A stretch of 64,000 nucleotides of DNA from Tetramitus jugosus (Eukaryota; Heterolobosea; Eutetramitea; Acrasida; Vahlkampfiidae): positions 248,001-312,000 of the forward strand of contig OW569350.1 in assembly GCA_937625935.1 (NCBI GenBank). The letters run 5' to 3'. Position numbers and translations under genes: made by a program. This document shows positions 1 through 64,000 of the stretch, in pieces. The notes below the pieces were generated by a model. That model searched no databases and was not told the origin of the DNA. It was given only the letters and a program-made list of their open reading frames with translations. Numbering within the stretch: the first letter of the stretch is position 1; every line of letters starts with the position of its first letter.

Positions 1-34
1 CACACTGACAAACGTTCCATGCCGGCGCACTTGA

Positions 35-289
35 ATCCACAAACTCAAACACTCTAGTGGAGTACCAAAGGACGGCAAGAGGACGAGATATGTGGTTGAA
101 AAGACCCAATATTCAACACACTACACGATCAAGGTCGGTCTAAACTCTCTGTTTGCACATCATCCAACACTACTACCCACCATTCGAGAGAAGGCTCATG
201 AGATTACAATAATGGCCATTTGGCTCACAAGATTTGTCAATCTATTCGTCCTAAGGCACTTGGAAGGTATGTCAAAGTTCCTTCACTAA
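35..289 (+). other. Open exon-like fragment, unknown protein
   Basis: An open frame runs from just after a TGA at 32-34 to a TAA at 289 and has no ATG near its start. It reads as a basic stretch followed by a helical segment rich in Leu, Ile and His. Near the end, AAGGTATGTC at about 264-273 looks like the GTATGT donors used by real genes in this window, so this could be an internal exon of a gene entering from the left edge. I could not find the following exon and do not recognise the family. It could equally be a relic of a mobile element. Confidence 0.3.
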
Positions 290-1056
290 ATCAAGCGTTT
301 CTTCAACGTATCGGTTCTGTGTTTCTTCTTTTAAATATTGCCCTGGACGGCGTTCCCTTTTCCTCAAGTGAGCTGTAGATAATTCCATATCTAGTTCGGC
401 GGAGAATTTGACCAGTCACGAACAATTTTACAAAACGCGATGTCTATCGGTTTCGCTCATCAACGGGCGAGAGCACCAAAAAACGAAGTATTCATGAATG
501 CAATGTCGAGGCATTCTTCATGATAGTAACATCCCTACCGTCTTTTTGTGACAAAGAAACGGGAGTTGCTGGATGATTTGTGGGTTGACCATTCAATCAC
601 ACGAGTTGCTTCAGATGTGATTATTGAGGACTCCTCTTCTTGCCCAAAGATGTGTTCATGAATTTCGACCTATTTCTCTTTATTTGTGGGCACCTGTGTG
701 TGAGTGTCGCCCCTTCCCCCTACAAGACAGTAAATTAGTCATCACCAATCAAAAAACAATCGTTTTGTGCAACAAAAATTTTCTCGCCTCAGCAACAACA
801 ATTGAGAAAAACATAAACCACGCACAAAAACCCCACACACCACACACCCCCAAAACTACACACAACAAACGCAAAAAACAAAAAATCATTTTTTTTCTGC
901 TCGCACCAACATTACACACTGTTAGGCAGACATTTTTATTGATTTATTTCGAAACGCGCACATACAACCAAACGACTACTACTACTACTGGACAACCTAT
1001 TACTACACAACCTACACAACACACCTTGTACAAACAAATACCCCCTTTTTTAAAAA
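290..1056. other. Intergenic region 5' of the PP2A B55 gene
   Basis: No supportable gene is seen. The last 250 bases are rich in CA and CAA runs with few G residues, typical of the leader and promoter regions before other start codons in this window (for example before 3775 and 58118). An ORF through 624-1076 is made of this low-complexity CA-rich leader and looks non-coding. Confidence 0.5.
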
Positions 1057-3271
1057 ATGTCAAAAGGACCTCATGACTGGAAATTTCAACAAGTGTTTGG
1101 AGACACAAAAAGCGAAGAAGCTGTTGATGCTGATATAATCTCTGCTGTCGAGTTTGATCAAACTGGTAATTATTTGGCGATTGGTGACCGTGGTGGAAGA
1201 GTTGTGATTCTGGAACGAAATAAGAGCAAGGTGTGTATCACTATCATCATGTTGATTTTTCACATTTTTTCACATTTTCATGCAAGCAGTTGACTCACCA
1301 ATCATTTTGTTTTTTGTCTCTATGTTGTTGTCTACCACTACGACTCGATTCTCTTTGAATGATGATGCAAAAAATATCAACACACATACAGAGAGGTGCT
1401 GAATACAGAGTCATGACAGAATTTCAGAGTCATGAACCAGAGTTTGACTACTTGAAGAGTTTGGAAATTGAAGAAAAGATTAACAAGATTAAGTGGTGTC
1501 ATCCAACTGGTTCAAACAATCACTTTTTGCTCACATCAAATGGTATGAATGAGAAAAGCTTTCTTCATGTTTGATGATCATTTCACAAACAAACATTTTT
1601 TACTAACAACAACCTCAACAACAACCATATCAAACCAACAATTTTTAGACAAGACTATCAAATTGTGGAAAGTGTACGAAAAGCAAGTGAAAAAGGTGTC
1701 TGGAATGAATTTGAATGGCACTCTCAAGAATGCATCCGGTATGAAGGAACTCAAAGTTCCAAGAGTAGCAAAGGGTGACAGAGTCATTGCCCATGTACCA
1801 AAGAAGGTCTATGGCAGTGCTCATGCCTATCACATTAACTCTATCTCACTCAACAGTGATGGTGAAACATTTATCTCTGCAGATGATCTGAGGATAAATA
1901 TGTGGCACGTGGACCACACAAGGGACAGTCACAGTATGTATAGTAGTTGTTTGTTTTTTACTCCACGAGTTTTTTTTGACGTTTTTTTTTGTTGTTGTTG
2001 TTGTGAATGTACATGATGGATTTCTCACACACACCATTTATTGGCGACTTTTCTTCTTCAACAAACAGCGATTGTGGATATTAAGCCACCAAATATGGAG
2101 GACTTGTCTGAGGTCATCACCTCAGCTTCTTTCCATCCAATTCAATGTAACACATTCATGTACAGCAGTAGCAAAGGCACCATTAAACTTGGTGATCTAC
2201 GGCAATCATCCACCTGCAGTAGCTTCAATAAGAGTATGTGTTTTTTTTGCATTCGTTCATGTGTGTGTTTTTGGTAGAGTCTGCTTTGGAGAGACGGTGG
2301 GATCATTTGTGCGCACAGAGAGAGAAGGAGGGGTATTTGTGAGGTTGAATTGCGAAGGTTTTGGAGGGAGAACACATGATGACTCTTTTTATCCTTACAC
2401 TCCGATTGCTGTGCTATTTGTTCTTTGCTCTCAATTTTGAGAGTGGAGCGCACACATGCATGACGATGAAAATGATTGACCCTGTTGTGTGTATATTACA
2501 ACAACAATATATTCTCTGACTGAAGTGTGTGTGTTGCTTGCTTTCCACACCTCTCTCAATCAACACACTTTATCGAACCTTCTCTTGAGCAGCTGCTAAA
2601 GATGCTCTCTGTTATGTGGCCATCAAACAAACAGACAACTCAACGCATTCTTATTCTTGTTTGCTTCAAAATCTTCATTTATGCTCACACTCCAATCTTC
2701 CTGCAATTTTCACTTGTTTTCCTGATCAATCGTAGCCTTTGAAGTAGATGAGGATCCATCGACCAAGACCTTCTTCTCTGAGATTATTGCTTCTGTATCT
2801 GATGCCAAGTTCTCTCCTGATGGACGATTCATCCTGTCGAGAGACTATATGACACTAAAGATTTGGGATGTCAAGATGGAGAGACAACCTCTCAAGGTGC
2901 TCAATATTCATGAACCATTGAGAGCCAAGTTGTGCGAATTGTACGAGAATGATTGCATCTTTGACAAGTTTGAATGCAGTTTTAGTGGTTGTGGTAACTA
3001 TGCGCTCACTGGTTCCTACAAGAATCATTTGCACATCTTTGATCGTCAAGGCAAGTCTCACTCTCACATTGAAGCCTCCACTACGCCTTCATTGAAGAAG
3101 AAGACTCTGTCCAAGACTGGAATTTTGGGAAGAAAGAAGAAGAAGAGTGATGATGTGTTTGAGACTGCTGACTTCAACAAGAAGTGCTTGCACCTTGCAT
3201 GGCATCCAGAAGACCCAATCATTGCCGTGTCGTCAGTGAATAGTTTGTTCATTTTTGCCTCCATGAACTAG
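1057..3271 (+). CDS. PPP2R2: PP2A regulatory subunit B55 (PPP2R2 family), five exons
   Basis: Predicted exons are 1057-1230, 1392-1542, 1649-1933, 2069-2233 and 2736-3271, giving about 436 residues, close to the usual 440-450. All four introns are GT-AG and keep phase. The protein is a WD40 beta-propeller. Hallmark B55 stretches are [29 protein letters not shown] across the second splice, [20 protein letters not shown] and [17 protein letters not shown]55 docks on the PP2A scaffold A subunit and selects substrates for the catalytic subunit, notably in mitotic exit and cytoskeletal control. The fourth intron is long (502 nt) for this genome. The joins were chosen by matching the conserved B55 order across each gap; the first and last exons are certain. 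Confidence 0.93.
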
Positions 3272-3774
3272 AGTAGCGCTGCAAGGGTTGCTAGTTTGGT
3301 GGCACAAGTATTTTATTATCACAATATTTTTCTATTATTGTTGTGGTTGTTGACCCAGTTGGCTCAACACTCTTGAGGACGCAACAACCCCTCTAGGTAG
3401 TGCAACCTGCAAATACTCAAATAGCTGCTTGCAAGTAGTCTTTTTCTCAGAAGATCTTGTAAATAATTCTAATGTGAACTAGCGAGTTGCTATAATACAA
3501 TAAACAAATACTCACGACTTTATTTACTCAAAAAGAAAGACCTGTCCTGTCTACAACAGCTGAGGAGAGACTTTTGGAGTCTGCAGGATGCTCCTGCATT
3601 TCTTTTGAAGGGAGGGAATATATCGCAAGATGCGAATATCCGACGATTGACACGACAATTAGATCCTGCTTCCCGCTTCTGTTCTGAGGGAAAAAGCTTT
3701 AAAAATTTTTTTCACTCTTGTGTGAGTTTTCTCATTAGCACAAAAAAACAAGACAACACAAACAAACAACAACC
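3272..3774. other. Intergenic region with a cluster of three hairpins
   Basis: This is the 3' flank of the B55 gene and the promoter of the reductase. Three short inverted repeats lie close together: 3568-3582 (AGACT/AGTCT, 5-nt loop), 3582-3598 (TGCAGGA/TCCTGCA, 3-nt loop) and 3618-3639 (stem of about nine pairs with one bulged A, closing TCGCA/TGCGA). A run of seven T residues follows at 3706-3712. No tRNA, snRNA or snoRNA signature was recognised. A small structured RNA is possible but unproven. Confidence 0.4.
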
Positions 3775-5972
3775 ATGTTGACCTATCTATTACTTGGCTT
3801 AACTGCCCTTTTCTTTATCTACTGGTTCTTGATTCGTGACAAGAACGGTGGTGATGACGATGACGACGATACTCTCTTTGCTGGTAAAAAGTATGTTTTT
3901 CATTCACTCATATCAATATGTGTGTGTGTGTGATCTTGATATCAAACCCACCATCCATTGGATCAAACAACAACTAACCACCACCACCACCTCTATCAAA
4001 CCACTTGATCATCAACAATCAACCATCAACAACAACCATGTATAATTTTTTTTAAAATAGAGATTTCAAAGAAGATGGCAGACCAAAGCTTCTCATTCTC
4101 TATGGCTCACAAACCGGTACAGCAGAAGAATTTGCTCAAACATTGGCAGAAGAGGCCAATGCACACGGTTTCAACTCTATTGCCATGGACATGATTGATT
4201 ATACACCTGAGGAGTTGTGCAATGAGCCATTTGTTGTCTTTATTCTTGCCACGTACGGTGAAGGTGAACCAACTGACAATGCTCGTGATTTCTATGATTG
4301 GATCAAGGACGATGAGCAGAGTTTGGATGAGAGTTCATTGAGTGGTGTCAAGTATGCAGTGTTTGGATTGGGAAATAAGCAATACAAGATTTATCAGGCA
4401 ATGAGTCGATATTTTGACAAGAGATGTGAAGAGTTGGGTGCAAAGAGAGTGTTCAAGGCTGGTGAAGGTGATGCCGATGATAATATTGAGGAGCATTTTG
4501 ATGATTGGAAGGCAAATGCGTTGATCAAGTTTTGTGAAGAGTTTGGAACCAATGCGGATGCAAGTGAACAGGCCATGTATGTTATGATTTGTTGTTATTA
4601 TGGTTTTTATTGTTGTTTTTTGATTGTTGTTGTTGTTGACTGACCGACTGACTGACCGATTGACTAACTTACACACAACAACAACAGTGAACCAAAGTAC
4701 AATTTGAATTATCATGGAGAGGACGATGGAACAGAAGCGTACATTACTGCTAGACACTTGGAGCCTGATTCCAAGAGTCCATTCTTGGCATCCATCTCGA
4801 CAAACAAACAACTCTTGGTCAATCACAATGTCAGAAGCACTGTTCATGTCGAATTTGATCTTAAGGGATCAAAGGTCAAGTATGAAGCAGGTGATCACCT
4901 GGCAATCTTGGCAGAGAACAAGGCTGAACTCGTTGATGCCTACATGCGAAGATTGAATGTGTTGGACAAGAGATCTCAAATCATTTCTCTGATGCACAAG
5001 GATGGCAAGAAGGGAAATCACTTCCCAAAGAAGACGACTCTGAGCAATGTGTTCACCTACTTTTTGGATCTTTCTTGCATGCCAAGAAAGAAGATGCTCA
5101 AGGCCTTCTCCATTTATGCGAGCGATGAGAACGAGAGCGAATATTTGAAGCTCTTGTCCGCCAATACTGTTGAAGGCAAGAATGAGTACAATCGTTTTGT
5201 TCACTCCGAGTGCAGAAACACTTTGGAAGTGTTGAATCATCTCTCATCGGTCAATGTTCCATTGGCTCACTTTTTGGAGTTGATGCCTCGATTGCAACCA
5301 AGATATTACTCGATTGCCTCATCGAGTCAAATTCACAATGACTCTGTTCACGTTGTCGTAGCTGTTGTGAGATACACTGTTAACAGAGGTGACTCCTCTG
5401 CTGTGCATAGACACGGAACAGCATCTTCCTATTTGGAGTCTCTGACACCAGGACGCAAGGCATTCATCTATGTCAGAAAATCTCATTTCCATTTGCCAAA
5501 GGATCCTATGACACCAGTGATTATGATTGGACCAGGAACCGGTATCGCACCATTTATTGGCTTTTTGCAACAGAGAAGAGCATTGAAGCAAGCTGGAAAA
5601 AAGTTGGGTGATGCTCACTTGTACTTTGGTTGCAGAACAAAGTCTGAAGATTTTATTTATGCAGATGACATGAGAAGTGCAGAAAAGGACGGTGTCATCT
5701 CTCAACTGCACGTTGCCTTCTCTCGAGAACAGGACAGCAAAGTCTATGTGCAACACTTGTTGGAGAAGAATGGTGAATCTGTGTGGGATATGCTAAGCCG
5801 TAAGGGTTATGTTTATATTTGTGGAGATGCAAAGTTTATGGCCAAGGGCGTGGAGCAAACACTGATCAACATTGTGCACAAGTATGGAGGTAAGGACATG
5901 GAAGAAGCAAAGAATTTTATTGAAAAGATGCAGACTGATGGCAAATATGAGAAGGATGTCTGGGCACCATAA
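3775..5972 (+). CDS. POR: NADPH-cytochrome P450 reductase, three exons
   Basis: Exons are 3775-3890, 4061-4576 and 4688-5972 with introns of 170 and 111 nt, giving about 638 residues. An N-terminal hydrophobic helix (residues 2-21, then RDK) would anchor it in the ER membrane, and a short acidic linker follows. The FMN/flavodoxin domain shows LYGSQTGTAEEFA and ATYGEGEPTDNARDF. The FAD part has PRYYSIASSS and GTASSYLESL. The NADPH part has GPGTGIAPFIGFLQQR and YICGDAKFMAKGV. The chain ends DVWAP, near the aromatic C terminus typical of the family. It passes electrons from NADPH through FAD and FMN to P450s and other ER oxygenases; the methylsterol oxidase at 14454 needs a comparable electron supply, usually through cytochrome b5. 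Intron 2 contains a GACT-type microsatellite. Confidence 0.95.
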
Positions 5973-6065
5973 GCACCAACAACCAGGAATAAAAACAACC
6001 AAAATCATTTTAACAGTTTACCAATACGCCGACATCCATGAGTTCAAACCTTGGAACAAAACAAA

Positions 6066-7517
6066 ATGTCACAAGACAAAATTGCTCGACCGCTGAATGT
6101 TTATGGTGCTGGAAACTCCCATTGCCATCAAACAGGGTTCAATCACGCGTACTATGAACAAATGGGCAACAAAAGTGAATATCTGACATTGTCAGACACC
6201 GGATCTGAAATTATAAAATCGTTTGCTCAGATGGTGCAATATGGTTCGTTTGGAACGGAATTTGCATCAGAGGACGATCTGTTTCAGCCAAATGAATACA
6301 TTGTCAATGTGTCCTGTGGTGAGGAGCATTCACTGTTTGTGACCAATCTTCGTCGTGTGTTCTGTTGTGGAGATAATTCGAATGGTAGTTGTGCAAGGGA
6401 GGCATCTCTAATTTCTGTTGTGAAGCAAGTGACATTGATACCAGAGCTGTCCCATTGTAATATTGTGGAGACAAAGTGTGGAAATATGCATTCGTTGTTC
6501 ATTAGTGAGGGATATGCGTGTGTGTATGCTTCTGGATATAATATCCATGGTGAGTGTGGATTGGCCACTGGATCAAGAAATATTTATGGTGTGGAAAAGA
6601 TGGAAAACATTGAAGGCAAAAGGTTGAAATGTGTTGCACCTGGCGCGTATCACACAGTGTTTGTCACGGTTGATAATTGTGTTTATACTTCGGGATACTG
6701 TGCGTTTGGATCTCTGGGTCAGGGTCATCCAAGTCAACATTGTCCACTTCCTGTCAAAGTGAACCATCCTGATCTGGCTAATGGATTGAAAGCGATCAAG
6801 AATGTATTCTGTGGCCAGTGGCATTCCATAGTGATTGCAGAGGATGGAACAGCTTACTCCTGGGGTTATAATCGTCTTGGTCAATGTGGCTTTTACTCTT
6901 CTTCTCCTGAAAATGTATTCAGTCCTGTCTTGGTGACTGGACTTCCTCCATGTGAGAGATTTGTTGATGCAAGGTGTGGCAGTTGTTTCACAGTGTTTCG
7001 AACAGAGTCAAACAATTTTTATGGTTGTGGAGAGAATTCTCATGGTGCTCTAGGACTTCCTACGACTGATCAACTCTTAATCATCACTAAGATTCCTCTT
7101 TCAATTGGAACTGTGCTCGACTACAGCTGTGGAACAAATTTCACAGTGTTTACAACGAAAGAAGGAGGTGCATACACATGCGGTTATAGAAAGTTTGTAC
7201 TTTAGCTATTTTATTCTGTTTGATGTCTTGGTAAGCTCACTCACTAAGCTCACACAAAATGTATTTTTCACCATAGTTCGGGAGAACGAGAAAGCATCTT
7301 TCAATTTGAAGATGACGACAGCTTGTTTGCTGAAATAGGTTTGCCCTGGGTTTCTCAAGATGAGATACATCGTGAACTACGTGTGGCATGCGGCCAAACA
7401 GGTTCACACATCATGTTGTACACTCTGCCCAAGATTCATTCCATCTTCTCTAAAAAGTTGTTTGCTGTTCAACAAAAGGGCCTTCTATGTGATATCACGG
7501 TTGTATTCGAGGAATAA
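6066..7517 (+). CDS. RCC1-repeat protein truncated before a BTB-like domain
   Basis: The first ATG is at 6066. Exon 1 runs to 7192 and exon 2 is 7277-7517 (84-nt intron, donor GTTTGT, acceptor CCATAG), giving about 455 residues. RCC1-type blades recur through the protein: VSCGEEHSLFVT, FCCGDNSNG, VAPGAYHTVFVT, FCGQWHSIVIAEDGTAYSWG, ARCGSCFTVF and YSCGTNFTVFT. Such propellers often act as protein-interaction or exchange-factor modules. The last residues, LFAVQQKGLLCDITVVFEE, look like the entry into a BTB/POZ domain (the usual CDVTFVV strand), and then a TAA stops the chain. RCC1-BTB proteins are a known architecture, so this may be a truncated member. The splice is inferred from phase and fit. 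Confidence 0.8.
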
Positions 7518-7808
7518 AACTAGGTTTAAACTCCAGTTCATGTGTTACTCCACTAAAAATCTGACCACCCATTCTGCGTGCAAGGAGGCGTCCCAGGAAG
7601 CATTTTGCGCACAGGGATGACCAAATCTGCCTGGAGTGTAAATTGCTGTGTGTTTCCTTGTGATGACGCCTCCACCCTCGAGACTGTAGTTTCTCTTGCA
7701 TTAGGTCGTAGTTCCCAATGACGACACAATAAATGTGGTTTGAACGAAGAATCGAGACAAAAAAATTTCAAACAAATCAAAGGCAAGATCTTTGCCAGCT
7801 GGGTGAGC

Positions 7809-8531
7809 ATGATGATCAGAAGAGCACTACGCCAACCATGTGCTTTTGCATTCAAAGATGTAGTATTCCCTAGGAAGATCAGTAACACACAGAGCTATAG
7901 TACCAAGCCAAAGCCCAAGATTGCTGTATCTGTTGTTTTGTTTCATGTGCCAGATAACAAAAAGTCAGGACACCAAGGAGAAGATTTGAGTGTACTACTC
8001 ATTAAGAGAGGAAATCCACCGGCTCAAGGTTTGTGGAGCTTGCCAGGTGGAAAGATGGAAACCGGTGAAACCATTTTCGAATGTGGCGTGAGAGAGTTGT
8101 GGGAGGAGACTGGAATACGAGAGAATAGTGTTGAATTGGCGAAGAATCCCTTTACGGTTGCCGAATTTGTGAACAGTGAATACCATTATATTATTCTCGA
8201 GTTGTTTGGAATCATTAGGAGTCGTGAGTTAAGCAGTATAGACTTGAGATCGGGTGATGATGCCAGTGGGATTGGATGGTGTCCCGTCTCACTGTTTGAT
8301 CATCACTGTCATCACTTGTTGCCCAGGGAGGGTGTTGTAGATGCTACATATCATGATTTTCCATTTGTTGATCCAGAGAGTGCATCAATGGAGGGTGCAC
8401 CAATCGTTCCTCAACTCTTGGCAAACGAAAGATACAATGGAAGCATCTTGCCAGTGATTAACTTGGCCAGGAAAATGTTTCATGCTGGCTTGTTCGAGTT
8501 CGATGCGAAGAAACCCATCCAGGATACATAA
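7809..8531 (+). CDS. Nudix hydrolase, likely organelle-targeted
   Basis: The first ATG codon is at 7809; the open frame upstream has none. The product has 240 residues. The Nudix box is complete, GGKMETGETIFECGVRELWE followed by ETGI, matching G-x5-E-x7-R-E-U-x-E-E-x-G-U. The metal-binding glutamates are therefore present. Such enzymes cleave nucleoside diphosphates linked to another moiety. The first 35 residues (MMIRRALRQP and following) are basic, free of acids until D18, and rich in Ser and hydroxylated residues, suggesting a mitochondrial presequence. A C-terminal insertion with HDFPFVDPE is not diagnostic to me. The stop lies only 7 bp from the convergent Nup133-like gene, so the 3' UTRs must overlap. 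The substrate cannot be read from the sequence. Confidence 0.85.
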   Translation: MMIRRALRQPCAFAFKDVVFPRKISNTQSYSTKPKPKIAVSVVLFHVPDNKKSGHQGEDLSVLLIKRGNPPAQGLWSLPGGKMETGETIFECGVRELWEETGIRENSVELAKNPFTVAEFVNSEYHYIILELFGIIRSRELSSIDLRSGDDASGIGWCPVSLFDHHCHHLLPREGVVDATYHDFPFVDPESASMEGAPIVPQLLANERYNGSILPVINLARKMFHAGLFEFDAKKPIQDT

Positions 8532-8538
8532 ATCTCTT

Positions 8539-11500
8539 TTATTGTGAAGTGATGGCCTTGCCTCCACAAAAGATGTCATATATATTCTGCATCCTCCTCT
8601 GCTCACTCTCGTTCAGGCCATTCTTCACGACAGCCAACACGTTCTCTGTCATCCGACTGTGCATGGCAGATGTATACTTCAGCAAGCGATAGAAAATGGA
8701 CTGTTCTGGCTGTTCTTCATTGGTTGCAAGAAAACAACTAGCTTCCCACGCCGTTGACCATAGTGTCGTTAGTGTGTATGCTGCTGGCAGTTTTAGCAGA
8801 TCGAACAAGTTAAATCCAATCTGGAGACACTCATATAACACCGTGTCCGATCTATCTCTGTTTTCTAATTCGATAGAGCGAGTTGTGCAAGTAATACACA
8901 GTTCCATAATGAGTGACGCACAATCCAAAGTATTTGAGAACGCACAGTTTAACTTTTCTTCCAACTGTTTCCTGGAACGAATGAACGTGAGAGTCTGAGC
9001 TGCAGTTAAAGTAGTGCTGGTATCATCACCTGCGAGACCTACAAGCTTTAGGATAGAAAAGAAGGAGGTATCTTTGGATATTTTGCCCCAATGCAGAAGT
9101 GGAGCAACAGCAGATAGCATATCGTTCCTCTCCACGGCAAACATCCACTTCAAGTCTGAGCGATTTCGCACCAGGTGTGCTATATATTCTGGGTAGCTTT
9201 GCACAAATTGTGGGGCAAGTAATAGCTCGAATCTCTCGTGAGTCTCAAAATAATGAAGAATTTGGTGCATTAGCTCTGGGTTTTCCTGAGTATCAGTCGT
9301 AAATTCTTTCAATTTGGTGAACCCTTCTTGATCATAGAGCTCAAAGCACCAATGTGCAAGACGAGCCATATCCTTGTATTTTTTAGCCAGCAAAAGTACT
9401 TTTTCTCTCCAATTAGATTCTTTGGATGCAGTTCCTAGGAGGTTGATTACTTGACATCTTGTGTCGTCGAGTTTCTGCTTGTCGGTCACCTCAGCTAAAT
9501 TGTACTTCGAGTCGAGGTAGAAGTCAGCAATGTTAAACATGTGGGGATAAAGATTGTCCCATGGATTACTCAAAATTTCTGAACGTGTGATATCGAACTG
9601 ATCCCATAAAATACTGGAGAACCTTGTGCCCCAGTTTTGTCCAATCCCAAATCGATTCGTCATATGCACTCTGTGTTTCATAATAGTCTCTCTCATATCA
9701 GTTAAAAGGGAAGAGATAGTAGATATGTACTCATAGACTCCATCAGCACTTATCGAAAAAATTTTACACTTCTCCATCGCCACTAACTCTTCGTACACTT
9801 CCAAAACAAGTGAAGCGTCTGAGAAGAACAATTCGTTGTTCTTCACTTCACATACTCTATTATATTCTCGTTTTTCTTCACACTTACTGATTGCTTGTTG
9901 CACTAATTCACATTCACATTGTTCAATCAAGCTCAGGCAAATGAACAAACATTCACTATCATGTAGTATCTCTACTTCTTGTTTAGGTGAAAGAATATTC
10001 CAAATCTTAATTCCTGTTTCAGAATGCTTCTCTCTGTGCAACATGCCGAAGAAAAATTCATGAAGCTTTTGCTTCCTTGCGAGTCCTCCTTTGACGTCAT
10101 TTGAGCTGACCTTAGCATTGGATATCATCTTGCTTGTTTTAACCAAAGTTTCTGCAGAAACATTCAAACCAAATGGCAATGTCGAATCATCACTTCTCCT
10201 ATTCATTTCACAATGTTCTACGAGTCGCAATAATTCGTGGGCGTTGATCTCTTTGAACCCAGCATTGATCTCTAAAATCGATTGAGGAGTGTTGTCTGCT
10301 TGAATATTCATAATGAGCACACCAAGTTCCGAATGTAGTATGTACAACAATTGATTCTCTCCAAACTCTTGATTGAGTTTCATTTTCAATACACCCAGTC
10401 CTAAAATATTGGAATTAGAAAGAGAGCATGTTTTTGGCGCACACTCCCATACTTCTTTCTCATCTTGTCGCAACCAAACAAATCGATTCCTCCACAACAC
10501 AAACAAAATTGGTGTGTCGTTCGAAAGAGCACATAGAATGCGCACCCTTCCCTCATTATGTCGGCTTGTTGTATTCAATTGAACAAAGGATACTATAGGT
10601 TGTCTACTCGAAGTTGAATTAATCACCCAAACATGATACAGGATGGGATCTTTTGCATTACTGTATGACCTGGAAGCAGTTACTAAATAAATAATGTTGT
10701 GATAGTGCTCTCTTGAATCGTTAGTCGCATCCAACAACCACACAATTTGTTCCTTTCTATAATGACGAGACAGTGTTTGTCTAATAAGTTCCTGGGCATT
10801 GAGATGCCAATGAGGGATGTCATCATCATTCAATAGGGAGTGCTCTCTGACAGATGTGTCAGTCAAAGAAATAACAGAGAATTCGCTATCGGACGAGGGC
10901 AAAAGGGCTACGCAATGCTCTCTCTTGGCCTCTGATCGAAAGGGCATCCAAGATGCAATCGACGTCCACAAACTCGTCTCTCGCTTGTCTATCGATTCAT
11001 CAAATATCGTCGTACTCTTCACAGTTTTCTCCCATGGACAAACGCTCAATTTATCTACTCTTCTTCCATCTGCAGTCGCCACATATGCACTCATGTGCGC
11101 TTCATCGACATGGATTTTAACAAACAGATTATTCTCATCAATCATTGTTCCATTCACCTGATTTTCACCATCATGATGAATCTCCTTCAAATGATGACTC
11201 ACAAACTCTAATGAATCTCCATTCTCACTACCAATATCAATCGATGGCCAATACCGCACACATCCATCACAATTCACAGCCAACACACTCACACACTGTG
11301 ATCCTTGACCTATCGAAAGCTCTGAACGAAAAATGGCAATCAACGGACAATAGGTCACGCCTTGTTTCACACTCACTCCAAAATGGAGTGTCACCACAGG
11401 AGTTCTCTCATCATTCTTCACCTTTGACATCTTCTTATTGATCCGGTCCACGACTGACCAAACATAAATTTCATTGCCCTTCTGAACATAGGCATAACCT

Positions 11501-11700
11501 GATCTTGTGAACACGTGACCTGAAGGTGATTTACCACTCGAGTTTGGAACATGGTCGTCGTCGCACAAGGGATCCATTGCTGTATCACTCTCAAGCAGGG
11601 AAGAGTGATTGTAGAGTGCAAGACGCACAGTGGAGGGAAGCGAGGAGAGACATGCAAAATGGTCAATGCTGTGGTTATTGCTTTTGTTGGTTGATCTCAT
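8539..11700 (-). CDS. NUP133: Nup133-like nucleoporin
   Basis: An uninterrupted 1053-residue frame on the minus strand; the first ATG is at 11700 and the frame upstream has only a TTG. The N-terminal third looks like the Nup133 beta-propeller, with the characteristic SGYAYVQKGNEIYVWSV opening blade. Before it lies an amphipathic Ser/Leu-rich segment (ACLSSLPSTVRLALYN), possibly a membrane-curvature-sensing ALPS motif. The C-terminal half is all alpha-helical, with YKDMARLAHWCFELYDQEGF and LHYFETHERFELLLAPQF resembling the helical stack of Nup133. Nup133 is part of the Y-shaped Nup107-160 (Nup84) scaffold of the nuclear pore. Sequence conservation is low, as usual for the family, so the call rests on architecture plus several local matches. 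The gene has no introns despite its length. Confidence 0.75.
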   Translation of the reverse strand: MRSTNKSNNHSIDHFACLSSLPSTVRLALYNHSSLLESDTAMDPLCDDDHVPNSSGKSPSGHVFTRSGYAYVQKGNEIYVWSVVDRINKKMSKVKNDERTPVVTLHFGVSVKQGVTYCPLIAIFRSELSIGQGSQCVSVLAVNCDGCVRYWPSIDIGSENGDSLEFVSHHLKEIHHDGENQVNGTMIDENNLFVKIHVDEAHMSAYVATADGRRVDKLSVCPWEKTVKSTTIFDESIDKRETSLWTSIASWMPFRSEAKREHCVALLPSSDSEFSVISLTDTSVREHSLLNDDDIPHWHLNAQELIRQTLSRHYRKEQIVWLLDATNDSREHYHNIIYLVTASRSYSNAKDPILYHVWVINSTSSRQPIVSFVQLNTTSRHNEGRVRILCALSNDTPILFVLWRNRFVWLRQDEKEVWECAPKTCSLSNSNILGLGVLKMKLNQEFGENQLLYILHSELGVLIMNIQADNTPQSILEINAGFKEINAHELLRLVEHCEMNRRSDDSTLPFGLNVSAETLVKTSKMISNAKVSSNDVKGGLARKQKLHEFFFGMLHREKHSETGIKIWNILSPKQEVEILHDSECLFICLSLIEQCECELVQQAISKCEEKREYNRVCEVKNNELFFSDASLVLEVYEELVAMEKCKIFSISADGVYEYISTISSLLTDMRETIMKHRVHMTNRFGIGQNWGTRFSSILWDQFDITRSEILSNPWDNLYPHMFNIADFYLDSKYNLAEVTDKQKLDDTRCQVINLLGTASKESNWREKVLLLAKKYKDMARLAHWCFELYDQEGFTKLKEFTTDTQENPELMHQILHYFETHERFELLLAPQFVQSYPEYIAHLVRNRSDLKWMFAVERNDMLSAVAPLLHWGKISKDTSFFSILKLVGLAGDDTSTTLTAAQTLTFIRSRKQLEEKLNCAFSNTLDCASLIMELCITCTTRSIELENRDRSDTVLYECLQIGFNLFDLLKLPAAYTLTTLWSTAWEASCFLATNEEQPEQSIFYRLLKYTSAMHSRMTENVLAVVKNGLNESEQRRMQNIYDIFCGGKAITSQ

Positions 11701-11981
11701 GTCTTTTGTGTTGGGTGGCTTTTTTCGATGGTCCTCACCTCGTTCATTCAACAGCTGACTGTGGTTGTGTTTTGCAAGTGATCACTCAAGAGAAAAAAAT
11801 GCAAAAAACTTTAGCTTGGAGCGGAGATTATGTTTGGTTCTGGGCCAGTCTGTAAGGCCTTCTCTGAAGACTGGTTTTGAAGAGAGCTCACTGGGTGAGA
11901 GATAGTGGGAATATTGTGAAATGGGCGTTCGCTCATCTACAGAACGCACAAAAAACAGATCAAAAAAGACACATTGAACAC
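11701..11981. promoter_or_regulatory. Divergent promoter, 281 bp
   Basis: This gap separates the start codons of the minus-strand Nup133-like gene (11700) and the plus-strand coiled-coil gene (11982), so both promoters must fit here. No TATA-like box or clear motif was recognised. Confidence 0.5.
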
Positions 11982-14166
11982 ATGAGTGATGCAGAAAAGA
12001 AAGCTTCTATTACTCCTCGGCAATCAACAACTCTTTCAAGCAAGGTTCCTATAACTCCAAGAACTTCTGATGCTGTATCTGGAGGTAGTGTCAAAGTTTC
12101 AACCGTGGCCTCCGCTTCATCATCCAAGAGCAGTAGCACAGTCACTGCCCTCATGGAGAACAAAATGTCAAAGATGAAGGAACATCTAATGAAACAAAAA
12201 GCAAAGCAAGATGAACAGAGAGAAAAGCAGTTCTCAGAGGCGATGCAGCAAAGTGGTAAGTTGTTTATGTAGAAATATTGTCCAACCTCGAGTCGAGTGG
12301 TTATTGTTAACATTGTACTGTCCAGAAAAATTGGTGTCTGAGTTGTCTCAACAAGTATCCGAGCTTACAACAAAATGCCTCGATGCAGATGTCCAATTGA
12401 AAGCAGTTCAAGAGCGATATGAGATGCAACTTGAAGAATTGCAATTACAATTGGAGAGTGCAAACTTGGACAAGGAGTTAGCTGAACAAGAGTTGGAAGA
12501 TTTGAAGCTTAGTATATTTGAACACCAAGAATCTCTCATTCACCAAACCCATAGTGATTCAAACGTCAACATGAACGATATTCTAGTGGAAAACAGCAAG
12601 ATGAAACAGATTATGTTAGCGTTGAGAGATATGCAACAGACTGAGAAGAAAGAATTGCAAGACAAGATTGAAATACTTTCAGCAACAGAGCAAATAGTTC
12701 TCGAATTGGAATCAAGAATAACTCAATACACAGACAAGATAGCAAAGTTAGAGGAAACAATTAGTGAATTACATGAACAAATTTCAGTCGCTCAATCATC
12801 CGAGGAGATGATAGAGGCATTAACTGAGAAGAATCTAGTCCTTGGCGAGAAGGTTGCTAAGCTTGAGAAGCAACTTGTCGAGTATGACGAGGAAAAAGCT
12901 ATTCATTCGGAAGTGGATCGGTACAACGAAGAATTGATTAAAGGTCTCAGAGAGGACTTGTTCAAAAAAGAAGAAGAATTTGTCATCTGGGAGCGGGATT
13001 TAATTGCAGTTAAGAACACTCTCAATGAAAAAGATTCAATATTGGCTCGATTTCGCTCTAAGATTATTGAATTAAGTCGGGAGTTGAGCACTGTCAAAAC
13101 CTCCAGAGAAAGCGAGGAGAGCCAACTAATTGAATACAAAAATAGAAGCAACAACTTACTTGTGACCTATCATAACCTTCAGGAACAGCTCAAGAAGCTA
13201 ACCGCTTCCTCTATTGATCAAGACATTCAAACAGCTGTAATCAAGTACAACGACGAATTTTCAGATGCTATCAAATTATTCATTCCAGAAGATGCACCGC
13301 GAAAGGATGTTGAATCTGGTAACAATTTGCAAATCGTCGATATCTTAAATTCTATATTGGAGGTGAAAAATGAAAATGAGATGTTATCCAAGAAAGCAGA
13401 AGAAGCAAAGCAACAGTTGAGCAGTTTTGAAGAACTGTCCAACAAACTTGTAGAGTCCTCATCTGAGATCGAAAGATTAAATAACCAAAAGAATGTCCTG
13501 GAAAGTAAGTTAGAATTGACTCTGAATCAAAAGGAAGAGATCGAAGGGCTAATACGAAACCTGCAGAGTAAAGATAGATACTACAATCAAATGGAGGAAA
13601 GATTGAAGACCATGGAAGATATAAGGAAGGATCTGGATGAGACCAAGCAGAAAGAAGTTCAATACCAAAACGAAGTGAATGAGCTCAAGTTTCAAATTGA
13701 AACACTTGAGCAACAAAACCATGTGCTACAACAACAACTTGTTGGCACCCAAAAGATGATTCATGAAGAAAGAGAACCTGTTGACATCACAAGCGATTCG
13801 ACAACGAAATCGACAGATCTGTTTGACCGGATAGAGCTATTATCCCTACGAAGTGCAGTCAGGCAGATGAAGAGCAATAGAATGAAAGAAGTGTCACAAA
13901 GAAACGAAAGAAACCTGCGAAGGATTCTGGCCAGCAAATCAAATCAGGACTTAACCACAGTCTGGGACAAGAGATACCAGACGCTCAAGAACCTTTCCAA
14001 GTTGACCAAGGGATTGGCGAAAAATCTCTCTTGTCTCCCTATGGTAGATCTGGTGGATGTCCAGAACAAGGGTTCGATCGAAAACCAATGTATCAGGCAA
14101 CAGAAGCAAAAATGCCTGATCTCCACACAGTTTCAAGAAGCTACCTCAAAGATCAAGTCCAGATGA
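11982..14166 (+). CDS. Long coiled-coil protein, two exons
   Basis: Exon 1 (11982-12255) encodes a Ser/Thr-rich basic head containing two similar sites, SITPRQSTT and PITPRTSD, possible proline-directed phosphosites. A 70-nt GT-AG intron follows, then exon 2 (12326-14166); the total is about 704 residues. Most of exon 2 is continuous heptad-like coiled coil, rich in Glu, Lys, Gln and Leu, interrupted near residue 430 by a Pro/Asp-containing segment (FIPEDAPRKDVESG). The C-terminal 100 residues are basic, with KNLSKLTKGLAKNLS. No GRIP, CAP-Gly, motor or kinase domain is visible. A structural, tethering or cytoskeletal role is likely from shape alone. The family is not recognised. Confidence 0.75.
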
Positions 14167-14453
14167 CGCTCCTCAAGCTGTGGCTCGTTTTTCTTTCTTC
14201 ATTTGCTGAACCAATGAATCGTGTCGGCTGGACTTTGTGTTTTTCCTATCTACCTGTTCCAAACAGAGACAAGACTTGCTGCTTTTTTCTGCTGGATGTA
14301 GGTGAGGAAAAACACAACGTCGAGAGAACGGATTATCAAACGGACACTCCACACACCTCCTCCTTCGAAACCAACACAAAAACCCAAAATCCAAGGAACA
14401 AACAAACACCAACACAAAAGCAGCACCATTTTTCACACACACATCACTAGACG

Positions 14454-15556
14454 ATGGACTTTCTTAACAGAACAATAATCACACCCATGTTCGCCGTGGA
14501 GAACAAGACAAATCTTCTCCTGAGTGCTGGTAACATTAGTCAATTAGACATTGTTCAGTACTTGTGGCTTCAATTGAGACTCCAATTCAATCCTTTCTGG
14601 ATGGCGACTGCTGTTACTACAGGATATTTGATCTTTTTGTACACTGTGTTGAGCTTGCCATGGCAGATTATTTACTGGCTCAAGCCGGGATTTTTGTGGA
14701 AGTACAAGATGCAAGATGCCGTAAGTATCTATTGGTTCGCTTTGTGTGCGTTTCGTGTGAAACAACTTGTTGTGCATTTTTCATGTCCAATAAGTGTGGA
14801 CCGCATTTTTTGGATGTCAAATTTTTTTGTTGCCGAACGAACAGAAGCTCACCTCTCTTTCTTTTTTCATACCTTTTCTCTTCACTGTCTCATTCACACA
14901 AACAATAGAAAAAGAAGAAGCAACCAACTGATTGGCAATGTGTCAAAGCTCTTCTCTTTAACCATGTTTGTGTCCTGTTCCCTCTCTCCTTTTTCAACTA
15001 TGGTCTCTTGGAGGGTGCTGGCACTCAATTCGACTTTCCTTTCCCTTCATGGACAAGCATGCTCGTGAGAACATTCTTCTACTTTGTCATTGAAGATGCC
15101 TTCTTCTATTTTGGTCATAGATGGTTGCACACTGAGTGGGCCTACACTCACATTCATGCATTGCATCACAAGTATGAGGCACCTATTGCGATGGCCTCTT
15201 CATTTGCTCATCCTGCTGAGATGATTATGCTTGGTATTGGATCTTTCCTCGGTCCATTCATTATTGGATCCTTCTATGGTGCTCACTTGTTTGATTGGTG
15301 GGTGTGGATGACCATTCGTCAAATTGAAGCTCTCGATGTTCACTCTGGATTTGACTTCCCATGGCACTTGAGCAAGTTGGTTCCATTCTATTGTGGTCCA
15401 CATCATCACGATCACCATCACAAGACGTACTCTGGCAACTATTCGAGCACATTTACTTGGATGGACAGATTGTGCGACACGGATAGAAGCTACAGAAACT
15501 ATTATGAAAGAAAGGCAAAGAAGGCTGCTGCTGCAGTTGCTGGCAAGACTGAGTAA
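14454..15556 (+). CDS. ERG25: C-4 methylsterol oxidase (sterol desaturase superfamily)
   Basis: Exons 14454-14720 and 14909-15556 with a 188-nt GT-AG intron give about 304 residues, the normal size. The three histidine clusters that bind the di-iron centre are present: HRWLH, HALHHKYEAP and HHHDHHH. SFAHPAEMIMLGIGSFLGP, LDVHSGFDFPW and SGNYSSTFTWMD are typical of ERG25/SMO rather than of C-5 desaturases. Hydrophobic stretches before the first His box fit ER membrane helices. It would oxidise the C-4 methyl group of sterol intermediates, using O2 and electrons supplied through cytochrome b5, as a step toward ergosterol-type sterols. The C terminus ends AGKTE and lacks a clear dilysine ER-retrieval signal. 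Confidence 0.92.
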
Positions 15557-15822
15557 TTTACAGTATTGTGTAGGGTAGGTACTTTTTGGTAGAGGTTTTT
15601 ATAAGATAAAGAACATGTTATTCGAATTGGGAATGCTCAAGATTTTGTTTTCGAATCAACATTCTCCGATCGAACAAGTTTGCAAAGAGAAAAAGTTCAC
15701 GATCTTTCCTCCGGCAAACAAAAACACGTCCACACACAGCACAAACAACAAAAAACACACCGACTAGTACAATTCGACTATTCTGTGTATGATATTCATT
15801 GTGGAGTTGTACTACCATCATC

Positions 15823-17826
15823 ATGAGTAACATTAGCACCAGTAAGGGAAGCGATCCCACACTTCGTATTGTACCACCTCATAGTAACAACAACAACAAC
15901 AATAGCAGTAACAATAGTGGCAGTAGTAACAAACGAATAACACCAAACAGTGCATTGGAAGATCCCATTTCATCCTACGTGGGCACCCATCGAAATACTC
16001 CTCAATCGGCCATTCATTTTCTCCGAGGCGCCAAATCTCCCACTACGACGTCAACAAAAGCGCTGTCCACAACCAAGTGTTTCATTCTCTTTTTCTCCGT
16101 CTTGTTGATATTGAGCGTCGTGTTTGTGTATATTCACACGAGCTCGATTGAACAACAGGGCATACGAATCTTTCATGCTCCACTGCTCAACCACCATGCT
16201 CAACTACAGCAACAAGAGTTGAATCCGTTGGTGATGGAAGAGCTAAAGCTTCAATCGGAAAGAGAAAAATATTTACTCCAACAATTTCAACAACAGCAAC
16301 AACAAGGACAGCAACAAGGACAGCAACAGGCACTCAACAATCAAGGACAACAACAAGAAGGACAACAACAGCAACAACAAGAGCAACAAGAGAAGTTGCA
16401 AAAAGCTCCACAACTAAAGACAATTGATGATTACAAGGCCAATATTGACAATGATCAAGACTCTGTCAACAAGCAGAGAAGAGTGAGTGTTGTGGAAGCA
16501 ATGAAGCACGCTTATCACAATTATGAAAAGTATGCCATGGGTCATGATGAACTAAAGCCACTCTCACACGGTTTCAAAGATTGGGTCCAAGGTGGAATGG
16601 CAATGACACTGGTTGATGCGTTGGACACGTTGTACATTATGGGATTGAAGGATGAGTTTGCAAGAGCAGTCAAGTACACCAAGAAGAGCATGCCCACGTT
16701 TAACAAGATTCATAGTACGGTCTCCGTGTTTGAAACGGTGATTCGTATGGTCGGCGGTTTCCTCTCTGCGTATGACTTGTCTGGTGAGAAAGTCTTCTTG
16801 GATAAGGCCAGAGAGATGGGTGATATTATGGCCAAAGCTTTCGATCCATCGACAAACATGTTTGGAAAGTCGGTCAATTTAAGAACGGGTGCGGCAGATC
16901 GATCGGGCAGTGTTGTTTTGGCAGAGGTGGGAACTCTTCAATTGGAGTTCCGTCGATTGTCTCAGGTGACTGGTGATCCAAAGTATGATGACATGGTGAC
17001 CAAGCTGATGAATGAACTGCGGAGTCACGGACCTGCAGATGGTCTCTATCCAGTGTCGTACTCTCCTCATGGCCGAAGATTCCATGGTGTGGTGACAATG
17101 GGTGGTCTCGGTGATTCATTCTTTGAGTATTTGCTCAAGCAGTGGTTGATGACTGGAAAGACAGAGAACATGTACCTGGAAATGTATCAAAAGTCACTTC
17201 ACGGTATCATGACCAAGATGGTTGACAACTTTGATAACAGAAATCCTCCAGTGAGCTTTATTGCTGATTACAGCGGCTACAAGATTCCTCGTGTGCAACA
17301 TTTGGCTTGCTTCGCTGCTGGTATGCTTGCACTGGGTGAAGCGAATGATGCCTCCAAAAATCCTCCATCTGGCTATCAAGTGGACAGCAAGGAAGTGATG
17401 AAGGTGGCTGGACAGTTTGCGACTGCTTGTGTGGAGTCGTACAGAATGACAAAGACTGGTATTGGACCCGAGGGATTCGAGTACACTGGAGATGGACAAA
17501 TTCGCGGTCATGGCTACTATATCTTGAGACCTGAGACTGTTGAGTCATTGTTTGTACTGTATAGAGTTACTGGTGACAAAAAGTATCAAGACATGGCTTG
17601 GGAGCTCTTCTCCAACATGGAGAAGAGTTGCAAGGTAGCTGGTGGTTACAGCGGATTGCACGATGTCAACCAACCAGGGTCATACAATGACGTCCAAGAA
17701 TCTTTCTTCCTGGCAGAAACACTCAAGTACCTCTATTTGATCTTCTCGCCCACCGAAGTCATTCCACTGGACCAATGGGTGTTTAACACTGAAGCTCATC
17801 CACTGAAAATTACTCAAAAGAAATAA
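15823..17826 (+). CDS. GH47 alpha-1,2-mannosidase (class I)
   Basis: The first ATG is at 15823; the product has 667 residues. It is a type II membrane protein: a cytoplasmic tail of about 80 residues rich in Asn and Ser, a signal-anchor helix (CFILFFSVLLILSVVFVYI), then a stem made almost entirely of Gln (about residues 125-195, encoded by CAA/CAG repeats), then the catalytic domain. GH47 signatures include FKDWVQGGMAMTLVDALDTL, RVQHLACFAAGMLALG, LRPETVESLFVLYRVTGD, DVQESFFLAETLKYLYLIF and PLDQWVFNTEAHPL. Class I mannosidases trim mannose from N-glycans in the ER or Golgi and set glycan maturation and glycoprotein quality control. Whether it acts in the ER or the Golgi cannot be told. The poly-Gln stem is unusual and probably length-variable. 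Confidence 0.93.
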   Translation: MSNISTSKGSDPTLRIVPPHSNNNNNNSSNNSGSSNKRITPNSALEDPISSYVGTHRNTPQSAIHFLRGAKSPTTTSTKALSTTKCFILFFSVLLILSVVFVYIHTSSIEQQGIRIFHAPLLNHHAQLQQQELNPLVMEELKLQSEREKYLLQQFQQQQQQGQQQGQQQALNNQGQQQEGQQQQQQEQQEKLQKAPQLKTIDDYKANIDNDQDSVNKQRRVSVVEAMKHAYHNYEKYAMGHDELKPLSHGFKDWVQGGMAMTLVDALDTLYIMGLKDEFARAVKYTKKSMPTFNKIHSTVSVFETVIRMVGGFLSAYDLSGEKVFLDKAREMGDIMAKAFDPSTNMFGKSVNLRTGAADRSGSVVLAEVGTLQLEFRRLSQVTGDPKYDDMVTKLMNELRSHGPADGLYPVSYSPHGRRFHGVVTMGGLGDSFFEYLLKQWLMTGKTENMYLEMYQKSLHGIMTKMVDNFDNRNPPVSFIADYSGYKIPRVQHLACFAAGMLALGEANDASKNPPSGYQVDSKEVMKVAGQFATACVESYRMTKTGIGPEGFEYTGDGQIRGHGYYILRPETVESLFVLYRVTGDKKYQDMAWELFSNMEKSCKVAGGYSGLHDVNQPGSYNDVQESFFLAETLKYLYLIFSPTEVIPLDQWVFNTEAHPLKITQKK

Positions 17827-17864
17827 TTACTCTTTCGTTAACGCAATAAATTAATTTACAGGCA

Positions 17865-19790
17865 TTACTTTGTGTTAGCTTTGGCAAAGAAGGAGCCAAT
17901 GGAAACTTGCTTTTGTTTCTTGGCGACTGGTTTTTGCTCCTCTTCCTTCTTTGGGGTGCTTGCAGCAATCTTGTCAAGGAAAGACAATTTCTTTGACACG
18001 CTGGCAGTCTTCTTAACGTCCTTCACTTCCTTCTTGGTTGTACTCTTCTTTGTTGACACGGCCTTCTTTTTTGTAGACTTAACTGCTGACTTCGGAGCTG
18101 CAGGTTCCGTAGTCTCTTTGGGTACTTTTACTGCTTCCTGTACTGCTCCATCCGTGGAAGCAGTGGCTTCAGTGGATGATGACTCCAAGGCAGGAGTTGA
18201 ACTAGGTTGTTGATCAACAACTGGAGTGTCCGCACCGATGGCAGCAGGTTCGCTTTGACAGACTGGTTTGGGAGCAGGTTTCTTAAACATATCAAACAAT
18301 GTTTTTTGTTTCTTTGCGTTCGGTCCAAAGAAGTCCAAAATACTGCCAGAGATTGGAGGTAGTACCTTCTTCTTCTTCTTTGTCTTTCTCTTCTTTCTTC
18401 TCTTTGCTGCAGGCTCATAGTATTCGTCGTCATCGTCCAAATCTACACCATTAGCTTCCTCGATGTAGTTTCTGTTTCTTTTTCTGTCTCTTCGGGTACT
18501 GAAAAAGTCATAGGTATTCTCCAATGGCGGCAACACTGTGGTTGACTCTGGCAGGTTCTCAGTTACCGAAGTAGGATCCTCAGAGTTTTGTGGTTGTTGG
18601 AGGCTCACCTTCAGTGCGTGATCTGCATGCATCTTTTGAAGCAAGTCAAGCTCGAACTTCATTAGTTGGTGCTTGAATCCATCATTGATTCTTGGCCTAC
18701 CTTGAGACTTTCTGGTGATATTTTCCACTGCCTCTTTCAATGTCATACCTAGTACTTTCATACCGTAGGCAATAAGAACTGATACAGATCTACTTCTTCC
18801 TTCTCTACAGTGAACAAGACAGTTGAAGTGCTCTTCCTTGTTCGTGAACTGCTCCTGGATGAATTGAATCGCATTGTCAAAGTATTGGGCAATATTGGCC
18901 TCAAAGGAATCTGGAACTGCTACTCTAAAGTATTTGACAGGTTGAGCAAACTCAATCAACACATTTTCATACTCTGGTTTTCTTCTGGATTGAGGAGTGC
19001 TTGGGGCTGTCGATGTCTTCTTGCTTGGTGTTGCTGCGACGGCAATTGGCTCCTGAGATTTTTCAAGATTGACCTCATCTTCCATTTTCTCGACAGATAG
19101 TTCTGTAACAACAGGTGGCTCCATAATAACGTCCTCCATCTTGTCATCACCTGTAGCTATCTCAACAACTACATCCTGCATCTTGTCTCCGACTGTTTCC
19201 CCTGATGGAAAGATTGGTGGTTGGGTGTTGTCTTGAGTGCTACCAATGCTTTCAGTGTCTAGTTGACCACTAACGACAGGAGCTCCAACTGAAGCATTTA
19301 AGTCTAGTTCCTCCGCCTTGATCGTGCTTTCTTCTTCATCATCATCACGCATTCTTGAGCTTTCTTCGTCGTCTTCCTCATCGAACACCAAGTCACTTGT
19401 TACCAATGTTGCGAGTGGCTTGGAGGGAGCACGTATCACACGCTTAACTGTTTCAACATTTGCTTCAATGATTGCTACGGGAGCTTCCTCTTTTTCTCCA
19501 TCTTCACCACCCTCAAAGTCCTCATCTTCTTCATCATCGTCCTCCTCATCGTCATCCTCATCATCGTCATCTTCCTCGTCGTCGTCTTCTTCTTCTTCCA
19601 CGTCGTCTTCAAAAGTCTGAGATTGACGTCTAATCAATTGCTTGTGGTCCACAGAGGTCATATCTTCAAAGTAATTCTTTAAATCGGCAGTGGCATTGAC
19701 TACATGAGAAATGTGGAATTGTTGGATAGTGTAGGGATCACTGGCACTGGCTCTATTACCAAGAAAGATTTTGTCATAAATTTCCCACAT
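17865..19790 (-). CDS. Dual-specificity phosphatase with split domain and PIP-box-like tail
   Basis: A 641-residue intronless frame with a true ATG at 19790. The N terminus, IYDKIFLGNRASASDP to HISHVVNATA, is the start of a dual-specificity phosphatase fold. An insertion of over 200 residues rich in Asp and Glu then separates it from the rest. The catalytic loop is intact near residues 322-333: HCREGRSRS, matching HCx5R, followed by SVSVLIAYGM. The C-terminal 250 residues are basic and Ser/Lys/Pro-rich. They hold three motifs resembling PCNA-interacting peptides: SGSILDFF (about 480-487), QKTLFDMF (about 494-501) and QVSIGSFF (628-635, an exact Q-x-x-I-x-x-F-F). Lys-rich patches suggest a nuclear location. 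A replication or repair phosphatase is inferred. The gene is convergent with the mannosidase, 38 bp apart. Confidence 0.82.
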   Translation of the reverse strand: MWEIYDKIFLGNRASASDPYTIQQFHISHVVNATADLKNYFEDMTSVDHKQLIRRQSQTFEDDVEEEEDDDEEDDDDEDDDEEDDDEEDEDFEGGEDGEKEEAPVAIIEANVETVKRVIRAPSKPLATLVTSDLVFDEEDDEESSRMRDDDEEESTIKAEELDLNASVGAPVVSGQLDTESIGSTQDNTQPPIFPSGETVGDKMQDVVVEIATGDDKMEDVIMEPPVVTELSVEKMEDEVNLEKSQEPIAVAATPSKKTSTAPSTPQSRRKPEYENVLIEFAQPVKYFRVAVPDSFEANIAQYFDNAIQFIQEQFTNKEEHFNCLVHCREGRSRSVSVLIAYGMKVLGMTLKEAVENITRKSQGRPRINDGFKHQLMKFELDLLQKMHADHALKVSLQQPQNSEDPTSVTENLPESTTVLPPLENTYDFFSTRRDRKRNRNYIEEANGVDLDDDDEYYEPAAKRRKKRKTKKKKKVLPPISGSILDFFGPNAKKQKTLFDMFKKPAPKPVCQSEPAAIGADTPVVDQQPSSTPALESSSTEATASTDGAVQEAVKVPKETTEPAAPKSAVKSTKKKAVSTKKSTTKKEVKDVKKTASVSKKLSFLDKIAASTPKKEEEQKPVAKKQKQVSIGSFFAKANTK

Positions 19791-20025
19791 GGTGGAGCTC
19801 TTGGTCTTGTGTGTGGAGGGCGAGACAGGGTGTGGGTTGTGATTTCTTCCAGAGGTGCTGCTCTCTGAAAGCTTTCAGAGTTCCAACAGAAACTGGCACA
19901 AGAGTAACGGACAGATTTTTGGCTTTTGGGAAAAAAAGCGCGGGAAAAGTGCAGATCAATACAACGCGAAGTGAAAAACAAGCGAGAGACAAGTTCCAAT
20001 GAGAGTATTAATAAATCAAGTGTCT

Positions 20026-21153
20026 TTACAGATTGCTTTTCAAAAGCTCGTCGTAGAGGAAGGATAGGTTATCAACATCACAAACCTCTCTGAATCCAAT
20101 TTTCCTGTACAAATGATTTGCAGCAGTGTTGGCCTTGTCAGCAAACAAAAACATTTTCTGCTTCCGTTTCTCCTTAAACACACGGTCACACATCCTACTG
20201 ACACATACTTGACTGTATCCTTTGCCTCTGTGTTCAATGGGCGTGTACACCCATCCGACTCTGCCTCCGTTTGGTGTTTCTGCGTTCACAGCTGACATGC
20301 TCACAATTTTACCAGTCTCCAGGTTTCTCAGTGTGTAAATGCACTCTGTTTTCACCAAAAGATCCAATCGACTCTTGTTCAATTTCCGTATCAGATCCTT
20401 TGGAACACTAGAGTAGAAGCCAGATTCCTGTTGAAAGTGCACCATCCAATCCAAGCAAGTTTCAAAATCATTGCTCGACATGCCTTCAATAATTAAATGA
20501 CTGTTTGGTTGCGATGGAGAGCGAGTTGTGTTGGAAGCTTGAGCAAGAGCAGTGTTACCGGATCCTAGCATGGTGATTTCTGTGGTTTCTTGCTGTTGTT
20601 GTTGTTGTTGTTTCATTTCATATTGTTCTTGTGGGCAATCGACCTTGAGGTCAATTGGCTTGAGCTCATACAACTTTTCGCTCATTTTGGTGGTGATAGA
20701 CATTGGCTGTGCCATATACTTGAGATAGTGCTTCTTCCATAGTGCTGCAAACAGTGTGGCATCATCTTTTTGAGCAAACATGCCAGTAATGATCCGACTC
20801 TTGCTCAACATTGATTTTTGTAGTGCTTGGAACATCATAATTTTGAGCAACAGTGATTCCTTGTCCAGAGCAGAAATGTCACTCGTGGCGGTTGTTGTCG
20901 GTAATTGAACAACAGACAAAACCAGGTTGTAAATTGGGGTCCAAACAGCCACGAGACACAGCTCATTGCCGTGCACCACGGTTAACATGTAATAGCTCGT
21001 AAAGTACTCTTGAGCGGGATCGCACAGAATCTTTATCACACCTAGAACGAGATTGTTTTGAGATTCGTCCATTGTGAGATACTCTCTCGTGTCTTGATCA
21101 AACTGATAGACGTCAGAGTATTCTACGACTTTGAAGCAGTTCTCCAGACTCAT
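20026..21153 (-). CDS. GNAT-family N-acetyltransferase
   Basis: The first ATG in frame is at 21153, giving 375 residues. The C-terminal half carries a GNAT domain: an acceptor-side strand with GKIVSMSAVNAETPNGGRVG, motif A as VYTPIEHRGKGYSQ (the R-x-x-G-x-G/A acetyl-CoA pyrophosphate loop) and a motif B segment, NTAANHLYRKIGFREV. The N-terminal half is a divergent domain of similar size with a short Gln run (QQQQQQQ) before the GNAT part; some GNAT proteins have tandem folds, and this may be a degenerate first one. The acetyl acceptor cannot be predicted. The gene points away from the F-box gene at 21673. Confidence 0.82.
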   Translation of the reverse strand: MSLENCFKVVEYSDVYQFDQDTREYLTMDESQNNLVLGVIKILCDPAQEYFTSYYMLTVVHGNELCLVAVWTPIYNLVLSVVQLPTTTATSDISALDKESLLLKIMMFQALQKSMLSKSRIITGMFAQKDDATLFAALWKKHYLKYMAQPMSITTKMSEKLYELKPIDLKVDCPQEQYEMKQQQQQQQETTEITMLGSGNTALAQASNTTRSPSQPNSHLIIEGMSSNDFETCLDWMVHFQQESGFYSSVPKDLIRKLNKSRLDLLVKTECIYTLRNLETGKIVSMSAVNAETPNGGRVGWVYTPIEHRGKGYSQVCVSRMCDRVFKEKRKQKMFLFADKANTAANHLYRKIGFREVCDVDNLSFLYDELLKSNL

Positions 21154-21672
21154 TGTTGTTGCCAAAGGAGGTTGGTTGATGTGGTTGTTATTGGCTGTTT
21201 GTTATTACTTGTTGTGGTTGGAGAGCAAGCAGAAGTCAACGTGAAAGGGAGAATTTGTTCCTAGGAGTGAACCTTTCCAAAGACAGTGCTCAATTTTAAA
21301 GTGTGGGAAACGCTGAGCTCCTCTTTCTTGTGTGTGAGTTGTTTCAGAGAAGTGCCTCTGGTGAGATGAATTTATCACTCGCCCAGGATTCACTGAAAAT
21401 CAAGAAGATGGGTGATGGGCAGCTAAACTCTCAAAAAAATCCGGTTGTAGGATCAACTTGAAGGGGGTAATATTTTTGGGGCGCAGCAACAATCCTTCCA
21501 AGTCAAGTTTTCTCAAAGGTCCACAAAATATTTTCCGTGTCAAATATGCATGTTCCACGGAACAGCCGCTACAAAACGCAAGATCGAAAACTCGTCTTCT
21601 GCATGCAGATTGTGTTGAGCTCCATAGGTTCATATCTCCTTGACTTTCCTGTAACTGTTCTGTAACTAGTTA

Positions 21673-22749
21673 ATGACGAACGAGAAAGGTTTGTTTGGCT
21701 GGAAACAAAGGTGGTGCAGTTCCAACATTGCACTAACCACCAAAAAGATGATCACAGCCCTCAGCCGGGATGAACTCTTCCAGGTTCTGCTTTTTCTTCC
21801 AGTGTCTGATGTGATTCACCATTCACAGACCAATTCCTTGACCTATGACAGCATCACATCCAATCGGCACTTGTGGGCAGTTTTACTTGAGAGAGACTTT
21901 GCTCATGTTACAAAGTACTTTCCAAGACAAAAATTGAATTCATGGTTGCAGAGCACCAACCCCAAAGTTTCAGGTCAAAATTGTTGTGACACCATGGAGG
22001 ATTACGCGCGTTACTTTCAATTTTATCAATTTCCATCCAATCGAGTGAGAGATGACCATGGAGCCAGTCAAATACGGTCAAATATCTTGTTCGTGCCCAG
22101 TAGCTTGCTGAATCAAGCGGTGATGGCTGCGTTGAAGAACAACAGCCAACTCGTGATACCACAGGATGGAGCATCGGACCAACAGATGGGTATGGATTTC
22201 ACCCTTTTGACTATGACCTCGAGACAGCCAAAGGTCACTTCGAACTGGACAATTCAACTCTGGACAATCGGTCAAGCACCGGCGCTATTTAGAGCCGTTT
22301 CAAATGCTTGCTACCATCATTCTCAATGCTTGGTGATCACAGTTGACCCGAGGCATGCATGGAACGATGATGACACTTATTCTACTGCCTATTCATGTAG
22401 TAGCTATGGTTCGAATTCTTTGTCGAGAGCTTTGGAGACACTAGAGGAGAGTAAACCATTGTTAAAACTTGATCCACCAAAGGCATGCAAGGGTGTATTG
22501 ATTGTTGGTGTAGGTGTTTGGTCAGAAGATGCACCTATTTCTAAACAGAGGTTCCTCAAGGATTGTGCTCTAGTGTTTGACCTTGTACCTTTGGAATATT
22601 TTGAGCTGACTTGTGATAATGTGCATGTAATGTCTGATGTTTTATTGAGGCGCTTTTACACATTTCATCAACAGGCTGTTGCTGAAGCTCTTCAATCGGG
22701 ATTTCTTTCTAGTCAAGTGACTTCAAAATCAAGATGTGTCTTGAGTTAA
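21673..22749 (+). CDS. F-box protein with possible small-GTPase-like region
   Basis: 358 residues from the ATG at 21673; a second in-frame ATG (MITALSRDELF) lies just before the F-box. Residues about 28-75 form an F-box-like helix bundle (LSRDELFQVLLFLPVSDVIH to NRHLWAVLLERDF), which would bind Skp1 in an SCF ubiquitin ligase. The middle region, NWTIQLWTIGQAPALFRAVS followed by CLVITVDP, has the rhythm of the Rab/Ras switch II block (LQIWDTAGQERF...). The expected P-loop lysine motif upstream is not present in canonical form. If the resemblance is real it is a pseudo-GTPase used as a substrate or scaffold module. The F-box is fairly secure; the GTPase-like part is inference. Confidence 0.65.
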   Translation: MTNEKGLFGWKQRWCSSNIALTTKKMITALSRDELFQVLLFLPVSDVIHHSQTNSLTYDSITSNRHLWAVLLERDFAHVTKYFPRQKLNSWLQSTNPKVSGQNCCDTMEDYARYFQFYQFPSNRVRDDHGASQIRSNILFVPSSLLNQAVMAALKNNSQLVIPQDGASDQQMGMDFTLLTMTSRQPKVTSNWTIQLWTIGQAPALFRAVSNACYHHSQCLVITVDPRHAWNDDDTYSTAYSCSSYGSNSLSRALETLEESKPLLKLDPPKACKGVLIVGVGVWSEDAPISKQRFLKDCALVFDLVPLEYFELTCDNVHVMSDVLLRRFYTFHQQAVAEALQSGFLSSQVTSKSRCVLS

Positions 22750-23280
22750 TCTCGACAGTCAATAAATGTTATCGATTCGCTGTAAGAACAAACTATTCAA
22801 CCAGATATGGAGTAGGTGAATCCTTTAGCCCTGCAAAACACCAATGTTGTAAACGTGTGGCGACCAGAGAGAATAAAAACTTTTCGATCAACGTAATTAT
22901 TCTTTTACTTGCACTTTACTCAAAACACCTCTAACTTACAAGAATGATTTATTGCATGTGACATACGCGAGTGTTGGAGCAGTGTGCGCAAACTAAGCCA
23001 ACAATTCACATACTGACGGATCCAAACAATATAGAGCGGTGAAGTGGACTGAAAAACTGTTGTGCATTGTTCAATCAACAGAAGTAGCATCCGGATGCCT
23101 GTCGCTATTTCTCCTACAGTAGCTCTCCCACAATCAACAACTCTGGCATTCAAAGAATTCCAATAGGATTTGTGACTTAACGACACATCCAGTCCCTGAG
23201 AGAATTTCCACGCACTCTATCTGGATAGTAGAGATTGTAAAACAGTGATGGTCAACTAGTCCTCAAGAACGAGCCATTGT
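22750..23280. other. Intergenic region, no gene recognised
   Basis: A minus-strand open frame at 22920-23186 (88 codons) has no recognisable motif and no neighbour supporting it. The region lies between the F-box gene and a retroelement remnant and may hold further decayed element sequence. Confidence 0.4.
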
Positions 23281-23428
23281 ATACAAAGATGACTGAGAGA
23301 CACCATTACCGTTGCCAGTAATGACGACCTCTCTGTCACTTGGCGCAGAACCTTTCCGTTCACTGAGGTCCACACTGTTTAACGGCTGATGCTGTATTCC
23401 TTCACCAATTTTGGTGAATCACCAGGAG
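23281..23428 (-). pseudogene. 5' remnant of a retroelement ORF1
   Basis: This stretch closely matches 51166-51305, the beginning of the ORF1 gene of the intact element at 50019-51331, in the same orientation. Shared blocks include GATGACTGAGAGACACCATT, TACCGTTGCCAGTAATGA and CACCTCTCTGTCACTTGG with small changes. On the minus strand the frame SDREVVITGNGNGVSQSS is preserved. The first 20 codons carry stops and a shift, and the start codon is lost. Similarity ends abruptly at 23281 with no poly(A) tail, so the 3' part was deleted. It lies about 45 bp upstream of a partial tRNA-Lys sequence, the same relation the intact element has to tRNA-Thr. Confidence 0.75.
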
Positions 23429-23472
23429 TGTGTTTTCGCACGATGAAGTAGTAAAGTTTAGACAGAGAATGT

Positions 23473-23490
23473 AGCCTTCCTAGCTCAGTC
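23473..23490 (+). repeat. Left target-site duplication: 5' end of tRNA-Lys
   Basis: AGCCTTCCTAGCTCAGTC here repeats the first 17 bases of the downstream tRNA-Lys gene plus one flanking A (23830-23847), with a single T/C difference. It is followed directly by a T-rich tract, the reverse complement of a poly(A) tail. This is what target-primed insertion into the D-arm of the tRNA gene would leave. Confidence 0.8.
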
Positions 23491-23555
23491 TTTTTGCTTT
23501 TTTTTTTAATACAACCATTGCGGTTGCTCACTTTATTATCAATACATTTTCATCA

Positions 23556-23578
23556 GCCATCGCTCATTGAGCGATGGC
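23556..23578 (-). repeat. Hairpin 1 in the retroelement 3' tail
   Basis: GCCATCGCT pairs perfectly with AGCGATGGC around the 5-nt loop CATTG. The equivalent place in the element at 49400 (about 49453-49475) has a weaker version of the same stem. Confidence 0.7.
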
Positions 23579-23600
23579 TCTTGGTCTTCTGATTAATTCC

Positions 23601-23625
23601 CAATGACGCTCGCAGAGCGTCATTG
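23601..23625 (-). repeat. Hairpin 2 in the retroelement 3' tail
   Basis: CAATGACGCTC pairs with GAGCGTCATTG over 11 bp with a 3-nt loop (GCA). On the minus strand the TGA stop of the element's reading frame lies in the first arm. The same stem with loop GGA occurs at 49499-49523, and a related stem with a TGACG/CGTCA core occurs at 50096-50125. Confidence 0.8.
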
Positions 23626-23829
23626 CTGTTGTTGCGCTTTTGTTGCTGTGAAGAGGTGAAGGAGAGTCGTGAGAAACAAATGCCATCGATGATGTCACCA
23701 ACGGACTGGTAGCGATTGTGATCAAAACAGCAGAAGCCGGTAAGAAAGCGAAAACCTATGTGAATGGGGTGAGCAAAACGGTCTTTTTGGGGAAATCCTC
23801 CATAGACCCGTAAAATATAATAAACAACA

Positions 23830-23847
23830 AGCCTCCCTAGCTCAGTC
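23830..23847 (+). repeat. Right target-site duplication (start of intact tRNA-Lys)
   Basis: AGCCTCCCTAGCTCAGTC matches the left copy at 23473-23490 with one change. It includes the acceptor 5' strand and most of the A box, so duplication during insertion restored the tRNA gene. Confidence 0.8.
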
Positions 23848-23903
23848 GGTAGAGCGTTGGGCTTTTAACCCAACGGTCGGGGGTTCGAGCCCCCCGGAAG
23901 GCG
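23831..23903 (+). tRNA. tRNA-Lys (anticodon TTT)
   Basis: A full cloverleaf can be drawn: acceptor GCCTCCC/GGAAGGC, D-arm GCTC/GAGC, anticodon stem TTGGG/CCCAA around loop CTTTTAA (anticodon TTT), variable CGGTC, and T-arm GGGGG/CCCCC around TTCGAGC. The discriminator is G. No CCA is encoded and there is no intron. A TTTT terminator follows at about 23910. One acceptor pair is mismatched (C5 against A68). The duplicated fragment upstream carries T at that position, which would pair, so this copy may have acquired a mutation. Confidence 0.96.
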
Positions 23904-24086
23904 AACTCCTTTTGCTGTAGGCTGAGCCAATATGACGGATTTTTTGTTTACAACGAGTTTTACAATGTATTTACAATAAACACACTGAAAAATACAATCA
24001 AAAATCAAAAGAAAGAGAACATCGTGCCACCATATTGCTGAGCATTGCTCGAGCGACATGGTCGAGGACAATTCTGTTAGTCTCGC

Positions 24087-24480
24087 TCATTCATCAGAGC
24101 AACCAACTTCAAATGCACCTTCTCATCCTCCTTTAGAGCCCTGCACCAGTTATACTTACCAATGGACCTTTGCCAGGCCTTCAAGTCAACATCAGTTTGA
24201 TCATCAAGCCACATAGGAGTATCTTTCTACCAATGACACTATATCTTTGCGTGTTGGTATTTTGCAATCTGCCTCTAGAATGTACTTGTTGAGGTCAGTG
24301 AAATCCAAGATTTCTCTGGGTCGAGAAGGATCAGACTCTCTGGGTATGATTCTCATTGGAGCAATGAAAAACGCCCCCTCTTTTGGTATCTCTATCAACC
24401 CCCGCTACACACTCGTTAACTCGAGAATCCATCACTTGGCACATTTCTCCTTGATGAACATCATTCGAGACAATTTCTTA
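24087..24480 (-). pseudogene. Reverse-transcriptase relic of a retroelement
   Basis: On the minus strand, GLIEIPKEGAFFIAPMRIIP then RPREILDFTDLNKYI and DCKIPTRKDIVSLVER resemble the start of an RT domain: palm entry, then the R-x-x-x-D-F/Y-x-x-LN motif used by Ty3/gypsy, DIRS and retrovirus-like RTs. A stop follows at 24204. Downstream, LKAWQRSIGKYNWCRAL resembles the connection after the RT thumb, so the catalytic core is deleted. Upstream stops interrupt the frame. The superfamily cannot be fixed. Confidence 0.5.
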
Positions 24481-24581
24481 CGGACAACAGATTCAGGCTA
24501 GGCCTAATCTAACGATTGGATTATACATAAACAAGGAATTGTAGAATGATTTTTGTTGATTAGCTTTAGCAAAACGACAAG

Positions 24582-25842
24582 TTGATAAATGTTCAGAATT
24601 ATCAAAGCCAGTCAGTCATCCAGTCATTGCCATTTCCTTTGTTTTTCAACTCTTTGTGTATGGACGATTTGTTCTCACTATTTTCTCAACAAGACTCTGG
24701 TGTACCTAAAGATGGTATGACAAGAATATCTTCATTCAAGAAATGGTTTGTAGAGCAAAAGAATGAAGATTTTAGCAATGTTAACGGTGCTATTACCGTT
24801 AATTATTTGAAGAAGTACTGTTCAGTGAGTGTGGTAATGGGATTGAATAGGATTAGTAATTTTAGAGACCACTGGAAATGGGACTCCGCCTCTGCAAGTA
24901 TGTTTGGCAACAGAGTTATTGGCCGTAGATGAAACTAGGATTGCGTGGAAAGGTAGAGTGAAGTTCAAGCAGTACCTACCAGCAAAACCTTGCAAATATG
25001 GATTGAAGAAGTTTGTACTTTGTGATGAGACAGGGTATGTCTATTGTTCCTGGCTGTAGAAGGGTAAAGATTCCAGAAGAAACTCAGATGCTAAATCTGT
25101 TGTTCTCGATTTTGCAGATGATATCCCAAAACACAATGATCAAGAATATGTCTTGTACTTTGACAACTACTATGCATCACTTGATCTATCATTGACATTG
25201 CAGGAGCAGAATATGTATCGTGTTTGTACAGTAAGAGGTAATCGATCGACTTGGTTGTTCTCGAGAGGGATGCAGAACACATCCAGTGACACAGCTGATA
25301 ATAGAGAGTAGACATACAGAGTTTCTCCAGATGGTAATGTTGTAGCGTACTCTTACAGTGATAGAAAGGGTTGCTACTTTTTATCCAATTATTGTGGTAC
25401 GGATGTCCATGTTGGTCCTCACAACAGCAAATCAGAAGTAGCTCAAGTCTACAATAAATATATGGGCGCTATTGATAAATCTGATGCTATGATTCATCAG
25501 TGTTTGCCTTTCCCTCGCAGGAAAAACAAATGGACATGTGTGTTCATGTTCCATTCGTTCAAGACAACATTTGTCAATTCCTGGATTCTGTACAAACATA
25601 TGAAAACAACCCAATGTACTAACAGTGATGTAAACCAGCTGTACAAGATACAGAAGAAGTGGCTGAGTATGACACAGAATGAATTTTTAGAACAGTATGT
25701 TGTTTCCCAGAATCTGTTCCTAGATAGGGTGAATTATCAGAGTAGCCATTGTCACTACCAAGAGAATTTAACAAGAAGGTCGTGTACTATTTGGGATTTC
25801 CTTATATATTACCCTGTCCATATTTACTTTCGATCACGGTAA
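24582..25842 (+). pseudogene. Decayed piggyBac-type transposase
   Basis: About 420 codons match the piggyBac (DDE_Tnp_1_7) layout. LLAVDETRIAWKGRVKFKQY followed by LPAKPCKYGLKKFVLCDETG holds the first catalytic Asp and the KGR/KYG block. VLYFDNYYASLDL holds the second Asp. NKYMGAIDKSDAMI and RRKNKWTCVFMF mark the third. The C-terminal Cys-rich zinc-binding end is not seen. The frame shifts once near 24903 and is broken by TAG stops near 25059 and 25309, so it is inactive. I could not identify terminal inverted repeats or TTAA flanks by eye. Confidence 0.85.
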
Positions 25843-26113
25843 CAAAGTCATGAGTTTTTAAACTTCTTCCAAAATTCAACATAAACTGCTTTGACAAACT
25901 TGTTCCCATGATATATGAGTATATCAAGCTACAAAGAGTTAATGCAATGTCTACAATTTACAATTTTGGTTAATTATCTGCATTCAATAAGGTTTGATAG
26001 TGGAAGCTCCCTCATTTATCATCTTGTCGAAAATCCAAAAGCTCTGGGTATGAATTAAACTTCATCACCTTTTCAAAGAAGCAAAGAATTGTTTGTGGTG
26101 CTGCAAGGTCTGT

Positions 26114-28447
26114 TTATTCTGTCGATAATGAAATTAACGTTCGCAGCTGAGTCATCCAATCCTCACATATAATTTTTGATTCCGCAGCCAGGAATGTAAC
26201 CTTTCCAGTATTGGCTGTCAACTGAATACAATTGTCGCGCCTGTTAGAACGAGATATCGCTGTGATCGAACTCTTTGTTATTATCCCTATTGGGCTTTGT
26301 GACTGTGGAGAATCAAAATAGGATATATCATGGTCGAACACACACCATCGCTTCTTCCACTTTAAACTAGAAGGAGATCGCTTGTACATATAATTACTCA
26401 AGCGAATAGTGTTCACAGGATTATTCGTATTTGATGTTTGAACCACTCCACCTCCTATTACATTGTTCTGTTGGTTAGCAGGTGATATCGTGCTCGGTGT
26501 TGAAGAACTTGGTTTGATTGGGTTAATAATTCTAGCACCACCTCTCTTACGGCGCACGATTGGTACATCTTCATTGAACTGACTAACATTAGATATCACC
26601 TTTTCATCTTGCGTCTCACCAACTAGACTCAGAGCAACATCATCAACAGTCGCGTCATTATTGTCAATGGTCGTCTGAGATAAACTTGATTGTTCAACAC
26701 CATTGATAATATCAATTACGTTGCTAACAAGAGTAGCGTCAGTCATCTCACTTGTAGTATCGTTGGAATTGCTTATTGGTATTGAGTTACATTTGGTTGA
26801 GTGATGCTCTATCTTTGCCTCATTTTCGTCAGCCTCTAAAAGACTGTCTGTAGACACGCTATCACCGTGTACTACGCGTATCCGACCACCTTCTTCAACA
26901 GAAATATCGTATACGGATTGCATTCCTTCAGGATGAAAATTAATGACAGAAGTAGCCAGAGGCTCTTGATCAACAATCCAAGAAGTAAAATTACACGCGG
27001 CTTCATGCTTGGCAGGCTCATTTGTATACAGATCCTCTTGAAACAAATTCAAATTCCTTCGAGGAACGATAAAGGATAGAGCATCAACACTGGAGTCCAT
27101 TAATCGAATAAACTTGGCAACTTCACACCGTCTCACATCCAAACTCTTTCTTGGCATTAGTCTAATACCTTGCTGAGACTTGTTTGCAACATACTCACCA
27201 GAATAGATACTATTAGTTGTAATCCGATGTGTTGATGATGAATTGCAGATGCTATCCAAATCAAAATATCTGATACTTCGATCTCCTTTACCATGTAGCA
27301 TCACCAAGTTATTGGATTGAAGATAGAATGGTTGTAATTGTGCTGGAGAAGAATCAATCTCATAACTCAATAAGAATGAATCACGAACGACATCAGACCC
27401 TATATTCATCATATCATCACGAATCATCTTTCTTGTATCATATATTCGAAACTCTCTCTTTGCACTCTTACCGAATCCACAGTTTAATATATAGGGAGAA
27501 TTGCCAAGCCATACGCCATTCAGTCCTCGCATCTGCGTATTGACACTCCAAATATCTTGAGTACTCACTCTGGGATCAAAGAACCGCATATAGCGATCTC
27601 TAGAGGCAGTAACCATCAAAGATCCATCATAACTGAACATGACACCATCGACACAATCTGAATGACTCATGGAACTCCACACTGGCTCCGAATCATTACC
27701 ACATAGATCCCATATATTGAAATGTCTGTTCTGATGACTCGTTATCAACATGCCAGAGACCATGCTGTGAAAATAAAGGCGTAGTGCAGCAGATGAGCAC
27801 TGAATGACATGCTGTGTATCAGCATCTCCAACAACAGTCCTGTTTGAATCACTGCTACCATGGTAGAACAATGACTGAGGCAAACTCCAAAATTTAATCT
27901 TATTGTCCATTCCGGACGATACGATCCGTTGACAATTGTCTTCATCGCCACGTGTCTCTGTCGACACAAATGGATCATACTCATAATCGAGCACCGATAC
28001 TGAGTGTGCATTGATCATTACTTCATGATTGTCATGCTTGTTTTTTTTATGATCGTTATTATGGATATGATTGTTTGAGTGATGCATTTTTACATGAAGA
28101 GAACCAATGGTCCTCACAGGAACACAGTACGAATGCTCATTGCACTTGATTGCTGAAGAACATCGAGAAGATGATGCTGGGTGAATATTCGTGTCAATAA
28201 CACGATTCCCATTGGTAGCAAGAAGACTTCGATACACTGAACTCAATGTTTTCAGTGAACCAACACTGCTATTACTATTACTGTTGTTATTGTCATTATG
28301 ATTGTTGTTGGGACTATGATTTTTGTTGCTCTTGATGTGAATATTCTTTTTGCGTGTTGTCGTCGTCGAAGAACTTGATGATGACAATACTACTTGATGT
28401 GATGATGATGATTGTGACTGTGGTGGGTGTTGTTGAGAGACGGTCAT
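26114..28447 (-). CDS. Coronin-like WD40 protein with C-terminal PH domain
   Basis: 777 residues from the ATG at 28447. The first 120 residues are Ser/Asn/His-rich and disordered. The propeller has coronin-specific features: VTASRDRYMRFFDPR, then GVWLGNSPYILNCGFGKSAK with REFRIYD, then LHGKGDRSIRYFDLD, and after the blades the coronin extension GIRLMPRKSLDVRRCEVAKF with FIVPRRNLNLFQEDLY. A linker of about 180 residues leads to a pleckstrin-homology domain from about residue 675 (MYKRSPSSLKWKKRWCVFDH, then a final helix with EDWMTQLRTLI). Coronins bind F-actin and regulate Arp2/3 and cofilin. In place of the usual coiled coil, the PH domain would direct it to phosphoinositides or membranes. 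Some villidin-like proteins also combine these domains. Confidence 0.88.
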   Translation of the reverse strand: MTVSQQHPPQSQSSSSHQVVLSSSSSSTTTTRKKNIHIKSNKNHSPNNNHNDNNNSNSNSSVGSLKTLSSVYRSLLATNGNRVIDTNIHPASSSRCSSAIKCNEHSYCVPVRTIGSLHVKMHHSNNHIHNNDHKKNKHDNHEVMINAHSVSVLDYEYDPFVSTETRGDEDNCQRIVSSGMDNKIKFWSLPQSLFYHGSSDSNRTVVGDADTQHVIQCSSAALRLYFHSMVSGMLITSHQNRHFNIWDLCGNDSEPVWSSMSHSDCVDGVMFSYDGSLMVTASRDRYMRFFDPRVSTQDIWSVNTQMRGLNGVWLGNSPYILNCGFGKSAKREFRIYDTRKMIRDDMMNIGSDVVRDSFLLSYEIDSSPAQLQPFYLQSNNLVMLHGKGDRSIRYFDLDSICNSSSTHRITTNSIYSGEYVANKSQQGIRLMPRKSLDVRRCEVAKFIRLMDSSVDALSFIVPRRNLNLFQEDLYTNEPAKHEAACNFTSWIVDQEPLATSVINFHPEGMQSVYDISVEEGGRIRVVHGDSVSTDSLLEADENEAKIEHHSTKCNSIPISNSNDTTSEMTDATLVSNVIDIINGVEQSSLSQTTIDNNDATVDDVALSLVGETQDEKVISNVSQFNEDVPIVRRKRGGARIINPIKPSSSTPSTISPANQQNNVIGGGVVQTSNTNNPVNTIRLSNYMYKRSPSSLKWKKRWCVFDHDISYFDSPQSQSPIGIITKSSITAISRSNRRDNCIQLTANTGKVTFLAAESKIICEDWMTQLRTLISLSTE

Positions 28448-28738
28448 TTGGACGACTCACAGAGATTATGGTAATAAATAAAAAATGTGGATATGAAGAA
28501 TGGGAACTTCAACGATGATGAAATCAACTGGTTGGTGTGTGGATGTTTTCGTTCGGATTGTCTTTTTGGTTTTGGAGGTTCGGTTTCACGAGTTTTTGGC
28601 CAAAAGATTTTTTTTCTACGGTATAATACCATTCTCCGCGCGAGAAACGACACTTGACGTCGAATCATGCACGCACCAACTTTTCATTGACAAACAAAAG
28701 AACGAAAAACAAACAAGTTGAACAAGTCAGAATAATTA

Positions 28739-29281
28739 ATGAGTACTAAAATCACATTCTTTGTGACCAACATTGAAGCATCCCCTAGTAAGCCATTTGA
28801 GCTCTTTCTCAATGGTGAGCTCTTTTACCAATCGTCCCAGACCATATCGGATGGTCAGTGGATGAATCTGACTGCTGATTTCGAAGGAGTAGATCTACAA
28901 GAAGAAGAGCTTGTTGTTCAATTGAAGATCAACATACCAGCTCGCAACATTGTAGATAGAGAACAAGAGTTGAACATTGGTGTTGGAGGTCCATTTGTGA
29001 TGATACGAACAGTGCCATCCGGTGATGATGAATGTCGATTGTCTGTGCGACAATCTCAAAAGGAATTTCCGTTGACTCCAACTGCGCTGCCCGATCAACA
29101 AAGCAAGTCGACGAGTGCTAGCACAACAAGACCAAGCAACAATGCTCCACAAGCTGCTACCACTACGTCTCAAACAAAGGACTACATTCAAGAGCTAGAA
29201 ATGCTCGCAAACTTGAGAGACTCTGGCATCCTAAGCGCAGCGGAATTTGAGGCAAAGAAGAAGAAACTTCTCGGATTGTAA
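28739..29281 (+). CDS. Small protein with C-terminal SHOCT domain
   Basis: 180 residues from a true ATG. The C-terminal 30 residues, IQELEMLANLRDSGILSAAE followed by FEAKKKKLLGL, are a clear SHOCT motif, a short helical oligomerisation module best known in bacteria. The first 115 residues form a predicted beta-rich domain (FELFLNGELFYQSSQ, LNIGVGGPFVMIRTV) that I do not recognise. A Ser/Thr/Gln-rich linker joins them. There is no signal peptide or membrane segment. It lies between the divergent coronin-PH gene and a coiled-coil gene. A role as a small oligomeric adaptor is inference. Confidence 0.75.
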   Translation: MSTKITFFVTNIEASPSKPFELFLNGELFYQSSQTISDGQWMNLTADFEGVDLQEEELVVQLKINIPARNIVDREQELNIGVGGPFVMIRTVPSGDDECRLSVRQSQKEFPLTPTALPDQQSKSTSASTTRPSNNAPQAATTTSQTKDYIQELEMLANLRDSGILSAAEFEAKKKKLLGL

Positions 29282-29409
29282 ACGACAAAACCCGCCAATA
29301 ACACCATTCTTTTTGGCGCGAAACTTTTGGCGCCCTTTTCCGTTTGTCATCCAACACAAAATACACACAAAACGCCCCAAACAAAACAAACGGACAGACC
29401 AGAGAGACA

Positions 29410-30780
29410 ATGAGTCATCCAACAGCCAAAAACAAAAACAAATCTCTCTTCTCCTCGAATTCTCAACTCTACGATCAAATTTATGACCTGTACAGAGAGG
29501 ATCTACAGAGCTATGAGCATGAAATTGCATGCTTGGAACGAAAATTATCAATAGCTCAAAAACTGCATGCAGCAGAGCTCAACCACTGGAAAAACAAGGT
29601 CACAATCAACAGACAACAAATTGAAATATTGAGAGAAGATGTCAAATATTACAAGAATCAGTGCATGGAACTATCAGACTACTACAGTCATTTTCACTAT
29701 CAGAAGACAATGTCCAATTGGAAAAAGACTGCGAGTCACGTATCCAAAGTCAATAGTCACTTGTTCAAGTCCATGCATCAACGATCAGAAGTCATCTCTC
29801 AAATGAAATCCAAAATGATTGAAAAATCGATTGCTTCACTCCATTCCAGTAGCAACAGTAGCAGTAGTAACGAACATGTGACAACAATAGCAGAATCGAA
29901 GGGTACAATGGATCATGAGCATGAAAAACGACGAGGATTGAATGATTCGGACGAGAAGGTTCGACTATTAGAACTGCAATTGGCAGAAACTGTTCAGGAG
30001 TTGAATATGACGCGTCACATGTTGAATGAAGAGAAGAGAAAGAGTAGTACACGATTCTCGAGTGGAATTGATTCGCCAATGTTTTCACCTTCGCCTATTA
30101 AGCACACGAAAGATGATATGCCGTTGGATAGTCCAATGACTGCAAACGCTTTCCACAAGCTGTTGTCACAGTACTCTGCGATTGATCAACGGCAATCAAA
30201 ACCACACTCTGAGGTGGTACAACCACAGATACGACAAGAAGCTGATCGGAAAGAACGAAAAGACAAAGAATCATTGGCAAGAAATGATGAGCATGGTTCA
30301 GTGAAGAAGAAAGAAAGAGTAGATCCAGTTTCGCCGCAGAGTAGCTCTCTGGGTCCAACAAACTCGGTGAATGCTGCGGTGCGCAAGCAGCTCCACTTTG
30401 AAGCCGGAACAACAACTAGCGGTAGTTCTCCTGAACAGGAGAAGAATCCATTCCAATCACCAACAGATATCACACCCTCTGTTGTCACTGACAGTCCTAT
30501 CACCAGCTCGGGAACAAAACGGCCCAGAAGTACCAGCGAGTCGAATATTATCAGCAGTACAAAGAAGAAAAAGGTGTCAATCAATGATAGTCAAGTTCCA
30601 CTGTCACAATCCATGGCTGCGAAGAGTGACAGCACACTCTCTGAATTAATTAAGGGCTCCCCTCTAGGTCTTCCTGCTCACCTGAACTCCAAAGCGAAAG
30701 CAATAGGCATGAAAAGAGTTGTGAACAACTTATTGTTCTCGTCCAATGTACCCATAGTAAAGAAGAAGGACAAGGATTAA
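29410..30780 (+). CDS. Coiled-coil protein with disordered basic tail
   Basis: 456 residues from the ATG at 29410; the open frame starts earlier but only with TTG. Residues about 20-130 are helical and coiled-coil-like (YREDLQSYEHEIACLERKLS, VTINRQQIEILREDVKYYKN). A second short heptad block is at about 180-220. The rest is Ser/Pro/Lys-rich with many Ser-Pro sites (FSSGIDSPMFSPSP, PLDSPMTAN), so it is a likely kinase substrate. Basic clusters (KRPRSTSE, STKKKKVS) could be nuclear localisation signals. The C terminus has a conserved-looking segment, LSELIKGSPLGLPAHL. The family is not recognised. Confidence 0.7.
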   Translation: MSHPTAKNKNKSLFSSNSQLYDQIYDLYREDLQSYEHEIACLERKLSIAQKLHAAELNHWKNKVTINRQQIEILREDVKYYKNQCMELSDYYSHFHYQKTMSNWKKTASHVSKVNSHLFKSMHQRSEVISQMKSKMIEKSIASLHSSSNSSSSNEHVTTIAESKGTMDHEHEKRRGLNDSDEKVRLLELQLAETVQELNMTRHMLNEEKRKSSTRFSSGIDSPMFSPSPIKHTKDDMPLDSPMTANAFHKLLSQYSAIDQRQSKPHSEVVQPQIRQEADRKERKDKESLARNDEHGSVKKKERVDPVSPQSSSLGPTNSVNAAVRKQLHFEAGTTTSGSSPEQEKNPFQSPTDITPSVVTDSPITSSGTKRPRSTSESNIISSTKKKKVSINDSQVPLSQSMAAKSDSTLSELIKGSPLGLPAHLNSKAKAIGMKRVVNNLLFSSNVPIVKKKDKD

Positions 30781-30925
30781 TGATTAATACAATCGTGAAC
30801 GTGTAGTTTATCAGAGAAGTCAGCATTACATGTCAAGCAAGGAATTTCCTCGAGTGTGCCTCAGAGGTGGCACAATAGCGAAGATTGAACGTAACAAAGG
30901 TTTGTGGAGGATGAAAAGAAAAAAT

Positions 30926-32299
30926 TTACTGACGCCATATGTTGAACATGGTGTTTGTCTTGAAGCCATTGAATCCACCGCTAGCACTGGCAGTGGTGTA
31001 GCTTCCAAAGTTAGTAAAGTACATCCATTCACCAACAGAGAGCTCAGGCATCATGACGCGCTTTGTAATAACATCCATAGAGTCGCAAGTTGGTCCGAAA
31101 ATGGTGGACATGAACTCTGGTGCATCAGGTTCGACATCTCTCAACAAGTTCACCTTTGGCACATAGTGGTCAAAGAAAATGTTGTTAAAGGAACCGTAGA
31201 CACCATCACTGACATAGTACAGGAAGTCGTCATCCTTTGAGACAGTTTGAATCTCTTGAATCTCACAGGCATCATTTTGAGCTTCATCTGCATTGAATTT
31301 CTCCTCAATATCGTCGTCCTGGCTTGCCTTTCTGCAGTCTCTCTTGGAGAAGACGTTGACAGCAAGGGTAGAAGTACCAGCGGCAATATATCTTCCAGGC
31401 TCACCAATAAACTCAACGCCCTCTGGGAAATATTGTTCCAAACTGTTTCTAATTTGTTCGGAAGTACTCTCAAAGTTTGCCGAGTGCTTCAAGCTGGAAG
31501 ATTTGGATTCTTCTCTGAAACCAGGGAAACCACCACCAATGTCCAAGAGGTGCATTTGGAAGCCTTCTTCTGCAGCGACATTGAACACCTTTCTGGCATT
31601 TCTAATGGCCTTCACAAATGACTCAGAGTCTTGACAGCCACTTCCAACATGGAAAGAGACACCTGCCAAGTGCATGCCATTGTCCTTCGCAACCTTGATC
31701 AGCTTTCTGACTCTGTTCATGTTTGCACCAAACTTGGTACTAAACTTGCACAGAGAGTTAGAGTCATCAGTTGCAATACGAATGACACACTTTGCCTCAG
31801 GCCAGTATCTCTTCAACTTCAAGAGTTCTTCTTCATTGTCCAGTGTGGTGTATTGAACGCCAACTTCTCTTGCATAACGCATGTGAGCAGGTTGCTTGCA
31901 TGGGTTAGCAAAGATGATTCTGTTGGCAGCATCAAATTTACCAGTCTCAGCATTGACATGAGTGTGCTTAATGTTGAGAACAGAACGAATCTCTTCCTTG
32001 GAAGCACAGTCGAATCCCATGCCCATGTGCTCCAAAATTCTCAGAATGGCTGGGTTTGGATTACACTTGACTGCATAGCGAATACCAACAGTTGGTAAAT
32101 TCTTTTGCCATCTCAAGACTTGTCTAGCAACAACAGACAAGTCGACAACATAAAATGGTTCCTCTGTTTGTTCAGAGTAGTTCTTGACCAAGTGTTTGAT
32201 ACCAGCCTTGTGTGAGACGGATTGGTCAATAGGAACAAATTTGCATTCCAATTCTTCGAAAATGTTCTTGAGAGAGCTCACGTCAGCGATAGAAGTCAT
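30926..32299 (-). CDS. ODC1: Ornithine decarboxylase
   Basis: 457 residues, intronless, ATG at 32299. It shows the fold-type III PLP decarboxylase layout: FYVVDLSVVARQVLRW, the PLP lysine in RYAVKCNPNP, FDCASKEEI, IIFANPCKQ, FHVGSGC, LDIGGGFPGF, the phosphate-binding GEPGRYIAAG, then YYVSDGVYGSFNNIFFDH and FGPTCDSMDV with the C-terminal active-site Cys and Asp contributed across the dimer. It converts ornithine to putrescine, the entry step to polyamines. An acidic insertion (DDDIEEKFNADEAQND) sits between the EPGRY and VSDG blocks, as in many eukaryotic ODCs. No antizyme-type regulatory element was seen. Confidence 0.96.
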   Translation of the reverse strand: MTSIADVSSLKNIFEELECKFVPIDQSVSHKAGIKHLVKNYSEQTEEPFYVVDLSVVARQVLRWQKNLPTVGIRYAVKCNPNPAILRILEHMGMGFDCASKEEIRSVLNIKHTHVNAETGKFDAANRIIFANPCKQPAHMRYAREVGVQYTTLDNEEELLKLKRYWPEAKCVIRIATDDSNSLCKFSTKFGANMNRVRKLIKVAKDNGMHLAGVSFHVGSGCQDSESFVKAIRNARKVFNVAAEEGFQMHLLDIGGGFPGFREESKSSSLKHSANFESTSEQIRNSLEQYFPEGVEFIGEPGRYIAAGTSTLAVNVFSKRDCRKASQDDDIEEKFNADEAQNDACEIQEIQTVSKDDDFLYYVSDGVYGSFNNIFFDHYVPKVNLLRDVEPDAPEFMSTIFGPTCDSMDVITKRVMMPELSVGEWMYFTNFGSYTTASASGGFNGFKTNTMFNIWRQ

Positions 32300-33018
32300 T
32301 TCTTTTGATAAAAGTTTGTTTGTTTTTTAAGTTTGTGCAGGTAATTTTCAATGATGATAATGTGTACTAATAGCCGACTGGTAAAGTGTGGTGTTAGTAC
32401 TTGTGTAAGAGCTGATGTGGGAAAGGTTTCTTTTTGTTGTTTTTTTGGAAGAACTTTGGGAAGGTAGTTGTCTTTGAACAAGAGTTGAGAATCAACGGTT
32501 GTTTGTTGCTAGGGTGTGAGAAGAGCTTAGTTGAAGCTTTGCTTGTGCAGAGTAGTAGACTCTTTAGTAGGTTGGTTGGTTGGTGTGTGGTGGTTTGTGT
32601 GTTTTCTGTTTTGTGCAAGGTTGATTGAAAAGTTCTTTTTGAAGGCGGAGGGCACGACTTTCCCGGTGCAATATCTAAAAAGATATTTTGTAAAGTGATT
32701 CAATGTCACGAAGAACTCTTGAAATACATGCGGAGAATATTGAATGTCCGTTTGTCAACCAAGGGAATTTGAACGGTTATTCGTTTACGATTCGATCGGG
32801 TGCGATTCTGCGAGGATAAAGTTGAATCCGAAGATATACATCATTTATTGTGTTGATTTGATCTTGTGCATTCGTTTTTTTGATTGTTCTTCTGTGAGGA
32901 AGAAGCAAATGGACACTGAGGGGTCATGTACCACTGAACACGCGACAAGTTTCCATTTCATTTTTTTTGTGTGTCGTTACACAAACTCGTTCCGAAATTG
33001 TTTCAATCTGAACGATTG
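32300..33018. other. Intergenic region between ODC and a small membrane protein
   Basis: No gene is supported. It contains the ODC promoter and leader (minus strand), rich in GT on the plus strand. One short perfect inverted repeat, AATATCT/AGATATT with a 4-nt loop, lies near 32671-32688. ORFs in this stretch have biased composition and no motifs. Confidence 0.45.
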
Positions 33019-33531
33019 TTATCTTGGCTCCGCCGGCGTCCGTTTTTCAGTCGAACCAATCTTATCTCCACCGCCTACAGCCACTTTGCTGCTGTGATTA
33101 ATATTTCGTGCCTGTTTGTTTCTTGACGCTGTTGCTCGCTTCGTCTCATCACTGCCAACCAACACACCCATCTTTCTGAGTCTCTCTCTTGGATCAATCT
33201 CAATCATGATAGATGGCTTCAGAATATCGTAGGACAACGGTGCTGTCTGTTCAGTTTTCGCCGTTTCCAACGATGACACATCAGTGGATGAGAAGATGAC
33301 TGAAGCAATCGTTGCCACAATAATCAACAAAAGAACGCACACTAGACATGCTAATGCACTTGCCAGAGCATAATTCTTTGATAGACAACAACTCAGACTC
33401 ACATCATCACTACTGCTGCCATTGAGGGATCTCTTGGTTCGAGTAGAGCCATAGGATGATGATCTTTGGTGATGATGATGATTACTAGACAGTCTGTTGG
33501 TCGGTGTAGTCGTCGGTAAAATGGAATGCAT
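33019..33531 (-). CDS. Small single-pass membrane protein, unknown family
   Basis: 170 residues with a true ATG. The first 50 are Ser/His/Arg-rich and disordered, with a CCLSK motif just before one strong transmembrane helix, ALACLVCVLLLIIVATIASV, at about 57-80. About 90 mostly polar residues follow, with IMIEIDPRERLRKMGVLVGS as a more ordered stretch. The adjacent Cys pair at the membrane edge could be palmitoylated. Basic residues on the N-terminal side favour a cytoplasmic N terminus. It lies head to tail behind the SNARE gene. No family is recognised. Confidence 0.6.
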   Translation of the reverse strand: MHSILPTTTPTNRLSSNHHHHQRSSSYGSTRTKRSLNGSSSDDVSLSCCLSKNYALASALACLVCVLLLIIVATIASVIFSSTDVSSLETAKTEQTAPLSYDILKPSIMIEIDPRERLRKMGVLVGSDETKRATASRNKQARNINHSSKVAVGGGDKIGSTEKRTPAEPR

Positions 33532-33710
33532 TGTTGTTGTGATTTTGATTTGTGCTACAAACTGTTGTGGAACAATTTTTTTTTCGGACTAATTGTTGAT
33601 GTCCGATGATGGACGCGATTTAGATGGTTCGAATAAATAATCTGGTGATGTTTTATCTGAAGAGTGTTCAGAAAACAACCTGACAGCTGTTGACTGTGTG
33701 GGATTCGTGC

Positions 33711-34990
33711 TCATTTTGTCGGCCACAGATTGATCTTGGGGAGCGATATACCGAGTCCAAAGGACAGGAACAACTTTAACCCAACAAACAGACCAATGGC
33801 CAAGAACAAAACGACAAGCAGCAGGACACACAGTGAGCCTCGAGACATTTTTTGATACTTTTCTGCTGTTTTCAGCTCTTCATTTGCTTGTTCCACAAAT
33901 GAGTGTGCTGTTTCTATATTGTAGTCAATGCGGTCCAGCAGTGTTCCCTGTTCTACGACCAGCGTCGAAAATTCCTTGAACAGTTCATTCAATTCGACAA
34001 TCGATGTAAGAATCTGCCTCAGTTCCTTGTCTCTCCTCATGATCGATTCTTCGTTTTGTATCATTTGACGGATTTGTTCATCGGTGAACCCTGGATCCGC
34101 TTCCAATTTTTGTTGCATGTCCATGAGCTTCCTGCGCTCCTCTGGTTCCATATCATTGTAGTCATCATCGTATTGAACCTTGTTCGCTCTCTGATTCGCC
34201 TTAAATCGCTCCATATTCTTCAAATATTCTTGTTGTTCGTTTCTGAATTCGATACTGAGGTCGTTCAGTTCGTTGATGAGCGAAACTTTTAAATTTCGCT
34301 TCATGATATCCTCTTGTGATGTTGGTTCCTTTGATGTATCGATAAACTCTACTGCTTTTTTGCTTTCCAGAAAGAGCTGTATCGCAAGAAAAGTACATGT
34401 GTGTCAGAACATGGAACAACAGTGGTGGGTTGATTTGAAAAAACACACACGATTGAACATACTCTTTTCACTTCGTCTGTTTGTATTCCGACATCCATTT
34501 CTTCTTTTTGGAAATCCTTCTTTAAACTAAACGTTGCATGCTTTTGTTGTAATTTTTTTAATACCTCCACTGCAATTATATACATCACGCAACACATAGA
34601 CACAGAGATAACAAAACAATAAATGTGTGAGAAGCAAGGGAACGCGCATACAGAGACACACAACAAAAACTCAAAACATCAAATTGATCGAGCGGCCGAT
34701 GTTTTGAGCTTCAGATCGTACTGCTACATACACCCATTTTTGATGTTGGACATGTTTTCTTGTACTCCCTTCAATATTCGTACCCATTGTGGTTGTTTCT
34801 CCCATTGTTGATCGTCTCCTAGTTCGGGATCTTCGGTTGCTGCATGTGAGGATGATGAATGTATATAGTTGAGCTCAATTGTGTCATCATCCAATTTTTT
34901 GCCCTTGCTACTGCTTGTTTTTGTCAATGGTTTATTGAGTTTTGCATTTCGAAGATTGATGAAATCGTTTGTGAGGTCTCTAGTTGCCAT
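33711..34990 (-). CDS. STX16: Syntaxin-16/Tlg2-type Qa-SNARE, three exons
   Basis: Exons on the minus strand are 34990-34732, 34569-34463 and 34376-33711. The introns are 162 and 86 nt, both opening with GTATGT or a close variant and keeping phase; the product is about 343 residues. It starts MATRDLTNDFINLRNAKL, like the conserved N-terminal peptide of syntaxin-16 that binds the SM protein Vps45. The PQWVRILKGVQENMSNIKNG region matches the Habc entry. The SNARE helix holds LVVEQGTLLDRIDYNIE with the zero-layer Gln. The end is a transmembrane anchor (LCVLLLVVLFLAIGLFVGL) followed by about 15 lumenal residues. It would serve endosome-to-trans-Golgi fusion, with its complexes recycled by the NSF encoded at 53602. 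Confidence 0.9.
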
Positions 34991-35625
34991 TTTGTTTGTT
35001 GTCGTATTTGTTGTTGTATGAACTACTACCTACTACTACTACTACTATTTATGATGAATGAATATTATTAGTTTATGATGATGGGTGTGATAAAGTAGTA
35101 TATCTTGTGATTCTTTGTGCTCTGTGTTTGTTTGATAGGAACTGGGAAAGGAGGTAGACAGTTGTTGTTTGGATGATGTTGTGTCGGATGGCGTGTTCGT
35201 GTTGGTTGTTTGCTGCTGAGCCAATTTGGCGACGAACAATCCAAGGGAAAGGAATCTTGGCTAAAAAACCGCGAAACCAGAAAATCTCAAAAGAGCGGAC
35301 TTTTGGGAGCGTCACTTGACAAAATATGTGAACTGGTCAACCAAAAGAAACAAAATGTACATTGAAATATCTATATGTTGTTCTCAGATAAATGATCCAA
35401 TAAATACCATTAGTAGTTGAACTATGACTTGGTAAGTTCTAATTGGACCAATTACCATATTCTTCACTCCAATCCATGTTTCTGTGGTGTTAGTCACGTA
35501 CAAATAAATCATTGTTATGGGAGATGCGTCAGATCGACAAGATATAAGAGTGTTGCTTCAAACAACTATTTTTCAAACCAAAGTAATCCTATATTACTTG
35601 TATACGCACACAGTAAGCAAATCTA
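34991..35625. other. Intergenic region with TAC/CTA microsatellite
   Basis: This is the promoter of the minus-strand SNARE gene, and it holds a (TAC)n-type tract at about 35024-35048. Nothing else recognisable is seen. It marks the boundary between intact genes and the pseudogene-rich stretch that follows. Confidence 0.45.
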
Positions 35626-36561
35626 TTGAGCAATGTTTATGAGAAATTGAGTGGTGATATTGGCACGACAACAAATCCCGAGTACAAAACTCGAAAGGGT
35701 GAAACCATGAAAGCTGTAGCATGGTTTGGTGATAAGGATGTTCGTGTGATTGATACACCTGCACCTGCTGTTACTGAACCTCAAGATGCAATCGTGGGAG
35801 TAACAGGTACAACTGTCTGCGGATCTGATCTCCACTTGTATCACAAGGAATTTTTGAGATGAGATCTGGAGATATTCTCGGTCATGAATTTTGTGGTATA
35901 GTGGACAAGCAGAGTATGTTCGTGTTCCATTCGGTGATGTCAACTTACTACCTTTGCCAGATGATGTTCCAGATGAGAAGGGTCTCTATCTCAGTGATGT
36001 GCTCTGTACCAGTTATCATGCATGTGTAGAAGCAAATTTTGAGAAGGGTAATGTTGTGGGAATCTGGGGATGCTGGACCAATTGGTTTGTTATGCTGTGC
36101 ATGGGCCAAAATCATGGGTGCTTCACGAGTCATCCTCATTGATAATGTACCAGATCGTTTGAAACGTGCTGAAGATTTTCTCGGTGTTGAAACTCTCAAT
36201 TTTGATGAACAAGATCCAGTTAAAACTATTCAAGAAATTTGTCCAGGTGGAATCGACAGAGCCATCGATTGTGCAGGTTTTCGATACACTAAAACTCTCT
36301 TGCACAAGATAGAGAGAGCAGTAGGATTGGAGACTGATTCGAGTGAAGTACTGAATGAAATGATCAAATTGGTTAAAAAATTTGGAACAATCAGTACTGA
36401 TTGCAGACTATGCTGCTTACTCCAACCATGTCAATGTTGGTGGTATCATGGAAAAGGGTATTCGCTTCATTGGTGGTGGTCAAGCTCCAGTTCAAAAGTA
36501 TTGGAAACATATTCTCTTAAAGTATATTCAAACTGGCAAGTTGGATACTGCCTTCAAATAA
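35626..36561 (+). pseudogene. Broken zinc-type alcohol dehydrogenase gene
   Basis: Pieces of a medium-chain zinc dehydrogenase appear in order but in different frames: MKAVAWFGDKDVRVIDTPAP, GTTVCGSDLHLYH, then after a shift GDILGHEFCGIV, then EYVRVPFGDVNLLPLPDDVP, then after another shift GPIGLLCCAWAKIMGASRVI and RAIDCAGF, and at the end AYSNHVNVGGIMEKGIRFIG. About 80 residues between GHEFCG and the EYVRVP block, which would hold the structural zinc lobe, are missing. With several frameshifts and this deletion the gene cannot make enzyme. The nearest relatives by eye are glutathione-independent formaldehyde dehydrogenase-like proteins. Confidence 0.85.
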
Positions 36562-36800
36562 ACAAGACATTCAATCTTGATTGTCAATGTTGAAACAGTG
36601 ATTCCAACAAAAACCTTTCCCAACACAGAAAACGATTTCATACCATCGCAAAACAGGAAGGCCATTGAACCAAATTCTCTGATTGTAACCTTGGTTGGTG
36701 TTTGGAAGTTTATTATCTTCCATGAATTGTGTAGAACGGAGATTGGGAAATATTAGAGCTGAGCTAATTTCGCAGTCATTTTGCAAGAAAACAAACGACG

Positions 36801-39520
36801 ATGGAGTACCTAAAACACAGCTTTTCGGATTATTTTGCAACAATCTCTAATGATGTTAAAATCAATGTTCTTTGTAATGCTCTTGTGTTCCCAAGAACTA
36901 GTAGTCTGCAGGACAAAGCTGTGAGCACATATCAAATAGATGAAACCGACTTGTTATAGACTGATAGAGGCTTGGAGATTAATTGGGGTGAAGTGAAAAG
37001 AAAAGTAGCGATGGATGCTGAGCTTATTGGTATTGATGCTGTCAACGATCTGACATGCATTCTGAATTTATTGCAGGAGGTGGAACCGACTTTGAAGTTA
37101 GCAGTCTTTGATGGTTTTGTAATCTACAGAGGAGGTATAGATATGTTACGAATTCAGATTGGTGATAGAAATGATTCAAGAAGTGCTTATGTGAGATCAA
37201 TGATTACCGTAGACAAATTAATACATTCTTCGTTAAACAAGAGCAACAATCAACTCAACAATTCAGGGACTGGATGATGGTACTGATATTCCTAGGTATG
37301 ATACACACTTGTGTATCTGGATATTCTTATATCAAGTAGACTTATAATAAAGGTTAAACGACAGTACCCTTGGCATACTCCTACCACTCGCAGACGATAA
37401 CATCAATACCACATCTTCTACCAACAACACATGAACTAGTTTTAATAGTAATATTATTGCAAATCATAAACTCAGCAGACAACCAAAAACAAATGAACAC
37501 ATCTAATGATTTACAAGACAGATAAGAAAGCCCCCTTCTTTGTGATTGACGCCAGTGGTAGAATTGGTGAATATGGAAGACATGGAGCAGAAGGCAGAAG
37601 AGGTGAAAAAGGGGACGATGGAGCAAATGGTCCCAATGGATCTCGTGCTGGAGACGATGGAAAAGATGACAGGAATGGCAAAGATGGTCAAGATGGCAGA
37701 AGAAGATCATATGGCAAGAATGGTCGAGATGGCGGTAATGCAAGAAATATGCATTTGAGATTGGCCATGAACTCTCCTCAACAATTGTCCTTCACTGGGA
37801 GTTACAATGGAACACTTGAAATGAGTCACATGATGTCAGATAGCTGCATATTATTGAATTCAAAGGGAGGTAAAGTGTGGTCGTTGTGGCATTTCAGGTG
37901 AGAATGGGTCTGTATGGTATGTAATCCTTGATCCAGTCACAAATCAACCTCTAGAACAATCTTATGCAAAGTTCAATCGCTCTCTTTCCTCATACACGGT
38001 CAAAGGAGTGGAAATATGGTAGCACTTCAAATAATTCAACATTAGTATCCCCTGTCACTTCCATATTAAATAAAATGATTCACCAGTGCAAGTAAGTCAA
38101 TCCTGTCTGTGGACCAACTTCTTGTGATCTGGTGACAATTAATCCTCTGTCTGTATTGATTTTCGACAAGCACATCGAAATTGGTGAAAAGAGATCGAGA
38201 ATCACTCCAAGCTATGTTCCAGTGCATTCCTCAAATCAACATTTGTTTGATGTTTTACTTGTTTCCAACAAACATATTGTCAAACAAGAAGACTTTGAAC
38301 TCAGAATATTCGAGAGATAGGGTCTTAGATCTAATTTTTGGGTTTGTGAGCAATAAAACAGGTTCAGCATTGATCAGTCCACAGGCAATAGTCATCCAGT
38401 GTATTGGAAGAACGAATACAATGGAAAAGTAATTGTCATGCTTCTTTCTCGTCCTGATGAATTGATGCAACTGCTGACACCGAGTGATTTCATGAGTTTT
38501 TTCATTGGAGACAACCTTGAAGCACCAACTGTGCTGGTAGTGGCCTCGTAGTAATCATCCCTATTTATCCCACAGTTGTATGAATCAATATCAGAGAAGC
38601 CAGTTGACCTCAAACACTTGTCCAGAGACTTTTTGAGCGCACCATCTCGTGTATCATATGGTGCCAACAAGAGGAGCCAAGATACTGCAGCTCTTTTTTC
38701 TTTGGCGAAATCTGAGTACAATCCCGTTCAATTGGACAGTTTATTGGGTACAAGATGGCAACTTGGAACTGCCAGTGTCAAAGAAATACCGATCGATTGT
38801 ACACAAGTTCTATAACATTCCCAAACACGATCCTCAAGAAGAACACTTATCAAATGATAATTTTAATGCACATGATGAGCCAATTACCACTAACATCCAG
38901 ATTTGGAGCCACATTGTATGCTATGATTTGTTCTCTGAGTATTCCCAAACTTAAGCTCATTCATTCTGGAGACGGTTTGGCAAAGGCAGAGAACTGGACC
39001 TTCTCTAGTATCAACAGGGAGTTCTCCATTTTATTGTTGTTTATGCACAAAACAAGGATCTTCAAATTCAACTGATTCACAGATTTATCAAGAGACAGAC
39101 TCGAATTGAAACACTCATATCACAACTGAGTTCTAATCCTGCCTATTTGACTCCTGAAATGGCTACCATTGTTAAGACTTGAAAAAGACACTCAGGTTGA
39201 ATCAGTCAACATCTTCAGCAACATGTTCCATGCAGTGCCATACTATAATACAAAGAGAACGATGTTGGAGTGCTTATTCTCGTAGTCTTTGGGATCCTCT
39301 CCAGTTCAAAGTATCGTACAGAAGGCCAAAGAAGCTGAAAAATCTCTTAGCGAATTTGCCAACTATGACTTGGAACGTCCTCTTTTGTTGAATGACCAGA
39401 GAAAAGCAGAAATTTCAGTTCCTTTCGCTGGGCAAATCTGGACTGTATGTGATGGAATCATCAACTTATTTTCTTGTCTCCGAGCAGAGGAGTATAGGTG
39501 AGTTGTTATCTATACAACTC
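36801..39520 (+). pseudogene. Decayed large gene with collagen-like repeats
   Basis: Plus-strand coding-like pieces follow one another in changing frames with many stops. The clearest, 37506-37901, encodes about 20 Gly-x-y triplets (GEYGRHGAEGRRGEKGDDGA, then GRDGGNARN), a collagen-like triple-helix segment. After a one-base shift it continues as SGENGSVWYVILDPVTNQ. Other fragments include LEINWGEVKRKVAMDAELIG (about 36970), TSCDLVTINPLSVLIFDKHI (about 38120), LSRDFLSAPSRVSYGANKRS (about 38605) and KSLSEFANYDLERPLLL (about 39335). I treat them as one decayed gene because strand and order are constant; they could be more than one. The family beyond the collagen repeat is unknown. Confidence 0.6.
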
Positions 39521-39758
39521 AACTAGAATATCTCAAATAACGTAAAAGCAACAGAGATGACTTTTCTCATTTCGTCCATTGGTCCACCGGAAAAGCGAAA
39601 CGATCATGATTCTTCAAGTTTCAACGTTTCTGGAATTGAATTTATAAGAAGAAAGGAGAGGTTTTATTTCTTGATAGGCAGACGAACTAATTTGAGTGCA
39701 AGTTCTTGTCTCTCAATCCATGCTTTACAACAGCATTCCTCGCCTCGATTATAGCTTC

Positions 39759-40745
39759 TTAACCGTGAGTACCGTCATCAAACATCTTGTACATTCCTCC
39801 AGTGGCATCAGCGATACCTCTCATAAAGATGGTGGCATTCTTCTTCTGAGCTGCAGTTTCACTCTCCTTGTTTTTTGCCAAGTAGTGGCCAAGGGTGAAA
39901 GCGACAGTGTTGATAACAACTGGTGTTTGTCTTTGTTTGTTCTATTGAGCAATTTCAGCCTTCATTCTGGCCAAATCAGTAATTCCACCATTTGGTTGAC
40001 CATCACTCAACAAGTAGATTGCCTTTAAGTTGGCAGTTCCATTTTGGAAAGCAGTTTTGAGAGCATCACTAATGTTGGTACCAGTCCATCTAGTTTCAAG
40101 AGCCTTGACATAAGCAAGAGCCTTTTCAACGTTTTCTGGTGTGGCTTGAACTGGAGCATTGACCCAAATCTTAACGTCAACAGAGAAGCGATAGATGTTA
40201 AACAATTGGTTTGGTTGCAATCCAGCAATCAAAGAAACGAGTTGTTCCTTCACAATGGCGATTCTATCAAGTTGAGTTCCATACTTCCAGAAACATCAAT
40301 GACGATGGCGACTTCAGGTTCATCAACAGATCCGAAGATGCAGTTTCTTCCCTTGGCATTCAACAAAATTTGCTCGGCTTGTGCCTTGTCAGCTGGAGAG
40401 GTGAACAAATCAATCAGGGCTTGCTTGTTATCAACAAGTTCATAAATAGTGTTCTTCAATGATTCCAACAACTTCAACTTTTCAGAAGAAGAAGCCAACT
40501 TGGACAACAATTGGACTGCTTCAGAGATGTAGATACCAGAGATCTTTGGTCTCAACATGTCAATGACAGCAGATTGAACAAAGACAAACTCAGAGAATTG
40601 AGGAATGATCTTCAACTCAAAGAATCAAGGTTGATGAAGTTGTTCAATGCTCTCAATTGACCATCCAAGCACTTTTCAGTTTGGATAGAAGCAATCAACT
40701 GGTTGATATCTTCATCAGTCTTGGTGTCCTTTTGAGGAGGGCGCC
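39759..40745 (-). pseudogene. Broken VWA-domain protein gene
   Basis: Minus-strand frames join into a VWA protein. A helical lead-in (INQLIASIQTEKCLDGQLRA, ISEAVQLLSKLASSSEKLKL) precedes the VWA domain, which opens VAIVIDVSGSM with the MIDAS D-x-S-x-S. It continues with DRIAIVKEQLVSLIAGL, then the GTNISDAL threonine loop and AIYLLSDGQPNGG, and ends with RGIADATGGMYKMFDDGTHG. It is broken by shifts near 40617 and 40268 and by an in-frame TAG at about 39942. The parent was likely a metal-ion-dependent adhesion or scaffold protein. Decay is slight, so inactivation looks recent; assembly error is possible for single-base shifts. Confidence 0.8.
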
Positions 40746-40777
40746 AGTTGTCAGTGAAAACTAATGATCCTCAATTC

Positions 40778-40993
40778 TCAATGGTTCCTGCTCTGCTTGT
40801 CCCAAAGCCTACTATATTCACCTCTTAGCTCGAACAACTCCTCATGAGTACCTCGCTCTACGATCACACCATCATTTAAGACAATAATCCCATCCGAGTC
40901 CACAATTGTACTCAGCCTGTGAGCGAAAACAATCGTTGTTGTCTTTCCTTTGAATGCCTCGCGTAACTTGTGTTGAATTAGAAGCAGATTTTT
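40778..40993 (-). pseudogene. C-terminal fragment of an ABC transporter nucleotide-binding domain
   Basis: About 70 residues on the minus strand, KLREAFKGKTTTIVFAHRLS followed by TIVDSDGIIVLNDGVIVERG, contain the H-loop histidine and D-loop-distal end of an ABCB-type half transporter. The Walker A, signature and Walker B regions are absent upstream. Before about 40995 the sequence is unrelated and acts as promoter for the divergent protease gene. Confidence 0.75.
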
Positions 40994-41192
40994 GCTGAAA
41001 AGTAAGACCTTCAGACTGTTGCGAAGGCTCAGGGGACAGACTTTTTCCGGAGTACTATCGGAGGGACAGGAAGTTTTTCTGCTCGGGGAAAAGGAATTGA
41101 ATCGAACTGTAAAACAGCCGTTGAGCAAATTTTCCGATGGCCGATAAAAGCGCTGAGAAGTTACGATTTTTCCAAGACACACAAGCAACAAA

Positions 41193-42467
41193 ATGAGAAA
41201 CACTAGAGAGGTTTTGGAAATTGTGTGTGGAAACGTACAAAGAAAAGAAAACATTGTTCTATCTAGTGAAGTTCCTCCTTCAGAGTTGGAGAACATCTGC
41301 CATGATGTTTTCTTGATCACAGACGATTTTGTCGATGATCTATCAAGGGCTCAAATATCAACATATGCCAAAAAAGCAGTGATGGAAAATGAGGCAGCTC
41401 TATTGATTGCTCAGAAAGCAGTTCTCCGGGTTTACGACTACAAAATGCGTCTGTACAGTGGCACAGCGTTCTTCCTTGCACCAGGAATTATTGCAACCAA
41501 TTGGCACGTTGTCTCAAAAGGAGAAACTCCATTATACTTCTCAAATAACTCTTTTCTACCATACCATAACTTTTTCGGTTTAATTAAGAGGGGGCTAACA
41601 GATGATAACCTGTGCAAAGAAAAAAAGGTAATAGTTTCTGGTTCCACCATCGCTAACGACCATCAGGTGGAAGAAGTAATATCTGGAAAACCTCGAGTTG
41701 ATCCTATTCTCGGTCTAACCGGTGATTTCGACCTTTTTGACTTCGCGTTAATTAATGTCGATCATCCGAAAATGCCAAAGGTGTTGCTCATCCCTTCTCC
41801 ACAAGTCGTACAACCTGATAGTAGGATTGCTACTGTAAACTATCCTGGATCAGAAGAGTTAAATGCCACACTCCTGGAAAAAAGTACTCGAGCAGATTAC
41901 TATAAGTTCTTGCCTTCTTTCTCATACTTGGAGAGAATATTTCATAAATTTGGCAGAAAATGTGTTAGCTTTGGTAAGACTTTAAGACCATATGGCCCGA
42001 TAGGCAATCAGTGGAGAGAGCTCTCAAACTACACTGCTGATTTGAACCAGTACGCCATCGTCAGTGATGAAACTGTGATGTTTGGAAGTTCAGGGGCACC
42101 AGTCATTTCACTTGAAAACTGCAAAAGCCACACAGTCTTGGATAAAGAGGGACAAGAGTGGGCTCTTGTTGAATTTGTTGGTATCCACGCTGGAGGCGAA
42201 TACATCAACTGTCTTGATTGTTTTTGTCAAACCTCTCGATTCCAAGAATTGGATGGTAATTTTAAGTGGGCAGAATGTACAGAATGCCAACAAGATCCCT
42301 CAAGAAAGAAAACCCATCTAACCTATAATCACAGTATTTCTGTTCATCACCCAGATTTTGTCAAGTACTACAAACGTTTTGTCGTTCCTGCCCTGCAGCA
42401 ATTGTTTGCAGGAACACCAAGTTGTATTGAAGACTATCTCAACCTCCATAAAGCCACAGCATTCTAA
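41193..42467 (+). CDS. Trypsin-like serine protease (chymotrypsin fold)
   Basis: 424 residues, intact, ATG at 41193. A helical N-terminal segment of about 75 residues precedes the protease domain. The triad can be placed: His in TAFFLAPGIIATNWHVVSKG, Asp in GDFDLFDFALINVDH, and Ser in VMFGSSGAPVISLEN (GSSGAPV, the trypsin-2/HtrA-like GNSGGP equivalent). No signal peptide or membrane helix is visible, so it is probably intracellular. A C-terminal Cys cluster (INCLDCFCQT then WAECTECQQD) could bind zinc or form disulfides. It is the only intact gene in a 10-kb run of pseudogenes. Its substrate is unknown. Confidence 0.82.
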   Translation: MRNTREVLEIVCGNVQRKENIVLSSEVPPSELENICHDVFLITDDFVDDLSRAQISTYAKKAVMENEAALLIAQKAVLRVYDYKMRLYSGTAFFLAPGIIATNWHVVSKGETPLYFSNNSFLPYHNFFGLIKRGLTDDNLCKEKKVIVSGSTIANDHQVEEVISGKPRVDPILGLTGDFDLFDFALINVDHPKMPKVLLIPSPQVVQPDSRIATVNYPGSEELNATLLEKSTRADYYKFLPSFSYLERIFHKFGRKCVSFGKTLRPYGPIGNQWRELSNYTADLNQYAIVSDETVMFGSSGAPVISLENCKSHTVLDKEGQEWALVEFVGIHAGGEYINCLDCFCQTSRFQELDGNFKWAECTECQQDPSRKKTHLTYNHSISVHHPDFVKYYKRFVVPALQQLFAGTPSCIEDYLNLHKATAF

Positions 42468-42508
42468 TTTGTGAGTGGAAAAAACCGTTGACATCACAAC
42501 AATAAAAG

Positions 42509-45500
42509 ATGATTGGGGGACGAACCAGGACCAATAGAGCCAACACCACGAATACTGCTGTGAGTGGGTCTCCAACCAACAACACCGATACTGCCTCATC
42601 ATCACTATCACCACCTTCATCATTCACTGAAAACACTCTGAGGAGACTCAAAGGACTCAATAAAAAGAATAACAGCAACAATGGCAACAATGACAATACT
42701 GCTAGTAGCGCATCGCAGAGTAATAGTAGCAATAATCGATTGAGTGCTTTATAGCATGGAAAACCCTTGATGTTTCAAAGGTCAACAACTACAACCGCCA
42801 ATTCCACTACTGCTACTACTACTAACTCTACTCATCATCGTCAAGAAGAAGAATCAGCCATCATGTATGACGTTGACTCGAGTGATGAGATGAGAACAAT
42901 GTGGTTGAATATGAGGAAAATCAAGGAGGACTGATGATCAACACGAATAATGATGCTAATGCTCATAGTAGTAATAATCGTAATAGTAATAGTAATGATT
43001 CAATCATTGTACAACAGGCTCATGATGACAACGATACTGGTGGGTCAGATGTTGGCGATATTGTGGAAGAAAATCATCAAAGTACTACTGATGAAACACT
43101 ATTGAAAAACAGTAACAAGGATCATTCATCAAAGAAAAGTCCATCAACAAGAGAAAACAATAGGAGACACAAGAGAGAAGCGAGTCGATCATTCTCTACA
43201 GAGAATGAAGTATGGACAAACAATAGTCATGACCCAAATGACACTCATGACAATGATGATGACCAAACGAATGCAACCAACACAAGTCAGAAACATCAGG
43301 ATGATGAAGAGCAAGGAGATGACGAATGGAAACATATTCAAACAATATCTCAATTTTTTGCCAATACTTTGAGGAGTAAGAGTCTATTCAATATCCTAAT
43401 GATAAGAGTTCACTTTGCCACATTCTGATTCAATTTATTGATCATAACAATGAAAATATACGGAGGGAAAACTGAGGAATCATCAACACCATTGATTACT
43501 TTGAAGTATGACTTTTTAGATAGAGTCAATTACTGGTATCTGGAGTCTATGATAATTCAAAATTGCTTCGAATGGACACTGTTTTAAATGAGCAGGAACT
43601 CAAACAAAGAGAACACGGTGAGAAGAATCAAACATGTCCATTGCAATTTCATCATCTATCTGTACGCTATAGAGTCCAGTTGCCAAATTCATCAATCAGC
43701 ACCTCTGTGCAATTTGCTCAGTGGATTCGGTGATGAATATGTATTATTATCCTGTGTAATTCAAACTTATCATCAGGGAAAGCATTGAAGATGACCAACC
43801 TGTTGCTGATGAGTCAATTATTGAGAACAGCCATCACTCAGCATGATGCAATTACAATGAAGGCAATGATTCAATACGCCAATATTATCGAGAAACATAG
43901 CGCATCTAACAACAATAACTCTTTCAAGATTACGGATACTCAAGTAGCTATTAAGCAGACAGCACAGATCAGGAAAAGTTAAAGGAAGAATACTCGAAAG
44001 CACTACAAAATGCAAACATTGTTGTTGAAGCAATAGAGGTATGCTCAAAGGGTATTAGTCAGCTAAAGCTCGTTTATGAACCGCTAAAATCATTCCTGAA
44101 ACAATCTCTTGATCACAAGAATCAACTCATCAAGAGCAGAATTATTGGAGCACTTAAGAAAACTAATCACATCTGATGATGCAGATCAAAATGAAATTGA
44201 AACAGTATTCAAAGAAATATTTTCGTCCATGTCAAGCTCATCACATTCACCATCAGTACTACAGGTGAATGAGATCGAGCAGTACCAATCATTTAAAAAG
44301 ATGTACGAGCTCCATGTTCAAAGATGATGCATGTTAAAAAGATTAGAGGAGGCAAAACAAAATCATGATGCAGATCGTTTGTTGACCATTGTTGAGTGTG
44401 TAAAATATATGGATCAGAATATTAACAGTTTGTCACCAGCGAACTGGAAACAATCCGATCCTACTTCAAAAGACAATCAAACAGCTGTTCATTCGAGGAT
44501 GCAGTTTCCAACGTTCAAGAATTTTTACATCAGAAGCGTGTTTGTAACAATCTGTTTGATTCCATCGAAGAGGCGAAGAAGACCAGCAAAACTAGTGCTC
44601 TAGACTCTCTTTGTAAACACTATGCAGAGAAGTATCGTGACTGGATAACTAAAACGCCTGCTTATATAACAGCCATACAAATTATCAATATTATCAAGGA
44701 ATTCAGGGTAGAAATTATCAAAATGAAAAAGGCTGTCGATATGTTAAATATGAAACGAACGGAATTACTACAACTCTCATCAATTGACGACATATGGAGT
44801 CAATTAGAGAAGAGATCCGAGCGAGATTGTTACAAGTATTTGAATCGTATTCAATCATCTCAAGACATGAAGTTGCATCAAATTCAACTAGGTAAAAAGG
44901 ATGAGTACATCATTCTTAAGACTAATGAAGCATTGGAACAATGGAAACAAACATTAGATGAGTTTAGAGTACAAAAAGCTATTCACCTGTATAATGAGTT
45001 GAGCGCGCTTCAGTCCTCTGATGCATCTAAACAAGATGATGGTTATGAAAGTGAAGAATATGAAAGCGACGAACTCATATTGAATGAAGTTTCGAAGCAA
45101 TATGAAATTTACAACACTCTCCACAATGCCCTTCAATCAAAAGATATAAGAACTGTGAAAACATATGTCCTAGAAGCCAGCGGATATGAAGCATCAATGA
45201 ATGATATTTTGAATGATGCTAAACTCTTTTTGAACAAGAAGAAAATTGAGGAGATATCAACCAAACGCAATTTGGAAAAGGCAATGGCTTCCAATGATGT
45301 CTCTCGCATCATTGAGCTCATCAATCTCGCTGATGAATTTCCTTCACTAACTCCTATTGTTGCCAAAGCAAGAAGCCAGGCTGGGGGCAATAGAGATGAT
45401 GACACACACTCCAACATATCTTCTCCCGTTAGCACATCGAACCCATTCGAAACTGAAATTAACAAGTTCCTTTCCATGGAGGACGAAGAAGGTCTAAGCA

Positions 45501-45703
45501 CCTACATTGCGGACAATGAGGATACTATGCCATCGAAGGTGCTTAAACAAGCAAAAGCTGAACTCAACAAGATGAAACGTAAGAACGCATCGCAGAATAT
45601 CGATAATCGTCATCAATCTCTCACTGAGATGATAGAAAATGCAATCAAAACCAGTAATGTGAAACAGTTAATATTAGGTAATATATTACCTTCTCATTAT
45701 TAG
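42509..45703 (+). pseudogene. Decayed Asn/Ser-rich helical-repeat protein gene
   Basis: A single plus-strand gene appears to have broken into at least eight frames. The 5' 900 bases encode low-complexity Asn/Thr/Ser/Asp sequence, stopped by TAG at 42752 and shifted near 42890. The middle (43400-44100) is badly scrambled. The 3' 1 kb (44723-45703) is still open and helical. Several segments share a pattern of about 45-60 residues: a short helix with A-x-x-x-x-D/N-x-x-x-I/V-x-x-x-I, then a second helix with A-x-x-x-L (LEKAMASNDVSRIIELINLA, YNTLHNALQSKDIRTVKTYV, LLRTAITQHDAITMKAMIQY). The family is not recognised. Frame breaks lack GT-AG pairs, which argues against introns. Confidence 0.6.
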
Positions 45704-45765
45704 AGGTTGGGTTAGGTTTAACGCTTTTTCTATCTTGTAGGAGTGACACTGAGTGAATAGTAGAG

Positions 45766-48471
45766 TTAAATCTGTGGACATTTTCGTTGGGACTTCAAGA
45801 TTGACAACTTATTGGTAATATCGAGCAGCGGTGGACCATGATGTCGATTTGCTTCTGCTAAGCGACTCATCTCATTCACGATTGTCAATGACTCTTGAAA
45901 ACCGAACCTTTCCTCCATTTTAGCAAGCAGCCCAGATACAAGTCGCGCAAAGAGAGCTGCAAAGTCTGAACCAAAATATTTTGGAAGAGCATCCCCGGAA
46001 ATGTACCTTCCAATCTCATCAATATAATCCATGTAATGCTCCTCATCGGGCACAGGCATGAACCACTCTGTGTTTGTGATTATAAGTCTTGCATAATGAG
46101 CAAACACAACACCAACAGAAAACAGGTCGTTCATTGGACCTATAGTTGTATCTATCTTTCGTGCCGCAAATGGTTTTGTTCCATAGGTTATCCATCTAAA
46201 AGATGTCTGACCCACCTCAAATGTTCTTCCAAAGTTAAAGTCAATCAGTACAGGATCACACAACTCAAACTCTTTTCCTCCTTCATGATTCTTCAGAGTT
46301 GTACCTGCCAGTCGAAACATCACATTGGACAATGAAAGATCGTGGTGAAGCACACCAACAGAGTGAGTTTGTTGTAATCCTTGTAGAATTCCCTTGAAAG
46401 TGCGACAGATGACCTTCTTCTGTTGAAAAACACTTAAACGACGAAATGAATGATCAAAGTAGTCACCGTAAGCGATTAATGGCTCAGTGATAGTTACATA
46501 ACAGAGTGGCGCCACATCATAAGTTTCAACCGTCGTTTTCATCCAATCGGGGAACAAATTGAGGCTGTACACTTTGGATATATTGACATGGTTTAACTCT
46601 TTGATGCGAGCCATTACAGTCTTTTCCCTCGATTCGCCCAATGATATTTTTGCAAATGCACGTCCCTCAGATCTCATGACCATGAATGCATATGTTCGAT
46701 CAGATTTCTCCAACACAGATACTTTGACCAAGTTGAGCTTCCTCTCGATCCTCTGAATGCTGCAATAATAGCTATTCTGAGAGCAATGCACTGATGAATT
46801 AGTTCCTGTATTTGGCGAGTTGTCGTTATTACGGCTTGGTTGCTTCATTTGTGATTTTGGGGGTTCAAAGTCGTGAGATGCATCATCTTTAGTATGGGAT
46901 TCCTCATTTTCGCTCTGATCATCTGGCAGGTTGAAGGATAAAGCACGAGGCGGGGATGCTTTGTGAGTAGCTGTGACACACATTTCTTGGCCATCCTCTC
47001 GCCAAACCACTATAGATTTGGGAAAACTTGCCTCTCCAAATATATAACAGTCACCCTTCGGTGATTGAACGAGAGCAACGATATGCTTACGCATTAAAGC
47101 AAGATGTGCAAGCTCGGTACGAGTATCTTGGCCCCACCTGTGCTCTATCGTACTCAAGTAAGCCTTCAAGGTCTTCACGTCATCGTTGCAGACTTGTTCA
47201 AATAAGGGAGTTAGTCTCAGAGCACGTAACATGTCACTTCTTGTAACAGTGGCTATATCAATGTCACTATCGTAATATTCTGTGGTAGGATTTATGTTTG
47301 GATATGTCCGTTTGGCAGCAGTTGTTGAAATTTTCTTGGCTTTTGCACTGTTCATCCATTTAAACTCGTCCTCTCCTTTTGCAGGTTTATAATGGCTCCA
47401 ATAACTGCAAACTCGATATCCAATTTCCCAAAGGAGCACGAGACAAGCTTTCATATCAGCTGGTTCGTTATACTTGTAAATCTTTGAATGTTGTAAGCGG
47501 TAGTGAACAGCATTCTCTTGATCTTCGCTGACAATTTCAGTTGAGATTGAGAGAATACATAGACCATCAGATCCTGCGAGAATACCATACAACTCCAATT
47601 TCTTGGCGGCTTCACTGCTTAATGACAAATTTTCAATAATATGCTTGAGCATGCATCGCATCTCAAAACACACTTTCATAAAGTCTTTGTGAGCAAATAT
47701 ATTACTACCCATCGCACTACGTTGTACTTCAACGGTAAGCACATAGATGGGAGAAAGAGAATTTTGGGAAACAGATGTGAATGCCTCACTTAATTCTAAC
47801 GTAATATCAGCTCTCAGAAAGTTTTTAGCCTTTGTAGCTAATTGGACCCGATTTTCCTTTAAGTGTAGTTCGATTGTTGGACAATCATACTTTTGATCAC
47901 AGTCGATAATGAATACCTTCGGAATTACTTGCTCCAACGCCCGGACAATCAGAAATCCAACCGTATACGAATGAATTGTTCTCTCAGAGATACCGTGGCA
48001 CTGTGATATCTGGCTAATAAATGAGAAGGTACCACCATGATCTGCCTCTTCAATGTTCTTCCTTGCTTTTTCAAACTTGCCCGAGTGGACGACGTTAGGG
48101 GAACTCTTGGTTTCGATGGAGAATTTCATCAATTCATCAGGATAGTACTTGATGAGCCATGAATTCAAAAATTGTCCCAACACGGTCTTTGAATCAATTT
48201 TTTGATCAGCATTGTGGTTGTCAATGAACGAATCCACATTCTTAAGACTTGGGTTCATGAATGTGTCAGGCGATAATGGAGTTTCTTCTTCAACTGATTC
48301 ATAGAGATTTCTGAGTATGGCAATGTTCAATGTGCTCAACTTGTTTACCATGGCTTGCCGTTCCTGCTCTTCATTTTGAGAGGTTTCCTCAAGTGTGCTT
48401 GCAGTCTTAGTCTTTTTTGCTGGAGGTTCTTGGATTTCTTTTTCATTGGCTATTTCCTTGCGTTTAGTCAT
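45766..48471 (-). CDS. Large protein with atypical FunK1-like kinase domain
   Basis: The minus-strand frame is open to 48645; the first ATG is at 48471 (901 residues), but an upstream exon cannot be excluded. The head is basic (MTKRKEIANEK, PPAKKTKTA), likely nuclear. A middle domain holds LRADITLELSEAF and IYVLTVEVQRSA with a following FMKVCFEMRCMLK helix, reminiscent of a nuclease-like D...ExQ core. A disordered stretch precedes a C-terminal kinase-like domain: GVLHHDLSLSNVMFRL stands for the HRD loop with His for Arg, and PVLIDFNFGRTFEVG for DFG with Asn for Gly. A clear glycine loop is not seen. This combination resembles fungal FunK1 kinases and Crinkler-like (CR) kinase proteins. Activity is uncertain. 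Confidence 0.65.
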   Translation of the reverse strand: MTKRKEIANEKEIQEPPAKKTKTASTLEETSQNEEQERQAMVNKLSTLNIAILRNLYESVEEETPLSPDTFMNPSLKNVDSFIDNHNADQKIDSKTVLGQFLNSWLIKYYPDELMKFSIETKSSPNVVHSGKFEKARKNIEEADHGGTFSFISQISQCHGISERTIHSYTVGFLIVRALEQVIPKVFIIDCDQKYDCPTIELHLKENRVQLATKAKNFLRADITLELSEAFTSVSQNSLSPIYVLTVEVQRSAMGSNIFAHKDFMKVCFEMRCMLKHIIENLSLSSEAAKKLELYGILAGSDGLCILSISTEIVSEDQENAVHYRLQHSKIYKYNEPADMKACLVLLWEIGYRVCSYWSHYKPAKGEDEFKWMNSAKAKKISTTAAKRTYPNINPTTEYYDSDIDIATVTRSDMLRALRLTPLFEQVCNDDVKTLKAYLSTIEHRWGQDTRTELAHLALMRKHIVALVQSPKGDCYIFGEASFPKSIVVWREDGQEMCVTATHKASPPRALSFNLPDDQSENEESHTKDDASHDFEPPKSQMKQPSRNNDNSPNTGTNSSVHCSQNSYYCSIQRIERKLNLVKVSVLEKSDRTYAFMVMRSEGRAFAKISLGESREKTVMARIKELNHVNISKVYSLNLFPDWMKTTVETYDVAPLCYVTITEPLIAYGDYFDHSFRRLSVFQQKKVICRTFKGILQGLQQTHSVGVLHHDLSLSNVMFRLAGTTLKNHEGGKEFELCDPVLIDFNFGRTFEVGQTSFRWITYGTKPFAARKIDTTIGPMNDLFSVGVVFAHYARLIITNTEWFMPVPDEEHYMDYIDEIGRYISGDALPKYFGSDFAALFARLVSGLLAKMEERFGFQESLTIVNEMSRLAEANRHHGPPLLDITNKLSILKSQRKCPQI

Positions 48472-48670
48472 TGGTGTGTTTACTGAGTTTTTTGCTGGTA
48501 GATTGGGAGTGTTAACTGCTCGACGCAACGGTGCTGAGTGTTCATCTCTCTTCACAACAGAATTGATATACACCTTGTGTAGTGCCTTGATACAGGCACG
48601 TTTGGTTGAGTCGACGACTCCCTTAATCCTTCCTGAAGTTCCACCCTAAAGTCTTTCTTTTCCCATAGCA

Positions 48671-49248
48671 ACCCGGTTTAATGACAAGTTTTCAACAATA
48701 TTCTTGAGCATGCATCGCATCTCAAAACACACTTTCACTTAATTCTAACGTAATGTCAGCTCTCATAACACTTTTAGTCTTTCTAGCTAATTGTGCCAGC
48801 TTTTCTTTTAGGTGTAGTTCGATCGTAGGGCAATTGTACTTTTGGTGGTAGTCGACAATGAACATGTTGGGAATTACTTTCTCAAATACTTTGAAAACAA
48901 GTAATCCAACTGTATACGATTGAATTGTGCTTTCTGATACTCCAGTACACTGTGATACATTGTCAATAAATGAGAAGGTGCTGCCGTGTTCTGTCTCCTC
49001 AATGTACTTTCTTGCTTTTTCAAATTCATGAATAGCATCAGATGAGCTCTTGATTTCCACGTGTCATCTGTTCAATTCATCTGGATAGAATTTGATAAGC
49101 CATGAGTTCAAGAACTGTTGAGTCTTTTGATTAAGTCCTCCTTCATTTGAATTGTGTAAAACAATGATGGAATCAACACAACTACCCATTAGAATGTCAG
49201 GAAAATCTTCCAACAAAAGAATATTGCTTCTTGGGTGTACGAAATTCA
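48671..49248 (-). pseudogene. Decayed tandem copy of the FunK1-like gene
   Basis: The minus strand repeats parts of the neighbour's N-terminal half. FLNSWLIKFYPDEL matches FLNSWLIKYYPDEL, and FEKARKYIEETEHGSTFSFI and CPTIELHLKEKLAQL match their counterparts. MRADITLELSES is also kept. At the DNA level 48672-48738 matches about 47620-47680, then jumps to match 47789 onward, so an internal deletion joins two distant parts. Frames are broken near 49062 and the kinase half is missing. This is a duplicate that has decayed. Confidence 0.8.
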
Positions 49249-49399
49249 TCGATTTCAGAATAAAACGAGAAAATAATAGTTACTAGCAACAATTTGATTG
49301 AGTTTAAACGTACCACTAACAAACTAACCAAGGAAACTCGCAACATCGCAAGTTTTTTCGCTTTTGTTGAGTTAGGAGGCGACTTCGATGAAATCTAAA

Positions 49400-49999
49400 T
49401 TTTTTTAATACAACCATATCGGTGCTCACTTTATTGTCTCTAATATTCATTAGCCATCGCTCGCAGAGCGGTTGCCCTTGGTCAACATTTTGATTCCCCA
49501 ATGACGCTCGGAGAGCGTCATTGCTGTTGTTTCTCTTTCGTTGTCGTGAATAGGTGGAGGAGAGTCGTGAGACATCTCCGTTTCACACTATTCACGTAAG
49601 TTTTAGCTATCTTATCTGCTGTTGCTGTCTTTACTCCATTTTCTATCAGACCTTGCGCGATGTCGCTGACAGCCTCTGTCTCTACATCCATCTCATTATA
49701 TTCAGCACTTGGTGGGATGTGACTCCAACTTTGCACTTAGGGTACAGGAACTTGAATTCTTTGAGACCCAGTGGCTGTCCATCAACAACTAATTGGTCAT
49801 GGCTGTATATACCTGCTTGGAAAGGCTTCTTGAGCATGCTCAAGTAGATGGTACGTATCTAGCAGGCAGCAATCGTCACATTGGCTTCTTTTGTTGGTAC
49901 TTAGGGTGATGTCATGCGTGTGCATGGGTATTTGACAAACTACAGCCTGTTCCTTTACTGACTCACATTCTCTTCCTGGAATGTTTGGCGAGATGTATG
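49400..49999 (-). mobile_element. Poly(A)-tailed retroelement, 3' portion with unknown cargo
   Basis: On the minus strand the element ends with an ORF tail LTTLLHLFTTTKEKQQQ-stop, an 11-bp hairpin at 49499-49523, AATAAAGTGAGC, ATGGTTGTAT and a short A run (T residues 49400-49406 on the plus strand). Upstream coding pieces read KPFQAGIYSHDQLVVDGQPL, then after a one-base shift HIPPSAEYNEMDVETEAVSD and KIAKTYVNSVKRRC. These are not recognised as RT or endonuclease. Flanking ATCTAAA repeats (about 49393-49399 and 50000-50006) are a possible short target duplication. Before the next element inserted, its 5' end lay about 60 bp from tRNA-Thr. Confidence 0.6.
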
Positions 50000-50002
50000 A
50001 TC

Positions 50003-50018
50003 TAAAATAAGGCTATTA
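50003..50018. repeat. Left 16-bp target-site duplication
   Basis: TAAAATAAGGCTATTA is repeated exactly at 51332-51347. It directly precedes a run of 17 T residues (50019-50035), the complement of a poly(A) tail. Confidence 0.93.
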
Positions 50019-50047
50019 TTTTTTTTTTTTTTTTTCCATACAACCAT

Positions 50048-50070
50048 GTGTGCTTGTTGCGCAAGCACAC
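50048..50070 (-). repeat. Hairpin 1 in the 3' UTR of the 1.3-kb element
   Basis: GTGTGCTTG pairs perfectly with CAAGCACAC around a 5-nt loop (TTGCG). It lies between the AATAAA-type signal and the poly(A) tail. The stem sequence differs from that of hairpin 1 at 23556 while position and size are kept. Confidence 0.8.
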
Positions 50071-50095
50071 GATTGCTCATTTATTGACTTGTTTT

Positions 50096-50125
50096 GTGAG
50101 TGACGACCCGTAGGGCGTCATTCAC
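50096..50125 (-). repeat. Hairpin 2 in the 3' UTR of the 1.3-kb element
   Basis: Thirteen pairs, one of them G-T, close a 3-nt loop with one bulged A: GTGAGTGACG(A)CCC against GGGCGTCATTCAC. The TGACG/CGTCATT core is shared with the hairpins at 23601-23625 and 49499-49523. Confidence 0.8.
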
Positions 50126-50156
50126 TCTTCTTCTCTTGTTGTCCCCGACGGTGCAC

Positions 50157-51305
50157 CTACAGGTTGGAAGAATCACTCTGTTGAGTGGTTTGGTTGATGC
50201 CCTTCATCAAAGGGTGTAACCTTGTAGTAGGACCGTCGATGGACACAGAGCCATCTGTTGTTGTTTTCTTGTTTTGGGCCTTGTTGCTCATCAGATCACC
50301 CAGTGTGATCCTAGCACTCCTCTTCTTGTTGTCATTGAGTTGTGGACTCTGAATCTCCTTTTCGGAGTCGTCATCCACATCCACAATGACTGGTTCGTCC
50401 TCAGTCAAACCATACCTTTTGCGTGCAGCAGCCAGTGCCAATGCAGCAATTTCCTTCTTCACTCTTGCAAACACTGGAGAAGTGGCATTCACTTGCTCCA
50501 GGATTTGCCGATTTTCAGCGCTGAGCTGTACAACAGGCACTGTTGGCAGTGGTGTTGCACTCCTTTGTTTTTCTGCCTCCGTTAGACCAGGAGCAGTACT
50601 TTGTGCAACTTCTGGTTCCGGTATCGGAACCGGTTTGTTGCTCTCTTGACCCTTTGTCTTTGTCAATTCCTTGGTGAGTTCTGTGACCTGTAGACGCAGT
50701 GCGTCAACCACCGTCAGCAGCTCCTCGTACATCTTCGTCAACCTCTTGTTGACAGCCTTGAGAGGATCATGTGGTCTCTCGACGTATCGAGTGACCGTGG
50801 CCTTGACCTTTTGCTCTCCACTGAGCACTGCTCGTGCATAGGTTTCATCACCCATGACCACGAAAGCAGTGTCACGCTTCTTGAGCACACTGGCAACCTT
50901 CTCAGGTCCCAGTAGCTTCTTGATGTCGTCCACTGACATGTTCTTCATGCCATGGACGACCACCTTTCTTGTGCAATCAACACTGCGCTTGGGTGCAGCA
51001 GTGCTGTTGCCAATCCTCCTCTCTTTGTTGAACAACTCAACAAAGTCATAGATGCGGTCACCCTTGACCGTCACCCATGCAACAAAGCGTTGCTGGCCTT
51101 TCCTCTTGATGACCTGGACTCGGTTGAGCCAGTCACCAAACTCCTCTCCTATCTTTCTTGCCAAAGATGACTGAGAGACACCATTACCGTTGCCAGTAAT
51201 GACCACCTCTCTGTCACTTGGCCTAGAGCCTTTCCGTGCAGTGGTCCACACTGCATAACGGCTGTTGCCGTATTCCTTCACCAAATTTGTTGAATCACCA
51301 GACAT
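50157..51305 (-). CDS. Retroelement ORF1-like RNA-binding protein
   Basis: 382 residues from an ATG at 51305. Two RRM-like units are predicted: residues about 30-90 (REVVITGNGNGVSQSS, then a helix, RFVAWVTVKG) and about 110-175 (RKVVVHGMKNMSVDDIKKLL, then TAFVVMGDETYARAVL). A coiled-coil segment (TKMYEELLTVVDALRLQVTE) follows, then a Pro-rich linker and a charged C-terminal third with VIVDVDDDSEKE. RRMs plus a coiled coil are typical of ORF1 proteins of non-LTR retrotransposons, which coat the RNA and act as chaperones, although L1 has the coiled coil first. The frame is intact, so the protein may be expressed. The closest relative in the window is the remnant at 23281. Confidence 0.75.
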   Translation of the reverse strand: MSGDSTNLVKEYGNSRYAVWTTARKGSRPSDREVVITGNGNGVSQSSLARKIGEEFGDWLNRVQVIKRKGQQRFVAWVTVKGDRIYDFVELFNKERRIGNSTAAPKRSVDCTRKVVVHGMKNMSVDDIKKLLGPEKVASVLKKRDTAFVVMGDETYARAVLSGEQKVKATVTRYVERPHDPLKAVNKRLTKMYEELLTVVDALRLQVTELTKELTKTKGQESNKPVPIPEPEVAQSTAPGLTEAEKQRSATPLPTVPVVQLSAENRQILEQVNATSPVFARVKKEIAALALAAARKRYGLTEDEPVIVDVDDDSEKEIQSPQLNDNKKRSARITLGDLMSNKAQNKKTTTDGSVSIDGPTTRLHPLMKGINQTTQQSDSSNL

Positions 51306-51331
51306 GTGATTCCGTTTTTTTCTGCGTTTTT

Positions 51332-51347
51332 TAAAATAAGGCTATTA
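51332..51347. repeat. Right 16-bp target-site duplication
   Basis: An exact copy of TAAAATAAGGCTATTA at 50003-50018, at the 5' boundary of the element and 29 bp before the tRNA-Thr gene. Confidence 0.93.
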
Positions 51348-51376
51348 ATAGTTTCTTGTCCTTTTTGGAGTATTCG

Positions 51377-51449
51377 GGCTCCTTAGCACAGGTGGCAGTG
51401 CGCTGTCCTAGTAAGACAGAGGTCACGAGTTCGAGTCTCGTAGGAGCCT
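51377..51449 (+). tRNA. tRNA-Thr (anticodon AGT)
   Basis: A full cloverleaf: acceptor GGCTCCT/AGGAGCC, D-arm GCAC/GTGC, anticodon stem CTGTC/GACAG around loop CTAGTAA (anticodon AGT), variable AGGTC, and T-arm ACGAG/CTCGT around TTCGAGT. All stems pair. There is no intron and no encoded CCA. A run of six T residues at 51456-51461 is the Pol III terminator. The A34 would be edited to inosine to read Thr codons. Confidence 0.96.
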
Positions 51450-51671
51450 AATATCTTTTTTGTTTGCTTTTGGATATTCGAAATCGAACAGTTGACTGAA
51501 ACGTTGTTCAGGAACTCTGAGAACCATCGAAGAAGCAAACCGCCAGAACTGCCCCGCAACAATCATCCATCGTCACACATCCCCCCATTTCCCCACGAAC
51601 AACAACAACAATAACAAAAAACAAACTCAGCATCTATCCTAATCATCCGACCAATCATTTGTTGTTGAAAA

Positions 51672-53561
51672 ATGGGAAATAGTGCCATCCATAAAGCAGC
51701 GGCCAACAATGACATCAAAACCATTGAAAAACTTTGGAACAAGAAGGCAAATGACAAGAAACGGTTGAAACTAGTCAACAAGAAGGCTCCAGACGGTAAC
51801 ACACCCCTACACTATGCCGTCTACTATGTCAAGGGTGACTTACTAGAGGCTGTGCAGTTCTTGGTTGAACACGGCGCCAAAATCGACGCTACAGACAAGG
51901 ACGGAGATACTCCGCTTCATTACGCATGCAAATATGGAAAGAAACAAGTGGCTCAATACTTGTTGGACAAGGGATCAAAAGCCTATACGATGGTTGTCTC
52001 ACCACAATTGGTCGCAAGAGCTCATGGTCATTTCGAGCTCTCTGATATGATCAATGAATTTGCATCGGAGAATTCATTCGAGTCAATGCAGAGGAAAAAA
52101 AAGGTGTTGGACAGGAAGATGACGATGCGACATGAAAATATTATGAATTTGTTTGCAAAGTTGGACGTGGACAAGAATAATTTGTTGTCCAAGAATGAAT
52201 TGTTGCATTTTATGACGCGATTCAAGGAGAGAGCCAGACAGAGCATTGCACTTGACAAGTTGAATGAGGCGATTGAGACGTTTGATGTGAACAAGGATGG
52301 TCATATTGATCGGAGTGAATGGATTGGGTTCATGAATGCGTTCCTGCAGGGATTCGACGAAGATTATATTCATGTCATTTGTCATGCACTGGTCAAGGAA
52401 CCTGTATTTTTAGATGAGAGCAGTACGAGTGCGATTCAATTGTCTTGGACAGGTGCAGATGTCGATGTAGGTGTAGCGTTTTTTGATGAACAACGACTGG
52501 AATCCGAAGGATCACCACTGTGCTATCCAAAGAGACCTGTTGTGATGAGAGAGGCGGTGCGTCATTATGGATCGGAGCAGAAGCGAATCGATTTTCAATT
52601 GTCTCAAATACCTTCTCATGTCCACATCATGATGATTGAAGTACATAGTACCAATCGGTCAAAAGAGTGGTCCTCTACGCTGTCTATCTATCCGTTGGAT
52701 AGCGAACAAAAAACTCTGCAACATCCACTCTATACTGTATCTATTTCGCCGGATGATCACTCCATGGGTCAACCCTTATTTTTCCTGTGTCGATGCACGT
52801 TGACAACAACGGGAACAACGGGAAGAGACGATAGTACTTGTGATAGTGGTGCAAGTACGACTGCTCCTGTGACACCGAACATAACAGCGACAACAACAAC
52901 AGCATCGAATAACATGTGGAAAATTGTGAATATTCTTCCAATCTATGGCCCACCTTACAAGAAGGAGGCAAAGAGTAATCTAAACTCTTTTGAAATTTTT
53001 GACAATTTCCTACAGAAGCGCAGAAATGTTGAAATGAACATTAGGGGCGCTGTGGGCAGAGTGCGCGTCATATCTGCCAAACAATTGACACCTCCTAATC
53101 AAGGTATCATGACTAGTCGGTACAAGATTACATTTATGGATAAGTTAATAGAAATGGGCAAGTCAGTGCACATGACTGTCAGTCCTGAATGGAACGGAGA
53201 CTACAATACGATTTCACACTCGAAAGACTGTGGAGGTATTTACACCTTTTTGTTCGAAGTTGTGGATCACGACAAGATGAAAGAGGATAACTTCATGGGA
53301 CAGGCAACACTCACGGTTGATTTGAACAAGCAGGACCGAGTCGAATTCAGGAATCACGAACTGGTATTGCAGCCAAGGAAGCGAACAGATGTTGTAACTG
53401 GCTCCATATTCGTCGATATTGATCTCAGGTTGAAAGACATGATGGCTCGTGGGTCAAGACATACTTGCGAGCACTTGGATCTTGAGAACGGATCCTTGAA
53501 TCTCTCTGCCCTCAAAACCAGTTCTAGCAAGCAAGACGTGGACGAAATGTCCACACAATAA
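51672..53561 (+). CDS. Ankyrin/EF-hand/TerD-like/C2 multidomain protein
   Basis: 629 residues, intronless. The N terminus MGNSAIHK fits an N-myristoylation site. Ankyrin repeats follow (DGNTPLHYAVYYVKGDLLEA at about 41, DGDTPLHYACKYGKKQVAQY at about 77). Two EF-hand loops are at about 164 (DVDKNNLLSKNE) and 203 (DVNKDGHIDRSE), the second with all usual Ca2+ ligands. Residues about 250-335 (IQLSWTGADVDVGVAFFDEQ then RIDFQLSQIPSHVHIMMIEV) resemble a TerD domain. After a Thr/Ala/Asn-rich linker, residues about 455-560 form a C2 domain (RVRVISAKQLTPP, YTFLFEVVDHDKMKEDNFMG). It is therefore a likely membrane-attached calcium-responsive scaffold. TerD plus C2 with these partners is an unusual combination; the TerD assignment is the weakest part. 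Confidence 0.8.
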   Translation: MGNSAIHKAAANNDIKTIEKLWNKKANDKKRLKLVNKKAPDGNTPLHYAVYYVKGDLLEAVQFLVEHGAKIDATDKDGDTPLHYACKYGKKQVAQYLLDKGSKAYTMVVSPQLVARAHGHFELSDMINEFASENSFESMQRKKKVLDRKMTMRHENIMNLFAKLDVDKNNLLSKNELLHFMTRFKERARQSIALDKLNEAIETFDVNKDGHIDRSEWIGFMNAFLQGFDEDYIHVICHALVKEPVFLDESSTSAIQLSWTGADVDVGVAFFDEQRLESEGSPLCYPKRPVVMREAVRHYGSEQKRIDFQLSQIPSHVHIMMIEVHSTNRSKEWSSTLSIYPLDSEQKTLQHPLYTVSISPDDHSMGQPLFFLCRCTLTTTGTTGRDDSTCDSGASTTAPVTPNITATTTTASNNMWKIVNILPIYGPPYKKEAKSNLNSFEIFDNFLQKRRNVEMNIRGAVGRVRVISAKQLTPPNQGIMTSRYKITFMDKLIEMGKSVHMTVSPEWNGDYNTISHSKDCGGIYTFLFEVVDHDKMKEDNFMGQATLTVDLNKQDRVEFRNHELVLQPRKRTDVVTGSIFVDIDLRLKDMMARGSRHTCEHLDLENGSLNLSALKTSSSKQDVDEMSTQ

Positions 53562-53601
53562 AAACAAATGTGAAATACAATACAACGTTAATTTTTAATC
53601 T

Positions 53602-56087
53602 CTAATCAGAGAAATCAGCATCTACTGTTGAAGACTTTGGTGAAACACCACAGTCATACATGGACCGAACAAACTTGTCATAAGTGATGTGTCTTGGCTT
53701 GTTACTATTGTCCTCTTCAACGTCTTCTTCTTCATCAAGATCAGTTCTGGAACTTGCCATCTCCGTAATGAGCAGCAACTTCTTGATGCCAATTTCTGCT
53801 GGACAGATATCCACCAGTTGATTCAAAGTTTCATCATCTGGATAGGATCCAGAAGAAGACAAAACTGTTCTAATATCGGCCTTTGAAGTCAAGGTTGGAA
53901 CATTGAGAACAACATTGAATGCATCCAAAACTTCCAATCCATTCAACACTCGACGGATGCCTGTTGTTCCAATAATGAGCAATCTCTTGCCCTCTGGTGG
54001 TGGTTTCTTGATCAAAACGAGCAGAGATTGCAGAATTGTGTTCGAGAATCTAGGACCCACTTGCACATACTGGATCAAACGCTCAATGTTATCCAACACG
54101 ATGATGCTCAAAGAGGACTTGTATGCATCCAAGAACACCTTGTTAATCATGGTACAGACAGAGGATTCAGAGTAGCCGACCATTTTGTCAGCAGACAGAA
54201 TCTTGACGTATGGGAAACCACTCTCCACTGCCAAATGAGCAGCCAACGTGGTCTTTCCTGTACCGATTTTGCCTTCGAGCAAGATACTCAACATGTTTGT
54301 TCTTCTGCTAGTCTCGACTTGGTTAATGAATGACTTGCAAGTGTTAACAAGTTGAGTGAATTGTGAACCATAATTGATGAGACCATGAGCCAAGTATGCT
54401 TCAAACTCGTTGGTAGCAATACCAAAGGCAGGTTTCACTTCATTCAATGCTTGCTCAAAATCAACCTTTGTAATCTTCAACTTGTTGTAATCGATATTCT
54501 TATTCAAGTTGTGAATATCGGCAATTTGTCTATTCAGAGCAAATGAGGCAGCACTCTTGACAACTCCCTCCAACTCTGCACCAGAATAGTTCTTTGTTCT
54601 GGATGCAAGATCATCCAAATCAATGTCCTCTGACATGTAGTTGTTGTCTCTCATACGAGTGGTGTGAATTCTCAAAATTTGGCCTCTGCCTCTCTCATCA
54701 GGCAAACCAATTTCCATCTGAATTTCAAATCTTCCAGGACGCAACAACGCCTCTTCAATCAAATCCAATCTATTGGTCATACCAATAATCAACAAATTGT
54801 TCAATGAGTTGACACCATCAATCTTGGACAGCAATTGATTCACAATGGAATCATTGACACCAGTTCCATTCTGAGTAGTACCTCTCTGCTTACAAATAGC
54901 ATCCAACTCATCAAAAATAATCAAGTGCAAATCAGAGTTGTCACCCTTCTCCTTGTACTCTGTCTCGGCATCTTCAAACAACTTTCTAATGTTTTCTTCG
55001 GATTGACCGACAAACTTGTTCAAAACTTCAGGACCGTTCACAATCTTTGGTTCAACAGTGTTCAGAACTTTTCCAATCTGTCTAGCTACCAGGGTCTTTT
55101 GTTATTTCATCGTGAACAAAGATAGGTGAGAGGTCAGTACACTGAATAGGAACATATAGAAACAAGCACAAGACAAAAAACCATCATCAGCATCATACAA
55201 ACCTTTCCAGTACCTGGAGGACCAAATAGGATGATACCCTTGGCATGAGAAACACCCATCTTCTTAATGACATCAGGTGGGAAGATACGTGAGGCAAAGG
55301 CACGACGGAAAATGTGATTCAATTGTGAGTCCAAACCACCGATACCCAACTTTTCAAATGAAAACTTTTCCTTGAACAGTGTGTTGGTCGGTCTAGAGGT
55401 TGGCATATTTACAAACACAATGATGGACATTTTGCTCTTGGTCAACACGAGTTCAGTCAAGTCAGTCAACTGTCCCAATGAAGCGACTTCTTTGAGTGAG
55501 GATTCTTCACTTTCTCCATCTTCCAACAACTCTGGCAAATAGAGCTCCAATTGACTTGCTTTGACCAACAACAAATTTCCTTCGTATTCGGCAACAAAGG
55601 TCTGACCTTCACGGAACACGTGACCATTGAAACTCTTCTTGAGGTGCTCAGCAAACTTTGTGGCATCAATCTCTGGATCAATCACGGAATTTGGCGTCAC
55701 GAAATTACAGTCTATGATGATGAACGATGAAAAAAAAGATTACAATGAATGAGTGAGTGATTTGTTGTCTGTTTGTTGTGAATTGATCAAGAGTGCAACA
55801 AACATACCTAGTGTGATACTATTGAGAATGAATCGTTCGGTTGGAATTTGATAAACATTGCAATCCAAGAGCTCTGAGGCGGAGATACGAGCAGATTGTC
55901 TCTGAATCTTGTTCAGTGCGATTTCTCCTCGATTGATCTGAGGGTGAGGTTCAGCAATGAAGACACAGTCCTTGATGGACAAGTAGACTGTGGATGGAAA
56001 GTCTTGTGGACTGACAAATACCTTGTTACTTTGAACAAGGTTTTTTCCAGGCGTGTTCGTACAGGAAAGCTTAAAACTAGTGGACAT
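53602..56087 (-). CDS. NSF: NSF/Sec18 vesicle-fusion ATPase, three exons
   Basis: Minus-strand exons 56087-55808, 55711-55203 and 55095-53602 with introns of 96 and 107 nt, giving about 760 residues (family about 745-760). The N domain (LDCNVYQIPTERFILNSITL) is followed by AAA D1 with Walker A GPPGTGKT formed across intron 2, Walker B LIIFDELDAI, the sensor MTNRLDLI and arginine-finger region LLRPGRFE. D2 has Walker A EGKIGTGKTTLAAHLA and Walker B SIIVLDNIERLIQY. NSF hexamers, recruited by alpha-SNAP, disassemble SNARE complexes and so recycle SNAREs such as the syntaxin at 33711. The start MSTSFKLSC was chosen as the first ATG in the exon with a plausible N domain; open frame upstream is promoter sequence. 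Confidence 0.94.
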
Positions 56088-56482
56088 GAGGAGGAATATT
56101 GGTATTGTGTTGTTGTTGTGTTTTTGGTTTTTTGTCCGTGAATCAAGCGATTTTTTTTGGTTTTGTTTTTGGTCACGTGGAATCTGGAGAGATAGTCGTT
56201 GCTCCGAGTTCCTCGAACAAGAAGAGATTTTTTGAGGTGGCCATACGTCAGATGAAGGACACTCAGAAGCAATTTTGATCCATGGTTGTTCCCAGATCGA
56301 AAGAAGCTCAGCCAAGACCTCATGAGAGTCATGCGATTGTGCGATTAGCTCTGTTCTTCTGACTGGAGCACCCACGACCAAAAAAAATTGAAGGTTACAA
56401 TTTTCGCACAAGTTTCCCGCTCGAAAAGCAAGAAAATCTCATTCCAACGAAGATTAACGCACACAAGTTGATAACAAGAGTA
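56088..56482. promoter_or_regulatory. Divergent promoter of NSF and CK2-alpha genes
   Basis: 395 bp separate the divergent start codons at 56087 (minus) and 56483 (plus). The region contains GT- and T-rich tracts and no recognised motif. Both genes are housekeeping, which fits a shared bidirectional promoter. Confidence 0.5.
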
Positions 56483-57725
56483 ATGAGTCGCGCACGTGTC
56501 TACGCTGATGTAAATCTCAAGCAGCCAAAGAGTTACTGGGATTACGAAAATCTCAACGTCCAATGGGGGTAAGTTTTGTTTGAAGACACGAGTGAGAACT
56601 TTTTCACTTTTTGTTGTACATGATGATTACTCACACACATTTTTTCCATCATCACCACCAATAGCGATCAAGATAATTACGAAGTGGTTCGTAAGGTTGG
56701 CAGAGGCAAGTACAGTGAGGTTTTTGAAGGTGTAAACGCACAAACAAAGGAACAATGTATCGTGAAGGTGCTCAAACCAGTGAAGAAAAAGAAGATTAAG
56801 AGAGAAATCAAAATTTTGCAAAATTTGTGTGGTGGAACCAATATCATCAAATTGTTTGACGTTGTCCGTGATAATCAATCCAGAACTCCTAGTCTGATTA
56901 TGGAATGGGTAGACAACACTGATTTCCGTTACTTGTATCCAACATTTACTGACTATGATGTTCGATTCTACATTTACGAGTTGTTGAAGGCTCTCGATTT
57001 CTGTCACTCCATGGGCATTATGCACAGAGGTAAGAACTACACTTATCAGTTTTTGAACCATTGTTATCCACGGGGTTTTTTTTCATTATGATGACGTCTA
57101 ACTCGTTCGTCTCCTCATCAACTGTTTGGGTTTTTCTCTCTCTATATTTTCAGATATCAAACCACACAATGTCATGATTGATCACAAGAGAAGAAAGTTG
57201 CGTGTGATTGATTGGGGTCTTGCCGAGTTTTATCACCCAGGACAAGAGTACAACGTGAGAGTTGCCTCTAGATATTTCAAGGGACCAGAATTGTTGACTG
57301 ACATGAAGGACTATGATTATTCCTTGGATATGTGGAGTCTGGGTTGCATGTTTGCTGGTATGATCTTTAGAAAGGAACCATTCTTCCATGGTAGAGACAA
57401 CTATGATCAATTGGTAAAGGTTGCAAAGGTTATGGGTACTGAAAAGCTATATAGCTACTTGGACAAGTACAACTTGGAATTGAACAGTCATTATGATGGT
57501 CTATTGTCCAAGAATCGATATCCAGCCAAATCATGGAATCTGTTTGTAAATAAGGACAACCAACATTTGGCAAATGATTTGGCAATTGATTTCTTGGACA
57601 AATTGCTCAAATATGATCATCAAGAGCGTTTGACTGCCAAGGAAGCAATGAAGCATCCATACTTTGCTCCTATTGTAGCCGATGAATCTTCCTCTGCAAG
57701 CTCTACAAGTAAGATGGAAGAATAA
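56483..57725 (+). CDS. CSNK2A: Casein kinase 2 catalytic subunit alpha, three exons
   Basis: Exons 56483-56568, 56665-57029 and 57154-57725 (introns 96 and 124 nt) give 340 residues. The start [20 protein letters not shown] is classic CK2-alpha. [15 protein letters not shown] is the glycine loop, [15 protein letters not shown] the basic stretch with the ATP lysine, HSMGIMHRD then [20 protein letters not shown] the catalytic loop and DWG metal site, and the activation segment [20 protein letters not shown] is complete. The HRD aspartate codon is formed across intron 2 (G + AT). CK2 is a constitutively active Ser/Thr kinase for acidic sites, normally with a beta subunit. Splice sites are secure. 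Confidence 0.97.
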
Positions 57726-58117
57726 GCGAATTATTTTATTGTTGATTGTACAATACACTTCGAACTTGTTTAGCATCTTGTCTCATTGTATTCTGAACTT
57801 TTGTCTCATACTCCGCGTTGTAAACTTTGAGAAGAATCTATTTTTGTAGACTTCAAAATGATGGTGAAAATTCTTGTGCAGGCAAAATCAGAATTTTTTT
57901 TCTGTGGGCACAACAACTGTTAAACATTCGATCAAAACTCGTTTCACGCCCCTCATTCTATCGCTGTCACACAGACAATCAATTGTGAACAAACACATCA
58001 ACAAACCTCTCTCAAACTCTCTGAAGAATTTGTCAGCTGCGTGAATTTTCCCGACCTCTGTATCATTTTTAACTTCCAACAACAACATAATTTACCAACA
58101 ACAACAACAACAACACC
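57726..58117. other. Intergenic region between CK2-alpha and the 4E-T-like gene
   Basis: No gene is seen. The last 60 bases are CAA-rich leader, as upstream of other starts in this window. A 66-codon minus-strand frame here has no motif. Confidence 0.5.
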
Positions 58118-60846
58118 ATGCAAACTACACCATCACCACTTTTTATCTCTCCCAACGAAATGTTGAGTGAAGAGGCTCTACTCCAAAGGTAACGAACCAA
58201 CAAATTTCTGTTGCAACAGAACATTTTTTGATTTTTTGATGACTCACACAAAAATTTTTTATTGTGATCAATGACAGTCTGAACGCTCCAAACTACAATG
58301 CACAAGCAACAACCACCTATGACCACCACCACTCTACCTCCTCCTCATCCAATTTTGTACAATCACCCATAGCATCACTGCTACAAGCCAATCCATATCT
58401 CCTTGCTCAACAACAACAACTGTTCCCTTCATCACAACCAAGAAAAAGATATGCTTACACGTTCCATCAAATTTTGGAACTCAGAGATCATCCTGTGAGC
58501 AGAACAATGCCTCCTGAGATTGCCAACTTGGAAATCGCAATGTATGTATATTGGTTGATCAAATATTATATTTATTATTTTTTGTGCGCACTCCCAAGAC
58601 ATACTCACCATCGTTCTTCTACTTTTTTTTTCTGAAATCAAATAATGAAACATTTGACCAACAGTACTTTTGCCAGTGTACCTGCACATGGTTATCCCCC
58701 AAGGGAGAGAAGGGACAAATTTGGCACATCTTCCATGTCAGCACCATCATCATCATCGCCAACGAATGGCCCACTATCATCCCTGTCATCACACTCGAGC
58801 AGATCAAGGGGAAATTCAGGTGCAACTGCTCGAGGATCCCTATTATCATCACCAGATGGAACATCCATTAGACGCTCTGGTGGAAGCGAACGTCTCCCTT
58901 CCAAAAAGTCTCACTTTTTTAATCAATCAAAGGACTATGATTCATCAAACAGTGCATCCATGAGTGCGTCTGCTGCTTCCTCCTTGCCAGGTGGTATTGG
59001 TCGGGAACGGACGAGAAAAATATCTTCAGCGAACAGTTCGTCACTGCCTTTGGACCCATTGGCCCCAAGATCAGCTCCTAAACAAGCAGCCTGGTTTAAC
59101 GAAAAAGTCACTAAGGCTGGTGATTCATTGGAGCCTAATCCTGAGGAGCTCACACAGAGTGAGCGGGACAGAAGAGATGCATTTGAAGAATTCAGAAAAC
59201 AACACATTAAGAATAGAATGGAAGAGGAAGATGCATTTGGTGGCCAAGGTGGGCTTCCTTCCTTCTTTAGCGACTCGAACGCTGGAGGAGCGACATCATT
59301 GACACTAGAGGACGAAGCAGATTCTTTGGAGTCAAGCAACGTACAGGTTGGTGGTGCCCTGAGTCGATTTTCCTCCTTAATGAACCAGGATTCAAACACC
59401 GGTACCAAAGGTTCTCTGACCACCGGCTTTATGGACTTGCATCTGGGATCTACTGATGAAGATGTCATTGACGACGACGTTGATTCAGATTCCATGATGA
59501 AGCCATTCTCAAGAAGAGGAGGACACGAGGGTAGTCGTGGGGGTTCCAAGTTTTTCAATCCATCCTCAGCCCAAAATGATCGCGATCAGAACAACACTAG
59601 TAACAGAGATGCTTCTCAATCTGATACTGCATCAATTCAACCACGTCTTGGTGGTAGCAGATTTATCAATACTAGTATGTCTCATGGAGAATTAAGTCAC
59701 CCTGTTCTCGATGAAGCTCAAATGATGAAAGATTTTGTGTTGAGTCCAACTGGCTTTAGTCCAATACCAGATATGTTCATGCACGGTGGCGTACCGCCAT
59801 CTCGTCTACCCTATCCATACCCAGACATGCACAGAGCAGGTCCAACAGGTTCTCCGCATATGGATATGATGGATGCATCTCGTCTAGAGAGTGAACTCAT
59901 GGGTGGAAATCGCCCAAGAGACAGTGCTGCTCATGCTGCAAATGTTGATGCCCTTCACAATGTGTTTGCACAGATGCAACAACCTCAACCTCCAATGGTC
60001 GGTGGTCCTGCAATGCCAAACAGAATACTCACTCAACACCCACCTCAACAAATGGGAGCTCAGTCTATGGCCCCATTCATGAATGGTCCAGCAGTAGTAC
60101 AACAGCATAACCAACAGCAGTTCATTACTCCATATCAGCAATACGTGCAAGCGCAAGCAATGAAGAAGAATCAACAACCACAACAACCACCAAAACAGAC
60201 CACATCTACTACAACTGCTACCAAGCAGTCACCTCAAGAAGAACAAAAGGACACACCAACAAAGAGCAAAGCTGTCAAGCAAACTAGAAGTCAATTCGTT
60301 CCTTCACAAATCAGCAAGAGTATCGGCAAGGCAATTAAGCCAAAGAAGCCAACCGGCAATGTTACATCCTCTCCTTCTGGATCAAGCACATCGTCTGGAA
60401 CACCTCCTGCTTCTACTACTGCTTCAACATCGACATCAGCACCGATGACCCAAGGATCATCACCACCTGCAATTAGTCCAACCAATCAGCCACCACTCAA
60501 TGTTCAATTGCCACAGCACCCACAACATATGCCAAATCAACCAATGTTCGTACAACCACAGAGAGGAATGATGATGCCTCCACACGGCATGGGAAAGATG
60601 TCAGGCCCAATGCCACACCTCCAAGCCCAACAGTTCGGACCAATGAGCCCAACCTTCATGATGCAACAATCACCAAACTTTATTCCCCAGCAACAAATGT
60701 ACAACAACCCAAATATGCAACAATGGTTCCCTGCTGCATTCATGGGTCAAGGTCCTATGCCAACCATGATGCCAATGGGCAGCATGAGTGGGGAAGTGAT
60801 GTCCCTCGAAGACTTGGAAAAGAATTTGACACCTGTGAACAAATAA
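58118..60846 (+). CDS. eIF4E-transporter (4E-T)-like protein, three exons
   Basis: Exons 58118-58188, 58278-58541 and 58665-60846 (introns 89 and 123 nt) give about 838 residues. Near residue 85, RKRYAYTFHQILELRDHP aligns with the human 4E-T eIF4E-binding segment (YTKEELLDIKELP); the motif here would be Y-x4-I-L instead of Y-x4-L-phi. Further on, APKQAAWFNEKV, RGGSKFFNP and LGGSRFINTSMS recall the aromatic patches of the family. The rest is disordered, rich in Pro, Gln, Ser and Met, as expected for a P-body scaffold. 4E-T binds eIF4E and decay factors such as DDX6 to store and repress mRNAs. The C terminus ends VMSLEDLEKNLTPVNK. The assignment rests mainly on the binding segment. Confidence 0.68.
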
Positions 60847-61010
60847 ATACTGACTGTCATTTCTCCGCCCTCAGATGTCAGTTGTCATTTATAAAAACGA
60901 AAAAAACAGTTACGCATCCTGTCTCTCTTGCAGAAAGAAACAAACAACAAAAAAGACCACAATTCACGCATCATCACATTCCTCTCGTTTTTCTACTAAA
61001 GCGTTGAAAA

Positions 61011-64000
61011 ATGTGCGACACCGAAGACACCAACAACAATCAACATGAATCTTCATCATTGACTCAACAAAATTCACCTGCAACAGCGATAGAAACAACA
61101 ACAGTAGTGAGTCGCTCACCAAATGACCAAGGCACAGATGAGAAAAGCCAAAAAACATCATCTCCGCGAAACAAACAAAATGCAGTAGTTGAACAATTCC
61201 AAAATCATCATCAAAATGACAACAGCGAACACAACAATGAGGACAACAACAATAATGATGATGCAAAGACTGAAAATGTGTCTGTAGATAACAAAATTGC
61301 AGTAGTAGAAGACATCGATAGTACTACTGCAAACAACAACAACGACAACGAGTCCATCAACAGTCATCATCATCAACAACAAGAAACTCCACTAGAGACA
61401 ATAGAAGAAACATCAGAACAAGTAGTAGTCAATGAAGAAGAAGAAAAAGAAGCAGAAGTAGTAGTAGTAGTAGTAGTAGAAGAGGCATCAGAAGCATCAG
61501 AAGAAGAAGACATCAACACTCCCATTCCGTTCGTTTCACTGCAACCAACGTACTACACGAGTGAAAAGTACAATGAACAACCGTTCAACAAGCGCTACTA
61601 CACGTTTCATTCTCACATTAACAACACGAATCAGTACAGTGTCAAACAACTTCATTCACTCGTGTTTGATGACTGGGATCACTGTACAGAAAGGTCACCA
61701 TTCGTCTATCAAAAGCAAGAACCTGTTGAATTTTATCGACCCACTTCTGATCACATGAACATGGTTATGACATCCAACGGTTCATGGGTCATTGGAGGAG
61801 ATGACACTGGCAATTCGTTGAACACATCATTTGTCATCTCATCTTCATCCAATCAGCAACAGCAGCACAATCGCAATTCTTCGATTGCGAACAATACGAG
61901 TCCTAGAAACTCGTTGGACACGTGCAGTAGTGGTAGTGCCAACCTGTCAGTGAGTGATGAACAACAGCAACAACAGCAACAGGATTACATGAGACAGTCC
62001 ATGGACCAATCACAACAACAACAACAACAACAAACACCTCACCGTAACATGTTCATGAACGTGATTCATCAAATTCCTCGATTGAGTATTGGTCAAGGAG
62101 GAGCAGCAGATGCCACCAATGATTCGAGCAATGATTTCAGTGATCCTCCCTCACCGACGACATTTGACAATCATGGCAGAAAGAGTATGATTCAGTATGG
62201 AAACGATTCTTACTCATCACCGAATCATGGTGGTGGTATGGAGAGAAGCAGTTTTTCTGGTGGTGCATCTTCCAATCCTTATCATTCGTATCATCAGAGA
62301 GATCGTTCTGTGAGTTCATCTGGCGTAGGCAATGACAATAACGGTGAAATACCGCCATCACGAAGGTCCTTCTTCAACAAGTTGATTGGAAAAGCGACAA
62401 ATACTGGTGTGAGAAGAGGAGGCGAAACGCTCAAGAAGAGACCAAGTACCAACGGTATCATGTCAGGAGGAGGCACAATGGTTGATGACTCTGATTGGAG
62501 CTATGGCAGAGATAGCACAGCTGGCTATTACAATGGAAAGAGAGACTCTTCTGCAACGACTACGAGCCCCAACAAGCAACGAGATGCCGACAATGCTCAC
62601 GCTAGAGCAACCAAGGGATCAATCACAGAGTATTTGGAGAAGAAGGCAATTAATGAAACTGAATTGTCTGCTGTCATTCCATTGACAAAGAGCTCTGTTC
62701 TGGACAAGATGATTGAAATAAGGGATGAGACGAGAATTTTGAGTGTTCATGATGCTCAATTCGAGTTCATTGGTGGCAAGGAACGAATCTCATGCAGAAG
62801 AAAGAGACAAGGCATCGACCCATACACCGCAAAGAAGAAGAGCTTTGTTCTGTTTCAGTTCGATCAGCTGAAATTGGACTGTGGTTCCTGGGAACCATTG
62901 TTCTGCAAGGTGTATCTCTACGATGCACAGCGGAATAGAAAGCTGTCGGAAGATTATGGATTCCACATCAACAACAAGCAAGAGTTGTCATTGTTGGACG
63001 ATGTGGTGAGGGAGCATTTGGAACAAGTTCAAAGTGCAAATATTTATGAGAAACCAACTGTTCTATTCCGGTTAAGTGATCCAAATCCTGATGTATACAT
63101 TGTTGTGTTGGTCGAGAGAATCTTACAGGGAAGTCCAGAAGACTCTGACAAGGTCTATGAAAAGGATGCCAAGTTCAAGGATAAGGCACTCAAGAGAAAC
63201 AAGGAATCCATCAAGAAATTGTCTCACTTTAGACAACCATTTTTGATTGGTGCATTCAACGTATACAGTCAAGGCAGTGATAACAACTTGAACATTGTCG
63301 ATGGTATCCGTATGGTCAAATTCCGTCGTCTGAATCGTCTAAGCAGCAAGGAAATGTTCGATATTGGCAAGTATTTGCCAGAAACAGAATTGAACACGCA
63401 AGACATGGTCCTTTGGGCTAGCATGAGAGTCGAGATCAAGTCTGTTGACTCTGACAGCTTGAATGATCTGTTTGTGACTTACAATCAATCAAAGCACAAG
63501 ATGGAGAGTCGGTTGCATTCAGTTCACACACAGAGAAACGGTAGAACTAATCGATTTGGTCTAGAAACGAGTCTTTGTACATTCTTCGATGTTGCAGATG
63601 AGTTCCCATATGAATTACCACTGTTCCATTCGTTGGAGTTCAAGAATACTCTTTATGTGTACCTTGATTCTGCTGACTTGTCTTTTGCTTCATTCAAGCA
63701 CACTACGTTTGTGATCGAGGTGTTTATGAAGAAGACGGATTCAGTCACCGCGACCAAGATAACATGCATTGGTGATCCGTTCGATCCGACCAGATTGAAC
63801 ACATCAGCCTTGTCTTCTGTGACAAAGCACGAGAGATCTCCACAGTTCATTTCCGAGTTTAGAATTGAAGTTCCAATGGACGCTTACACAAGCAATTGTC
63901 ACTTGTACTTTGAAATCTATGCGGTGAAGACCAATGTGTTTGGATCTCATGCGCATCAATATGGATACGCTGTTCTCAAATCAGTTGGATCTTCCTTCAT
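61011..64000 (+). CDS. DOCK-family (zizimin-like) Rho/Rac GEF, N-terminal part
   Basis: The frame opens at the ATG 61011 and is uninterrupted to the window end (996 codons), so the gene is 3'-incomplete. The first 500 residues are low complexity (Asn, Gln, Ser, Glu, a run of Val encoded by GTA repeats). From about residue 585, RRKRQGIDPYTAKKK and LDCGSWEPLFCKVYLYDAQR then DPNPDVYIVVLVERILQG match the region before DHR-1 in DOCK proteins. The DHR-1 C2-type domain starts around residue 880 (SLEFKNTLYVYLDSADLSF) and includes SVTKHERSPQFISEFRIEVP and HQYGYAVL. DHR-1 binds phosphoinositides; a DHR-2 exchange domain would be expected beyond the window. DOCK proteins activate Rac or Cdc42 and drive actin-based movement. 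Confidence 0.85.
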   Translation, partial: MCDTEDTNNNQHESSSLTQQNSPATAIETTTVVSRSPNDQGTDEKSQKTSSPRNKQNAVVEQFQNHHQNDNSEHNNEDNNNNDDAKTENVSVDNKIAVVEDIDSTTANNNNDNESINSHHHQQQETPLETIEETSEQVVVNEEEEKEAEVVVVVVVEEASEASEEEDINTPIPFVSLQPTYYTSEKYNEQPFNKRYYTFHSHINNTNQYSVKQLHSLVFDDWDHCTERSPFVYQKQEPVEFYRPTSDHMNMVMTSNGSWVIGGDDTGNSLNTSFVISSSSNQQQQHNRNSSIANNTSPRNSLDTCSSGSANLSVSDEQQQQQQQDYMRQSMDQSQQQQQQQTPHRNMFMNVIHQIPRLSIGQGGAADATNDSSNDFSDPPSPTTFDNHGRKSMIQYGNDSYSSPNHGGGMERSSFSGGASSNPYHSYHQRDRSVSSSGVGNDNNGEIPPSRRSFFNKLIGKATNTGVRRGGETLKKRPSTNGIMSGGGTMVDDSDWSYGRDSTAGYYNGKRDSSATTTSPNKQRDADNAHARATKGSITEYLEKKAINETELSAVIPLTKSSVLDKMIEIRDETRILSVHDAQFEFIGGKERISCRRKRQGIDPYTAKKKSFVLFQFDQLKLDCGSWEPLFCKVYLYDAQRNRKLSEDYGFHINNKQELSLLDDVVREHLEQVQSANIYEKPTVLFRLSDPNPDVYIVVLVERILQGSPEDSDKVYEKDAKFKDKALKRNKESIKKLSHFRQPFLIGAFNVYSQGSDNNLNIVDGIRMVKFRRLNRLSSKEMFDIGKYLPETELNTQDMVLWASMRVEIKSVDSDSLNDLFVTYNQSKHKMESRLHSVHTQRNGRTNRFGLETSLCTFFDVADEFPYELPLFHSLEFKNTLYVYLDSADLSFASFKHTTFVIEVFMKKTDSVTATKITCIGDPFDPTRLNTSALSSVTKHERSPQFISEFRIEVPMDAYTSNCHLYFEIYAVKTNVFGSHAHQYGYAVLKSVGSSF

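Follow-up and report, generated by a model that had tools for sequence, protein, structure and literature searches.

The closest described relative in behaviour of the element reported here is TRE5-A of Dictyostelium, which, in the accessible parts of two accounts (PMC5911963, PMC5391098), inserts upstream of tRNA genes and in opposite orientation to them, at a distance given as ~40-54 or ~44-54 bp, with 80.2% of insertions falling within 47 ± 3 bp in a tagged assay. According to the same parts of these accounts, TRE5-A targeting requires the B box and the ORF1 protein (ORF1p) interacts with TFIIIB subunits; moreover, the related TRE5-A.2 has no ORF2 and is apparently mobile in trans (PMC5911963, PMC5391098). 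Alternative TRE5-A targets are given, again in the portions available, as 5S rRNA genes at 37-41 bp. NLTR-B of Polysphondylium pallidum also uses a site like that of TRE5, 39-64 bp in front of tRNA genes; it is an element described in the available parts of PMC5006619 and PMC5911963 as unrelated or only distantly related to the TREs.

We analyzed a window of 64,000 nucleotides of the heterolobosean Tetramitus jugosus, in which an element without ORF2 lies just upstream of a tRNA-Thr gene. In keeping with a heterolobosean host, the SAH hydrolase of this genome is nearest to PDB 5v96, from Naegleria fowleri, the identity being roughly three quarters as judged by eye, too low for that species itself. 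The parts of this locus are as follows.

50019..51331, minus strand: full-length family-A ORF1-only non-LTR retroelement, 1313 bp including the tail, aligned over near or whole length to many copies at 90-98%, with a 16-bp target-site duplication (TSD) at both ends
50157..51305, minus strand: ORF1, 382 aa, with an RRM-like domain (residues 33-105) and a coiled-coil-like helix (residues 181-218); purifying selection across copies
50019..50035, minus strand: poly(A) tail, 17 nt
50036..50085, minus strand: 3' tail with AATAAA, a hairpin (GCAA..TTGT) and ATGG; RT-coding families have a similar tail
51306..51331, minus strand: 5' leader, 26 nt, opening with AAAAACGCAG
50003..50018, no strand: TSD copy 1
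51332..51347, no strand: TSD copy 2
51376..51450, plus strand: tRNA-Thr(agt) gene, the target (ARAGORN)

An earlier note on this DNA had described exact 16-bp duplications, a 17-nt poly(A) tail, an intact 382-codon ORF and no enzyme gene, with a tRNA-Thr gene 46 bp away in opposite orientation; all of this holds: ORF1 is present and ORF2 absent, and the 5' end of the element is 44-46 bp from the divergent tRNA-Thr(agt) gene by ARAGORN. Using the ARAGORN limits, the tRNA start is 28 bp from the nearer TSD edge and 44 bp from the 5' end of the element, which points toward the gene. The note had also seen two RRM-like units and a coiled coil in the ORF product, of which one RRM-like domain and the coiled-coil-like helix were recovered and the second RRM unit was not. 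Past residue 110 the fold prediction of ORF1 is mostly of low confidence, and most fold matches span residues ~15-111. The 3' UTR comprises 121 nt, closing with the hairpin and ATGG, and is followed by the 17 A.

When 40 of 163 candidates were scored across the 56 contigs (26.3 Mb) of this genome, family A, to which the window copy belongs, displayed at least 58 DNA matches, which rules out a single-copy sequence; at least 40 DNA matches, window copy counted, were 832 bp or longer with 90-100% identity. An ORF1 protein search gave at least 113 matches in family A and a second family, B, many of them fragmentary, and 34 of the 35 matches covering residues 1-382 were free of stops. For the study of flanks we used 39 A copies, composed of the best 30 DNA rows, 8 loci from the best 30 protein rows, and L066; these are the best-scoring copies, and older ones are under-sampled. 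Six of the 39 (L003, L023, L027, L028, L029 and L030) are without a full ORF1, yet the DNA match of L023, L027, L028 and L029 is otherwise long or full-length.

Purifying selection on A ORF1 was evident from a median dN/dS of 0.27 (quartiles 0.22-0.32; 380 of 406 pairs with dS>0.03), calculated on the 29 of 39 copies giving an ORF of 375-395 aa; L005, L020, L044 and L047 are absent from this set because a longer or neighbouring (B) frame was picked by the script. Five A ORFs have an identical ORF at another locus (L010/L013/L021 and L045/L046), indicating recent activity. Family B encodes an ORF1 of 414 aa with ~50% identity to that of family A and, where seen, is likewise ORF1-only, its own tail and poly(A) lying in L005 within ~130 nt after the ORF; long open ORFs are retained in both families. 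A and B are ORF1-only families that have diverged to ~50%, and the ORF1 of A has been kept under selection.

The distance and orientation of the copies relative to tRNA genes, a check put forward in the earlier note, proved non-random. A tRNA gene lies 35-48 bp off the 5' end in 24 of the 39 A copies, with a mean of 43.25 and SD of 2.56 (mean and SD were drawn from 38 of the 39 copies, without L066, and the distance of L004 was taken from the BLAST start). The tRNA species involved are Thr, Asn, Met, Arg, Val, Asp, Gln, Lys, Gly, Ser, Tyr, Leu and Pro. The TRE5-like preference for about 50 bp upstream of tRNA genes that the note had pointed out is confirmed by 23 of these 24 copies, located at 40-48 bp. 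Its proposal of tRNA-gene targeting is supported as to tRNA genes and too narrow, since 5S rRNA genes are targets too: four further copies (4/39) lie by a 5S gene, at 39 bp (L006), 44 bp (L017), 37 bp (L027) and 39 bp (L046). As for the remaining copies, L052 has a tRNA gene 5 bp away, L007 a degenerate one ~42 bp away (33 bits, covering model positions 9-63), eight immediately follow another element's 3' tail (L005, L008, L016, L020, L023, L024, L025 and L060), and L030 is 5'-truncated.

All 30 near Pol III genes on the 5' side of A copies run on the opposite strand from the element, as do the further 5'-side tRNAs, 597-1336 bp off, of the stacks at L008, L016 and L024. Three copies (L012, L018 and L029) have a tRNA gene on the 3' side too, 444-1025 bp off, which, like the 5-bp distance of L052, counts against the targeting reading. 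The chance of 28 or more of 30 informative A copies lying 30-50 bp upstream in the observed orientation is ~1e-82, under a null with over-generous gene numbers (1593 and 772 first-look candidates). A random spread of the copies examined is ruled out by the tRNA and 5S distances, the divergent orientation and this null.

We also counted from the side of the genes, using 53 of 63 listed tRNAs (the 10 on C54 and C56 were dropped) and 157 element places from which small or overlapping fragments were omitted. An element ORF occurs within 3 kb upstream of 14 of the 53 listed nuclear tRNAs, all 16 matches being divergent, and within 3 kb downstream of none of the 53. Among the 47 5S genes listed, an element ORF within 3 kb was present upstream in 4 and downstream in 3, the latter being elements or stacks seated at tRNA genes (L019, L044 and L078). 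No listed element lies within 3 kb of the two U6 genes, which are expected to be Pol III genes, a result that counts against the reading. The 47 listed 5S genes are spread over many contigs and mostly separate, with no single tandem array. C54 and C56 carry tRNAs at identical coordinates and look like duplicates of one organelle genome, probably mitochondrial.

The TSDs of A copies are mostly 12-18 bp long. Matches of at least 12 bp were found by script in 29 of the 39 copies, some of which extend into A-rich or element letters (the true TSD of L014 is maybe only 7), and the TSD of L004 is visible by reading. TSDs and poly(A) show that integration occurs by target-primed reverse transcription. 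No nick-site consensus past a weak T|A was observed among the 29 TSDs, thus the DNA letters do not account for the site.

The note had suggested a search for a longer relative carrying RT and endonuclease with the same 3' 120 bases; a longer relative with RT and a similar 3' end was found at L065. This is a complete LINE whose ORF1 (~340 aa) overlaps an ORF2 of ~1285 aa; the latter matches RVT_1 (E=3e-25), has a weak match to Exo_endo_phos_2 (E=0.0011, 19.2 bits, below the curated cut-off of 27.4) and a weak, below-cut-off match to zf-RVT, and gave no RNase H match in the domain search. The element sits ~45 bp from a tRNA-Leu(tag) gene, with the TSD GGTCTAATAATA at both ends, a poly(A) and no LTR, and its 3' end reads ...GCAACAATTGTTGTATGG followed by poly(A). 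The 3' ends of A copies are GTTGTATGGAA or GTTGTATGGAAC, and that of L065 is GTTGTATGGAA plus poly(A). A ORF1 is homologous to L065 ORF1, with about 27-32% identity. The RVT_1 profile matched at 73 places in the genome, and in 15 cases the match lies in an open frame 1116-1318 aa long; among the matches listed there is no RT-coding element with an A- or B-type ORF1, the nearest aligned autonomous ORF1 being that of L065. The RT clade search found distant relatives only: the nearest solved RTs are R2 proteins, and 8c8j, presumably human L1 ORF2p, was a weaker match for L062 only.

The 3' ends of A, B and RT-coding families consist of AATAAA, a GCAAC...GTTGT-type hairpin, AT(GG or T) and poly(A). 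The list of tails was gathered by a pattern containing GTTGTAT, the independent ends being those of A copies (alignment and TSD), L065 (TSD) and the window relic at ~49400 (reading). The hairpin was the best fold in 22 of 23 folded tails (the exception is L021b), and its apical stem is longer in A and B.

A wider set of 19 ORF1-bearing relatives was taken from ORF1 protein matches; L085 was picked knowing of the adjoining tRNA, and C12:207119 and C42:154173, which have A or B sequence directly upstream, were left out together with fragmentary matches. An RVT_1 match is present within ~5 kb downstream in 18 of the 19, C8 being without one. Sixteen of the 19 sampled 5' ends adjoin a divergent tRNA gene, and 49-87 nt (mean 65) separate the tRNA from the beginning of ORF1 or from its first conserved motif. 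L075 and L083 are behind the tail of another element, and L070 is by an unnamed small gene-like stretch with a T run on the sense strand of that stretch; the placement of L070 away from any recognised Pol III gene counts against the targeting reading. This stretch, which has no Rfam match up to E 5, is possibly an undescribed Pol III RNA gene. Two copies of it, 9.5 kb apart and 83% identical, are located at L070:55-215 (C16:364524-364684) and C16:355014-355176. Introns of 12-24 nt are predicted in the tRNA genes at L065, L069, L072, L074 and L078 (Leu-tag, Cys, Thr-cgt and two Glu-ttc).

Elements are frequently stacked. Of 38 A loci, 19 have element-coding sequence in the 1.4-kb 3' flank, in the same orientation in 18 and opposite in L030, and 10 have it in the 5' flank. 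Three insertions at L066 have common TSD letters, and GGTCTAATAATA is common to the A copy and the autonomous LINE of L023/L065. At L030:1-2573, an RT-element ORF2 (its last 361 bp 94.7% identical to L025) joins A seamlessly from A nt 236 and ends in the A 3' tail; this chimera of helper and A could reflect template switching involving the helper and A RNAs, or a deletion between stacked elements.

Taken together, we propose, with a probability of roughly 85%, that A is a LINE lineage with ORF1 only, which the LINEs of its genome mobilise in trans, and that its integration is directed upstream of Pol III genes, probably via TFIIIB. The ORF2 protein (endonuclease/RT) that autonomous LINEs of this genome encode would recognise the 3' hairpin and poly(A) tail of A and copy its RNA; trans-mobilisation via this hairpin is suggested by the similarity between A and LINE 3' ends. 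Insertion, by target-primed reverse transcription, is at a set distance in front of Pol III genes, where the cue would be the assembled TFIIIB complex, contacted by ORF1p or ORF2p. The internal promoters of tRNA and 5S genes are different and TFIIIB is common to both, which makes TFIIIB the most likely cue. ORF1p may serve as tether or chaperone, and A would have retained ORF1 because the protein is needed, probably in cis, for A mobility. Each later copy would enter on the gene-proximal side of the earlier ones, making the arrays grow, an order of arrival suggested by the nested TSDs.

The position could also be explained if the endonuclease recognised the DNA sequence or a bent, T-rich conformation in the flank upstream of Pol III genes, without any contact with TFIIIB. 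T-rich sites are often preferred by APE-type LINEs, and the weak T|A at the nick of the 29 TSDs agrees with this; however, the TSD sequences lack a consensus, and the flanks of tRNA and 5S genes differ whereas the distance is about equal in both (35-48 bp), so that we consider such direct reading unlikely. Another possibility is that A is a passive SINE-like passenger whose ORF1 was inherited and is not used for its own movement. TRE5-A.2-like elements do borrow ORF2p, according to the available part of PMC5391098, and the six A copies without full ORF1 include four that are long or full-length by DNA, but a median dN/dS of 0.27 over 29 ORFs, and the long open ORFs retained in both A and B at ~50% identity, are hard to reconcile with an unused protein and render this quite unlikely.

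Selection acting after insertion would produce a bias toward harmless spots as well: integration might be random, or mildly biased to open chromatin, with survival only of copies upstream of Pol III genes, and a compact genome (26.3 Mb) would purge insertions in genes. Nevertheless, selection alone does not explain a single orientation and an SD of 2.6 bp, nor the absence of element ORFs within 3 kb downstream of the 53 listed tRNAs, and copies with identical, hence young, ORFs (L010, L013, L021, L045 and L046) are already at the same position; we therefore judge it very improbable. Finally, domestication of ORF1 is known from L1TD1, in the part of that literature available, and A and B might by the same token be immobile host genes or a domesticated ORF1 family, an explanation that is scarcely credible given the TSDs, the poly(A) and the nearly identical copies scattered among different Pol III genes; TSDs at independent loci rule out a host gene.

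The proposal of trans-mobilised A elements directed to Pol III genes can be extended, tentatively, to one in which A and B are long-lived diversified lineages with a targeting/chaperone protein of their own, borrowing the enzyme only, in which the ~44-bp seat also supplies the promoter, and newcomers displace, and perhaps silence, older copies. Bearing on the supply of a promoter are the 26-nt leader of the window element, the 49-87 nt between tRNA and ORF1 in the relatives, and the fact that copies are oriented away from the Pol III gene.

In comparison with TRE5-A.1 and TRE5-A.2, as presented in the accessible parts of PMC5911963 and PMC5391098, the A system is similar in distance, opposite orientation, 5S targets and an ORF1-only partner without ORF2. 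The endonuclease-RT-zinc-finger order of ORF2 also resembles that described, in the portions available, for TRE5-A, although two of the three domains are weakly matched here. The host lineage differs from that of TRE5-A.1 and TRE5-A.2, being heterolobosean, and the leader of A has 26 nt whereas TRE5-A is described in these portions as having an A-module with promoter activity. Unlike TRE5-A.2, there are here at least two diverged ORF1-only families (A and B), and, with A at only ~27-32% identity to L065 ORF1, they appear to be no simple deletions of any autonomous copy found. NLTR-B, in the available parts of its description, has separate APE, RT and RNase H ORFs, in contrast to the single ORF2 of L065 (~1285 aa), in which zf-RVT was matched weakly and RNase H not at all in the domain search. 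By analogy, the A system would work like TRE5, and we file it apart from TRE5 membership.

Like A, the HAL1-type half-LINEs of mammals are ORF1-bearing LINE derivatives without ORF2, and, unlike A, they do not to our knowledge target Pol III genes. Utopia LINEs insert inside the gene and have a restriction-like endonuclease. Small-RNA genes as safe sites are a feature shared by Utopia and the Dada DNA transposons (PMC3706591, PMC8869645, PMC4640811, in the parts available), Dada differing as a DNA transposon that inserts inside the gene. In yeast Ty3, TFIIIB interaction likewise serves as a guide, as stated in the accessible part of PMC5911963, but Ty3 is an LTR element with integrase, inserted within a few bp of the transcription start.

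We found no report of Pol III-gene targeting by LINEs in heteroloboseans in the titles and abstract openings listed by searches of the open-licence literature. Naegleria is not mentioned in the accessible parts of PMC5911963 or PMC5006619, and for N. lovaniensis 190 LINE copies are reported with no mention of targeting in the available part of PMC6125883. The kind of system is already known from dictyostelid TREs and NLTRs; new are the host group, the double target of tRNA and 5S genes outside dictyostelids, and the diverged ORF1-only families with very short leaders. If our proposal is true, the strategy of TRE5, in which a LINE finds a harmless place via the Pol III initiation complex, is also used in a host probably far from dictyostelids. 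The partner pair would split the roles, A with ORF1 only and the helper with the enzyme, and would thereby open to experiment the long-standing question of which protein, ORF1p or ORF2p, recognises the Pol III complex.

Within the window, stacking is seen twice, at the tRNA-Thr gene and at the tRNA-Lys gene, with the following parts.

49400..49991, minus strand: 5'-truncated RT-element remnant behind the A copy, comprising the C-terminal end of ORF2, the 3' hairpin tail and poly(A); by blastn, 49400-49681 is 92% identical to L075 and 49693-49991 is 83% identical to L066
48537..48623, minus strand: short further RT-element remnant, farther back; ORF2 residues 1252-1280 at 83%, blastn 93% to L022
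23831..23903, plus strand: tRNA-Lys(ttt) gene, second tRNA of the window
23491..23785, minus strand: 5'-truncated RT-element remnant ~46 bp upstream of tRNA-Lys, with a like 3' tail; blastn 96% to L016 over 23491-23674, and 23675-23785 by reading
23284..23438, minus strand: relic of an A-element 5' part behind the RT remnant at tRNA-Lys; blastn 88-90% to A copies

Between the RT remnant and the A relic, positions 23456-23490 (minus strand) resemble the 5' end of tRNA-Lys and may be what is left of a second tRNA-Lys gene. On the other side of the tRNA-Thr gene, a 629-aa protein is encoded at 51672-53561 (plus strand), starting ~220 bp past that gene; its product has a 98% identical JGI metagenome protein and is ankyrin/EF-hand/C2-like by the Pfam domains of that homologue.
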